NCBI GenBank assembly: GCA_945861665.1
Contig: CAMAVS010000003.1
Location: forward strand, 337,362-382,155
From: Chitinophaga pinensis
GTDB lineage: Bacteria > Bacteroidota > Bacteroidia > UBA4408
Length of the DNA: 44,794 nt
Reading direction: 5' to 3'
The position numbers and the translations under genes were made by a program. The notes under the pieces were generated by a model. The model saw nothing but the letters and a program-made list of their open reading frames with translations. It had not been told where the DNA came from and searched no databases. Of the stretch, positions 1 to 44,794 are shown piece after piece; position 1 is the stretch's first letter, and every line of letters starts with the position of its first letter.

Positions 1-324
1 TACCTGTTTTTTTATATCCAAACGTTCCACAACTACTTCAATAATCCAATCGCAAGTAGCAATTTCGTCCATATTATCCTCAAAGTTGCCAGTTGTAATT
101 CGTTTAGCAAATGCTTTTTTGTAAATGGGTGAGGGGTTTGCTTTCAAAGTAAATGCTAATGCATCGTCCACAATTTTGTTGCGAGATTTTTTGTCATTTG
201 CAGCATTTTTAGGGACAATATCAAGTAAAATTACCTCAACACCAATATTGGCAAAGTGGCACCCTATGCGACTTCCCATTACTCCTGAACCAAGCACCGC
301 TATTTTTTTAATGCTACGTTTCAT
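1..324 (-). CDS. 3-hydroxyacyl-CoA dehydrogenase, FadB-like (N-terminal part, cut by window edge)
   Basis: Only the first 108 codons lie in the window. They begin MKRSIKKIAVLGSGVMGSR and continue with a Rossmann NAD-binding fold: the glycine pattern GSGVMG at residues 12-17 and the acidic end of the second strand, LLD, near residue 36. This matches the NAD-binding domain of 3-hydroxyacyl-CoA dehydrogenases, which oxidise 3-hydroxyacyl-CoA in beta-oxidation. In Bacteroidota such proteins are often about 800 residues and carry a C-terminal enoyl-CoA hydratase part; that part is outside the window, so the fusion is inference. The gene starts 19 bp after the desaturase stop and is probably the fourth gene of the operon. 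The frame is open to the edge. Confidence 0.85.
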   Translation of the reverse strand, partial: MKRSIKKIAVLGSGVMGSRIGCHFANIGVEVILLDIVPKNAANDKKSRNKIVDDALAFTLKANPSPIYKKAFAKRITTGNFEDNMDEIATCDWIIEVVVERLDIKKQV

Positions 325-343
325 ATCTACAAAATTATTTTAT

Positions 344-1453
344 TTATGCAGCAGCCTTTACAGAAGGAGACTCTCCTAATTTCTTTAATAATCGTATATG
401 AGAATTAAAAGCATCAATGAATGTTTCATTGTCTAAATAGGGCACATCAAATTCTTTTGCTGTTTTTTTAACTATTTCCGATATTTCATAATAGTGTACG
501 TGACAAATGTTAGGAAAGAGGTGATGTTCTACTTGAAAGTTTAGCCCACCAACATACCAACTTATTAACCTATTGTGTCTTGCGAAATTTACAGTTGTGT
601 TCATTTGATGAATAGCCCATTCATTTTCCACTTCACTCTTATTGTTGGGTAGTGGATGAGTTGTTTCTTCTACAGTATGTGCTAATTGGAATATTGTTGT
701 TAATATAACTCCAGCAATTGCATGCATAATTAAGAAGCCAATAATTACGTAGGATAGCTGTAAATTAAAAAACACTAACGGAACAACAAACATATAGAAA
801 AAATAAAATAGTTTAGATATTATTAAAATGGAAAATTGTTTCGCTTTTTCTGTACTGTTAGCTCTATTAACACCATTTCTGGTATATTTATGGTATTGAA
901 CAAAATCCTTCAGCAATGCCCAATATAGCGTGGTAATTGAGTAAAATAGAAATGCATATATAAATTGAAAACGATGAATTTTTTTTACTTCACCGTGCGG
1001 TGATAAACGCAGTACTAATTTACTGTCAATATCATCGTCCATTTCATGTATGTTTGTATACGTATGGTGTAAAACATTGTGTTGGAGCTTCCAATTAAAA
1101 ACATTGCCTCCTGCCAAATTCAAGGTGTAGCCCAATAACTTATTTATTATTTGGTTCGAAGAGTATGCATTGTGATTTGCATCGTGCATAATCGACATAC
1201 CTATGCCAGCCATACCTATTCCCATTAATGAGTATAGTAATATCATGATATAAAGTGGTGGAGGATATATCAACATAATCGTGTAGGGAACAAAATAAGT
1301 GCTTAAGAGTGCAATTGTTTTTATAACCATGGTAGCATTCCCATTTTTGGAAATATTGTTTTTTGTGAAATACCCATCAACATTTACTTTTAGAGTATTG
1401 AAAAATTGTGACCTGTCTTTGTTAATAAAACGTATAGTTCCTTTCTTTTTCAT
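344..1453 (-). CDS. Membrane fatty acid desaturase (acyl-lipid/linoleoyl-CoA desaturase-like)
   Basis: A 369-residue integral membrane di-iron desaturase that would introduce a double bond into a fatty acyl chain. All three histidine boxes are present: HDANH at residues 90-94, HNVLHH at 125-130 and QVEHH at 307-311. The Q in the third box is typical of the front-end/linoleoyl-CoA desaturase type. Hydrophobic stretches at about 45-90 and 205-255 would form the membrane hairpins. There is no N-terminal cytochrome b5 domain, so electrons should come from a separate ferredoxin or cytochrome. It lies between the metalloprotease (69 bp upstream) and the hydroxyacyl-CoA dehydrogenase (19 bp downstream). 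Regiospecificity cannot be told from sequence. Confidence 0.92.
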   Translation of the reverse strand: MKKKGTIRFINKDRSQFFNTLKVNVDGYFTKNNISKNGNATMVIKTIALLSTYFVPYTIMLIYPPPLYIMILLYSLMGIGMAGIGMSIMHDANHNAYSSNQIINKLLGYTLNLAGGNVFNWKLQHNVLHHTYTNIHEMDDDIDSKLVLRLSPHGEVKKIHRFQFIYAFLFYSITTLYWALLKDFVQYHKYTRNGVNRANSTEKAKQFSILIISKLFYFFYMFVVPLVFFNLQLSYVIIGFLIMHAIAGVILTTIFQLAHTVEETTHPLPNNKSEVENEWAIHQMNTTVNFARHNRLISWYVGGLNFQVEHHLFPNICHVHYYEISEIVKKTAKEFDVPYLDNETFIDAFNSHIRLLKKLGESPSVKAAA

Positions 1454-1522
1454 TATTGCTTGTTTTTATCTTTCATTATACTTTGCTCACTAGCTATTAA
1501 GTAAGAATGAAAAGGTTATTAT

Positions 1523-4075
1523 TTATTTGTTTTGTTTAAATGCGCTATCAATCTTGAATAAAATATGCTGTCTATGTATTTTTGTTTCAGTATCTAATCC
1601 GGGGTTTGTGGTTACCATTTTCTGTATGTTTTTTAATTGAGCTAATACGTGTGATTGTGTACGATGATCATATTTAGTGGGCATTGTTGAATTTATAATA
1701 GCACATAAACGCGAAACATATTCAAGTTGTAAATTCTCTCTGAATGAACTCACTTTGTTGATAATATCTTCTTTAAATACTGCGTTTGTTATATCGCTAA
1801 TCATTTCATTTAAGACGTATTCATTACCATAAATTTCAGAATCGGTAATTCTTAACAATACCTGCACACTTAATAAATGATCGAAAATACTTTTTTGAAT
1901 ATTTAACACTTTTTCGTGAATACGAGGATCTTCTCCTGTGCTAAATCCCCTTCGTTGATTTTGAAGGTAGCCATATAATTCTTTTGGGTATTGCATTGCT
2001 TGCGCTGAAAAAATGTATTTAGATAATGCTTCCATAGCACGTTTTTGGTCTTTGTAAGAAACAGGAGTGTAAGGTTGCGATGCCCCCTTTTGACCTACAA
2101 ACCCCCTGTCTACATAGATGCCTCCAATATACCGCGATATAATTCCAGCGGATAAATAGATTTGTGAATTGGTAACAAAAAATTGATTTTGTAACTCTTG
2201 ATAGGATTTATCCGGACTATTATATTTGTCTTTCAACTTCATTCCAACTTCCTGAGCCAACTTTATTCTACCTATTGAATAGCTTATAGCATCGTTACTT
2301 AAATCGTCAATCATTACTCTTGGATCCATTGCAACACTGCCAGGACTTCTCATATCATCGGCATCGTTTCCATACATCAAAGGAGGTTCTGTTGAACGTG
2401 AAAGTATTGATTTTAATCTATTTTCTTCAGCAGTTGAATCTGAAAGTGCTTGTGAATAGGCATATTCAATTACCCATTTATCATAAGGACCTGGACGTTG
2501 TGTAAAGAAGTAGCCTTGTTTATTCTTGTCTGATGAAATATTTGCTGAAGGGTAATCCATAACAGAACTTTGTATGCCTGTTTTTTCTGTCAATGTTTTA
2601 TTGTGGATATCAGTAGGTGAATACAATTGTGTTGCTTTCATATTGTGTGTCAATCCTATAGTATGTCCCATTTCGTGTAGCACCAAGTAATAGAGGGATT
2701 GTTTTAAAAATTCATCCTTCATTTCAGGACTTGCATCGTTAGTGCTAAGTGCGTAGACACCAAACATATTTGACAAATGTAGATGATCGCCAAGCGTACA
2801 AAAATGATTAATATCGTTTTCTACATCTTCAACTTCGGTTGCAGATGTCACCAATGTTCTTTCCAACTTGAGTTTGTTTGTAACAAAGATATATTCCAAC
2901 ATAATATCTGCACCCATTATTTCCCCTGTACGTGGATTTACAAATGAGGGACCATAGCCTCCAAAGTAGGGTTTTGAGGAAGATGTCCAACGTAAAACGT
3001 TGTAGCGAATGTCTCCAGCTTCCCATTCAGCATTATCGGGTTGAACTTTCATTACCACAGCATTTTTAAATCCTGCAGTTTCAAAAGCTTCATTCCATCT
3101 ATTTCCTGCATCTAATATTGTTTGTCTATATTCTTTTGGTGTTGTGTTCTCAATCCACCAAGTTATAGGTTCTAAAGGCTCTGAAACAAGCGCATTGTTG
3201 TCCTTTTTTTCTAAGTTCCAATGATTGATAAAATCTCGGTAAGGAGTAGCACTGACAGAAGTCATATCAGTTGTTTGCGTACTGAAATAGCCTACTCGAG
3301 GATCATCTTTGCGTGGATTGAAATTGTTTTTAGGCACTTCAATAAAGCTGTGTTGTAGTTTTAAGCTTACATATCTGTCATCTGCAACATCGCCACCACT
3401 TTGCATATTTGGGATTGGATTATCGTAAACATATTCTACCACCACATCAGTGTTTTTGGGATAGGATTTTATAGTTGCGTATTTTGTTTTTTCCTTACTG
3501 AGTGAGCCTAAATAACTTGCACTGCCTTTAATTTGGTCAAGAGTTTCTGAAAGAAATAGGTCATCGGCTTTAATAAGCATATCTCCATTTACTTTATCTT
3601 CTGCCACTATCGTTTGGCTGGTAAGTGTACCATTACTAACATTCGCATTAGCCGATTTACTTATTTCATTGTTTGGATTAAAATAAAAGGAAGTGTTCTG
3701 CCAAATGAATTCAATTTTATTGAAATATTTTTTAATCTTAAAAATTTTTGTATCTCTGTAGCTGCCTCTAATGGCTCCGGCTATTGCAACTCCATCTGTA
3801 GAATGAGAAAAATAGATAAACTCTTTTTCTAATTGCTCCTTTTTTACTAGAATATAGCACGAACCGTTTGTGGTATCTTGATAAATTGTAAATAAACCGG
3901 AAATTGCCTTACACTTTTTTGTCGCATCAGCAATTCCTTTTTGTTCTATTTTCTCATCCTTTTTTTCAGACTCCTTTTTTTTCTTTTTTTCTTTGTTAGC
4001 ACTTACCGGTCCATTCATAGTAAAGCAAATGCTGAAAGACAGTGTGAGAAATAAAATTTTTGAAAGGTATCTCAT
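1523..4075 (-). CDS. Secreted zinc-dependent metalloprotease (DUF5117/DUF5118 type)
   Basis: An 850-residue exported protein. Residues 1-27 form a signal peptide, followed by a lysine/glutamate-rich linker. The zinc site is a full metzincin-type motif, H467-E-x-x-H471-x-x-G-x-x-H477, followed by a Met-turn SVMDYP at 504-509, so it should be an active peptidase. Length and layout (N-terminal beta-rich DUF5118/DUF5117 regions, then the catalytic domain) fit a family common in Bacteroidota. No type IX sorting tail is visible at the C-terminus (it ends FKIDSAFKQNK), so a periplasmic location is more likely than surface release. It starts 7 bp after the acyl-CoA synthetase stop. The substrate is unknown, and its place inside a lipid operon is unexplained. 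Confidence 0.88.
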   Translation of the reverse strand: MRYLSKILFLTLSFSICFTMNGPVSANKEKKKKKESEKKDEKIEQKGIADATKKCKAISGLFTIYQDTTNGSCYILVKKEQLEKEFIYFSHSTDGVAIAGAIRGSYRDTKIFKIKKYFNKIEFIWQNTSFYFNPNNEISKSANANVSNGTLTSQTIVAEDKVNGDMLIKADDLFLSETLDQIKGSASYLGSLSKEKTKYATIKSYPKNTDVVVEYVYDNPIPNMQSGGDVADDRYVSLKLQHSFIEVPKNNFNPRKDDPRVGYFSTQTTDMTSVSATPYRDFINHWNLEKKDNNALVSEPLEPITWWIENTTPKEYRQTILDAGNRWNEAFETAGFKNAVVMKVQPDNAEWEAGDIRYNVLRWTSSSKPYFGGYGPSFVNPRTGEIMGADIMLEYIFVTNKLKLERTLVTSATEVEDVENDINHFCTLGDHLHLSNMFGVYALSTNDASPEMKDEFLKQSLYYLVLHEMGHTIGLTHNMKATQLYSPTDIHNKTLTEKTGIQSSVMDYPSANISSDKNKQGYFFTQRPGPYDKWVIEYAYSQALSDSTAEENRLKSILSRSTEPPLMYGNDADDMRSPGSVAMDPRVMIDDLSNDAISYSIGRIKLAQEVGMKLKDKYNSPDKSYQELQNQFFVTNSQIYLSAGIISRYIGGIYVDRGFVGQKGASQPYTPVSYKDQKRAMEALSKYIFSAQAMQYPKELYGYLQNQRRGFSTGEDPRIHEKVLNIQKSIFDHLLSVQVLLRITDSEIYGNEYVLNEMISDITNAVFKEDIINKVSSFRENLQLEYVSRLCAIINSTMPTKYDHRTQSHVLAQLKNIQKMVTTNPGLDTETKIHRQHILFKIDSAFKQNK

Positions 4076-4082
4076 TGGATAT

Positions 4083-5852
4083 TTAGTTGTTGTCGTATAT
4101 TTTGTTAAATAATGGTTGGTTTTTTTGAAGTATTACTTTCCTTTTTATGCTCATCTTAGGTGTAAGTTCACCACCATCAATTGTCCATTCTTTGTTTACC
4201 AACTCAAACCTTTTTATATTCTCGTACTGTGCTAATGATTTGTTCACTATTGCTACTTCTTCTTTTATTTTATTTATTACTTCAGGGTGTTTAATAATAT
4301 CATTTTTTTCTTTTAGTAGTATGCCCTTTGGTTCAAACCAATCTTTTATTGTTTGAAAACTTGGAACAATTAATGCCGAAGCAAATTTTTGATTTTCACC
4401 AATAATCATTGCTTGTTCAATAAATCGCGATTCTTTTAATTTATTTTCTATTTGCTGCGGTGTTATGTATTTTCCTCCCGAAGTTTTAAAAATTTCTTTT
4501 TTTCTGTCTGTTATCTTTAAAAACTTTTCATTTTCGAAAATACCAATATCACCCGTATGAAAATATCCTTCGGTATCAATTGCTTCATTTGTTGCTTCTT
4601 GATTTTTATAGTAGCCTAACATTAAGTTCGGCCCTTTTACTAAAATTTCACCATCCTCCGCTATTTTTACAGTAACATTTTTAATAACAGTACCTACTGT
4701 TCCAAATTTAGCACTGTTAGCTTCTAAACTGTTTACAGAAATAACTGGTGATGTTTCAGTTAGTCCGTACCCTTCTAATACGGGGATATTTGCAGACCAA
4801 AATACCCTAGCTAATCTTGCTTGTAAAGCCGCACCACCTGATGCAATAACCTTTACATTGCCACCAAGTGCTTCACGCCATTTGTTAAATATGATTTTGT
4901 TTGCCAGTTTTAATTGTACTTCATACCACCAGCCATTTGCTCCATCAAGTTCGTATTTTAAACCTAAATTGAGTGCCCAAAAAAAAAGTTTTCTTTTTAT
5001 GCCGTTTAGCTCGTTGCCTTTTGCAGTGATTTTATCATATACCTTTTCAAGCAATCTGGGAACGGTAGAAAATATGTCAGGTTTTATTTCTTTCAGATTG
5101 TCTCCAATTGTTTCAAGGCTTTCAGCATAATAAATAGAAACCCCTTTAAACATATATAAATAGGTAAGCATTCTTTCGTATACATGATTCAAGGGTAAAA
5201 AACTTAGCGCCACACCTTCTTGTCCAACAGGGCATAAGTGATTACAATCCTCGCAATTACTCATTAAATTCATATGTGATAACATAACACCTTTTGGATT
5301 TCCTGTAGTTCCTGATGTGTACAACAAGGTGGCCAAATCTTCCGCTTTTATTTTGTTTTTTATTTCATTTAGCTTATCCGGATTAGGGTGTGAGGAGCCT
5401 AAATCAATAATTTTTGACCAATGACTTACTCCTTCTAATTCATTGAAACTATAAATGGATACTACGTTCGGATTATCAATAATTGCATTTTTTACTTTTT
5501 GATAGATTTCCATACTGGAAACCAACACATATTTTACTTCAGCATTTATAAGAATATAACTTAAATCATGGTCGCTGATAGTAGGATATATTGGCACATC
5601 AACACCTCCTGCTTGTATAATTCCTATATCTGCAATATTCCATTCCGGTCGGTTATTTGATATGATGGCAATTTTATCATTTTTCTGCAAATCCATCTTT
5701 AACAAGCCATAACTAAAATTGTTACTTGTTGTAATAATGTCGGAGGCACTATACTTTACCCATTTTCCATTCTCCTTGCCACACAAAGCATCAGGTTTGT
5801 TGAATTTTTTTATTTGATTGTCAAGAAGATCAAAAATCCTGTTATATTCCAT
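4083..5852 (-). CDS. Long-chain acyl-CoA synthetase (AMP-forming)
   Basis: A 589-residue member of the ANL adenylating superfamily that activates fatty acids to acyl-CoA with ATP. Visible motifs are the phosphate-binding loop YTSGTTGNPKG at residues 178-188, the aromatic/substrate loop GYGLTET at 361-367, YFHTGD at 430-435, and the hinge region DRKKEIFKTSGGKY just after it. Length and motifs match the FadD-like long-chain synthetases of Bacteroidota that start with a short N-terminal helix and lack membrane segments. It is the first gene of the lipid operon: a well-formed promoter lies 45-75 bp upstream. Acyl chain length cannot be read from sequence. Confidence 0.92.
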   Translation of the reverse strand: MEYNRIFDLLDNQIKKFNKPDALCGKENGKWVKYSASDIITTSNNFSYGLLKMDLQKNDKIAIISNNRPEWNIADIGIIQAGGVDVPIYPTISDHDLSYILINAEVKYVLVSSMEIYQKVKNAIIDNPNVVSIYSFNELEGVSHWSKIIDLGSSHPNPDKLNEIKNKIKAEDLATLLYTSGTTGNPKGVMLSHMNLMSNCEDCNHLCPVGQEGVALSFLPLNHVYERMLTYLYMFKGVSIYYAESLETIGDNLKEIKPDIFSTVPRLLEKVYDKITAKGNELNGIKRKLFFWALNLGLKYELDGANGWWYEVQLKLANKIIFNKWREALGGNVKVIASGGAALQARLARVFWSANIPVLEGYGLTETSPVISVNSLEANSAKFGTVGTVIKNVTVKIAEDGEILVKGPNLMLGYYKNQEATNEAIDTEGYFHTGDIGIFENEKFLKITDRKKEIFKTSGGKYITPQQIENKLKESRFIEQAMIIGENQKFASALIVPSFQTIKDWFEPKGILLKEKNDIIKHPEVINKIKEEVAIVNKSLAQYENIKRFELVNKEWTIDGGELTPKMSIKRKVILQKNQPLFNKIYDNN

Positions 5853-5896
5853 AAAGAATTACTTTAAAATGCTGATATTTACTTGATTTATTTACT

Positions 5897-5927
5897 CAAA
5901 TTTAATGATTTATCTTGAAAATGACAA
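5897..5927 (-). promoter_or_regulatory. Promoter of the acyl-CoA synthetase operon
   Basis: On the minus strand TTG (5927-5925) is followed by exactly 20 bp and then TAAATTTG (5904-5897). This fits the Bacteroidota sigma-ABfr consensus TTTG-N19-20-TAnnTTTG. The predicted transcription start near 5890 leaves about 38 nt of leader before the ATG at 5852. The -33 element overlaps the first codons of the divergent nitronate monooxygenase gene (ATG at 5921). Confidence 0.65.
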
Positions 5928-6925
5928 TTAAAAATAAAATAACTGAATTGCTTGATATTGAATTCCCAGTAATTATGGCTCCTATGTTTTTGGTAAGCAA
6001 TGGAGAAATGTTGAAGTCTGCATTAAAATCAGGTATTGCAGGAGTATTTCCTTCATTGAATTATAGAAAAGAAGACGAACTTAAAAAAATGTTAAAAGAA
6101 TTAAATGAGTATAAAAAATACCATCCAAAAGGTACTTATGGGGTAAATTTAATTGTTCAAAAAACAAACCCACTCTATTCAATTCATTTGAAAATTTGTG
6201 TTGAGGCCAAAGTTCCATTTTATATAACTTCTTTGGGTAATCCGAAAGAAGTTATAGAGCAAGCTCATGGCTATGGTGCGAAAGTATTTTGTGATGTAAC
6301 CAATTTAGAACATGCTGAAAAATGTGCCTCCCTTGGTTGCGATGGATTTATTGCAGTAGGTCAAGGCGCTGGTGGGCACGCAGGTTCATATCCATTGCAA
6401 GTTTTGGTTCCTTCATTGAATAAAAAATTCCCTGCTATCCCGATTATTGCTGCGGGTGGAATTGCCGATGGAGCGGGAATTTTATCAATTATCTCCTTAG
6501 GAGCAGAAGCAGTTTCAATGGGGACTCGTTTTATTGCCTCAACTGAAGCAATCGTAAGCAAGGAGTATAAAAATGCTATTGTAAATTCAGGAATGCATGA
6601 TATTGTATTAACGACTAGAATTTCAGGAACACCTTGTACCATTATTAATAACCCCTATGCAAAAACAATTGGATATACTCAGAATTGGATAGAACGAATG
6701 CTTTCAAGCAGCACTATTTTCAAAAAATATTTAAAAATGTTAGTGCAATTAAAAGGGATGCACCAGCTTGAAAAAAGTATCAAACCGGGAAGTTATGAAA
6801 CACTATGGTGTGCCGGGCAAAGTGTTGAATTAATACACGATATTCTTTCTTGCGAAGAAATTATTACTCGATTGAAGGCAGAATTTACACTTGCATATAT
6901 CGAGCTACAGCAACGTCTGTCGTAA
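5921..6925 (+). CDS. Nitronate monooxygenase-like FMN TIM-barrel protein
   Basis: A 334-residue protein from the ATG at 5921; an in-frame TTG at 5915 would add two residues but has no advantage. The fold is the 2-nitropropane dioxygenase/nitronate monooxygenase FMN barrel: an N-terminal strand with FPVIMAPMFLVSNGE, a central GQGAGGHAGS loop carrying the conserved histidine, and the phosphate-binding segment AAGGIADGAG followed by GAEAVSMGTRF. Such enzymes oxidise alkyl nitronates, but related barrels also act as enoyl reductases or NADH:quinone reductases, so the substrate is open. It diverges from the lipid operon and ends 1 bp before the stop of the convergent exonuclease gene. A paralogue lies at 42559-43500. 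Confidence 0.85.
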   Translation: MTIKNKITELLDIEFPVIMAPMFLVSNGEMLKSALKSGIAGVFPSLNYRKEDELKKMLKELNEYKKYHPKGTYGVNLIVQKTNPLYSIHLKICVEAKVPFYITSLGNPKEVIEQAHGYGAKVFCDVTNLEHAEKCASLGCDGFIAVGQGAGGHAGSYPLQVLVPSLNKKFPAIPIIAAGGIADGAGILSIISLGAEAVSMGTRFIASTEAIVSKEYKNAIVNSGMHDIVLTTRISGTPCTIINNPYAKTIGYTQNWIERMLSSSTIFKKYLKMLVQLKGMHQLEKSIKPGSYETLWCAGQSVELIHDILSCEEIITRLKAEFTLAYIELQQRLS

Positions 6926-6926
6926 A

Positions 6927-7742
6927 TTACAATTCTTTGTTATTTATTGTTCTTAATTTAATACTGGTTAGCATTTTTTTTGTGTACAATGGGAAATCTC
7001 CATTCATCATCCAAGAGTAGTAAGAAGGTTCTGTTTTTAGTACATCTTCAACTGCTTTTCCAGTATGTTTACCAAAATTAAAAACTTCAACACCTTTATC
7101 ATTAAATATTATTCTACCTGCTAAATCAACATTTTTAGTTAAGTAAGTAAATTGATGCAAGGCATCTACATTGTTTACCACAGGAATTAATTTTTTACCT
7201 GCTTTATCTTCTATTTCAACGTTTTCGTATTTATCTAGTTGTGCCAACAAAACTTCGTAAGTTGCTTCAATATCGGCTTGAGCGCTGTGTGCATTGATAA
7301 TATCTTTGCCACAATAAAATTTATAGGCTGCCTTTAATGTGCGCTGTTCCATTTGATGAAAAATGTTTTGTACATCCACCAATTTTCTTCCTTTAATGTC
7401 AAAGTCAACTTCAGCCCGCATAAATTCCTCCACTAGAATGGGTACATCAAATTTATTTGAATTGTATCCAGCCAAATCACAGTCGTTTAAAAAGGTAGAC
7501 AAACTTTTTGCGATTGACTTAAACGTTGGTTCATTTGCAATATCTTTATCGTAAATGCCGTGTATCAGTGAACTTTGAACAGGAATTGGAATTGTTGGAT
7601 TGATGCGTTTTGTTTTTACTTCTTTACTTCCATCGGGACTTATTTTTAGGATGGAGAGTTCAACAATTCTGTCGGAAGCAACATTTACTCCTGTGGTTTC
7701 TAAATCAAAAAAGGCTATCGGGCGGGTGAGTTTTAGTTGCAT
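6927..7742 (-). CDS. DEDDh-type 3'-5' exonuclease (DnaQ/PolC epsilon-like)
   Basis: A 271-residue protein whose first 165 residues form an exonuclease domain of the DNA polymerase III epsilon family. The catalytic set is visible: D13 and E15 in FDLETTG, D99 in the NSNKFDVPIL motif, and H152/D157 in HSAQAD, which makes it the DEDDh class. The C-terminal 90 residues carry a VFNFGKHTGK segment typical of Bacteroidota exonucleases annotated as 3'-5' exonuclease. It probably trims DNA 3' ends in repair or proofreading; it is too generic to call the replicative epsilon subunit. It is last in a minus-strand run after the methyltransferase (12 bp gap). Confidence 0.88.
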   Translation of the reverse strand: MQLKLTRPIAFFDLETTGVNVASDRIVELSILKISPDGSKEVKTKRINPTIPIPVQSSLIHGIYDKDIANEPTFKSIAKSLSTFLNDCDLAGYNSNKFDVPILVEEFMRAEVDFDIKGRKLVDVQNIFHQMEQRTLKAAYKFYCGKDIINAHSAQADIEATYEVLLAQLDKYENVEIEDKAGKKLIPVVNNVDALHQFTYLTKNVDLAGRIIFNDKGVEVFNFGKHTGKAVEDVLKTEPSYYSWMMNGDFPLYTKKMLTSIKLRTINNKEL

Positions 7743-7754
7743 TTAAAATGTATG

Positions 7755-8540
7755 TTAGTATTTGATAGTGAAATTTTCTTTGGTAAAGTTAGTATTAAAG
7801 AAAACAATACCAATGAAGAATAAATCAATGGTTAAGGTCACTCTTTCATCCTTTTTTATTTCCGCCCAAGCATTCTCCATTCCTTTGCTCCAATGGATAT
7901 CGTCAAAAATAAGAACACTGTTGTTGTGTATATAAGGAATACATTGGTTGAAATAATCGAGTGTTGGTTTTTCCTGGTGGTTACCATCGATGAATGCGAA
8001 GTCGAGTTTTTTTATTTTTGTTAATACATTAGGTAAAACAGTATCAAAGTTTCCAATTACTTGTTCGATGTTTTGTAATTTTAACTTTTTGAAATTTTGT
8101 GTAGCAATGGCAGCTGTTTCGGGACAACCTTCAATCGTAATTATAGTTGCATTTTGCTTCGCAAAGGATAAGTAACAAGTGCTTATTCCCAAAGATGTTC
8201 CTAATTCTAGTATGGTTTTGGGTTGAAATTTATTTGCTAAACGAAAAATGAGAGATGCATATTTAAATGGTTTGGCTGCATTTTTAGCAATGCTACTAAT
8301 GCTTTGTTTAGTCGCGTTATTTTTTAATGAACCTGCTCCAAAATCAGTTCGTTTTATTTTCGTGTGGTCTTGTAGCAGCAGTTCTCTTAACCTTTCAATG
8401 GCTCCATAACAGTAATACCTGTTTTCGTTTTGGATGGTATTGGTTAATAAATCATAAACAAAAGGAGAGTGTATGCTGTACTTTGTTTTGGCAGTGAAGT
8501 AATACTTAAGATACTTGAATAGAAAACTTAATTGCTGCAT
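7755..8540 (-). CDS. Class I SAM-dependent methyltransferase (O-methyltransferase-like)
   Basis: A 261-residue soluble protein with the Rossmann methyltransferase motifs: motif I ILELGTSLGISTCYL, the acidic end of strand 2 in TIEGCPE, and a post-motif FIDGNHQEKPTLDYF followed by LIFDDIHWSKGM. The D-G-x-H and D-D-I-H pattern resembles metal-dependent catechol/caffeoyl-CoA O-methyltransferases, but the acceptor cannot be inferred. The N-terminal 90 residues contain SIHSPFVYDL, common to a Bacteroidota group of unassigned methyltransferases. It lies 3 bp after the SRPBCC gene and is probably cotranscribed with pyrE. Confidence 0.8.
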   Translation of the reverse strand: MQQLSFLFKYLKYYFTAKTKYSIHSPFVYDLLTNTIQNENRYYCYGAIERLRELLLQDHTKIKRTDFGAGSLKNNATKQSISSIAKNAAKPFKYASLIFRLANKFQPKTILELGTSLGISTCYLSFAKQNATIITIEGCPETAAIATQNFKKLKLQNIEQVIGNFDTVLPNVLTKIKKLDFAFIDGNHQEKPTLDYFNQCIPYIHNNSVLIFDDIHWSKGMENAWAEIKKDERVTLTIDLFFIGIVFFNTNFTKENFTIKY

Positions 8541-8543
8541 TCA

Positions 8544-8951
8544 TTAGCTGTTTATGTCCTTCAGTTTGTGTGTAAGCATATTGAAGAAGTTGCCAAGCGG
8601 TTTTTCAACCATCATTTTCATCATTGGGTTCATTTCTGATTCAAACACCATTTGACCGGAACATTTGCTTCCATCAATTTCCTGTAAAGAAATGGTGAGT
8701 GTAAAATCAAAAGGTACCTTACCGTTTGAGCTTATTTTTATATTCGAATGTGGTGTTTTTTCAATTATCTTCATTCCAATGGTTGCCATTCCATTGATGT
8801 TAAAAGAGCAGTCGTCCGTTGTTGATTTCCACTCCGTAACTTGTGGTGGCATTAAACGCTGGAAATTATTAAAATCACTTAAAAAAGTATAAATCTCAGT
8901 AGCCGATTTATTTACTTCAACCTTTTCGCTTTCTATTCGTGTATTTGCCAT
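8544..8951 (-). CDS. SRPBCC (START/Bet v1-like) domain protein
   Basis: A 135-residue single-domain protein beginning MANTRIESEKVEVNKSATEIYTFLSDFNNF, the usual opening of the helix-grip SRPBCC fold (strand 1, then the helix carrying SDFNNFQRLMP). It has no signal peptide. The family binds hydrophobic ligands in an internal cavity; no catalytic residue can be named. A pyrE-SRPBCC neighbourhood is frequent in Bacteroidota, as I recall it, and the 12-bp spacing here supports cotranscription. Function unknown. Confidence 0.8.
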   Translation of the reverse strand: MANTRIESEKVEVNKSATEIYTFLSDFNNFQRLMPPQVTEWKSTTDDCSFNINGMATIGMKIIEKTPHSNIKISSNGKVPFDFTLTISLQEIDGSKCSGQMVFESEMNPMMKMMVEKPLGNFFNMLTHKLKDINS

Positions 8952-8963
8952 AAATTAATGTTT

Positions 8964-9605
8964 TTATTTTAACCATTCAGATGGATTCTCACGCCATTCC
9001 TTCAAGGATTTAATATCCTTCTCCGTAACATAATTTGACCTTGCGGCTTCTTTAACAAGTGTTTCGTAGTCACTTAAGGTAATTAATTTACATTTTGCTT
9101 TTTTGAAATTATCGCTGGCTGTTTTAAAGCCGTAAGTAAAAATGGCTGCCATTCCTTTTACAACACAACCTTCTGCTGTTAATGCGTTCACGGCTTTCAG
9201 ACTGCTTTGTCCGGTTGATATTAAATCTTCAATAACAACAACGGTTTGTCCTTTTTTGATTTCGCCCTCAATGAGGTTTGCCATTCCGTATTCTTTTGCC
9301 GATGAACGTATGTAAACAAATGGTAAGCCCATTGCTTCGGCAACCAAGGCTCCTTGTGCAATTGCACCTGTGGCAACACCGGCAATCACATCGGGTTTTC
9401 CAAATTCTGCGATGATTGATTTTACTAATTGTTCGCGAATGTAGGTACGTACTTTAGGATGCGACAAGGTTACGCGGTTATCACAATATATGGGCGATTT
9501 CCAACCCGATGCCCAAGTAAAAGGATTAGTTGGTTGTAATTTTATTGCTTTAATTTGTAGTAGAAATTCTGCTATTTTTTCAGATGACCCATCAGTTATT
9601 TTCAT
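8964..9605 (-). CDS. pyrE: Orotate phosphoribosyltransferase
   Basis: A 213-residue enzyme that joins orotate and PRPP to orotidine 5'-monophosphate in de novo pyrimidine synthesis. The type I phosphoribosyltransferase signature VVVIEDLISTGQSS lies at residues 122-135, and the N-terminal ASGWKSPIYCDNR segment (32-44) is diagnostic of bacterial OPRT. The start at 9605 gives the normal N-terminus (KIAEFLLQIKAIKLQP). It is first in a four-gene minus-strand run. Only 7 bp separate its ATG from that of the divergent NUDIX gene, so its promoter must lie inside that gene; a TACATTTG box occurs on the minus strand at 9617-9610. Confidence 0.95.
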   Translation of the reverse strand: MKITDGSSEKIAEFLLQIKAIKLQPTNPFTWASGWKSPIYCDNRVTLSHPKVRTYIREQLVKSIIAEFGKPDVIAGVATGAIAQGALVAEAMGLPFVYIRSSAKEYGMANLIEGEIKKGQTVVVIEDLISTGQSSLKAVNALTAEGCVVKGMAAIFTYGFKTASDNFKKAKCKLITLSDYETLVKEAARSNYVTEKDIKSLKEWRENPSEWLK

Positions 9606-9612
9606 AAGGCAA

Positions 9613-10221
9613 ATGTATAAAGTTTTTATTAACGATAAACCACTTTTTTTAACTTCACAATCAAATCTTGATTCGCTAAAACATTGTGCTATTGTTGAAG
9701 AGTATCAGACTTTTGCATTATTACACGAATGGATATTATCCCTGGAACATAACAGTGCCATTTTCTCTATGGTGGTGTGGCATACTGATTTAGCTTTTTT
9801 GTGGAAAGAATTTACATCCTTGTATAAACAAATAGAAGCAGCAGGAGGGTTAGTGAAAAATGGCAATAGCGAAATTCTTTTTATATATCGTTTGGGAAAA
9901 TGGGATTTACCGAAAGGAAAAGTTGAGAAAGGTGAAGAAATAAAAGCTGCTGCCATTAGAGAAGTGGAGGAGGAGTGCGGAATAAACGAAATTACCTTAT
10001 TGGATGAACTGCCCGCTACCTATCATACCTATCATCACAAAGGCAAGGTTATATTAAAAAAAACACATTGGTTTAGGATGGCTTACAATGGCAATTCCAT
10101 AACAGTACCTCAGTTAGAAGAAGGTATAACTGCAGTAGAATGGATAGCGCCAAACAATATCCAAAAAGTAGTTGACAATACCTATGCTTCGGTTGTGGAT
10201 GTGTTGGAGGTGGGTTTGTAG
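9613..10221 (+). CDS. NUDIX hydrolase
   Basis: A 202-residue protein starting at the ATG at 9613 (MYKVFINDKPLFL). The open frame runs back to 9490 but that extension lies wholly inside pyrE on the other strand and is not used. The C-terminal half (from about residue 75) is a NUDIX fold with a complete box, GKVEKGEEIKAAAIREVEEE followed by CGI, which holds the metal-binding REVEEE helix. These enzymes hydrolyse nucleoside diphosphates linked to another moiety; the substrate is not readable. The N-terminal 70 residues are an extra region seen in Bacteroidota homologues next to pyrE. It is read divergently from pyrE and ends ahead of a large palindrome. Confidence 0.85.
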   Translation: MYKVFINDKPLFLTSQSNLDSLKHCAIVEEYQTFALLHEWILSLEHNSAIFSMVVWHTDLAFLWKEFTSLYKQIEAAGGLVKNGNSEILFIYRLGKWDLPKGKVEKGEEIKAAAIREVEEECGINEITLLDELPATYHTYHHKGKVILKKTHWFRMAYNGNSITVPQLEEGITAVEWIAPNNIQKVVDNTYASVVDVLEVGL

Positions 10222-10230
10222 TTTTTGAAA

Positions 10231-10273
10231 TTAAAGTAAAAGGCTTGGAAAATTTCCAAGCCTTTTACTTTAA
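10231..10273. terminator. Large palindrome, probable bidirectional terminator
   Basis: The segment is a near-perfect inverted repeat with 21-bp arms (10231-10251 and 10253-10273) around a single base, containing AAAAGGCTTGG and CCAAGCCTTTT. It sits 9 bp after the NUDIX stop and 14 bp before the stop of the decayed gene on the minus strand. That is where a terminator shared by two convergent genes would be. The arms themselves supply the A/T-rich tails. Confidence 0.6.
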
Positions 10274-10286
10274 AAAACATCATTCA

Positions 10287-10421
10287 CTATTTTGTACACA
10301 CCATTTTTTTAGTATCCACAACATTGCCATCGGCAAGTAATGTATAGGTGTAAGTGCCGCTGCTAAGGTTACTTGCATAAACAGTTAGTTAACCTTTTAG
10401 GGTGACTTGGATTGCATTTTG
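10287..10421 (-). pseudogene. Remnant of a type IX secretion cargo gene (type A sorting domain tail)
   Basis: Reading the minus strand from 10388 down to the TAG at 10289-10287 gives LTVYASNLSSGTYTYTLLAD followed by GNVVDTKKMVCTK. This is the closing beta-strand pair of a Por-secretion type A C-terminal domain (pattern SGTYxYxLxxDGxxxDTKKM) as found at the end of Bacteroidota tail-fibre-like and other secreted proteins. The same frame continues upstream as QNAIQVTLKG but is broken by TAA at 10391-10389, and TAA recurs at 10424-10422. No start or earlier domain is visible, so this is a decayed 3' end. Nothing else is recognisable in the remainder of the gap up to 10534 except a weak promoter. 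Confidence 0.7.
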
Positions 10422-10498
10422 TTAACGATTAAAATAAGTAACAATTAAAATGATAATTTTTGTTGAAAAACTATGTTAAAAACAGCATTCAAAAATTA

Positions 10499-10506
10499 TA
10501 TCTTTG
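10499..10506 (+). promoter_or_regulatory. Possible -7 box of the glmM promoter
   Basis: TATCTTTG fits the TAnnTTTG -7 consensus and lies 28 bp before the GTG start of glmM. The expected TTG -33 element 19-20 bp upstream is poor (GTTA at 10475-10478), so this is a weak call. Confidence 0.4.
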
Positions 10507-10534
10507 CGTTTTACAAACATAAAAAGACTAAACA

Positions 10535-11944
10535 GTGACCTTAATAAAATCAATTTCAGGAATTAGAGGAACAATAGGCGGGAAGCCCGGTGATGGATTG
10601 AGTCCCATTGATGTGGTAAAATTTACAGCCGCTTACGGTACTTGGATAATACAGCGCAGTGCCAATAAAAACAAGGTGAAAATTGTGGTTGGCAGGGATG
10701 CACGTATTTCGGGCGATATGGTGAACCGTTTGGTAATTGGTACCCTTATGGGATTGGGAATTGATGTGGTGGATATAGGCTTATCAACAACTCCAACGGT
10801 AGAGATTGCTGTTCCGGATGAAAAAGCAAACGGAGGCATTATACTTACTGCCAGTCATAATCCCAAACAGTGGAATGCCTTGAAATTGCTGAATGAAAAG
10901 GGGGAATTTATTTCGGCTCTTGACGGTGAACTGGTATTGGAATTGGCAGAAAAAGAAGCCTTTGTTTTTGCCGATGTGAATAAACTTGGATTGTGTACAC
11001 TTGATAATACTTACATCAGTAAGCACATCGATAAAATATTGGCTCTTCCGCTGGTGGATAAAGATGCGATAAAGGCAAAAAAATTCAGGGTGGTTATTGA
11101 TTGTGTTAATTCAACGGGAGGTATTGCAGTGCCTATGCTATTAAAAGCGTTGGGAGTGGATGATGTCGTGGAATTGTATTGCGAACCGAACGGTCATTTT
11201 CCGCACGAGCCGGAACCCTTACCCGAAAATTTAAGAGACATAGCAAAAGAGGTAGTTAAAAAGAATGCACACCTGGGAATAGTGGTAGACCCTGATGTAG
11301 ATAGGTTAGCATTGGTGTGCGAAGACGGTGAAATGTTTGGTGAAGAATACACCTTGGTTGCTGTTGCCGATTATGTATTGAGTAATACAAAAGGAAATAC
11401 GGTTTCAAATTTATCGTCTACACGCGCTTTGCGCGATGTTACTGAAAAAGCGGGAGGCACTTACAACGCAGCAGCAGTTGGTGAAGTAAATGTAGTGGAG
11501 CTGATGAAAGAAACAAATGCGATTATAGGGGGAGAAGGCAATGGAGGTGTTATATATCCTGAGTTGCATTACGGAAGAGATGCATTGGCAGGAATAGCTT
11601 TGTTTTTAACACATTTGGCAAAATACGGGAAGTCTTGTTCTATGTTGCGTTCAAAATATCCGAACTACCATATCTCCAAAAATAAAATAGAGCTTACGCC
11701 TACGGTAGATGTAGACGCTGTTTTATTTGCCGTAAAAAATAAATACAAAAAGCAACCCATCAATACGGTTGACGGTGTTAAAATTGAATTCGGAAAGGAG
11801 TGGGTGCACTTGCGTAAGTCAAATACAGAGCCCATCATCCGCATTTATTCGGAAAGTGAATTGGAAACTACTGCCGATAATTTGGCCGAAAAAATAATAA
11901 TGGACATCAAAGAATTTATTAAGCAAGCAGAAGCACAGAAGTAA
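10535..11944 (+). CDS. glmM: Phosphoglucosamine mutase
   Basis: A 469-residue alpha-D-phosphohexomutase converting glucosamine-6-phosphate to glucosamine-1-phosphate for UDP-GlcNAc, and thus peptidoglycan and lipopolysaccharide, synthesis. The phosphoserine loop TASHNP places the catalytic serine at S107, the Mg2+ loop is DPDVDR (about 250-255), and the sugar-binding GEGNGG follows. The frame begins with GTG at 10535 (MTLIKSISGIRGTIGG), the usual N-terminus of Bacteroidota GlmM, and no ATG fits better. Substrate choice between glucosamine and mannose/glucose phosphates is inferred from overall similarity to GlmM. The cysteine desulfurase gene follows after 14 bp. Confidence 0.88.
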   Translation: MTLIKSISGIRGTIGGKPGDGLSPIDVVKFTAAYGTWIIQRSANKNKVKIVVGRDARISGDMVNRLVIGTLMGLGIDVVDIGLSTTPTVEIAVPDEKANGGIILTASHNPKQWNALKLLNEKGEFISALDGELVLELAEKEAFVFADVNKLGLCTLDNTYISKHIDKILALPLVDKDAIKAKKFRVVIDCVNSTGGIAVPMLLKALGVDDVVELYCEPNGHFPHEPEPLPENLRDIAKEVVKKNAHLGIVVDPDVDRLALVCEDGEMFGEEYTLVAVADYVLSNTKGNTVSNLSSTRALRDVTEKAGGTYNAAAVGEVNVVELMKETNAIIGGEGNGGVIYPELHYGRDALAGIALFLTHLAKYGKSCSMLRSKYPNYHISKNKIELTPTVDVDAVLFAVKNKYKKQPINTVDGVKIEFGKEWVHLRKSNTEPIIRIYSESELETTADNLAEKIIMDIKEFIKQAEAQK

Positions 11945-11958
11945 TTAAATTGTATTCA

Positions 11959-13086
11959 ATGAAAGTATATTTAGATAATGCAGCCACTACACCACTTGAT
12001 AAAGAAGTGTTGGATGCAATGTTGCCGGTAATGGAAAACCAGTTTGGTAATCCATCTTCTATTCACGCTTTTGGAAGACAAACAAGAGCATTGATTGAGA
12101 ATTCGCGCAAGACGGTTGCTAAATTATTAAACGCTTCTCCTTCCGAAATATTCTTTACTTCAGGTGGTACCGAAGCCGACAATATGGCAATTTTTGGTGC
12201 CGTAAATGATTTGGCTTGTGTACACGCTATCACTACAAAAATTGAGCATCACGCGGTACTCCATACATTGGAGGCATTAGAAAAGCAAGGCAAAATAAAA
12301 TTGAGCTATGTTAATTTATTGCCGAATGCGAATGTTGATTTACAGCACTTGGAAGAATTACTAAAAAGTAATGGTAAAACATTGGTTTCCTTGATGCACG
12401 CAAATAATGAGATTGGGAATCTTTTACCAATGCAGGAAGTAGGGGAGTTGTGTAAAAAATACGATGCTGTTTTTCATTCCGATACGGTTCAAACAATGGG
12501 TCATTATGCCATTGATTTGCAAAAAGTACACATTCATTTTTTAACCTGTGGAGCACATAAATTTCATGGTCCTAAAGGAGTAGGATTTATTTATGTAAAT
12601 GGCAATGTGAAAGTGCATCCTTATATACACGGAGGTTCGCAGGAACGAAATATGCGAGGCGGTACCGAAAATTTATACGGTATAGTTGGTTTGGAAAAGG
12701 CATTGGAAATTGCTTACCGAGATTTGGAAGCGCACCAAAAGCATATACAGGAAATAAAATCATATATGATTGAGCAATTAAAAGTTGCGATTCCAAGTGT
12801 TTCTTTTAATGGTACCTCTGGCGAAAGCAATTCCTTGTATACTGTTTTAAGTGTGTGTTTTCCCGAACACGAAAATGCGGAAATGCTCTTGTTTAATTTA
12901 GATATTGCCGGCATTGCTGCTTCGGGTGGAAGTGCTTGTACTTCGGGTAGTAATCAAGGTTCGCACGTATTGAGTAATATTGGTTGTGATATGAACCGAC
13001 CATCTATTCGTTTTTCATTTAGTAAATACAATACAAAAGCTGAGATAGATTATACTGTTGAGAAGTTGAAAGGTTTTTTCGCTTAG
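11959..13086 (+). CDS. Cysteine desulfurase (IscS/NifS family)
   Basis: A 375-residue PLP enzyme that removes sulfur from cysteine for Fe-S clusters or thio-modified tRNA. The N-terminus MKVYLDNAATTPLD is canonical; an in-frame TTG at 11950 would add three residues, but the ATG is preferred. K201 in GAHKFHGPKG forms the Schiff base, and C327 in SGGSACTSGS is the persulfide cysteine on a short loop. It is probably cotranscribed with glmM. It has no iscU or iscA neighbour, so the acceptor is unclear. Its TAG stop overlaps the stop of the convergent thioesterase gene by four bases. Confidence 0.9.
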   Translation: MKVYLDNAATTPLDKEVLDAMLPVMENQFGNPSSIHAFGRQTRALIENSRKTVAKLLNASPSEIFFTSGGTEADNMAIFGAVNDLACVHAITTKIEHHAVLHTLEALEKQGKIKLSYVNLLPNANVDLQHLEELLKSNGKTLVSLMHANNEIGNLLPMQEVGELCKKYDAVFHSDTVQTMGHYAIDLQKVHIHFLTCGAHKFHGPKGVGFIYVNGNVKVHPYIHGGSQERNMRGGTENLYGIVGLEKALEIAYRDLEAHQKHIQEIKSYMIEQLKVAIPSVSFNGTSGESNSLYTVLSVCFPEHENAEMLLFNLDIAGIAASGGSACTSGSNQGSHVLSNIGCDMNRPSIRFSFSKYNTKAEIDYTVEKLKGFFA

Positions 13087-13502
13087 GAAACAGGCACTTC
13101 GTCATATTCCCTTAACAACTTTACCCATTCTTCGGGCACTTCAATTGTTTTTTTGAGTTTGTAATCAAAGCATACTAATACGCTACTTCCATTGCATACC
13201 TCCGTTTCAATACCGTCCTTTATTTTAACAATGGAGTAAATTAATTCAAAACTTTTTGTTCCTATACGCGTACATTTTGTTTTAGCAGAAATAGTATCAC
13301 TTATAATTACAGGAACAATAAAATTTACAGAAGTATTGGCAAGTATTAAACCGGTTGATTCCCAGTCTATTTCTTTCTTTACAAGCGTCTTAAAATAGGC
13401 CATTCTAGCTACTTCAAAATAGGTGAGGTAATTGGCATTGTTTACGTGCCCCAATTGATCAATGTCGTGAAAGCGTATTTGTATGGGAGTGCAGTGTTTC
13501 AT
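13083..13502 (-). CDS. Acyl-CoA thioesterase, 4HBT hotdog fold
   Basis: A 139-residue single hotdog domain. The motif RFHDIDQLGHVNNANYLTYF at residues 9-28 is the 4-hydroxybenzoyl-CoA thioesterase signature: the aspartate of the DIDQLGHVNN stretch is catalytic and the central helix follows. It would hydrolyse an acyl-CoA thioester; the acyl group is not predictable. It converges on the cysteine desulfurase, the two stop codons overlapping, and lies 16 bp after the EnvC-like gene on the same strand, so it may be the last gene of the envelope operon. Confidence 0.85.
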   Translation of the reverse strand: MKHCTPIQIRFHDIDQLGHVNNANYLTYFEVARMAYFKTLVKKEIDWESTGLILANTSVNFIVPVIISDTISAKTKCTRIGTKSFELIYSIVKIKDGIETEVCNGSSVLVCFDYKLKKTIEVPEEWVKLLREYDEVPVS

Positions 13503-13518
13503 AATGAATTCGAATTGG

Positions 13519-14814
13519 TTACTGGTTTCTGTAAATCCATCCTATGGGATTTAATAATATGGAGCCTTTCCAAATTTGAAGTTCCATTGAAGTCTTATTG
13601 TCTTCATCTGTTAATGCAGTACCAATGTTTTGTTTGGTTTTAATTTTATCGCCTTTCTTAACGTTTGTTTCACTAAGATTGGAGTAAACAGAAAGGTATT
13701 CACCGTGTCTTACAATAATGGCTTTACCCGCACCCGGAATAGAAATAACTCCCGTTACTTCTCCATCAAATACTGCACGTACAGCAGAGCCAACTTTTGT
13801 ACTGATATCAATACCATCATTTTTTACTTTAATTCCTTTCAATACAGGATGCTCGTGTTCGCCAAAGTATTCTATGATTACACCTTCAGCAACAGGCCAA
13901 GGTAATTTGCCTTTGTTTAACTCAAAATTGTCTGATAATTTTTGCGCTTCTGGTGTAAGGGTCAGCACATTTTCATTTTTTACTTCTTTCGGATTTTCTT
14001 TTGTCGTATTGTTTTTAGGATTTGGAGGGTTTTTTGCTTTTGCATTCTTAGCTGCTAATACAGCCTCTTCTCTTGCTCTTTTAATCTCTTCTTCTATAAT
14101 TCGTTTGATTTCTTTTTGAAGTTTATTCGCATCTTCTTGTTTCTTTTTCAAATCCGCTTTTAGCTGTCCTTCCTTTTCTTGCAGTTGTATTAGTACTACT
14201 TCTTTTTCACTTTTTTCAATAGTAAGCGTTTTTTTCTCTTCTTCTTTTTCTCCTAACAAAGCTTTCAATTCACTCCTATTGGTTTCAAGCTCTTTTACTT
14301 TTTTCGCTAAATTATTCTGTGTCTTTTGAATTATTAGCGCTTGTTTCTTTCGGTATTCAGAGTATTGTTCGAAATATTTCATTCGGCTGTATGCTTGATT
14401 AAAATCCTTAGCCGAAAAAATAAACATCATTTTAGTATAAGCACTTTGATTTTTATAAGCATAATAAATCATTTTTTCGTATTCGACTTTTAATTTTTGT
14501 ATTTCTTTTTTGAGATTATTTATGGAGATATTTGCTTTGTTAACAGCAGCATTTATTTCATTTACTTCATAAGCAATTGTATTAATCAAATCTTCACGAA
14601 TTTCAATTTTTTGATTTAAGGTTACAAGTTGATTGAGTGAAAGTTTTTTATTCTTTTTTGTTTCGTTCAGCAATTGATTTGTGGTATTTATTTCTTTTTG
14701 CAATTGGGCCTTTTTCTTTTCTAGGTCTTTTTTATTCTGCCCAATGGCATTAAAAGTAAATAGTATAATGAGCAAGCTATTTAAAAAGAAATATTTAGTT
14801 TGAAATGAGAACAT
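13519..14814 (-). CDS. EnvC-like murein hydrolase activator (coiled coil + degenerate LytM/M23 domain)
   Basis: A 431-residue exported protein. The frame extends to 14835, but starting at the ATG at 14814 gives a clean signal peptide (MFSFQTKYFFLNSLLIILFT) and sits 1 bp after the DUF4292 stop. Residues about 30-260 are lysine/glutamate-rich coiled coil. The C-terminal 120 residues are an M23 fold with the zinc ligands replaced: the HxGID position reads NDGID, YAHL reads YSNL, and HLHF reads ELQI. It therefore should not cut peptidoglycan itself but activate amidases, as EnvC does. It is fourth in the envelope operon. Confidence 0.87.
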   Translation of the reverse strand: MFSFQTKYFFLNSLLIILFTFNAIGQNKKDLEKKKAQLQKEINTTNQLLNETKKNKKLSLNQLVTLNQKIEIREDLINTIAYEVNEINAAVNKANISINNLKKEIQKLKVEYEKMIYYAYKNQSAYTKMMFIFSAKDFNQAYSRMKYFEQYSEYRKKQALIIQKTQNNLAKKVKELETNRSELKALLGEKEEEKKTLTIEKSEKEVVLIQLQEKEGQLKADLKKKQEDANKLQKEIKRIIEEEIKRAREEAVLAAKNAKAKNPPNPKNNTTKENPKEVKNENVLTLTPEAQKLSDNFELNKGKLPWPVAEGVIIEYFGEHEHPVLKGIKVKNDGIDISTKVGSAVRAVFDGEVTGVISIPGAGKAIIVRHGEYLSVYSNLSETNVKKGDKIKTKQNIGTALTDEDNKTSMELQIWKGSILLNPIGWIYRNQ

Positions 14815-14815
14815 C

Positions 14816-15664
14816 TTATTTCTTAATTGGGTCATATTTTGCTGGAATATTGAAGGGGAAGCTTTCTGGTTTTCCTCGACTAACCTTGTTGTAATTAATT
14901 TTCATCTTAATATTTTTTTGAGCAGTTATATTAAATTTTAGGCTGTAAGGAAAAATTAAGGAGTCTAACGATTGAAAATTTTCATACAAGGCTTCAAAAG
15001 TTCTATTTGTGGACAAATCGTTGATGCTAATTTTTGATATTTTAAAGGTGTTGTCAATTAGCCAAATGCGTTGTATTAATTCATTTACAGGCTCATTTCG
15101 ATCAAGCACTTTTCTTAATTTTCTTTTCTTTATGGTACTGAGCATATATTTCCCTTCATCTTTTGATGATTTTAGTTTCTCATCCTCATCGTAAAAACTT
15201 ATACTATTTCCTACTAATAATGATTCTAGCATATTAAAATCAAGTTCGGTATTAAATAATTTACTGATGTATGCATAGTCACCTTTAAAGTATGTTTTGT
15301 TTAATTTATTCATAAACTTTACAGAATCACTGGTTATTAATACTCTTGCAGCCTCAATTCCCAATGCAGGTGAAATGGAAACCCAGATGACACTATCCTT
15401 CTTTGCTCTTAATGTTACATCAAAGGAGTTGATTTGGCTATCTATGTCGGCCGTAATAGAAAATTTGGTGGTTAGATAGACGTACTTGAACTCGTTTTGT
15501 TTCATCTTAGTTGATAATACTCTTCCGCTTTTGAAATCAAGTCTGCCATTTTCATCGTTCGTGAGAGGTTTTGTGTTTTCAGCCCTTTTTTGAGTTTTAC
15601 AAGAAGCTGTAAAAAGTATGAACAAGAAGAATATTGCTTTCGTAATTCGTAGGAATGCTTTCAA
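14816..15664 (-). CDS. DUF4292 outer-membrane-associated lipoprotein
   Basis: A 282-residue lipoprotein with a hydrophobic signal and a lipobox ending at C22 (FTASC). The body alternates beta strands with conserved segments such as FKYVYLTTKFSITADIDSQ and the KDSVIWVSISPALGIEAAR stretch, matching the DUF4292 family, which resembles the LolA/LolB-type half-barrel. A role in moving or receiving lipoproteins or lipid is inference only. It directly abuts the TPR gene upstream (stop and start adjacent) and overlaps the alternative start of the EnvC gene, indicating translational coupling. Confidence 0.82.
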   Translation of the reverse strand: MKAFLRITKAIFFLFILFTASCKTQKRAENTKPLTNDENGRLDFKSGRVLSTKMKQNEFKYVYLTTKFSITADIDSQINSFDVTLRAKKDSVIWVSISPALGIEAARVLITSDSVKFMNKLNKTYFKGDYAYISKLFNTELDFNMLESLLVGNSISFYDEDEKLKSSKDEGKYMLSTIKKRKLRKVLDRNEPVNELIQRIWLIDNTFKISKISINDLSTNRTFEALYENFQSLDSLIFPYSLKFNITAQKNIKMKINYNKVSRGKPESFPFNIPAKYDPIKK

Positions 15665-17395
15665 TTATTCTATGAGTGTTTTTGTGTTTATTTTTTTTTC
15701 TAATAAATCGGAACCTATACCAATCAATTTTGCATTTTGCCAGAATTCAACAGCTTTTTCAATTTCTCCCAATTTAAATAGCACATCACCATAGTGTTCC
15801 AGGATTACTGCATTTTTATTCTCAGAATTTACTACGGCTTTTCCAATCCAAATTTTTGCTTCATCCAGCTTATTCAATTCATATAATATCCATCCGTAAG
15901 TATCTTGATTTGAAGGGTTGTTTTTATCCAATTCATTTGATTTTTTTGACATTTCAGCAGCCTTCTCCAATTTTTCCTTGCGTAGGGATAAATAATAACT
16001 ATAATTATTTAAGACATTTGAATTGTCGGGATTAATTTCCAAGGCTTTTTCATAGGCTTTGTCTGATTCTTCAAACTGTTTGTTGCGGTTGTAGGCATCA
16101 CCTAAATGTGCATAAAATTCTCCTTTGAGTGTTTTGTTATCATCCACAGCCAGCGCTAGGCCCAAAGTAAGCATATCAATTGCTTCTTTGTATTTTTTTT
16201 GTTGCATATTGGCAATACCATTAAATAAGTACAATTTTGATTCATTCGGAAAAAGTTCAAGGGCATCTTTGCTGTGTGCAATTATTGAGCCGTAATCATC
16301 TAATTCATTATCAATTAAAATCAACTGTTCCCAAATAGCTAGTCTGCTTTTGTCGAAAGAGATAGCTAGTAAAAATTTTTCTCTAGCTTCTTTTAATTTC
16401 CCATCGCGATAATAATAATCGCCTTGAATCGAAAATGTTTTGGCTTCTTTTGGATGCACGTATATTAATATTGCTATTAGTTCGTAAGCTTGGACTTTAT
16501 ATTCTTTTGAATTTTCGGAGACATCGTAATAATTAATTAATATTTTTACTTTCGTATCAATGTCTAATTCTTCCGATCGAAAAGCGGTTTTTATCTCAGA
16601 AAATGATTTATCTTTTTCGTTTTTTTGTCTGTAATAATCCGATAAAGAAAGATGAATGTAGGGATTTTCGGCATCAATTTTTAGTGCATTGTTATATGTT
16701 TCAAATGCCTGGTCATGCATATTGTTTGCTTTATAAAGTTCTGCTAACATACCGTAATATCTTGCTTCGTTAGGGTTTGAGTCGATAAGTTTTTGCATTT
16801 CAGCAATAGCCTTTTCAAGTTTATTTAGTTGAATGTATATCTTTTGTTTTTGCAGAATAATTTCTTCGCTAATGCCTACCATTTTTTCTATTTTGTCATA
16901 CGCTTCTATAGCATCATCAAATTTGTTGGCGTACAAAAGGGCTGTAGCGTAATCATAATAAAAATCTATTTGTCCGGGGTATTGCTTAATAAGTGTTTCT
17001 CGAACCTTCAATGCATCGTTGTACTTTCTGTTTTTTTGTAAAATATCTGCATAAAGCAATAAATACCATTCGTTTTTTTTGTCAAGTTGAGTGGCTACTT
17101 TACATAAAAATTCAGCATTTTTAGAATCGCTTGTGCTATAGAATATGTTTGCCAACTCATATAAAGCAGCAGTGTTTTTACCATCTAATTGTAGACATTT
17201 CCTGTATAGTTTTGCAGCCTCATCAATATTTCCGAGAATTTTTTCTTTTCCTGCGGTGTAGAAAAAATAGCTAAACTCAATTTGTTGTTTTTCTGTAAGT
17301 TTAACATTTTTGGAAGTGTTTTTCTTATTGTTTTTGCAGGAAATTACAAGCACAATAAGCGATAATAAGATAATATTCTTAATTACTGGTTTCAT
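15665..17395 (-). CDS. TPR-repeat lipoprotein
   Basis: A 576-residue protein with a signal peptide and a lipobox ending at C20 (LVISC). From about residue 40 to the end it is made of tetratricopeptide repeats, with clear 34-residue units such as ARYYGMLAELYKANNMHDQA and AHLGDAYNRNKQFEESDKAY and the recurring G8/A20/P32 pattern. It has about 12-14 units. It should be a periplasmic scaffold anchored in a membrane. Its ATG overlaps the TAA of the nucleotidyltransferase gene (TAATG, 1 bp). It probably works with the DUF4292 and EnvC proteins encoded next to it; partners are unknown. Confidence 0.88.
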   Translation of the reverse strand: MKPVIKNIILLSLIVLVISCKNNKKNTSKNVKLTEKQQIEFSYFFYTAGKEKILGNIDEAAKLYRKCLQLDGKNTAALYELANIFYSTSDSKNAEFLCKVATQLDKKNEWYLLLYADILQKNRKYNDALKVRETLIKQYPGQIDFYYDYATALLYANKFDDAIEAYDKIEKMVGISEEIILQKQKIYIQLNKLEKAIAEMQKLIDSNPNEARYYGMLAELYKANNMHDQAFETYNNALKIDAENPYIHLSLSDYYRQKNEKDKSFSEIKTAFRSEELDIDTKVKILINYYDVSENSKEYKVQAYELIAILIYVHPKEAKTFSIQGDYYYRDGKLKEAREKFLLAISFDKSRLAIWEQLILIDNELDDYGSIIAHSKDALELFPNESKLYLFNGIANMQQKKYKEAIDMLTLGLALAVDDNKTLKGEFYAHLGDAYNRNKQFEESDKAYEKALEINPDNSNVLNNYSYYLSLRKEKLEKAAEMSKKSNELDKNNPSNQDTYGWILYELNKLDEAKIWIGKAVVNSENKNAVILEHYGDVLFKLGEIEKAVEFWQNAKLIGIGSDLLEKKINTKTLIE

Positions 17396-18396
17396 TAATT
17401 GATAGTAGTATAATCGCCAATACTAAGGTCGTCAGATTTTCCTTTATACTGAACATAATTACCAATCATAGAATTACTTATTTCAGAATCTTTTATTTGG
17501 GTATTATTTTGAATGATACTGTTTTTAATGGTACTGTTTTTAACAGTGCAGTTTTTTCCAATAGATATGTAGGGGCCTATCGTTGTGTTTTCTAAGAATA
17601 CATTTTCATCAACAAAACAAGGTGGAATTATCGTTGAGTTTTTTAATTGAACTGAATCTGAAACAAGGCTGTTGTTTTTGTTAAATTCTAAGATGCGTTG
17701 ATTGGTGTAAACGGTAGCATCTTTATTACCACAGTCAAGCCATTCGGATATTTTTCCTGGAACGAACAGCGTTCCCTTTTGTTTCATGTTTTCCAGGGCG
17801 TTTGTAAGCTGATATTCGCCTTTTTCCATTAGGTTATGGTCGAGTAAATATTGCAACTCCTTGTTCAAGTAATCACCATCTTTGAAATAATAAATACCAA
17901 TAATTGCTAAGTCAGATACAAATGTTTGTGGCTTTTCTACAAAATCGGTAATGATGTTGTTTTCATTTATTTTCACAACACCAAAGGCGTTTGGGTTGTC
18001 AATTTTTTGAACCCAAATAGTACCATCATTGTTCTCGTCCAATGTAAAGTCGGCTTTAAAAAGCGTATCGGCAAAAGCCACAATCACTTTTCCTTTTAAT
18101 ACACTTTTTGCACAGAGGATAGCGTGGGCAGTGCCTAAGGCTTCGTCTTGATAATGGATTGAGCCTTTTGCACCGAGACTTTCTGCTATTGCAATTAAAC
18201 TGTTTTCTGTTTCCGTTCCAAACCTTCCAATTACAAAGGCTATTTCTTCAACTTTTGATGAGCAAACTTTTGCAATATCCTCAACAAGTCTTTGTACAAT
18301 AGGTTTTCCTGCTATTGGGATTAAGGGTTTCGGCACAGTGAGTGTATGTGGGCGCATACGCTTGCCCATTCCCGCCATTGGTACAATAATTCTCAT
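17395..18396 (-). CDS. Sugar-phosphate nucleotidyltransferase with C-terminal hexapeptide helix
   Basis: A 333-residue protein. The N-terminal 230 residues are a nucleotidyltransferase fold with the signature GMGKRMRPHTLTVPKPLIPI (residues 9-28) and a Mg2+-binding aspartate in AFADTLF. The C-terminal 90 residues carry left-handed beta-helix repeats (TTIGPYISIGKNCTVKNSTI). Related enzymes couple hexose-1-phosphates to dTTP, GTP or UTP; the sugar cannot be told, and names such as RmlA or ManC would be guesses. It is the first gene of the envelope operon (nucleotidyltransferase, TPR, DUF4292, EnvC). A TAAATTTG box lies upstream on the minus strand at 18432-18425 without a clear -33 partner. Confidence 0.87.
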   Translation of the reverse strand: MRIIVPMAGMGKRMRPHTLTVPKPLIPIAGKPIVQRLVEDIAKVCSSKVEEIAFVIGRFGTETENSLIAIAESLGAKGSIHYQDEALGTAHAILCAKSVLKGKVIVAFADTLFKADFTLDENNDGTIWVQKIDNPNAFGVVKINENNIITDFVEKPQTFVSDLAIIGIYYFKDGDYLNKELQYLLDHNLMEKGEYQLTNALENMKQKGTLFVPGKISEWLDCGNKDATVYTNQRILEFNKNNSLVSDSVQLKNSTIIPPCFVDENVFLENTTIGPYISIGKNCTVKNSTIKNSIIQNNTQIKDSEISNSMIGNYVQYKGKSDDLSIGDYTTIN

Positions 18397-18567
18397 ACAA
18401 TTTTTACGTTATGCTTAAAGATGTCAAATTTACGAAAATATAGTGAGTAGAAGTATGCTTTTTTTGTTTATCGCAACATTTTTATAAAATAGCTTTATAC
18501 TCTTTTTTATAAGCAAAAAAGAGACTAACTTTAAGCACTAGAAAAACACGAACGTTATATTTTAATT

Positions 18568-19836
18568 ATGATCTTATTAATAAAGTCGGCTAGGGTTGTG
18601 AATGAAAGTTCACCTTTTAATAATAAAATAGTAGATATATTGATTGAAAACGGTGTTATTAAAAGTATTGCTCTTGATATAAAAAGTAGCAAAGAGTACG
18701 AAGAGTTTAGTGCAGAAAATTTACACGTATCGGAAGGGTGGATTGATATGCGCTGTAACTTGAATGACCCAGGTTTTGAACACAAAGAGGATCTGTTAAG
18801 CGGTTCCGCAGCTGCTGCTGCAGGTGGGTTTACTGCTGTTGTTTGTACACCTTCAACACAGCCACCCATCAATACTAAATCCCAAGTAGAGTATATTAAG
18901 AACAAATCACAAGGCTTAGCCATCGATGTCTATCCAATGGGTTGCTTATCCTATAATATGGAAGGGAAGGATATTAGTGAAATGTATGATATGCATCTTT
19001 CTGGAGCCGTTGCTTTTACAGATAATAAACGTTCGGTAGTAAATGCAGGTTTGCTTAATAGGGCTATGCTTTATGCGAATGGTTTTGATGGTTTGGTTAT
19101 AAATTATCCGGATGATGTAAGTATTTCATTGGATGGGAAAATGAATGAGGGTATTGTTAGTACATCTTTAGGATTAAAAGGGATACCGGCATTAGCAGAA
19201 GAGTTAATTGTATCACGCGACATATTTTTGACTGAATATACTGGTGGTAAAATCCATTTGGCGAGTATTTCATCCGCTACGTCAGTCCAACGAATAAGAG
19301 GAGCTAAAAATAAAAAATATCGCGTTACTGCCGATGTTGCGGCACATCAACTGTTGCTTGACGAAAGTTATTTAATGGGATTTGATTCAAATTATAAAGT
19401 AAAACCCCCATTACGAACCAAAGCGGATATATCGGCTTTGGTAGAGGGCATAAAGGATGGTACTATTGATGTGATTTGTAGCGATCATACCCCACAGGAT
19501 GTTGAAAGCAAAATAAAGGAATTTGATTTGGCATCTTTTGGCATCATTGGATTGGAAACAAGCTTTGCTGCAGCCAACACTGTACTTGCTAAAGAAGTTT
19601 CTTTGCAAAAAATAATTGATCTGATTACCACTAATCCTCGTAAAATTGTAGGACTATCATCGCCTATATTTCAAGAAGGTGAATTGGCAAATATTACACT
19701 TTTTAACCCTGCCTTAAAATGGACTTTTAGTCAATCAGATATTCGTTCGAAGTCTGCCAATACTCCTTTTGTGGGATATGAATTTATCGGTAAAGCCCTT
19801 GCAATAGTGAACAAAGGGAAATTTATAAAAAATTAG
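18568..19836 (+). CDS. Dihydroorotase-like amidohydrolase, metal site lost
   Basis: A 422-residue amidohydrolase-superfamily protein aligned along its whole length with type I dihydroorotases, for example DPGFEHKEDLLSGSAAAAAG at residues 67-86 and the GIPALAEE helix near 205. The metal ligands are gone: the DxHxH motif reads DMRCN (60-64), the HCED position reads NYPDD (179-183), HVST reads SISS (233-236), and TDHAPH reads SDHTPQ (305-310). D152 and D306 remain. It is therefore probably non-catalytic, like the pseudo-dihydroorotases that support aspartate transcarbamoylase in other bacteria, or it has a new role. The next gene, a histidine kinase, starts 2 bp after its stop. Confidence 0.85.
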   Translation: MILLIKSARVVNESSPFNNKIVDILIENGVIKSIALDIKSSKEYEEFSAENLHVSEGWIDMRCNLNDPGFEHKEDLLSGSAAAAAGGFTAVVCTPSTQPPINTKSQVEYIKNKSQGLAIDVYPMGCLSYNMEGKDISEMYDMHLSGAVAFTDNKRSVVNAGLLNRAMLYANGFDGLVINYPDDVSISLDGKMNEGIVSTSLGLKGIPALAEELIVSRDIFLTEYTGGKIHLASISSATSVQRIRGAKNKKYRVTADVAAHQLLLDESYLMGFDSNYKVKPPLRTKADISALVEGIKDGTIDVICSDHTPQDVESKIKEFDLASFGIIGLETSFAAANTVLAKEVSLQKIIDLITTNPRKIVGLSSPIFQEGELANITLFNPALKWTFSQSDIRSKSANTPFVGYEFIGKALAIVNKGKFIKN

Positions 19837-19838
19837 TT

Positions 19839-22800
19839 TTGAAAAGTATTCGTTCGGCAAAATACATTTATGTCATTGCGGCACTTTTTTTCTTCACCAC
19901 CTCTTTTTTGTATAAAACGATTAATGTTTCCTTATCGGATTCTAAAAAGTCGGTCAATAATTTTTCGCAAGTACTTGTAAAAAAGGAAAAAGAGCTTTTG
20001 GGTTATGTAAATGAATTAGCCGATGAGGCATCTGTTTTAAGTTACGATTCACTTTTTATTAAAAATACAGCAAAGTACAGTTCGCTATTTAAGAAGGAAG
20101 GCTTTGCCTTACTTGTATATGAAAATGATTCATTAAAATTTTGGACAGATAATTCGGTTCCTGTTGAAAATTATTTACAGCATATTTTTCTTAATAAGAG
20201 CGTTGTAAAGTTAAATAATGGTTGGTTTGAGTTAATCCATAAAAAGGTAGGCAACAAAGCTGTTTTGGGTCTTTTGTTACTGAAAAAGGAATATCCATAC
20301 CACAATCAATATTTAGAAGATGCTTTTCAGAATGATTTTAAAGTTCCTTCTGAAAGCAGAATTGTAGCGGGTAATTATAAGGATGAGAATGCTATTTTTA
20401 ATTATAAAAGCGAGTATTTATTTTCCCTAGAAATAGCAGGATTTAAAAATTCTGCATCTTCCATATTCTTTTTTATGCTTTGGAACTTAGCAGGAATAAT
20501 TATGCTATTATTAGCATTGCGAGAAGTTTTTACATCTATTGCAATAAAGCGAAATCCAAATCTTACTTTCATTGCACTTTGCACATTCATCTTTTTAGTA
20601 AGATACCTATCTATTCATTTTCGTCTGCCTAGGGTATTGTATGATTTAGATTTGTTTAGTCCGGAGTATTTTGCCAGCTCAAATTACAATGCTTCGTTGG
20701 CCGATTTGTTAATTAACTCATTGCTATTATTGTATTTGTCTTATGGATTTTATAAACACTTTAATTTATCGCCAATAGTATTGTTTTTTGATAAATTGAA
20801 AAAAGGAGTAGGGGCATTGGTACTCATTATTGTTTTGTTGTTTTGTTGGAGTGGTATCTGTTCAGAGTTGATAAGCTTAGTAAGAGACTCGAAAATATCA
20901 CTACAAGTGGATAATATTTTTAGCCTTGATATACTCAGTTATATTGCCTTTTTTATAATCGGATTGTTTTTGTTCTCCTTTTATTTTATTACGGAAAGGA
21001 CAATCAAAGAAATTGTGTTATTGCAATATAATATGGGTTTATTTTTGAGTGTACTCATTATAAGTTCTTTCATCACTCTACTTGCTTTTTATGCTATTGA
21101 ACATTTCTTATTACTTCATATATTATTAGCTCTGCCAATATTTTTAATTATCTATTATTGGCACAGGAATCCTACCAAGAAAAACGTTTTTGTATTGGTT
21201 GTAATTGTGGTATTGATATTTTCTTTTTCCATCAATTATATTTTAATAGCAGAACAGGATTCCAAAGAGGAATTAAATAACAAATCATTGGCTGAAAATT
21301 TAGCGGACGATAGAGACCCTGTAGCCGAAGTATTGTATTCAGATATTGAAAAAAAGTTTCTTACAGATACAATGCTGACATTTTATTTGTCGCGTCCGAT
21401 AATTGATCAAAAAGCGATTGTCAGTAGGTTAACGGAAAAATATTTTAATGGTTATTGGCAAAAATTTTCAATAAACTATTTTATATACGATTCCATTTGT
21501 CGCCCAATGGTTCAATCTGTTGAGTCGAGCAAAGATTTACATGATTATTTTGAACAAATAGCCACTACTACTGGTTTACCTACATCCCAGAAATCACTTT
21601 TTTATTTTAATCAATATATACATGGAAAAACAGGCTTGGTAGGAAAATCGAAATTAAGATATTTTAATAATGGTGTTCAAGAGCCTACGGTATTGTTTGT
21701 TCAAATTGAAACTAAGTTTGTGAACGATGAAGCGGAAGCAGGTTTTCCAGTTTTGCTATTAGATAAAGAAGTTTTAAAGGAAGTTGTAATACAAAATTAT
21801 TCCTATGCCAGATATAAGAATCATGGTTTAATGAATCACGTTGGAGATTATGAATACGATTTTAAATGTGACTTATTTGATACTGTAGGAACTGCGTATT
21901 CTGTTATTTTTGATGATAAACATAAACATTTTGTTTATAAACCTGGAACAGAAAATGATGAAATAATTGTCATTACTCGTCCGGAAAAAACGGTGTTAAA
22001 TAAGCTCACTATTTTTGCCTATCTCTTTACATTTTTTAGTGTGATGCTCCTTTTTTATTGGTCTATACGAAATGCTGTAAAAGGGGTCTTTTTTTATGAG
22101 CTGAATTTTAAAAATAAAATACAAATACTTTTTGTAACCATCGTTTTTATATCCTTGTTACTTTTTGGAAGCGCAACACTTTTTCTGCTCAATCAGCAGT
22201 ATACTAAAAAAATTGCCGAAAACTTAGATGATAAATTGAATTCGGTTTTACTTGATTTAGAACAAAAAATTGGTGATGAAAAAAGTTTGAATTTTTCATC
22301 TGATCATTATTTAACCTATTTGCTCACGCGAATAGCAACTGTTTTTTCAAACGATATTAATTTGTATGACACAAAAGGCGATTTGCTCGCTTCTTCTCAA
22401 AATAAATTGTTTGAAGAAGGACTACTTTCGCGTAAGATGAACCCTCAAGCATACAATGAGTTAATACATGAGAATCAATCGGAATATGTAAATTATGAAC
22501 AAATTGGCAAGCTGAATTTTATGTCGGCCTACATTCCGTTTTTTAATAATGAACATATTTTGCTTGCTTATATTAATTTACCTGCATTTTCAAAGCAACA
22601 AGAACTTGAAAAAGAAATTTCAACTTTGCTTGTAGCACTTATCAATATTTATGTTTTTCTTTTTGTTCTTTCGGTATTCTTAGCACTGTTTATTTCCAGT
22701 AGAATAACGGAGCCATTAAAGCTACTACAGAATAAGTTAAGTAAGATTAAATTGGGTACTACAAATGAATTGATTGAATGGAAAAATAAGGATGAAATTG

Positions 22801-23546
22801 GTAATTTAATCATTGAATATAATAGGATGATTGTAGAGCTTTCAAACAGTGCCGAAATGCATGCTAAATCAGAAAGAGAGAGTGCTTGGAGGGAAATGGC
22901 AAAGCAAGTAGCCCACGAAATAAAAAACCCACTTACTCCAATGAAATTAAGTATTCAATATTTAGAGCGTTCATGGAAAGATAATGCACCCGATTGGGAA
23001 AGCAAATTGGAGAAAGTAACGAAGACAATGGTTGAACAAATTGATACACTTACAACTATTGCGAATGAATTTTCAAACTTCGCTAAAATGCCTACTGCCA
23101 ATAATGAAAAATTAACACTTTCAAGTATAATAGATATTGCAACAGCACTTTACCAAAATGAAATTAGAATAGAAATAAATTATAATGGATGTGAGCAAAT
23201 TCAAGTTTATGCAGATAAAGAGCAACTCTTGCGTGTTTTCAATAATATTATTAAAAATGGATTGCAGGCAATAAAGGAGGGGGATGAAGGGATGATTACC
23301 ATTCGCTTATCTCGAAATGAATTGATGGTTCAGGTAGCAATAAGCGATAATGGAGTAGGTATAGAGGAAGTTCAGAAGGACAGAATATTTTTCCCGAATT
23401 TTACGACAAAATCTAGTGGTACAGGCTTAGGTTTGGCTATGGTAAAAAATATTGTTGAAATGAGCAATGGTCGTATTTGGTTTGAAACTGAAATAGGTAA
23501 GGGAACTACTTTTTTTATTGAATTACCGATAGTAATTAATCGATAA
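19839..23546 (+). CDS. Large NtrY-like sensor histidine kinase
   Basis: A 1,235-residue membrane kinase. It starts at TTG 19839; the next in-frame Met lies far downstream and would lose the first transmembrane helix (residues about 8-26). A sensor region of about 170 residues is followed by a block of seven to eight membrane helices (about 208-475), a second extracytoplasmic region (480-725), two more helices around 735 and 770, a third sensor segment, a helix near 935, and HAMP (RITEPLKLLQNKLSKIKLG). The H-box AHEIKNPLTPMKLSIQ has phospho-acceptor H1026. The ATPase boxes are NNIIKNGLQAI, DNGVGI and GTGLGLAMVKN. It is coupled to the dihydroorotase-like gene. No response regulator lies nearby. 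Confidence 0.88.
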   Translation: MKSIRSAKYIYVIAALFFFTTSFLYKTINVSLSDSKKSVNNFSQVLVKKEKELLGYVNELADEASVLSYDSLFIKNTAKYSSLFKKEGFALLVYENDSLKFWTDNSVPVENYLQHIFLNKSVVKLNNGWFELIHKKVGNKAVLGLLLLKKEYPYHNQYLEDAFQNDFKVPSESRIVAGNYKDENAIFNYKSEYLFSLEIAGFKNSASSIFFFMLWNLAGIIMLLLALREVFTSIAIKRNPNLTFIALCTFIFLVRYLSIHFRLPRVLYDLDLFSPEYFASSNYNASLADLLINSLLLLYLSYGFYKHFNLSPIVLFFDKLKKGVGALVLIIVLLFCWSGICSELISLVRDSKISLQVDNIFSLDILSYIAFFIIGLFLFSFYFITERTIKEIVLLQYNMGLFLSVLIISSFITLLAFYAIEHFLLLHILLALPIFLIIYYWHRNPTKKNVFVLVVIVVLIFSFSINYILIAEQDSKEELNNKSLAENLADDRDPVAEVLYSDIEKKFLTDTMLTFYLSRPIIDQKAIVSRLTEKYFNGYWQKFSINYFIYDSICRPMVQSVESSKDLHDYFEQIATTTGLPTSQKSLFYFNQYIHGKTGLVGKSKLRYFNNGVQEPTVLFVQIETKFVNDEAEAGFPVLLLDKEVLKEVVIQNYSYARYKNHGLMNHVGDYEYDFKCDLFDTVGTAYSVIFDDKHKHFVYKPGTENDEIIVITRPEKTVLNKLTIFAYLFTFFSVMLLFYWSIRNAVKGVFFYELNFKNKIQILFVTIVFISLLLFGSATLFLLNQQYTKKIAENLDDKLNSVLLDLEQKIGDEKSLNFSSDHYLTYLLTRIATVFSNDINLYDTKGDLLASSQNKLFEEGLLSRKMNPQAYNELIHENQSEYVNYEQIGKLNFMSAYIPFFNNEHILLAYINLPAFSKQQELEKEISTLLVALINIYVFLFVLSVFLALFISSRITEPLKLLQNKLSKIKLGTTNELIEWKNKDEIGNLIIEYNRMIVELSNSAEMHAKSERESAWREMAKQVAHEIKNPLTPMKLSIQYLERSWKDNAPDWESKLEKVTKTMVEQIDTLTTIANEFSNFAKMPTANNEKLTLSSIIDIATALYQNEIRIEINYNGCEQIQVYADKEQLLRVFNNIIKNGLQAIKEGDEGMITIRLSRNELMVQVAISDNGVGIEEVQKDRIFFPNFTTKSSGTGLGLAMVKNIVEMSNGRIWFETEIGKGTTFFIELPIVINR

Positions 23547-23571
23547 ATAGGACTACCCTAAACATCAATTC

Positions 23572-23613
23572 ATAAGTCTTGAATCATAAGTCTTGAATCT
23601 TAAGTCTTATATC
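23572..23613 (+). repeat. 14-bp tandem repeat, three copies
   Basis: ATAAGTCTTGAATC occurs twice in perfect tandem (23572-23585 and 23586-23599) and is followed by a degenerate third copy TTAAGTCTTATATC (23600-23613), with a further trace after it. It fills the gap between the stop of the kinase gene and the stop of the convergent acetyltransferase gene. No hairpin terminator is visible there. Confidence 0.75.
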
Positions 23614-23627
23614 TTGATTCTTGTATA

Positions 23628-24131
23628 TTACATATTGCTTCTAACAATCTTCCCCATCACAAAATCATCCATAAAATAATTATTTCCTATATCGGTATTA
23701 AGTAATTTTTCAATTCGGAAACCGAGTTTAAAGTAAAAATTTATCGACTTGTAATTATGCCTATTTACAGCTAATCGAACTTCTTTGCAGTTAATTAGTT
23801 GGGCTAAAAGCAAATCGAACGATTGCGTTCCAATACCTTTATTCTGTTCGGTAGTGTCAATGTAAAATTTATGAATAAAATAATTGTCGTTGTTTTCTTT
23901 AGTGAATGAAATATAACCTCTCAATACATCATTATCAGTAATTAAATAGAACTCTTGCTTTTTTTGAAGCATTTGTTCTTTCAAGCTTTCTGCCGAATAC
24001 ATTAAATGGAGCATATATTCAATTTGCTCAATGCTAATAATATCAATGTAGTGCGCTAACCAAATTTTTCTTGCTAGGTTAGCAATTTTTGTTGCGTCTT
24101 GTTCGGTGGCTTTTATAAGTTTTATATTCAT
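23628..24131 (-). CDS. GNAT family N-acetyltransferase
   Basis: A 167-residue single GNAT domain: N-terminal IKLIKATEQDATKIANLARK, strand 4 with FIHKFYIDTTEQNKGIGTQS, where NKGIGT is the acetyl-CoA pyrophosphate loop (R/QxxGxG/A variant), and the closing strand-helix NFYFKLGFRIEK. The acceptor, which may be an amino acid, small amine or protein, cannot be inferred. Its ATG overlaps the stop of the amidotransferase gene by 4 bp (ATGA), so the two are translationally coupled. It is the last gene of a three-gene run that begins with the ABC exporter. Confidence 0.85.
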   Translation of the reverse strand: MNIKLIKATEQDATKIANLARKIWLAHYIDIISIEQIEYMLHLMYSAESLKEQMLQKKQEFYLITDNDVLRGYISFTKENNDNYFIHKFYIDTTEQNKGIGTQSFDLLLAQLINCKEVRLAVNRHNYKSINFYFKLGFRIEKLLNTDIGNNYFMDDFVMGKIVRSNM

Positions 24132-24694
24132 TGGGTAATCCAGTTTTTTAATAATTGCTCTCCATATGGAGTCAGTATTGATTCGGGATGAAATTGAACC
24201 CCTTTAATATCTAATTTAGTATGACTCAATGCCATTACATTATTGTCATTATCAATAGCAGTTACCAAAAAGTCAAAAGGCAATGTATTCTGTTGTATCA
24301 CCCAAGAATGATATCTGCCTGCTAAAAAGGATTTGGGTATGTTTTTAAATAAAATATCTTCTTCTATTATTTTTATAGGACTTGCAACACCGTGAAAAAC
24401 TGTTTTTAAATTTATAAGTGTAGCACCAAATACTTCACCAATAGCCTGCATTCCTAAACAAACACCAAATATGCTTTTAGTGCTGCTGTATTCTTTAATA
24501 AGGTTGTTTAATATACCAGCATTGTCAGGTAGTCCAGGACCTGGTGAAAGCACTATTTTATCGTATTTTTTTATTTCTTCCAGTTTTATTTCATCGTTTC
24601 TGAATACATCTATTTCAGCATTGCTAACCTTTTCAATGCAATGAACTAGGTTGTAAGTGAAGCTATCATAGTTGTCTAATACGAGTACTTTCAT
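24128..24694 (-). CDS. Anthranilate/aminodeoxychorismate synthase glutamine amidotransferase subunit (TrpG/PabA)
   Basis: A 188-residue class I glutamine amidotransferase. The opening VLDNYDSFTYNLVH is the TrpG/PabA signature, GPGLPDNAG the oxyanion region, and the triad is the cysteine of FGVCLGMQAIG near residue 80 plus the H and E of VQFHPES near 170. It supplies ammonia to a chorismate-using synthase for tryptophan or folate. The partner subunit (trpE or pabB) is not in the window, so which pathway it serves is open; many bacteria use one such subunit for both. It lies 9 bp after the ABC exporter. Confidence 0.88.
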   Translation of the reverse strand: MKVLVLDNYDSFTYNLVHCIEKVSNAEIDVFRNDEIKLEEIKKYDKIVLSPGPGLPDNAGILNNLIKEYSSTKSIFGVCLGMQAIGEVFGATLINLKTVFHGVASPIKIIEEDILFKNIPKSFLAGRYHSWVIQQNTLPFDFLVTAIDNDNNVMALSHTKLDIKGVQFHPESILTPYGEQLLKNWITQ

Positions 24695-24703
24695 AGCACA
24701 AAT

Positions 24704-26506
24704 TTAGTTTTTACTTTTTAACGCATCGTCTTCCATCAATTGTGCTTCGTAAAGTTGCTTATAAAAACCATTGTTGTTAAAGAGCAATTTACTGTGCGAA
24801 CCCTCTTCAACTATTCTTCCATTGTCGAGCACTATAATATGTGAAGCTTGTTTTACGGAGGATACCCTATGACTTATAATGAGTGTGGTTTTTCCTTTCA
24901 TTAAACGCGCTAAATTTTTCAATATAGTATCTTCTGTTTCCGTATCTACTGCCGATAAGCAATCATCAAATAACAATATTTGGGGCTGTTTAACAATTGC
25001 ACGGGCAATGGAAATACGTTGCTTTTGTCCGCCCGATAAGGTAATTCCTCGTTCTCCTACCAATGTGTTAAAGCCGTCTGGGAAGTTTGTAATATTGTCA
25101 TAAATCGCAGCATCTTTCGCAGCTTGCTCTATGTTTTCTTTTTGAATATTTTCTTTTAGTCCGAATGCAATATTGTTAGCAATGGTGTCAGAAAATAAAA
25201 ATGCTTCTTGCGGCACATATCCTATGGAACTTCTTAGCGCATTCAAATTCCATTCTTTTATGTTTTTATTATCAATAAAAATTTGCCCAGCAGAAGTATC
25301 GTACATTCTGCAAAACAAGGAAGCGATGGTTGATTTTCCCGATCCTGTTTTTCCAATTATTGCAAGAGATTCACCCGCTTCAATAGTGAAGGAAACATTT
25401 TGCAAAGCTTTTATATTGGAGTCTTCGTAAGTGAAATTTACATTTTTAAATTCCACTTTCCCTTTTACTTCCATCTTATCCTCAGTGGGATTAACTATTT
25501 GAGGCTTTGTTTGTAAAAATTCATTGATGCGTTTTTGTGAAGCAGAAGCTCGTTGAATAATGGAAGTTACCCAGCCAATAGCTGTTACGGGCCAAGTAAG
25601 CATATTTACATACAATACAAATTCAACAATATTTCCAATGCTAATTTGTCCGTTGATGGTTTGTAAGCCACCAATATATATTGTAAGCAATGTGCTTAAG
25701 CCTATCAAAATAATAATTAAAGGTTGAAAAACAGCATCAGTTCTTACCAAGTCAAGTGAAAGAAATTTGTATTTTTTTGATTCTTCTTCAAAAGCCTTTG
25801 CTGATGAATCCTCACGGTTAAATGCTTTTAGTACTCTTATGCCAGAAAATGCTTCTTGTGTGAAGGATGAAAGTTTTGAAATTTGCCTTTGTATTCCTTC
25901 GCTTTTTTTATTGATTACACTACTTACAGCATATACACCAATGGAAAGAAAGGGTAAGGGAAGAATTACATACAATGTTAACATAGGACTAATGCTTAGC
26001 ATAATGCTAATTACAAGAACAAATGTTACTATAAGGTTGATGCTGTACATTATAGCCGGACCAATATACATTCGTACTTGACTAACATCTTCACTTATTC
26101 GAGCCATCAAATCACCTGTATTGTTTCGCTTATAAAAACCGAGTTCCAATTGTTGGTAATGGTTAAATATTTCGTTCTTTAAATCGTACTCAATGAGGCG
26201 CGACATAACGATAATGGTTTGGCGCATAAAAAACATAAACAACCCTTTTAATAGTGTAGATCCTAATATAAGGAGTAGAAAAAACAAAAAAACGTGGGTA
26301 TAGTTTTTAAAAAGTATTTGTTGCAAATTGGAAGCATCAAATTGTTGGTGTATTTGATTTGATTCGGCAACGTAATCAATAGCTATCCGCGTTATTTGTG
26401 CTGGATAAACAGCAAACAAATTTGAAACTGTAATGAAGAGGATTCCAGCCAAAAAGCGCCATTTATATTTTACGAAATACTTGTTTATATGTTTTAAAGC
26501 GTCCAA
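24704..26506 (-). CDS. ABC exporter, fused membrane and ATPase domains (MsbA-like)
   Basis: A 600-residue half-transporter. Residues about 18-310 form a type IV (ABC exporter) membrane domain with six helices, including IARISEDVSQVRMYIGP-type coupling regions. The nucleotide-binding domain has Walker A GKTGSGKST at 385-393, signature LSGGQ at 490-494, Walker B ILLFDD followed by CLSAVDTETE, and the switch histidine in LIISHRVS. It should work as a homodimer or heterodimer exporting a lipid or peptide; an MsbA-like lipid role is possible but not shown. The amidotransferase gene follows at 9 bp with no functional link apparent. Confidence 0.9.
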   Translation of the reverse strand: MDALKHINKYFVKYKWRFLAGILFITVSNLFAVYPAQITRIAIDYVAESNQIHQQFDASNLQQILFKNYTHVFLFFLLLILGSTLLKGLFMFFMRQTIIVMSRLIEYDLKNEIFNHYQQLELGFYKRNNTGDLMARISEDVSQVRMYIGPAIMYSINLIVTFVLVISIMLSISPMLTLYVILPLPFLSIGVYAVSSVINKKSEGIQRQISKLSSFTQEAFSGIRVLKAFNREDSSAKAFEEESKKYKFLSLDLVRTDAVFQPLIIILIGLSTLLTIYIGGLQTINGQISIGNIVEFVLYVNMLTWPVTAIGWVTSIIQRASASQKRINEFLQTKPQIVNPTEDKMEVKGKVEFKNVNFTYEDSNIKALQNVSFTIEAGESLAIIGKTGSGKSTIASLFCRMYDTSAGQIFIDNKNIKEWNLNALRSSIGYVPQEAFLFSDTIANNIAFGLKENIQKENIEQAAKDAAIYDNITNFPDGFNTLVGERGITLSGGQKQRISIARAIVKQPQILLFDDCLSAVDTETEDTILKNLARLMKGKTTLIISHRVSSVKQASHIIVLDNGRIVEEGSHSKLLFNNNGFYKQLYEAQLMEDDALKSKN

Positions 26507-26535
26507 TTATGCTGGTTTTTCGATGAAATTAAATT

Positions 26536-26567
26536 TTTGTTATCAATAATAAATAATATTATATTTG
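26536..26567 (+). promoter_or_regulatory. Promoter of the leucine-dehydrogenase-type gene
   Basis: TTTG (26536-26539) is followed by 20 bp and TATATTTG (26560-26567), an almost ideal Bacteroidota sigma-ABfr promoter. Transcription would start near 26574, giving a leader of about 80 nt before the ATG at 26657. I see no strong hairpin in that leader. Confidence 0.75.
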
Positions 26568-26656
26568 TGTTACATCAAATAAATGAATTAATTCAAGACC
26601 CCAAAATTAGAGATATTCTTCAATCACCTCTTACAAAATACTAACATCTTATTTTT

Positions 26657-27751
26657 ATGACTCAAGTAACAGAAATTACTAAAAGTTCATTGGCCGACAA
26701 TCCAGTTTTATCGCAAATGAGTATTTACGATCACGAGCAAATTATTTTTTGCAATGATAATAAAACAGGACTTAAGGCAATTATTGCCATTCACAATACA
26801 GCATTGGGCCCTGCGCTTGGAGGAACACGGATGTGGAACTACAAAAATGAGATGGAGGCGCTTAACGATGTTTTGCGTTTGTCAAGAGGGATGAGTTATA
26901 AAGCATCCATATCAGGATTGAATTTAGGTGGAGGAAAAGCGGTTATTATGGGCGATTCTAAAACACAAAAGAACGAAGCATTGATGCGTAAATTCGGCCA
27001 GTTTGTGAACAGTTTAGGAGGAAAGTATATTACTGCAGAAGATGTGGGCATAGGTACTAAAGATATGGAATATGTTAAAATGGAAACCAATCACGTTACG
27101 GGTATTCCTGAATCAATGGGTGGTAGTGGCGACCCATCTCCCGTAACTGCATTTGGCGTATATATGGGAATGAAAGCATCTGCATTAGAGGTTTGGGGAA
27201 GTGATTCGTTAAGCGGCAAGAAAGTTTTGGTTCAAGGTGTTGGACACGTAGGAGAGCACTTGGTAAGACATTTGGCAAAAGAAAATGCAAACATTACTAT
27301 TACCGACATTAATGAAGAGAGGTTGATGCAAATAGCCAATGAAACTGGTGCAAAAGTGATGTTGGGAGATGGAATTTATGATTTAGATATAGATATTTAT
27401 GCTCCTTGTGCCTTGGGTGCCACACTGAATAACAATACCTTGAATCGTTTGAAATGCTCAATTATTTCTGGTGCTGCAAACAATCAGTTAGAAGATGAAA
27501 ATGTACACGGAAAGATGGCTATGGATAAGGGGATGTTATATGCTCCTGATTTTTTAATCAATGCAGGTGGTTTAATTAATGTGTATTCCGAGTTAAAAGG
27601 ATATAATAGGGAGCAAGCATTGGCAAAAGCTGAAAAAATATACGATTTAACATTGGATATTTTTAAACAGGCAAAAAAACAGAATATTACAACTGCAGCC
27701 GCAGCTAAAGCAATTGCAGAAAAAAGAATCGGAGATAAAGTGATAATGTAA
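26657..27751 (+). CDS. Leucine dehydrogenase-type Glu/Leu/Phe/Val dehydrogenase
   Basis: A 364-residue NAD-dependent amino acid dehydrogenase that would deaminate leucine, isoleucine or valine to the 2-oxo acid (or run in reverse). Substrate- and catalysis-linked lysines are K82 in RGMSYKASISGLN and K94 in GGGKAVIMGD. The C-terminal Rossmann domain has VLVQGVGHVGEHLVRHL with the GxGxxG-type turn, then TDINEERL. Its length equals that of bacterial leucine dehydrogenases and is shorter than that of glutamate dehydrogenases. It is transcribed alone from a strong promoter and is followed by the tRNA gene 26 bp after its stop. Confidence 0.88.
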   Translation: MTQVTEITKSSLADNPVLSQMSIYDHEQIIFCNDNKTGLKAIIAIHNTALGPALGGTRMWNYKNEMEALNDVLRLSRGMSYKASISGLNLGGGKAVIMGDSKTQKNEALMRKFGQFVNSLGGKYITAEDVGIGTKDMEYVKMETNHVTGIPESMGGSGDPSPVTAFGVYMGMKASALEVWGSDSLSGKKVLVQGVGHVGEHLVRHLAKENANITITDINEERLMQIANETGAKVMLGDGIYDLDIDIYAPCALGATLNNNTLNRLKCSIISGAANNQLEDENVHGKMAMDKGMLYAPDFLINAGGLINVYSELKGYNREQALAKAEKIYDLTLDIFKQAKKQNITTAAAAKAIAEKRIGDKVIM

Positions 27752-27758
27752 ATTTGTT

Positions 27759-27766
27759 TATATTTG
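27759..27766 (+). promoter_or_regulatory. Possible -7 box for tRNA-Arg
   Basis: TATATTTG fits TAnnTTTG and ends 11 bp before the first base of the tRNA, a normal distance. No TTG lies at the expected -33 spacing. Confidence 0.4.
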
Positions 27767-27777
27767 TAACTTAAATT

Positions 27778-27851
27778 GGTTTTGTAGCTCAATTGAATAG
27801 AGCGTCTCACTACGGATGAGAAGGTTCGGGGTTTGAATCCCTGCAAGACCA
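27778..27851 (+). tRNA. tRNA-Arg (anticodon ACG)
   Basis: A complete cloverleaf can be folded by hand. The acceptor stem is GGTTTTG (27778-27784) with CAAGACC (27844-27850), including one G-U pair. The D stem is GCTC/GAGC. The anticodon stem is TCTCA/TGAGA with loop CTACGGA, placing anticodon ACG at 27812-27814. The T stem is CGGGG/CCCTG with loop TTTGAAT. The discriminator is A27851. CCA is not encoded. ACG, read as ICG after deamination, decodes CGU, CGC and CGA. A strong terminator follows. Confidence 0.93.
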
Positions 27852-27860
27852 CAGATGATC

Positions 27861-27896
27861 AAAAAAGTTCTGCCAATTGGCAGAACTTTTTTTTTT
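27861..27896 (+). terminator. Rho-independent terminator after tRNA-Arg
   Basis: A 14-bp perfect stem (AAAAAAGTTCTGCC with GGCAGAACTTTTTT) around the tetraloop AATT is followed by an unbroken T run to 27896. It begins 9 bp after the tRNA. Confidence 0.92.
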
Positions 27897-27935
27897 CAGG
27901 TTTTCGAGTAAAGCTTGCTTTTACTCGAAAACCTG
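27897..27935. repeat. Perfect 16-bp inverted repeat (hairpin)
   Basis: CAGGTTTTCGAGTAAA (27897-27912) pairs perfectly with TTTACTCGAAAACCTG (27920-27935) around a 7-nt loop. It directly follows the T run of the tRNA terminator. No T tract follows on either strand, so it is not an ordinary terminator. Confidence 0.85.
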
Positions 27936-27946
27936 AAAATAAAAAT

Positions 27947-27970
27947 AACCGAGCGAAGCGAGGTTCTTTT
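27947..27970 (+). repeat. Small hairpin with GCGAAGC core and T tract
   Basis: AACC (27947-27950) and GGTT (27962-27965) enclose GAGCGAAGCGA, whose GCGAAGC core is a known very stable mini-hairpin; the flanking G/A bases face each other. A T run follows and runs into the first copy of the 44-bp repeat. It may act as a weak terminator. Confidence 0.5.
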
Positions 27971-28080
27971 TTGATCCACTTCTTTGTTAGCAGGGATCAA
28001 CGGAGTTAATTCCTGTGTTATAAAAATAGTTAAACGTTTTTTGATCCACTTCTTTGTTAGTAAGAATCAACGGAGTTAAT
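27967..28080. repeat. 44-bp direct repeat pair at a rearrangement junction
   Basis: Copy 1 is 27967-28010 and copy 2 is 28037-28080. Both begin TTTTTTGATCCACTTCTTTG and end ATCAACGGAGTTAAT, differing at three positions, with 26 bp between them. Copy 1 also contains a perfect 7-bp inverted repeat, TTGATCC (27971-27977) and GGATCAA (27994-28000), degraded by one base in copy 2. Copy 2 passes straight into the coding frame of the truncated cargo gene. No transposase or integrase is nearby. Confidence 0.8.
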
Positions 28081-28833
28081 CTTGGTGGCCCAACTGCTGT
28101 ATTTGGTTTGCCAACTTTTATCGAAAGTTTTTTTGATAACGCGGCTTCATTGTTAGGGAACGACACAACTGTTTGTAGCAATAGTTATACCTTGGATGCA
28201 GGTGTCGGTTGGCCGAGTTATTTGTGGAGTAACAACGAAACAACACAAAGTATTCAGGCAACACAAACAGGGGTTTATTGGGTTGAAGTAACCAATGCGA
28301 GTGGTTGTGAGAAGCGCGATTCTATTTTTGTTACCTTAAATGCACCCGAATTTAAATTACCTGCCGATACCTCATTTTGTGGTACTGCTTTATTACTAAA
28401 AGCAAATTCTCCGTCAGATTCATATTTGTGGAATACAGGTGATACAACAGAAAGTATTTCAATAACGAAATCGGGTAGCTATTCTGTTACTTTAACCAAA
28501 GGCGTGTGTGTGGTTTCTGATACTATAAAGATTGAAGTACTTACAAAAGCGCCACAATTTGCTCCACCCAATATTTTTACACCCAATGGCGATAATACAA
28601 ACGATACTTATAACATAGGAGTGGCAAACTTTAATGAGTATACCTTTAAAATTTTTAATCGTTGGGGACAATTGGTTTTTGAAACCACAGATACAAAAGT
28701 AAGTTGGGATGGCAAATCAAAAGGGAAAGATGTTCCTCCAGGTTCTTATTATTGGATACTTTCCGGTAATACTGTTTGCGGAGTTGATAAAACTGTAATA
28801 GAAGAAAAGGGTTTTGTAACCTTGGTTCGTTAA
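28045..28833 (+). pseudogene. 5'-truncated type IX secretion cargo gene (gliding-motility C-terminal domain)
   Basis: The frame is open from just after the TGA at 28042-28044 to the TAA at 28831-28833, about 262 codons. The first possible start is a TTG at 28054. There is no signal peptide, and the first codons come from the 44-bp repeat. From about 28090 it reads as the interior of a large secreted protein: FGLPTFIESFF, then two Ig/PKD-like repeats (LGNDTTVCSNSYTLDAG with SYLWSNNETTQSI; LPADTSFCGTALLLKANSPS with SYLWNTGDTTESI). It ends in a complete type B sorting domain: IFTPNGDNTNDTYNI, FKIFNRWGQLVFETTD, SWDGKSKGKDVPPGSYYW. It is most likely the 3' piece of a longer gene cut at the repeat, and probably silent. 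Confidence 0.75.
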
Positions 28834-28834
28834 A

Positions 28835-29911
28835 CTATTTGGGTGCCATTCTTAACAATCCAATGGCAATAAAAAAGTAAATAATATTGGGTGTCCAAAC
28901 AGCCCAAAAGGGCGACATACTTCCATTTGTTGCAAAGGTTGTTGATATTTGCATAAACAAAATATACGAAAAACTTATCAGTAAGCCCATTCCCAAATGC
29001 AATCCTATTCCACCACGCACTTTCCTGCTCGCCATTGATACGCCAATAAGGGTAAGGATAAAGGTCGCAAAAGGAAAAGAGACTCTTCTGTATTTTTCAA
29101 TGTAACAGTACTCTAGATTATCGCTGCCTTTTAATTTTTCCGATTGAATGAAATTATCCAACTCACTATAATTCATTGTGTAAATATTGTCCGATTTATC
29201 ACCAAATTCGACAGGTGTAAAGGCAAAAGTTGTATCCAATTCAGTACCTATTTTAAGTAATTCAATGTCTTTGTCAACATATCTTATTCTGTAATTCTTT
29301 AGTTTCCATTTTGAAGTTGTGCTATCGTACCGGACTTCTTCTGCCATCAATTTATAATACATTTCACCTTTTTTCATTTTTTCAAGCGAAAACTTATATC
29401 CAATATTATCTAAATCATTAAAGTTGTCGAAGTAAACAAAAGTACCAGGACTAATTTGTTTGTGAATATTTATGTCGTTGTTTCGAAAGTGATTATGTAT
29501 GTATGTGTTTTCGAATTGTAATCGTCTTAAATTAGCGTGAGGTATAACAAAATTCCCTAAAAAGAAGGAAAGCGAAGCTATAAAAGCAGCTCCTATCATA
29601 AAAGGAAATAGCAATCTACGAAAACTTACTCCACTGCTTAAAATAGCAACAATTTCAGTATTGGAAGCCATGCGTGAAGTGAAAAATATAACGGATATAA
29701 AAGTGAAAAGCGGACTAAAAAAATTAGCAAAAAATGGAACAAAATTACAGTAGTAATCAACCACAATAGTCGATAATGGGGGTGATTTTTCAATAAAATC
29801 TTCCATGTGTTCAGATATATCGAAGATAATAACGATAACCATAATGAGCAAAATGGAGTATACAAAAGTGGCTAAGAACTTCCCAATAATGTATAGATCA
29901 ATTTTCTTCAT
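28835..29911 (-). CDS. LptF/LptG family permease
   Basis: A 358-residue YjgP/YjgQ-type membrane protein, the permease half of the machine that pulls lipopolysaccharide from the inner membrane. The frame extends to 29953, but the ATG at 29911 (MKKIDLYIIGKFLATF) overlaps the tgt stop as TAATG and gives the usual family N-terminus. Three N-terminal helices (about 10-35, 55-80, 95-120) with SSGVSFRRLLFPF, a periplasmic beta-jellyroll region (125-265) and three C-terminal helices are visible. Whether it is LptF or LptG is not clear. It is translationally coupled to tgt, a pairing I recall as common in Bacteroidota. Confidence 0.87.
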   Translation of the reverse strand: MKKIDLYIIGKFLATFVYSILLIMVIVIIFDISEHMEDFIEKSPPLSTIVVDYYCNFVPFFANFFSPLFTFISVIFFTSRMASNTEIVAILSSGVSFRRLLFPFMIGAAFIASLSFFLGNFVIPHANLRRLQFENTYIHNHFRNNDINIHKQISPGTFVYFDNFNDLDNIGYKFSLEKMKKGEMYYKLMAEEVRYDSTTSKWKLKNYRIRYVDKDIELLKIGTELDTTFAFTPVEFGDKSDNIYTMNYSELDNFIQSEKLKGSDNLEYCYIEKYRRVSFPFATFILTLIGVSMASRKVRGGIGLHLGMGLLISFSYILFMQISTTFATNGSMSPFWAVWTPNIIYFFIAIGLLRMAPK

Positions 29912-31041
29912 TACAAACGTTGCGTTACTTTTTTTACCATCGTTTTTTTCCATTCATAAAACGTTCCTTCCAGAATTTTATTACGCGCTTCACCTACTAA
30001 CCATAAATAAAATGCTAAGTTATGAATGCTCGCAATTTGAGCTGCCAGTATTTCTTGCGAATGTACTAAATGACGCAAATATGCTTTTGAATACTCTTTG
30101 TCTACAAAGGAACTTCCATTTTCATCCAATAAAGAAAAATCGTTTTTCCATTTTTCGTTGCGAATGTTGATGATTCCGTTTTGGGTAAATAAAAGTCCGT
30201 GTCGTCCATTTCTTGTGGGCATAACACAATCAAACATGTCTATTCCTAAGGCAATTGATTCAAGAATGTTAGCAGGTGTTCCTACTCCCATTAGGTAGCG
30301 GGGTTTATCGGCAGGTAATATTGCACATACCAATTCAGTCATTTCATACATATCTTCAATGGGTTCACCAACAGATAGTCCTCCAATGGCATTTCCTTCT
30401 CTGTTTTGTTCTGCAATAAATTCGGCCGATTGTTTTCTCAAATCTTTGTAAACACTTCCTTGCACAATTGGAAAAAATGTTTGAGAGTAATTGTATTTGG
30501 GTGTTGTATTATCAAATTGATGGATACATCTTTTTAACCAACGATGAGTCATTTCCATCGATTTTTTAGCGTAGTTATATTCACAAGGATAAGGTGTGCA
30601 TTCATCAAATGCCATAATTATATCGGCACCAATGGTACGTTGAATATCTATTGCGTTTTCAGGAGTTAAAAAGTGTTTTGAGCCATCAATGTGAGAACTA
30701 AATTGAGCCCCCTCTTCGCTTAACTTTCTTCGGTCGGAAAGAGAGTATACTTGGTATCCTCCACTATCGGTTAAAATTGGTTTTTTCCAATTTATAAATT
30801 TATGTAATCCTCCCGCTTTTTCAATGGTGTCTATTCCCGGACGTAAATACAAATGATAGGTATTGCCCAATATAATTTGTGCATTTACTTCATTCGCCAA
30901 TTCGCGTTGATGAACTGCTTTAACTGTACCTGCAGTTCCAACAGGCATAAAAATAGGTGTTTGTATTGTTCCATTATCCGTAATTATTTCACCGGCTCTT
31001 GCCTTGCATTTACTATCTGTAGCACTCACTTTAAACTTCAT
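29911..31041 (-). CDS. tgt: tRNA-guanine transglycosylase, zinc cysteines absent
   Basis: A 376-residue enzyme replacing G34 of GUN-anticodon tRNAs with a queuosine precursor. Catalytic parts are intact: DSGGYQVYSL (92-101), D146 in FDECTPYP, GGLSVGEP near 220-227, and the nucleophile D271 in DCVMPTR. The structural zinc site is not: where the family has CxCxxC before YSRAYL, this protein has G309, S311 and D314 (DENGSSFVDKEYSKAYL); the fourth ligand H340 remains. I recall the same loss in other Bacteroidota, so it is probably lineage-wide rather than damage. A TATCTTTG box lies upstream on the minus strand at 31094-31087. Confidence 0.93.
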   Translation of the reverse strand: MKFKVSATDSKCKARAGEIITDNGTIQTPIFMPVGTAGTVKAVHQRELANEVNAQIILGNTYHLYLRPGIDTIEKAGGLHKFINWKKPILTDSGGYQVYSLSDRRKLSEEGAQFSSHIDGSKHFLTPENAIDIQRTIGADIIMAFDECTPYPCEYNYAKKSMEMTHRWLKRCIHQFDNTTPKYNYSQTFFPIVQGSVYKDLRKQSAEFIAEQNREGNAIGGLSVGEPIEDMYEMTELVCAILPADKPRYLMGVGTPANILESIALGIDMFDCVMPTRNGRHGLLFTQNGIINIRNEKWKNDFSLLDENGSSFVDKEYSKAYLRHLVHSQEILAAQIASIHNLAFYLWLVGEARNKILEGTFYEWKKTMVKKVTQRL

Positions 31042-31134
31042 ACAAAAATAAGTGACCTATTGTTAATTACTTTGTTTAAATTCTGCCAAAGATAATATAT
31101 AAACGTCTATTGCAGTAAGGTAATTTTGTTCGTT

Positions 31135-32268
31135 ATGATAGTAAATAAAATTGATTTTGTTTTACTCAGCAATATATTGTTGGGGATTTTTGCTTTTTCG
31201 GTATTGTTACAATGTTGGTTTTATCTCATGGTATTCAGCCGTTTGGCATTTTATAAAAAGAAAGAAACAGTTTTAGAACATCCTCCGGTTTCAGTTATTA
31301 TTTGTGCCCGTAACGAAGACGATAATTTAACATCTTTTATACCTTTTGTAATGCAGCAAAACTACCCTGACTTTGAAGTAGTGGTTGTAAATGACTGTTC
31401 GTACGACAATACAAGAGAAGTATTAGATGAGCTTTCGAAAAAATACAGCAATTTGAAGGTGGTTACCGTAAAAGAAGACGATCACTTTAGCCACGGTAAA
31501 AAATTTGCTTTGATGTTAGGTATTAAAGGTGCAAAAAATGAACACTTGTTGTTTACAGATGCCGACTGCAAACCTGCTTCATCCGATTGGATAAAATATA
31601 TGATGAGTGAGTTTAGGGACGATGCTGAAATTGTACTCGGCTATGGTGGTTATGAAAAAAGATCAGGCTTCTTAAATAAAATAATTCGTTTCGACACCTA
31701 TTTCATTGCCTTACAATATCTTTCTTATTCTTTAATTGGTAAAACATATATGGGTGTTGGAAGAAACCTTGCCTACAAAAAATCGTTGTTTTTTAAAATG
31801 AAGGGATTTGCTTCCCATTATCATATTGAGTCGGGTGACGATGATTTGTTTGTGAACGAAGCGGCAACGAAGCGCAACAGCACAATAGAAGTAGCCATTA
31901 CTAGCCACACTGTTTCTAATGTTAAAACAACATTTAAAAGTTGGGTCAATCAAAAGCGCAGACACATAACAACAGCAAAGCACTATAATGTTTCATGTAA
32001 ACTTCGATTGGGTTTACTTTCGCTATCGCAATATTTACTTTTGGTTTCCTTCATTACATTGTTAGTCTTTAAAATACAAGTTATAGCAGTAATTTCAGCT
32101 TTTGTTTTTCGCTTATTGTTGCAAATGATTATCTTTAAAAAATCTATGGATAAATTGAATGAGTCCGACCTTTGGCCAATTTCATTTATTATGGAGCTAG
32201 TTTTGATGGTTGTTTATCCGATTATTTTTGTTTCAAATTTGTTTGTTAAAAAGCATCAATGGAGGTAG
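31135..32268 (+). CDS. Membrane glycosyltransferase family 2
   Basis: A 377-residue protein from the ATG at 31135 (an upstream in-frame TTG at 31126 is not needed). One N-terminal helix (about 8-35) precedes a GT-A domain: PPVSVIICARNEDDNL, VVVNDCSYD, the DAD motif in LFTDADCKP (142-144), the acceptor-side GDDDLF, and QKRRH as a QxxRW-like motif. Two to three helices follow at the C-terminus. It probably makes a polysaccharide or glycolipid at the inner membrane; the sugar is unknown. It overlaps the sigma factor gene by 10 bp and begins a four-gene run. Confidence 0.88.
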   Translation: MIVNKIDFVLLSNILLGIFAFSVLLQCWFYLMVFSRLAFYKKKETVLEHPPVSVIICARNEDDNLTSFIPFVMQQNYPDFEVVVVNDCSYDNTREVLDELSKKYSNLKVVTVKEDDHFSHGKKFALMLGIKGAKNEHLLFTDADCKPASSDWIKYMMSEFRDDAEIVLGYGGYEKRSGFLNKIIRFDTYFIALQYLSYSLIGKTYMGVGRNLAYKKSLFFKMKGFASHYHIESGDDDLFVNEAATKRNSTIEVAITSHTVSNVKTTFKSWVNQKRRHITTAKHYNVSCKLRLGLLSLSQYLLLVSFITLLVFKIQVIAVISAFVFRLLLQMIIFKKSMDKLNESDLWPISFIMELVLMVVYPIIFVSNLFVKKHQWR

Positions 32269-32861
32269 GTGATAATAATCTTTCGAGCAAAGGAGCGTAT
32301 GATTACATACTGGTGCAGCTTGCCCTATCCAAAGGAGATCAAAAGGCCTATGCCGAATTGATGGGGCGCTATCGCGAGTCGCTTTATTTTATGTTGTTAA
32401 AGATGGTTAACAACAAAGACGATGCGGATGATTTAACCATCGAAGCATTTGGAAAAGCATTTAAAAGTCTCCATCAATACACTCCCAATTTCGCATTTAG
32501 TACTTGGTTATTTAAAATAGCAACGAATAATTGTATTGATTTTATGCGGAAAAAACGGGTTAATTATTCGCTCGATAAACCTATGGATAATGAAGAAGGT
32601 ACAGGTATGTCAATTAATATAAAGGCAGACGATCCCGATCCAGAACAGCATATTATTAAGAAAGAAAAAGTGAAAATGATGCGGGAGGTAGTTGACAAAC
32701 TAAAGCCACATTATAAACAATTGGTGGAGATGCGTTATTTTGAAGAGTTAAGTTATGAAGAGATTTCGAAAATACTCAATTTGCCAATAGGAACTGTAAA
32801 AGCACAATTGTTTAGAGCACGTGAATTGTTGCAACATATTTTAATGAAAATGGATCATTAA
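32259..32861 (+). CDS. ECF-type RNA polymerase sigma factor
   Basis: A 200-residue sigma-70-family protein with two regions. Region 2 (about 25-105) contains KMVNNKDDADDLTIEAFGKA and FSTWLFKIATNNCIDFMRKK; region 4 (about 140-200) contains a helix-turn-helix, LSYEEISKILNLPIGTVKAQ followed by LFRARELL. The linker between them is acidic. There is no region 1 or 3, so it is of the extracytoplasmic-function type. No anti-sigma factor is encoded beside it; instead it lies inside a run of a glycosyltransferase (10 bp overlap) and rsmG (14 bp gap). Its regulon is unknown. Confidence 0.9.
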   Translation: MEVGDNNLSSKGAYDYILVQLALSKGDQKAYAELMGRYRESLYFMLLKMVNNKDDADDLTIEAFGKAFKSLHQYTPNFAFSTWLFKIATNNCIDFMRKKRVNYSLDKPMDNEEGTGMSINIKADDPDPEQHIIKKEKVKMMREVVDKLKPHYKQLVEMRYFEELSYEEISKILNLPIGTVKAQLFRARELLQHILMKMDH

Positions 32862-32875
32862 TTTAGATTCATTGT

Positions 32876-33502
32876 ATGCGAAGTATTCAACTTATTGAAA
32901 AATATTTTTCCGATTTATCACCCTTGCAAAAAGTCCAATTTGCACAACTGCAGCCTGTTTATACTTTTTGGAATGAGCAAATAAATGTGGTGTCACGCAA
33001 GGACATCGATTTACTTTACGAGCGCCACATATTACATTCTCTTGCCATTGCCAAATTTATTCAGTTTGAACCTAGTACACGTATTTTAGATGTAGGCACA
33101 GGTGGAGGTTTTCCTGGCATTCCTTTGGCAATTTTATTTCCTGAATGCACTTTTCATTTGGTGGATTCTATTGCTAAAAAAATAAAAGTTGTGAACGAAG
33201 TTGCGGCAGCTTTAAAACTCACCAACATAAGTGCTGAGCAAATTAGAGTTGAAGAAATAAAAGAATCTTTTGATTTTATCATTAGCAGGGCAGTAACAGC
33301 TTTCCCTGAGTTTTATGGATGGGTAAGAAATAGAATTGGCAAGCAATCAAAGAATCACCTTCGCAACGGTATTATTTGTTTAAAGGGTGGCGATTTAAGC
33401 GATGAACTAAAAGGTTTCGCAAAGGTACACATCGTTGAATTATCACATTATTTCGAAGAACCTTTTTTTGAAACAAAAAAGATAGTTTACTTTCAGGGGT
33501 AG
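32876..33502 (+). CDS. rsmG: 16S rRNA (guanine-527-N7)-methyltransferase
   Basis: A 208-residue SAM enzyme methylating G527 of 16S rRNA. The SAM motif ILDVGTGGGFPGIPLAI lies at residues 70-86, preceded by the family N-terminus (FWNEQINVVSRKD, YERHILHSL) and followed by HLVDSIAKKIKVV and the FDFIISRAV segment. Length and order match RsmG. It sits 14 bp after the sigma factor gene and 24 bp before the acyltransferase gene, probably cotranscribed. Confidence 0.94.
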   Translation: MRSIQLIEKYFSDLSPLQKVQFAQLQPVYTFWNEQINVVSRKDIDLLYERHILHSLAIAKFIQFEPSTRILDVGTGGGFPGIPLAILFPECTFHLVDSIAKKIKVVNEVAAALKLTNISAEQIRVEEIKESFDFIISRAVTAFPEFYGWVRNRIGKQSKNHLRNGIICLKGGDLSDELKGFAKVHIVELSHYFEEPFFETKKIVYFQG

Positions 33503-33526
33503 AATTTTTACTAATTTTAAACATTG

Positions 33527-34912
33527 ATGCTCTATTCACTCCTAAAATTATTAATGCAAATTGCCGTGCGTATTTTTTTTCGCTCTGTAACTATTCGTAA
33601 CAAGGAGTTAATACCTAAAAATGGTCCACTATTGGTATTGGCTAATCATCCCAGCACCTTTATGGATCCTATTGTGATTGCTTCCTTACTTAAACGACAA
33701 GTGTATTTTTTAGCAAAAGGCGAATTGTTCAAGGGAAGTTTCTTAACATGGTTTTTTACTACCTTAAATATGATTCCAGTTTATAGGAAGCAAGACGACC
33801 CATCGCAAATGAACAAAAACAAAGATACCTTTGTGAAGTGTTTTGAGCATTTGGAAAATGGAGGAGCCATTTTAATGTTTCCGGAAGGTACAAGCATTAC
33901 CGAAAGAAAATTGCGTCCTATTAAAACAGGTGCCGCCCGCATTGTATTGGGTGCCGAAGCGCGAAATGATTTTAAATTAGGAATACAAATCTTTAATATA
34001 GGGTTGAATTATGTTAATCCGCATAAATTTAATCACGACTTGTTTGTAAACATCGATACACCAATTCCTGTTTCTGATTATAAAGATGTATATATATTGG
34101 ATACATTTAAGGGCGCTTCAAATTTAACTGAGGAGATACGGGTTCGACTCGAAAAATTAATTATAGCGATTGAAGATGATAAAATAAATGAATTAGTAAA
34201 TAACGTTGAAACACTTTATAAATATAAGCTTTCTAAAGATACTGGTGTTGATAAGAAAGATAAATCGCAGGATTTTATATTGACGAAAAACATAATAGAA
34301 ACAGTTCATTATTTTTCTATTCATAAGCCGCAAATGGTTGAAGATATTCGACTGCAAATAGTCAATTATTTTAGGAGAATAAATGCAATAAATATTACGG
34401 ACACCGTTTTAGTGAAAAGCAGTGAAAGTAAAACGTTTTTAAGAAGTAGTTTTAACTCACTTTTTACCATTGTTATAGGATTTCCTTTTTATCTCTATGG
34501 TTTAGTAAACAATTACTTGCCATTTGAAATTCCTGGTTGGATAGCGAATAAAGTTGCTAAGTCAATTGAGTTTAGGGGAGCAATTGGAATGGTAGGAGGG
34601 GTGTTTACATTTCTTTTTTTTTATACACTGCAAATTATATTGTGTTGGAAATTTACTCATATAAAGTGGCTCACAGTGGGTTATGCTCTTAGTCTTCCTT
34701 TGAGCGGAATATTCGGGTATTGGTATTATTATTGGGTAGATAAAATACGCACCAAATGGCTTTTGCTGTCCTTGTTTTATAAAAAAAGTGTTTTTATTTC
34801 AAGTCTTATTAACGAAAGGGAACAAATTATTTCGGCCTTTGATACTGCTAAAAAGGAATATGTGGAGGCATTGAAGTCTAAGCAGAATGGGGATGTAACT
34901 AAATTGATTTAA
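33527..34912 (+). CDS. PlsC-type glycerolipid acyltransferase with C-terminal membrane extension
   Basis: A 461-residue protein starting at ATG 33527. The N-terminal 230 residues are an acyltransferase domain of the 1-acylglycerol-3-phosphate type: the catalytic motif reads NHPSTFMDP with H41 and D47, that is HX5D, as in the GPAT/DHAPAT-like branch, rather than the usual HX4D. FPEGTS and the basic RKLRPIKTGA stretch follow. The C-terminal 230 residues are an extension with about four membrane helices (SLFTIVIGFPFYLYGL; GVFTFLFFYTLQIILC; LTVGYALSLPLSGIF). It should acylate a phospholipid precursor at the inner membrane. The exact acceptor is unknown. Confidence 0.84.
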   Translation: MLYSLLKLLMQIAVRIFFRSVTIRNKELIPKNGPLLVLANHPSTFMDPIVIASLLKRQVYFLAKGELFKGSFLTWFFTTLNMIPVYRKQDDPSQMNKNKDTFVKCFEHLENGGAILMFPEGTSITERKLRPIKTGAARIVLGAEARNDFKLGIQIFNIGLNYVNPHKFNHDLFVNIDTPIPVSDYKDVYILDTFKGASNLTEEIRVRLEKLIIAIEDDKINELVNNVETLYKYKLSKDTGVDKKDKSQDFILTKNIIETVHYFSIHKPQMVEDIRLQIVNYFRRINAINITDTVLVKSSESKTFLRSSFNSLFTIVIGFPFYLYGLVNNYLPFEIPGWIANKVAKSIEFRGAIGMVGGVFTFLFFYTLQIILCWKFTHIKWLTVGYALSLPLSGIFGYWYYYWVDKIRTKWLLLSLFYKKSVFISSLINEREQIISAFDTAKKEYVEALKSKQNGDVTKLI

Positions 34913-34948
34913 TGCGCACAAGCAAAGCATAGTTCATTTTCGAATATT

Positions 34949-36307
34949 TTATTTAGTTTCAACAAATTCATTTTCCCATTTAGCAATTACAACCGTTGCC
35001 AAACAATTTCCAATTACGTTTACCGATGTGCGTGCCATATCCATTAAGGCATCAATGGCGAGTATAGCAAAGATTGGCTCGGTAGGCAAATCAAAAGAGG
35101 CGGCTGTACCCAATAGGATAACCAAGGAAGCTCTTGGAACACCTGCAACACCTTTACTTGTTAACATCAATGTAAAAACCATAATAAGTTGCTGACTAAA
35201 ACTCATATCGATACCTGCTGCTTGAGCTACAAATACAGAGGCAAGTGAAAGATAAAGTGTGGTGCCGTCTAAATTAAAACTATAACCCGTAGGCATAACA
35301 AATGATACAATTTTTCGAGGTACACCCAATTTTTCCATTGCCTCCATTGCTCTTGGTAATGCTGCTTCGGAGCTTGTTGTTGCAAATGCAATTGAAACAG
35401 GCTCGCCAATGGCTTTAATGAATTTTTTAATGGGTACTTTAAAAACCAATGCTATTGGTAGCAAAACGCCAAGCACAAAAACAATTAGGGCAGCATAAAG
35501 TGTCGCTAATAATTGAAATAGATTGATGAGTATTCCGAATCCCATAGTGCCAATGGTGAAAGCAATTGCAGCACCAACACCAATAGGAGCTAAATACATA
35601 ATAATGTTAGTGAATTTAAACATTACTTCTGAAAGGCTCTCGGCAAATTCCAACATTGGGCGTTTCTTGTCGGCAGGTAGCATAGCCATTGCAATGCCGA
35701 AGAGTACACTGAAAATTACTACTTGCAATATTTGACCTTCGGCAACTGATTTTGCAATATTTTCAGGAAAAATATGCAATACAATATCACCGGCACTTTG
35801 TTTTACGGCTTCAATTTTTTCGGTATTCTTTGCGGCGGTTAATGTAACACCTGCACCTGCTTGACTAATATTAATCGCAGCCAAACCGACAAACAAGGCT
35901 ATGGTTGTAACTACTTCAAAATATAGCAATGATTTAATTCCCATTCTTCCAACTTGCTTGATGTTGGAGTGCCCTGCAATTCCTACTACAAGTGTACCAA
36001 AGAGTAGGGGAGCTACTATGGATTTTATTAATTTCAAAAACGCTTTGCTAACAACCTTCATTGCATCTGCTGCTTCGGGGAAATCATAGCCAATTTCGGC
36101 TCCCAACACCATACTAATAAATATCCAAGTAGTAAGCGATTTTTTTTGTACACCAAATAGAAGCAATAAAATAACCACAATCCACCTTGATGTAGTGAGC
36201 ACTATTGGTGAAATAAAAGTTAAATCATAATGATTTAAAATAAATAAAATCGTTGCAATAAAGGAAGTGATAATTAAGGATATGATTACATTTCGGGATG
36301 AGAACAT
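34949..36307 (-). CDS. Dicarboxylate/amino acid:cation symporter (DAACS family)
   Basis: A 452-residue membrane transporter of the glutamate/aspartate/C4-dicarboxylate family. The hairpin and binding-site motifs are clear: ATTSSEAALPRAMEAMEKLG (serine-rich hairpin), PTGYSFNLDGTTLYLSLA (cation-coupling NMDGT-type motif), SKGVAGVPRASLVIL, and NVIGNCLATVVIAKWE at the end. Eight helices plus two re-entrant loops are expected. It imports glutamate, aspartate or C4-dicarboxylates with Na+ or H+; the substrate is not decided. Its stop converges on the acyltransferase gene 36 bp away with no terminator hairpin seen. The phosphatase-like gene lies 8 bp downstream of its start on the same strand, upstream in transcription. 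Confidence 0.9.
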   Translation of the reverse strand: MFSSRNVIISLIITSFIATILFILNHYDLTFISPIVLTTSRWIVVILLLLFGVQKKSLTTWIFISMVLGAEIGYDFPEAADAMKVVSKAFLKLIKSIVAPLLFGTLVVGIAGHSNIKQVGRMGIKSLLYFEVVTTIALFVGLAAINISQAGAGVTLTAAKNTEKIEAVKQSAGDIVLHIFPENIAKSVAEGQILQVVIFSVLFGIAMAMLPADKKRPMLEFAESLSEVMFKFTNIIMYLAPIGVGAAIAFTIGTMGFGILINLFQLLATLYAALIVFVLGVLLPIALVFKVPIKKFIKAIGEPVSIAFATTSSEAALPRAMEAMEKLGVPRKIVSFVMPTGYSFNLDGTTLYLSLASVFVAQAAGIDMSFSQQLIMVFTLMLTSKGVAGVPRASLVILLGTAASFDLPTEPIFAILAIDALMDMARTSVNVIGNCLATVVIAKWENEFVETK

Positions 36308-36315
36308 GGTTGGAT

Positions 36316-37305
36316 TTATTTTTTATTGAAAAAATCCCACATTACTTTCCCTTCGCTCGTAGGTATTTTAAAACCCATTAATTCGGCTATAGTGGCAGGT
36401 ATATCAATTTGCTCGTAAGTTGTGGTTACAATAGTGTTTTTCTTAAAATCAGGACCATAAGCAAAAAAGTTTATATGTCGACATCCATAACATTTATCAC
36501 CGTGTGAAATATATCCGTTTGCTGTTCCATCTAAATGTCTGCCGTGATCGTTGGTAACAATAAGTGTAGTTTTATCTTTAAATGCTGTGTCAGACTGAAC
36601 AAGGTCCCATATTTTTTTTATGTACCCATCAACATCCTCAATTCCTTTAATATACCCTAAGCTGTCGGCTCCGTGAGCCGTATAATCGGGTTCTCTGAAA
36701 TTTATAATGCTAATATTGGGGTGGTAATTTTTTAATATGTTTAATGAATGTTGTAGTGTTATCGTATCGTGGCGATAACCACTTGCAAGACCGTTGTTTC
36801 CACAATCAGTCATTGGTTGATAGGTATCCTTCCAACTTTTATTTGTACAATTGTTTAGTACTTGTAATTTATCTTTTGAAGTAATTACCCAACAAGCTTC
36901 CTGCTTCTTTTTGCTTGCTTGTAAATAGTAATTAAAAATAGAAGGATTCTGGGGAATTTCAGCTCCTCCATTATTGATGTTTTGATATACACCTGTGGTC
37001 ATAGCTGAATGCCCCGGATTTGTGAATGTTGATCCATTGTTGAAAAAGTTAGTGGAAACTATTCCTTCAGGGACAATAGTATTTGCAATATTTGGAATGT
37101 GCTGGTGCGTAACGTCACCCCAGCATTCGCTGTAACGCGCGCCATCCATAATAATGATGATTACATTTTTTGTTTTGTAATTTGTTTTGGGTTCTAATAC
37201 GTTGCTGCCATTGTTGGGAAGGTCTTTAATAGCACCATCTGTTTTACATCCAATATAATTGGCAAAAAAAATGCTTGCAAAAAGTATTAAAGTGTATTTC
37301 TTCAT
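36316..37305 (-). CDS. Alkaline phosphatase/sulfatase-superfamily lipoprotein
   Basis: A 329-residue exported protein with a signal peptide and probable lipobox cysteine at C20 (NYIGC). The fold is of the alkaline phosphatase superfamily: IIIMDGARYSECWGD with the first metal-binding aspartate, the nucleophile threonine in FTNPGHSAMTTG, DYTAHGAD, and NDHGRHLDG plus ISHGDKC as metal ligands. This set fits type I phosphodiesterase/nucleotide pyrophosphatase or phosphonoacetate-hydrolase-like enzymes better than formylglycine sulfatases, because no CxPxR motif is present. The substrate is unknown. It probably precedes the symporter in one transcript (8 bp gap), suggesting that the released product is taken up. 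Confidence 0.82.
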   Translation of the reverse strand: MKKYTLILFASIFFANYIGCKTDGAIKDLPNNGSNVLEPKTNYKTKNVIIIIMDGARYSECWGDVTHQHIPNIANTIVPEGIVSTNFFNNGSTFTNPGHSAMTTGVYQNINNGGAEIPQNPSIFNYYLQASKKKQEACWVITSKDKLQVLNNCTNKSWKDTYQPMTDCGNNGLASGYRHDTITLQHSLNILKNYHPNISIINFREPDYTAHGADSLGYIKGIEDVDGYIKKIWDLVQSDTAFKDKTTLIVTNDHGRHLDGTANGYISHGDKCYGCRHINFFAYGPDFKKNTIVTTTYEQIDIPATIAELMGFKIPTSEGKVMWDFFNKK

Positions 37306-37424
37306 TTGGATGTAATTGTACTCAAATGTACAAAATTGTTTTAAAAATTAAGAACGAATAAGCACCTTTAAATTTCGATATATCCTAATAATTCTGTATA
37401 ATTATAGTCCAATAAGTTTAAACT

Positions 37425-40034
37425 ATGCAAAAGTATTCTTCTTCCTTTTTTAAAACTTCATTTTTGGTAACATTAATTTGTTTGCCATTGTTTCAATATG
37501 CCCAAGTAAATTGGACAGTTAGGAAACCATTTGAGCAAAAAAACTTTGTTGAAAATAAGGGGCAATTTGAAGTAAAGGGTAAGTTGAAGTCGAATGAGAT
37601 ATTGTACGAAGCACATATTGATGGTGTGCGTTATTATTTTACAAAAAAAGGATATTTAGTAGAACATCTTGTTCGTACCAAAATTAAAGCAGATGGGACA
37701 GAAGCAAATGAAGAAAAAGTAAAAGGAAGGGATGAAGAAAAATATATGAATGTTGGCGAGTTTCACGAATTGTTTTGGGAGGGTTCAAGTTCAGCTGTGG
37801 TAATAGAAACAGAAGGAATAGTTGGTAATTACTATACCGCTTCAGATACAAAAAATATAGTACCGAATTCAACATTTAAATCAGCAGCATACAAAAAGTT
37901 GATATACAAAAATATGTATCCTCACATAGATGTTGTATATGAATTTATGAAAGATACTGTTGGAATAAAATATAGTTTGTTATTACATAAAGGTGCAGAT
38001 TTATCCAAGGTAAAAATGGCCTATCCTCTAAACAAAGGAATCTCAGTAAATCAAGATGGAAATATTGCTATCGCATCTTCATTCGGTGTAGTTACCGACC
38101 ATAAACCTTATACCTACATTCAAAGTAATAAAAGAGAAGTAAAAAGTTCATTTATAGTAAAAAATAGAAAAGTTAGTTTTAAAATAGAAAAGATTCAAGA
38201 CCTTAACCCAACAGATATAATTGTAATTGACCCTTGGACGGTTAATCCTAATTTCCCTGGAGCAAATAATAAGGCGTATGATGTAGACTATGATAAGTAT
38301 GGGAATGTTTATGCTTATGGTGGAGTAGGTAATCCATTTCAGTTAAATAAGTATAGTTCTGGAGGCGCACTTATATGGACCTATAGTTCTTTTCCTGGAG
38401 GTTATGGTTACTATGGCGACTTTGCTATTGATATAAACAGTGGAAGTATTTATTTAGTGGAGGGATTAGGCGCGAATGGAGCAACGGCAATTAAGTTAAA
38501 TAATTTAGGTATTCAAACTGCTTTGTTTAACGGTAATAATCAGTTTTCGGAAATGTGGCGTATTGCTTTTAGCAAGTGTACAAATAATGCGGTAATTGCA
38601 GGTGGTGGAACAAGTTCACCCACTTACCAAACTTGCTATTTAGATACCAATCTTACAAATATTACTCCTAAGCAATATATTATTACCAACAATTGTTGTC
38701 ACGATGTAAATTGTTTGGCCTTGGATAATTATGGCTTTTGTTACCAAATAACAAATGAGAGTTCTGTTGGTGATGGATTATTTAATAATAAAATGGTTAA
38801 ATTACCTATGCCAGCTTTAACACCTGCCATATATAGTGTTTCAACAAACTATAAATGGTATGAAGCTGGTTCAAATGTTTTTTCTGTTGGAGGATCAAAT
38901 GGCTACAATGGAATTACAACTTCCAATTCAAAAGTATTTACTTACGACAGTTACGTATTGAAAAAATGGGACGGTACAAACGGTGCTCAATTAGTTTACC
39001 AACGGATTAATTTTCCTGCTTTAGGAGATTCATCACAAATATATTGGGGTGGGATAACTTCAGACGAATGCAACAATATTTTTATTGGGGATCAAGATAC
39101 AATCAAGCAATACGATTCAAGTTTGGTGTTAATTTCTACAAATAAAATGAATGGTGATATTTACGATTTGAAGTTGGGAAATAACGGTAATTTATATGCC
39201 AGCGGAAATGGTTTTATTTCACAAATTCAAGTTGTATTACCTCCTTGTAATACTTCAGGTTTAAATGCTACGATTACTTCGCAAGATGTAGGTTGTACAT
39301 CCTTGGGTTCTGCATCTATTGTTGTTTCCGGTGGTACTCCACCTTATTCCTATATTTGGAACACAAATCCACCTCAAACAGGTTCTACTATTTATGATTT
39401 ACAGGCAGGCACTTATGTTGTTACTGTTATTGACAGTTCTTGTATTCAGCATACCCGAACCGATACCATTGTAATTACGACAACTTCTTTTTCATCGCAA
39501 ACAACGATAAAAAATGTGAGTTGCCCAGCGGTTGCGGATGGGGCTGCTCTAGTTGAAAATACAGGTGGTACTGCACCTTATACGTATAAATGGTCAAACG
39601 GACAAAGTGGTGCAAATTTAAATAGCATCTCTAGTTTAGCACCGGGTAGTTATACGGTTGAAATAACTGATAATGCAGGCTGCAAAAGCACAGTAAACTT
39701 TGTAATTGATACAGCAGGCTCGGTACCAAATTTTGCATTGTTACCTACTAATATATTTACTCCCAATGGTGATAATGTGAATGATATATATTTCCCTTTT
39801 GATAAAACACAATCGGCAATAACTGTTTTTGCATCTGAATACTCTTTTGTAATATTTAATCGTTGGGGTAATAAGGTATTTGAAACTACCGATGCAAAGA
39901 TTGGTTGGGATGGTAAAATGCAGAACGGTAAGGATGCCAGCCCTGGTGTTTATTTTTGGATGATGGATGTAACAATTAATTGTGCCAAAGAACCAAACAC
40001 ATCAATGAAAGGGTTTTTACATTTGGATAGATAA
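37425..40034 (+). CDS. Type IX secreted surface protein with SprB-like repeats and type B sorting domain
   Basis: An 869-residue secreted protein. Residues 1-26 are a signal peptide ending FQYAQ. An N-terminal module (about 38-280) begins FVENKGQF and matches the DUF7948 family of gliding-type proteins. A middle region (about 285-605) looks like a beta-propeller-type repeat (YDVDYDKYGNVYAYGG, LALDNYGFCYQ, LKLGNNGNLYASGNG). Two SprB-like repeats follow (about 614-770; TPPYSYIWNTNPPQTGS and TAPYTYKWSNGQSGAN). The C-terminal 90 residues are a complete type B sorting domain with IFTPNGDNVNDIY, YSFVIFNRWGNKVFETTD and KDASPGVYFWMM. It should be carried through the outer membrane and attached or released. 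Its ligand is unknown. Confidence 0.9.
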   Translation: MQKYSSSFFKTSFLVTLICLPLFQYAQVNWTVRKPFEQKNFVENKGQFEVKGKLKSNEILYEAHIDGVRYYFTKKGYLVEHLVRTKIKADGTEANEEKVKGRDEEKYMNVGEFHELFWEGSSSAVVIETEGIVGNYYTASDTKNIVPNSTFKSAAYKKLIYKNMYPHIDVVYEFMKDTVGIKYSLLLHKGADLSKVKMAYPLNKGISVNQDGNIAIASSFGVVTDHKPYTYIQSNKREVKSSFIVKNRKVSFKIEKIQDLNPTDIIVIDPWTVNPNFPGANNKAYDVDYDKYGNVYAYGGVGNPFQLNKYSSGGALIWTYSSFPGGYGYYGDFAIDINSGSIYLVEGLGANGATAIKLNNLGIQTALFNGNNQFSEMWRIAFSKCTNNAVIAGGGTSSPTYQTCYLDTNLTNITPKQYIITNNCCHDVNCLALDNYGFCYQITNESSVGDGLFNNKMVKLPMPALTPAIYSVSTNYKWYEAGSNVFSVGGSNGYNGITTSNSKVFTYDSYVLKKWDGTNGAQLVYQRINFPALGDSSQIYWGGITSDECNNIFIGDQDTIKQYDSSLVLISTNKMNGDIYDLKLGNNGNLYASGNGFISQIQVVLPPCNTSGLNATITSQDVGCTSLGSASIVVSGGTPPYSYIWNTNPPQTGSTIYDLQAGTYVVTVIDSSCIQHTRTDTIVITTTSFSSQTTIKNVSCPAVADGAALVENTGGTAPYTYKWSNGQSGANLNSISSLAPGSYTVEITDNAGCKSTVNFVIDTAGSVPNFALLPTNIFTPNGDNVNDIYFPFDKTQSAITVFASEYSFVIFNRWGNKVFETTDAKIGWDGKMQNGKDASPGVYFWMMDVTINCAKEPNTSMKGFLHLDR

Positions 40035-40044
40035 TGGGAAGTTT

Positions 40045-41319
40045 TTAATTGTTTTTCCCAACAGTTAATTCGACCAAATCCTTTTCTTGCAAATAAGTAT
40101 TTGCTAATTCATTTAAGCGTTTTGAGCTAATAGCTTTTATGCTTTCTATGTATTGCGTATAATAATTGTAATCCAAACCATATTCGTAAATACCTTTAAA
40201 TTTATTTGCCAATTCAAAAGGACCGTCAGCACTGCGAATAAATGTTCCCAATAAATAATTTTTCACCAAGTAAAGTTCTTCTTCCGAAACAAGCTCTTCT
40301 CGCAATCTTTTTATTTCGTAATAAATTTCTTTCAATGCATCGTTCGTAACATCAACACCTACCTCGGTTGAGATTACAAAATATCCTGTTTGCTTCATTG
40401 ATACTACACCCGAACCAATACCGTAAGTGTATCCTTTATCTTCGCGAATATTCGACATTAACCTTGAACCAAAATACCCGCCCAACAATGAATTCAATAT
40501 AAGCATACCAAAATAATCGGGATGTGTTTTGTTAAAAAGCAATCGTCCAATTCTGATCGCAGTTTGTACAGCATCTGCTTTATCAATATGGTGTTTTTGT
40601 TGCAAAGAGGAAACAGTTTGAATACCTGCGTGTTGTTGTTTTTTTGTTTTTGCAGACTTGCCGAAGAGGCTATCCAGTTGTGTGTGTACTGTATCATCAA
40701 TAAGTCCTGATAAAATAATAGTTGGACTGTTATTTAAGTAATAGCTTTTGTGAAATGCTTTTATATCATCTTGTTTTAAATTGGTATAATCCTCTTCTTT
40801 TGTTCTGTAACCATATTTGTTTTCGCCAAAAATAATTTCGGCAAAATGGTTGCGTGCTATTACATCCACTTTTTGATTGTTAACTAAAAAATGTTGATGC
40901 GAGTTTTGTAAATACACCTCTAATTCATTTTGCGGAAATACAGCTTCATACATTATTTCTGATAGCAGAGGCAGTACGTTCGAAAGGTGTTTGTTTAATG
41001 AATACAATGCTATACAGGCACTGTCTTTGCTGCAATCTGTTTCTAAAAAAGCCCCGTAAAAATCAAATTGCTCAGCTATTTGTGATGAAGAATGATTTTT
41101 AGTGCCTTCTTTTAAAAGAGAGTTTGTTGCACGGGCTGTAATGGCTTTATGCTCATTGACACTTCCTGCATTCAGTAAAATTTCAATCTTTATTAATTGT
41201 TGAGAACCTGTGTTTATTGTATATACAGGAATACCATTGCTTAATTCAGATTTTGCGGCTTCAATCAGTTTTATTTGTTCTATTTCTTTTGATGAAGGAA
41301 CGATGCTTCGGTTTATCAT
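40045..41319 (-). CDS. M16-family peptidase homologue lacking the zinc motif (partner subunit)
   Basis: A 424-residue protein with the two-domain M16B fold. The frame extends to 41388, but that start would overlap the upstream M16 gene by 68 bp; the ATG at 41319 (MINRSIVPSSKEIEQ) lies 1 bp after its stop. The HxxEH zinc motif is missing: the matching segment reads RATNSLLKEGTKNHSS. The C-terminal half keeps the substrate-binding arginine/tyrosine segment GSRLMSNIREDKGYTYGIGS. This is the pattern of the non-catalytic subunit in heterodimeric M16B proteases. It carries no signal peptide. The two genes are coupled and likely form one enzyme. Confidence 0.87.
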   Translation of the reverse strand: MINRSIVPSSKEIEQIKLIEAAKSELSNGIPVYTINTGSQQLIKIEILLNAGSVNEHKAITARATNSLLKEGTKNHSSSQIAEQFDFYGAFLETDCSKDSACIALYSLNKHLSNVLPLLSEIMYEAVFPQNELEVYLQNSHQHFLVNNQKVDVIARNHFAEIIFGENKYGYRTKEEDYTNLKQDDIKAFHKSYYLNNSPTIILSGLIDDTVHTQLDSLFGKSAKTKKQQHAGIQTVSSLQQKHHIDKADAVQTAIRIGRLLFNKTHPDYFGMLILNSLLGGYFGSRLMSNIREDKGYTYGIGSGVVSMKQTGYFVISTEVGVDVTNDALKEIYYEIKRLREELVSEEELYLVKNYLLGTFIRSADGPFELANKFKGIYEYGLDYNYYTQYIESIKAISSKRLNELANTYLQEKDLVELTVGKNN

Positions 41320-41320
41320 T

Positions 41321-42562
41321 TTATTTTTTTTTAGACAAATAATACAAAGTAGAGCAATTGCTTTCTTGAATATACTTATTCGCAGCATTTTGCAATTGGT
41401 TTGCTGTTACAGCTGCGTATCTTTCTGTTTCATTATTCACCAGCGCTGCATCACCCATCAATTCAAAAGTGGCTAAGCCCATTGCTTTTTCAAGAATGTT
41501 CATCTGATTAAAAACTAAAATGCTTTCCAGTTTATTTTTAATTTTTTGTAATTCGCTGTCTTCAATTCGCTGTAGTTTTATTTTATTTATCTCTGCTTCA
41601 ATCGCCTTTTCAGCATCCTCCATTTTTATACCTTTTACCAGTTTTCCTGATATTACAAAAAGTCCTTCATCTAAATCGCCCATAACATAAGCGTGAATAC
41701 TGCTGAACAATTGTTGCTTTTTTACTAGTTCAATGTATAATCTCGAGGAGTCACCATTGGATAATATGTCGGACAACATATCCATTGCATAAAAATCGGC
41801 ATCCATACGTTTACACATATGGTATGCTTTATATATTGCATCTAAAGGCACATCTCTTTCAACAGTTAATGTTCTAGCTTCTCTTTGTTTAGGTTCTTTT
41901 GGTAAATTTCTCGGAGTTATTATTTTCCCATTAATCGGGGCGAACCATTTTTCCGTAAGCAATTTTGTTTCCTCCAATGTTGTATTTCCAGCAACAACCA
42001 TTATTGCATTGGTAGGATTGTAAAATGTATGAAAAAAGGACTTTACATCTTCCATTTTTGCATCTTCAATGTGTTTTATTTCTTTGCCAATGGTTGGCCA
42101 TTTATAAGGGTGAGTAGTGTAGGCGAGTGGTCTTAATAATAGCCACACATCACCATAAGGTTGATTAAAATAGCGTTGTTTGAATTCTTCAATAACCACA
42201 CTTCGTTGAGTCTCTAAACTTTTTTCGGAAAAAGCAAGGCTTATCATTCTGTCTGATTCTAACCAAAATGCAGTTTCAATATTGTTTGCTGGCAGTGTTA
42301 AATAGTAATTTGTAATATCATTTGTTGTAAAGGCATTATTTTCACCCCCTACACGTTGTAATGGCTCGTCATAATTGGGTATGTTTACCGAGCCACCAAA
42401 CATTAGATGCTCAAATAAATGAGCGAAGCCTGTTTTTTTAGGGTTCTCATCGCGTGAACCCACATCATACAAAATGTTTAAACAAACCAATTGGGTTGAA
42501 TTATCAAAATGATGTATTACCCGTAAACCATTTTCTAATTTGAATGTTGAGAATTCTATCAT
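41321..42562 (-). CDS. M16-family zinc metallopeptidase, catalytic subunit
   Basis: A 413-residue M16B peptidase with an intact inverted zinc motif, H48-L-F-E-H52 (FAHLFEHLMFGG), and the downstream glutamate ligand in SVVIEEFKQR. The N-terminus MIEFSTFKLENGLRVIHH is typical, without a signal peptide. Such enzymes degrade peptides in a closed two-subunit chamber. The downstream M16 gene begins 1 bp after its stop and lacks the zinc motif but keeps the R/Y pair, which this protein lacks, so the two complement each other. Its ATG overlaps the nitronate monooxygenase stop by 4 bp. Confidence 0.92.
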   Translation of the reverse strand: MIEFSTFKLENGLRVIHHFDNSTQLVCLNILYDVGSRDENPKKTGFAHLFEHLMFGGSVNIPNYDEPLQRVGGENNAFTTNDITNYYLTLPANNIETAFWLESDRMISLAFSEKSLETQRSVVIEEFKQRYFNQPYGDVWLLLRPLAYTTHPYKWPTIGKEIKHIEDAKMEDVKSFFHTFYNPTNAIMVVAGNTTLEETKLLTEKWFAPINGKIITPRNLPKEPKQREARTLTVERDVPLDAIYKAYHMCKRMDADFYAMDMLSDILSNGDSSRLYIELVKKQQLFSSIHAYVMGDLDEGLFVISGKLVKGIKMEDAEKAIEAEINKIKLQRIEDSELQKIKNKLESILVFNQMNILEKAMGLATFELMGDAALVNNETERYAAVTANQLQNAANKYIQESNCSTLYYLSKKK

Positions 42563-43500
42563 AATTTTTTAATTTCTTCTTTCGCAGTATTAAACTCTGT
42601 GATAATTTCTTCTATAATTGATGCTGCTGTTTTTATTTCAGTAATCGAAGCACATACTTGTCCTATCTCAAGCTCACCTTCTTCCAAATCACCTTCGAAC
42701 ATACCTTTTTTTGCTCTGCCTCTGCCTAAAATTTCTTGTAATTGTTCAGAAGTGCTACATTTTTCATAGGCCTTTTCAATCTGTCCATAAAATTTATTTT
42801 TTATTAGTCGAACCGGAGTAAGCTCTTTTAGTGTTAATATGGTATCGCCCTCCTTACAATTAATTACCCTTTTTTTAAAATTTATGTGTGCCGATGATTC
42901 TTCTGACGCTACAAATCTACTTCCAATTTGAACTCCATCCGCACCTAAAATCATACAAGCTAGCATTGCTTTACCACTGGCAATTCCTCCTGCTGCAATT
43001 ACAGGAATAGTAACAGCTTTTTTTATGATAGGAATCAAACAGAGTGTAGTGGTTTCTTCCCTGCCATTGTGCCCACCGGCTTCAAAACCCTCGGCAACAA
43101 TTGCATCTACACCCGCTTCTTGTGCTTTCAATGCAAATTTGATGTTCGATACAACGTGAACAACGGTAATTCCTGCTTGCTTTAAGATAGTCGTCCAAGT
43201 GTTGGGATTGCCGGCAGAGGTAAAAACAACCTTCACACCGCTTTCCAATATGATTTTTATATGCTCAGCAATATTGGGGTAAAGTAAAGGGACATTTACT
43301 CCAAATGGTTTGTCTGTGGCCTCTTGGCACTTTTTAATTTGCTCCTTTAAAATTTCGGGATACATTGAGCCTGAACCTATTATACCTAATCCACCTGCAT
43401 TACTTACAGCACTTGCAAGCTCCCATCCGCTGCACCAAATCATCCCCGCTTGCACCAATGGGTATTTTATGTTAAAAAGCTTCTCAATTCTGTTTGACAT
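42559..43500 (-). CDS. Nitronate monooxygenase
   Basis: A 313-residue FMN TIM-barrel protein. It shows IKYPLVQAGMIWCSGWELAS at the N-terminus, the active-site loop VAEGFEAGGHNGRE with the conserved histidine, AAGGIASGKAM for FMN phosphate, and GADGVQIGSRFVASEES. These are the standard motifs of class I nitronate monooxygenase/enoyl-ACP reductase FabK-type barrels. It is a paralogue of the gene at 5921-6925. It begins the three-gene run nitronate monooxygenase, M16, M16 (4 bp then 1 bp spacing). The true substrate is uncertain, since the family is often over-annotated. Confidence 0.87.
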   Translation of the reverse strand: MSNRIEKLFNIKYPLVQAGMIWCSGWELASAVSNAGGLGIIGSGSMYPEILKEQIKKCQEATDKPFGVNVPLLYPNIAEHIKIILESGVKVVFTSAGNPNTWTTILKQAGITVVHVVSNIKFALKAQEAGVDAIVAEGFEAGGHNGREETTTLCLIPIIKKAVTIPVIAAGGIASGKAMLACMILGADGVQIGSRFVASEESSAHINFKKRVINCKEGDTILTLKELTPVRLIKNKFYGQIEKAYEKCSTSEQLQEILGRGRAKKGMFEGDLEEGELEIGQVCASITEIKTAASIIEEIITEFNTAKEEIKKL

Positions 43501-43510
43501 AGTAAATGGA

Positions 43511-43532
43511 TAGATATAGGGTAGATATAGGG
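43511..43532 (+). repeat. 11-bp tandem duplication
   Basis: TAGATATAGGG occurs twice in perfect tandem (43511-43521 and 43522-43532) in the gap between the nitronate monooxygenase and the DUF6089 gene, which are divergent. It may be replication slippage or a regulatory direct repeat. Confidence 0.6.
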
Positions 43533-43580
43533 CAGCGAAATTAATAATATATTATGGTATTTATTTATAATTATTTTTAT

Positions 43581-43588
43581 TATATTTG
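43581..43588 (+). promoter_or_regulatory. -7 box directly upstream of the DUF6089 gene
   Basis: TATATTTG is a perfect TAnnTTTG box ending 8 bp before the ATG at 43597. Transcription would start only a few bases before the start codon. No TTG is found 19-20 bp upstream, so the promoter is only partly supported. Confidence 0.45.
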
Positions 43589-43596
43589 TGTAAATT

Positions 43597-44511
43597 ATGA
43601 AAAAAGTAATTCTTTCACTTTTTTTGTCTGTGGTTTCTTTAACTGCTTTTGCACAAAAAAAATTGCCGTACAAATGGGAGTACGGTTGTCATACTTTTGC
43701 TTCAAACTATTTGGGTGATATGGGTGGAAAAGAAAAAACAAGAAGAGATTTCGTTGCGGATATTAAATTAGGGCAAACTCGGTATGATTTTGGCGGCTAT
43801 GCTCGTATGAAAATCAACCAAAATTTTTCATTAAAAGGGGTTGTTAGTTACATAAGAGTGCAAGGAGCCGACAATTTGTCAACTAACGCAGGTAGAGTAG
43901 GAAGAAACTTAAGTTTTACAAATAATATTATTGAAGGAGCACTTCACGGAGAATATTATTTTTACCAGAATAACGATATGTCTCGTGGTTCTGGATTAGG
44001 AAAAAAGAAAAAGGGTATTGATTTTAAAAGTTACGTTTTTGGTGGTATAGCAGCTTTTTACAATAATCCTAAAACAACATATCAGGGAAGTAAAGTAAAA
44101 TTGAGACCTTTACAAACAGAAGGTTATAAGTACAAAGCAATCCAATTAGCGATTCCTATAGGAGCAGGATTTGTTTATACTATAAACCGACAATTAAAAA
44201 TAGGTTTTGAATTTGATTTGCGTAAAACATTTACAGATTATGTAGATGATGTGAGTACTGTTTATATTGCAGGAGCTCCTTCTGTTGCCAATAGAAGAAA
44301 TGAATTAACAGACCCGTCATTACCCCACCCCGATAATTACATAACAGGCGAAAAACGCGGTGACCCCAAGCATAAGGATTTTTATATGACTGCCGGTATT
44401 ACTTTTGGATATGCTTTAAAAGGAAAGAATAGCTTTTATAAATCCAAATACAGCTATATCACAGGTGTGAAGCGCAAATTTAAGAAACGAAGAACAAGGG
44501 CTAAATTCTAG
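43597..44511 (+). CDS. DUF6089-family outer membrane beta-barrel protein
   Basis: A 304-residue exported protein. The signal peptide MKKVILSLFLSVVSLTAFAQ is clear and fixes the start. The mature part begins KWEYGCHTFASNYLGDMGGK and consists of alternating amphipathic strands (TRYDFGGYARMKINQNFSLK; ALHGEYYFYQNND; IGAGFVYTINRQLKIGFEFD), fitting the DUF6089 beta-barrel family of Bacteroidota. The C-terminus is strongly basic (KRKFKKRRTRAKF), which is unusual for a barrel end and would sit on the periplasmic side. Function unknown. It is followed by a strong terminator and probably transcribed alone. Confidence 0.8.
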   Translation: MKKVILSLFLSVVSLTAFAQKKLPYKWEYGCHTFASNYLGDMGGKEKTRRDFVADIKLGQTRYDFGGYARMKINQNFSLKGVVSYIRVQGADNLSTNAGRVGRNLSFTNNIIEGALHGEYYFYQNNDMSRGSGLGKKKKGIDFKSYVFGGIAAFYNNPKTTYQGSKVKLRPLQTEGYKYKAIQLAIPIGAGFVYTINRQLKIGFEFDLRKTFTDYVDDVSTVYIAGAPSVANRRNELTDPSLPHPDNYITGEKRGDPKHKDFYMTAGITFGYALKGKNSFYKSKYSYITGVKRKFKKRRTRAKF

Positions 44512-44518
44512 TCTAAAT

Positions 44519-44546
44519 AAAAGCGAGGTTTTGCCTCGCTTTTTTA
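44519..44546 (+). terminator. Rho-independent terminator of the DUF6089 gene
   Basis: A 10-bp stem, AAAAGCGAGG (44519-44528) with CCTCGCTTTT (44534-44543), around loop TTTTG is followed by more T residues. It begins 7 bp after the stop codon. Confidence 0.92.
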
Positions 44547-44634
44547 TTACTATTGATTTTTGAAGCAATCTTTTAGATTTGACTAAGGATGAGTTTCCTC
44601 CAATATTTAGTATAAAATTATTTAATGTAATTTT

Positions 44635-44665
44635 TTTGGCATAACAAAAAAACATTATATATTTA
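44635..44665 (+). promoter_or_regulatory. Promoter of the secreted-protein gene at the right edge
   Basis: TTTG (44635-44638), 19 bp, then TATATTTA (44658-44665), one base off the TAnnTTTG consensus. The predicted start near 44672 lies about 17 nt before the ATG at 44689. Confidence 0.6.
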
Positions 44666-44688
44666 CGCAACCTAAAATATTAACCCAA

Positions 44689-44794
44689 ATGAAAAATAAA
44701 TACAATTTTTTAAAAGTTACACTTGCTGCTATTGGCTTTTTATCAGCCAATTTTGTGATGGCACAATGCCCAGCAGTTACTTGTCCGCCAAATA
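44689..44794 (+). CDS. Secreted protein, N-terminal part only (cut by window edge)
   Basis: The frame starts at ATG 44689 and gives 35 residues before the edge. They form a classical signal peptide: a basic start MKNKYNFLK, a hydrophobic core VTLAAIGFLSANFV and a cleavage site after MAQ. The first mature residues are CPAVTCPPN, with two cysteines, so the mature protein begins with a Cys/Pro-rich segment. The A-Q-C context is not a lipobox. It has its own promoter and lies after the terminator of the previous gene. The rest and the function are unknown. Confidence 0.7.
   Translation, partial: MKNKYNFLKVTLAAIGFLSANFVMAQCPAVTCPPN

Follow-up and report, generated by a model that had tools for sequence, protein, structure and literature searches.

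Tandem hairpin units behind tRNA genes in Chitinophaga pinensis and other Bacteroidota, and their probable relation to small GIY-YIG genes

The 44-bp repeat that lies behind the tRNA-Arg(ACG) gene of Chitinophaga pinensis is part of a small non-coding element that ends in a hairpin (here named H4). This element is probably one form of a mini-element of the tRNA end that also has a GIY-YIG form, and its distal unit was probably joined to a type IX cargo gene. The repeat was analyzed within a window, i.e. a continuous stretch of 44,794 nucleotides of contig CAMAVS010000003.1. Throughout the class, units of the H4 family follow tRNA and tmRNA genes on the strand of these genes, often in tandem, and they carry inverted as well as direct, altered copies of the 3' end and the trailer of the host tRNA. 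About half of the small stand-alone GIY-YIG genes examined are also linked to tRNA genes; these share the strand of the tRNA, the majority lie downstream of it, and behind most of the downstream ones the tRNA 3' end is duplicated. Searches of the open-access literature returned no description of repeats downstream of tRNA genes, or of GIY-YIG genes at bacterial tRNA genes, in Bacteroidota.

The features of the window locus are presented in Table 1. The tRNA, its terminator, two further hairpins, the two 44-bp copies and the adjoining reading frame were all recovered where the original prediction had placed them. The perfect inverted repeat of H1 spans 27861-27892, and the arms of the B-H2-B' palindrome, a hairpin type that is also present at other loci, occupy positions 27887-27912 and 27920-27945. 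The two copies of the repeat are identical at 41 of 44 positions and are separated by 26 nt; its 20-nt core has an expectation of 0.00 occurrences in shuffled sequences, and its 3' part is the hairpin H4 (GGATCARCGNAGYTAATCC). The stretch adjacent to the tRNA folds much more strongly than its shuffles on both strands (z about -7.8). The second unit (~28020-28083) is degenerate, and its right edge passes straight into the cargo remnant. A plain duplication with a period of 70 bp was considered and rejected, because the flanks of the 44 bp fail to match across the full period. The genes on either side of the element are housekeeping genes.

Table 1. The tRNA-Arg(ACG) locus and the adjoining cargo remnant, in positions of the window.
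Feature	Position	Strand	Basis
tRNA-Arg(ACG), intact host gene	27778-27852	+	ARAGORN and Rfam tRNA
T-arm/acceptor letters of tRNA-Arg(ACG), ATCCCTGC	27837-27844	+	
A, trailer GATCAAAAAAG	27857-27867	+	sequence
H1, tRNA terminator hairpin with T-run	27861-27896	+	16-nt arms, 100% complementary; fold
B-H2-B', palindrome with centre AAAGCTTGCTTT	27887-27945	.	26-nt arms, 96% complementary
H3, third hairpin AACCGAGCGAAGCGAGGTT	27947-27965	+	sequence, fold
A', CTTTTTTGATC, reverse complement of trailer A	27966-27976	+	sequence; permutation over 25 loci
44-bp repeat copy 1 (linker with the larger part of A' and of H4)	27967-28010	+	
GCAGGGAT, reverse complement of tRNA 27837-27844; H4 left arm	27990-27997	+	sequence; permutation, 25 loci
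H4, T-arm-like hairpin GGGATCAACGGAGTTAATTCC	27993-28013	+	family scan
44-bp repeat copy 2, degenerate distal unit	28037-28080	+	93% identity
H4 of unit 2, AAGAATCAACGGAGTTAATCTT, running into the cargo frame	28062-28083	+	sequence
Type IX cargo remnant: end of propeller-like domain, repeats, CHU_C sorting domain	28072-28833	+	Pfam
CHU_C sorting domain	about 28567-28821	+	Pfam E=5.6e-21, residues 172-256

It had been supposed that the repeat does not copy the tRNA. This fails for inverted copies, since GCAGGGAT is complementary to letters of the tRNA itself and CTTTTTTGATC to its trailer. The trace of a direct copy of the tRNA end is short and degenerate in the window (AATTCCTG compared with AATCCCTG). 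When the genome was searched for the 44-bp repeat with up to three mismatches, only two occurrences were obtained, both at the window locus; a looser search detected kin behind one other gene, tRNA-Arg(TCG), so that H4 is carried by 2 of about 30 tRNAs read in this genome, tRNA-Arg(ACG) and tRNA-Arg(TCG). The large palindrome has no other copy in the genome, for which reason a dispersed MITE was rejected. A known RNA family was likewise discarded: in the window and the array loci only tRNA passes the Rfam gathering score, and the matches to Phe_leader and to microRNAs, which are due to hairpins only, stay below the cut-offs. A small frame that directly follows tRNA-Leu(CAA) in the C. pinensis genome (L265) presumably encodes a four-helix-bundle (23S rRNA intervening sequence) protein.

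In an initial scan of 100 relatives, H4 was found behind tRNAs and frequently in tandem. The core of the hairpin can be written as GGAT-C-ARC-GNA-GYT-A-ATCC. When 395 genomes of the class were scanned for exact matches to a pattern that permitted all four stem combinations, 22 of them (5.6%) proved to carry H4, with 50 copies at 30 loci in total; the reversed pattern was absent from all 395. The variable stem positions were paired in every copy (24 AAC/GTT, 26 AGC/GCT, none mixed), and the core with its altered T-loop is identical in 20 genera and at different tRNAs. At 24 of the 30 loci a tRNA (Arg, Ser, Pro, Gln, His or Lys) or a tmRNA is located upstream on the same strand, usually at a distance of 70-450 nt, which bears out the proposal that the repeat belongs to an element tied to the tRNA 3' end. 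Several of the remaining six loci show partial tRNAs or copied tRNA ends, and near-matches to H4 were seen at one tRNA-Cys locus. Among the tRNA-Arg(ACG) genes of other genomes, at least 22 are followed by an ordinary terminator only, and the element is absent there except for one match at chance level. In the relatives that were compared, leuDH and lptG are on different contigs, and a clean empty site was therefore not readable. That this architecture is found again and again, at 30 loci in 22 genomes, makes an assembly error unlikely.

The usual order of the elements is tRNA - A - H1 - T-run B - H2 - B' - H3 - A' - linker - H4 - (tRNA-end copy), and the units measure 70-530 bp, with as many as seven in a tandem array. 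A' corresponds to the reverse-complemented trailer of its own host: the mean local score was 22.6 for own pairs and 12.9 for pairs with different tRNAs, a difference reached by 0 of 20,000 permutations over 25 loci. The same test gave 0 of 20,000 both for the letters after H4, which copy the acceptor end of the host tRNA, and for the letters before H4, which are complementary to it (25 loci in each case); the loci used in these permutations are not fully independent, as tRNA species are shared among them. The direct copy of the tRNA 3' end in tandem units is clear at L277, L279, L281 and L282, where it extends over ~11 letters or more. The CG of the T-loop is absent from H4. It is important to mention that, because H4 derives from a T-arm, proximity to tRNAs alone is no proof of a mobile element. 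A complete H4 unit beside a tRNA-Ser-like 3' end copy was also noticed on a viral contig (L305, IMG/VR UViG 3300042896_000682, ~6330-6655), an arrangement that would be expected at the right edge of a phage after integration at a tRNA with a pre-existing array.

In one array (G168), a small GIY-YIG frame lies between H4 units and is followed by a copy of a tRNA-Ser end; therefore, 23 genomes were searched with PF01541, and the surroundings of 57 loci with small stand-alone GIY-YIG genes were read. Thirty of the 57 are located within 400 nt of a tRNA or tmRNA, as against none within the outer flank of the same loci (209,608 bp), which served as the background. All 31 tRNA-linked cases lie on the strand of the tRNA, 22 of them downstream. 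Behind about 15 of these 22 genes the tRNA 3' end is duplicated (0 of 20,000 permutations), with a start-to-start distance of mostly 338-532 bp, and a clear duplicate is absent at the other seven. In 10 of 16 cases the duplicated segment directly abuts the end of a perfect hairpin of at least 6 bp; among background positions the figure is 140 of 13,312. The small proteins match the Pfam GIY-YIG family and, weakly, group I intron endonucleases. The insertion points of the GIY-YIG units vary between the T-loop, the T-stem and the anticodon region, so that one T-loop-specific enzyme would be insufficient for all of them.

The two families meet at five H4 loci that have a GIY-YIG gene nearby, one of them within the array; most H4 loci are without such a gene, and none is present in the window. 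Both small GIY-YIG genes of the C. pinensis genome are tRNA-linked (L328, G000:C2:292223-292432; L355, G000:C2:100339-100554). One of them is situated 73 nt before tRNA-Arg(TCG), the tRNA that also bears an H4 array, and the other 37 nt behind tRNA-Asn, with an exact duplicate of 32 nt of the tRNA end. After this tRNA-Asn duplicate, the start of an apparent second, tandem GIY-YIG frame can be observed. Eight small GIY-YIG frames with a period of about 364 bp are arranged in tandem at another locus (L324, G168:C34:6991-9748), where no tRNA was recognised within the 8.7 kb examined. Directly 3' of a tRNA-Arg(ACG) of a different genome (L046, G029:C9), the first 60 letters resemble the start of a GIY-YIG gene; according to this reading, the orthologous tRNA elsewhere seems to host the coding form.

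The reading frame at the end of the locus comprises 259 amino acids (28054-28833). It has a TTG start within copy 2 of the repeat and neither an ATG nor a signal peptide, and an in-frame TGA inside that copy (28042-28044) closes it upstream. The frame had been taken for the middle of a large cargo protein. Since it terminates in the CHU_C domain, it represents instead the C-terminus of a type IX cargo protein; around GLPTF, it is similar to the last part of a propeller-like domain found in distant cargo genes. A search of the contigs of the genome with the protein returned distant cargo genes only and no full-length or near-identical copy, the best paralogue being 41% identical. This paralogue (L004, G000:C10:23414-24115) is a frame of only 279 codons and itself a headless type IX cargo C-terminus, so that such remnants are not unique to the window in this genome. 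No relative with a conserved short gene at the window locus was found. We read the cargo frame as a beheaded C-terminal remnant and as a bystander to the 44-bp repeat. The suspected junction of repeat and beheaded gene does lie inside the repeat and resembles a rearrangement scar: a deletion or rearrangement, probably through end joining, appears to have fused the distal unit, within H4, to a type IX cargo gene and thereby to have beheaded that gene. The joint cannot be placed to the base, because the cargo codons (NGVNL) and H4 both contain AACGGAGTTAATC. A second gene broken at the H4 hairpin, with a joint similar to that of the window, was observed at L289 (G298:C80, about 1225-1520), where a gene whose beginning looks like a signal peptide is fused by this start to the right half of an H4.

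From these data we infer that H4 units and GIY-YIG units are two forms of one tRNA-end mini-element. Its units may be mobile, and by analogy with the phage endonuclease SegB we propose a model of cutting and repair for the GIY-YIG elements. The GIY-YIG enzyme would cut tRNA genes, the likely target being the conserved T-loop or its vicinity, and repair would insert or amplify a unit carrying the tRNA 3' end. The tRNA would thereby stay whole, and a disabled copy of its end would be displaced downstream. The H4 arrays would represent the non-coding form, and the units of the window would be non-coding derivatives.

As the main competing explanation, in-place tandem duplication combined with fold-back copying (template switching) could have acted at the palindrome-rich tRNA terminator with no dedicated nuclease, as may hold for the tyrT repeats of E. 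coli, the GIY-YIG genes being a separate matter. Such copying would give the inverted copies of host trailer and tRNA end, and the E. coli tyrT repeats show the same AATCC start point and an inverted copy (GGGGAAGGAT) with no nuclease gene in the region examined. However, independent duplications would not yield one H4 core with an altered T-loop in 20 genera and at different tRNAs, and the array with a GIY-YIG gene between H4 units also counts against it; we regard this explanation as unlikely. We give still less weight to a selected RNA or transcription structure, i.e. a two-way terminator, an insulator or a processed tail RNA, in which the tRNA-end copies would be decoys or processing signals. 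The very stable folds on both strands, the pairing of the A/A' arms and the H4 stem that is kept while the letters vary, and the T-rich stretch after H3 on the minus strand, like that of an intrinsic terminator, agree with such a function, but the patchy spread (22 of 395 genomes, and 2 of about 30 tRNAs in the C. pinensis genome), the ordinary terminators behind at least 22 other tRNA-Arg(ACG) genes and the decay of distal units do not.

Integration into the 3' ends of tRNA and tmRNA genes is classic, and it is marked by partial copies of the tRNA (PMC9897764); the viral contig with a unit beside a tRNA-Ser-like end copy could be cited to the same effect. Nevertheless, att-site scars or remnants of integrase-borne islands or phages are very improbable here, given units of 70-530 bp, up to seven tandem copies, inverted trailer copies and the lack of an integrase gene, and for the viral contig, integration of a phage next to a pre-existing array at a tRNA suffices as an explanation. 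The original suggestion of a repeat family that reshuffles surface-protein cassettes has hardly any credibility left. The frame does begin inside copy 2 and continue into a cargo C-terminus, but the repeat is absent from other cargo genes, its nearest kin lies behind another tRNA-Arg, and the genome holds no near-identical cargo donor.

Returning to the mini-element, a broader claim can be put forward only tentatively: Bacteroidota may possess an undescribed class of minimal mobile elements (about 70-530 bp) behind tRNA and tmRNA genes, with an autonomous form that encodes only a small GIY-YIG endonuclease and a non-autonomous form that consists of a hairpin unit with an uncuttable T-arm mimic. 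The host tRNA end would be carried with each insertion, so that the tRNA survives and tandem arrays grow. tRNA genes are classic landing sites of islands and phages, which use integrases; in the present case, much smaller units with at most a GIY-YIG nuclease seem to have colonised the tRNA 3' end. If this is true, the SegB story of phages would extend to bacterial chromosomes, the puzzling tyrT repeats of E. coli would gain a wider setting, partial tRNA copies in genome annotations would be explained, and there would be a system in which nuclease-driven amplification at tRNA genes can be tested.

Among known systems, SegB of phage T6 is a GIY-YIG homing endonuclease that cleaves within tRNA genes and is required for the tandem amplification of a tRNA segment, with RAWTSGAAC as its preferred target (PMC13096335). 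Our comparison shows that the T-loop sequence GTTCGAATC, which is the usual one, gives this motif when reverse-complemented; as a point against the model, the T-loop of tRNA-Arg(ACG) in the window (GTTTGAATC) deviates from the SegB-type motif by one base. Like other free-standing GIY-YIG homing endonucleases of T4-like phages, SegB is encoded by a small gene beside tRNA genes (PMC2988022), as in the present case; the GIY-YIG genes of Bacteroidota, which are putative endonuclease genes, differ in being chromosomal and class-wide and in having a duplicated tRNA 3' end with a hairpin at its junction. The tyrT/tyrV repeats (rttR, rtT RNA), compared in E. coli K-12 since E. coli SK1144 is without them, resemble several loci of the H4 family in their tandem arrangement behind a tRNA, with the 3' end of that tRNA copied in each unit both directly (from AATCC) and in inverted form. 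They differ in their length (about 178 bp), their restriction to one tRNA, an exact copied end and the absence of the H4 core, and the region examined has no GIY-YIG gene, unlike some H4 loci; in the Rfam searches of window and array loci, rtT (RF00391) gave no match.

Islands that integrate into tRNA or tmRNA genes by means of tyrosine recombinases also leave the tRNA whole and a partial copy displaced downstream, but the units described here are hundreds of times smaller, have no recombinase, contain inverted trailer copies and form tandem arrays; at the window locus there are only tandem noncoding units, and not an integrase gene with att repeats at both ends. REP/RAYT palindromes are short intergenic hairpins as well, whereas the present element is confined in its genome to two tRNA loci, is not dispersed and is built from the host tRNA. 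Finally, GIY-YIG elements of fungal mitochondria, e.g. in atp6 of Allomyces, insert at the 3' end of a gene and restore it with a duplicated end; their hosts are mitochondrial protein genes, and those of the elements described here are bacterial tRNA genes.
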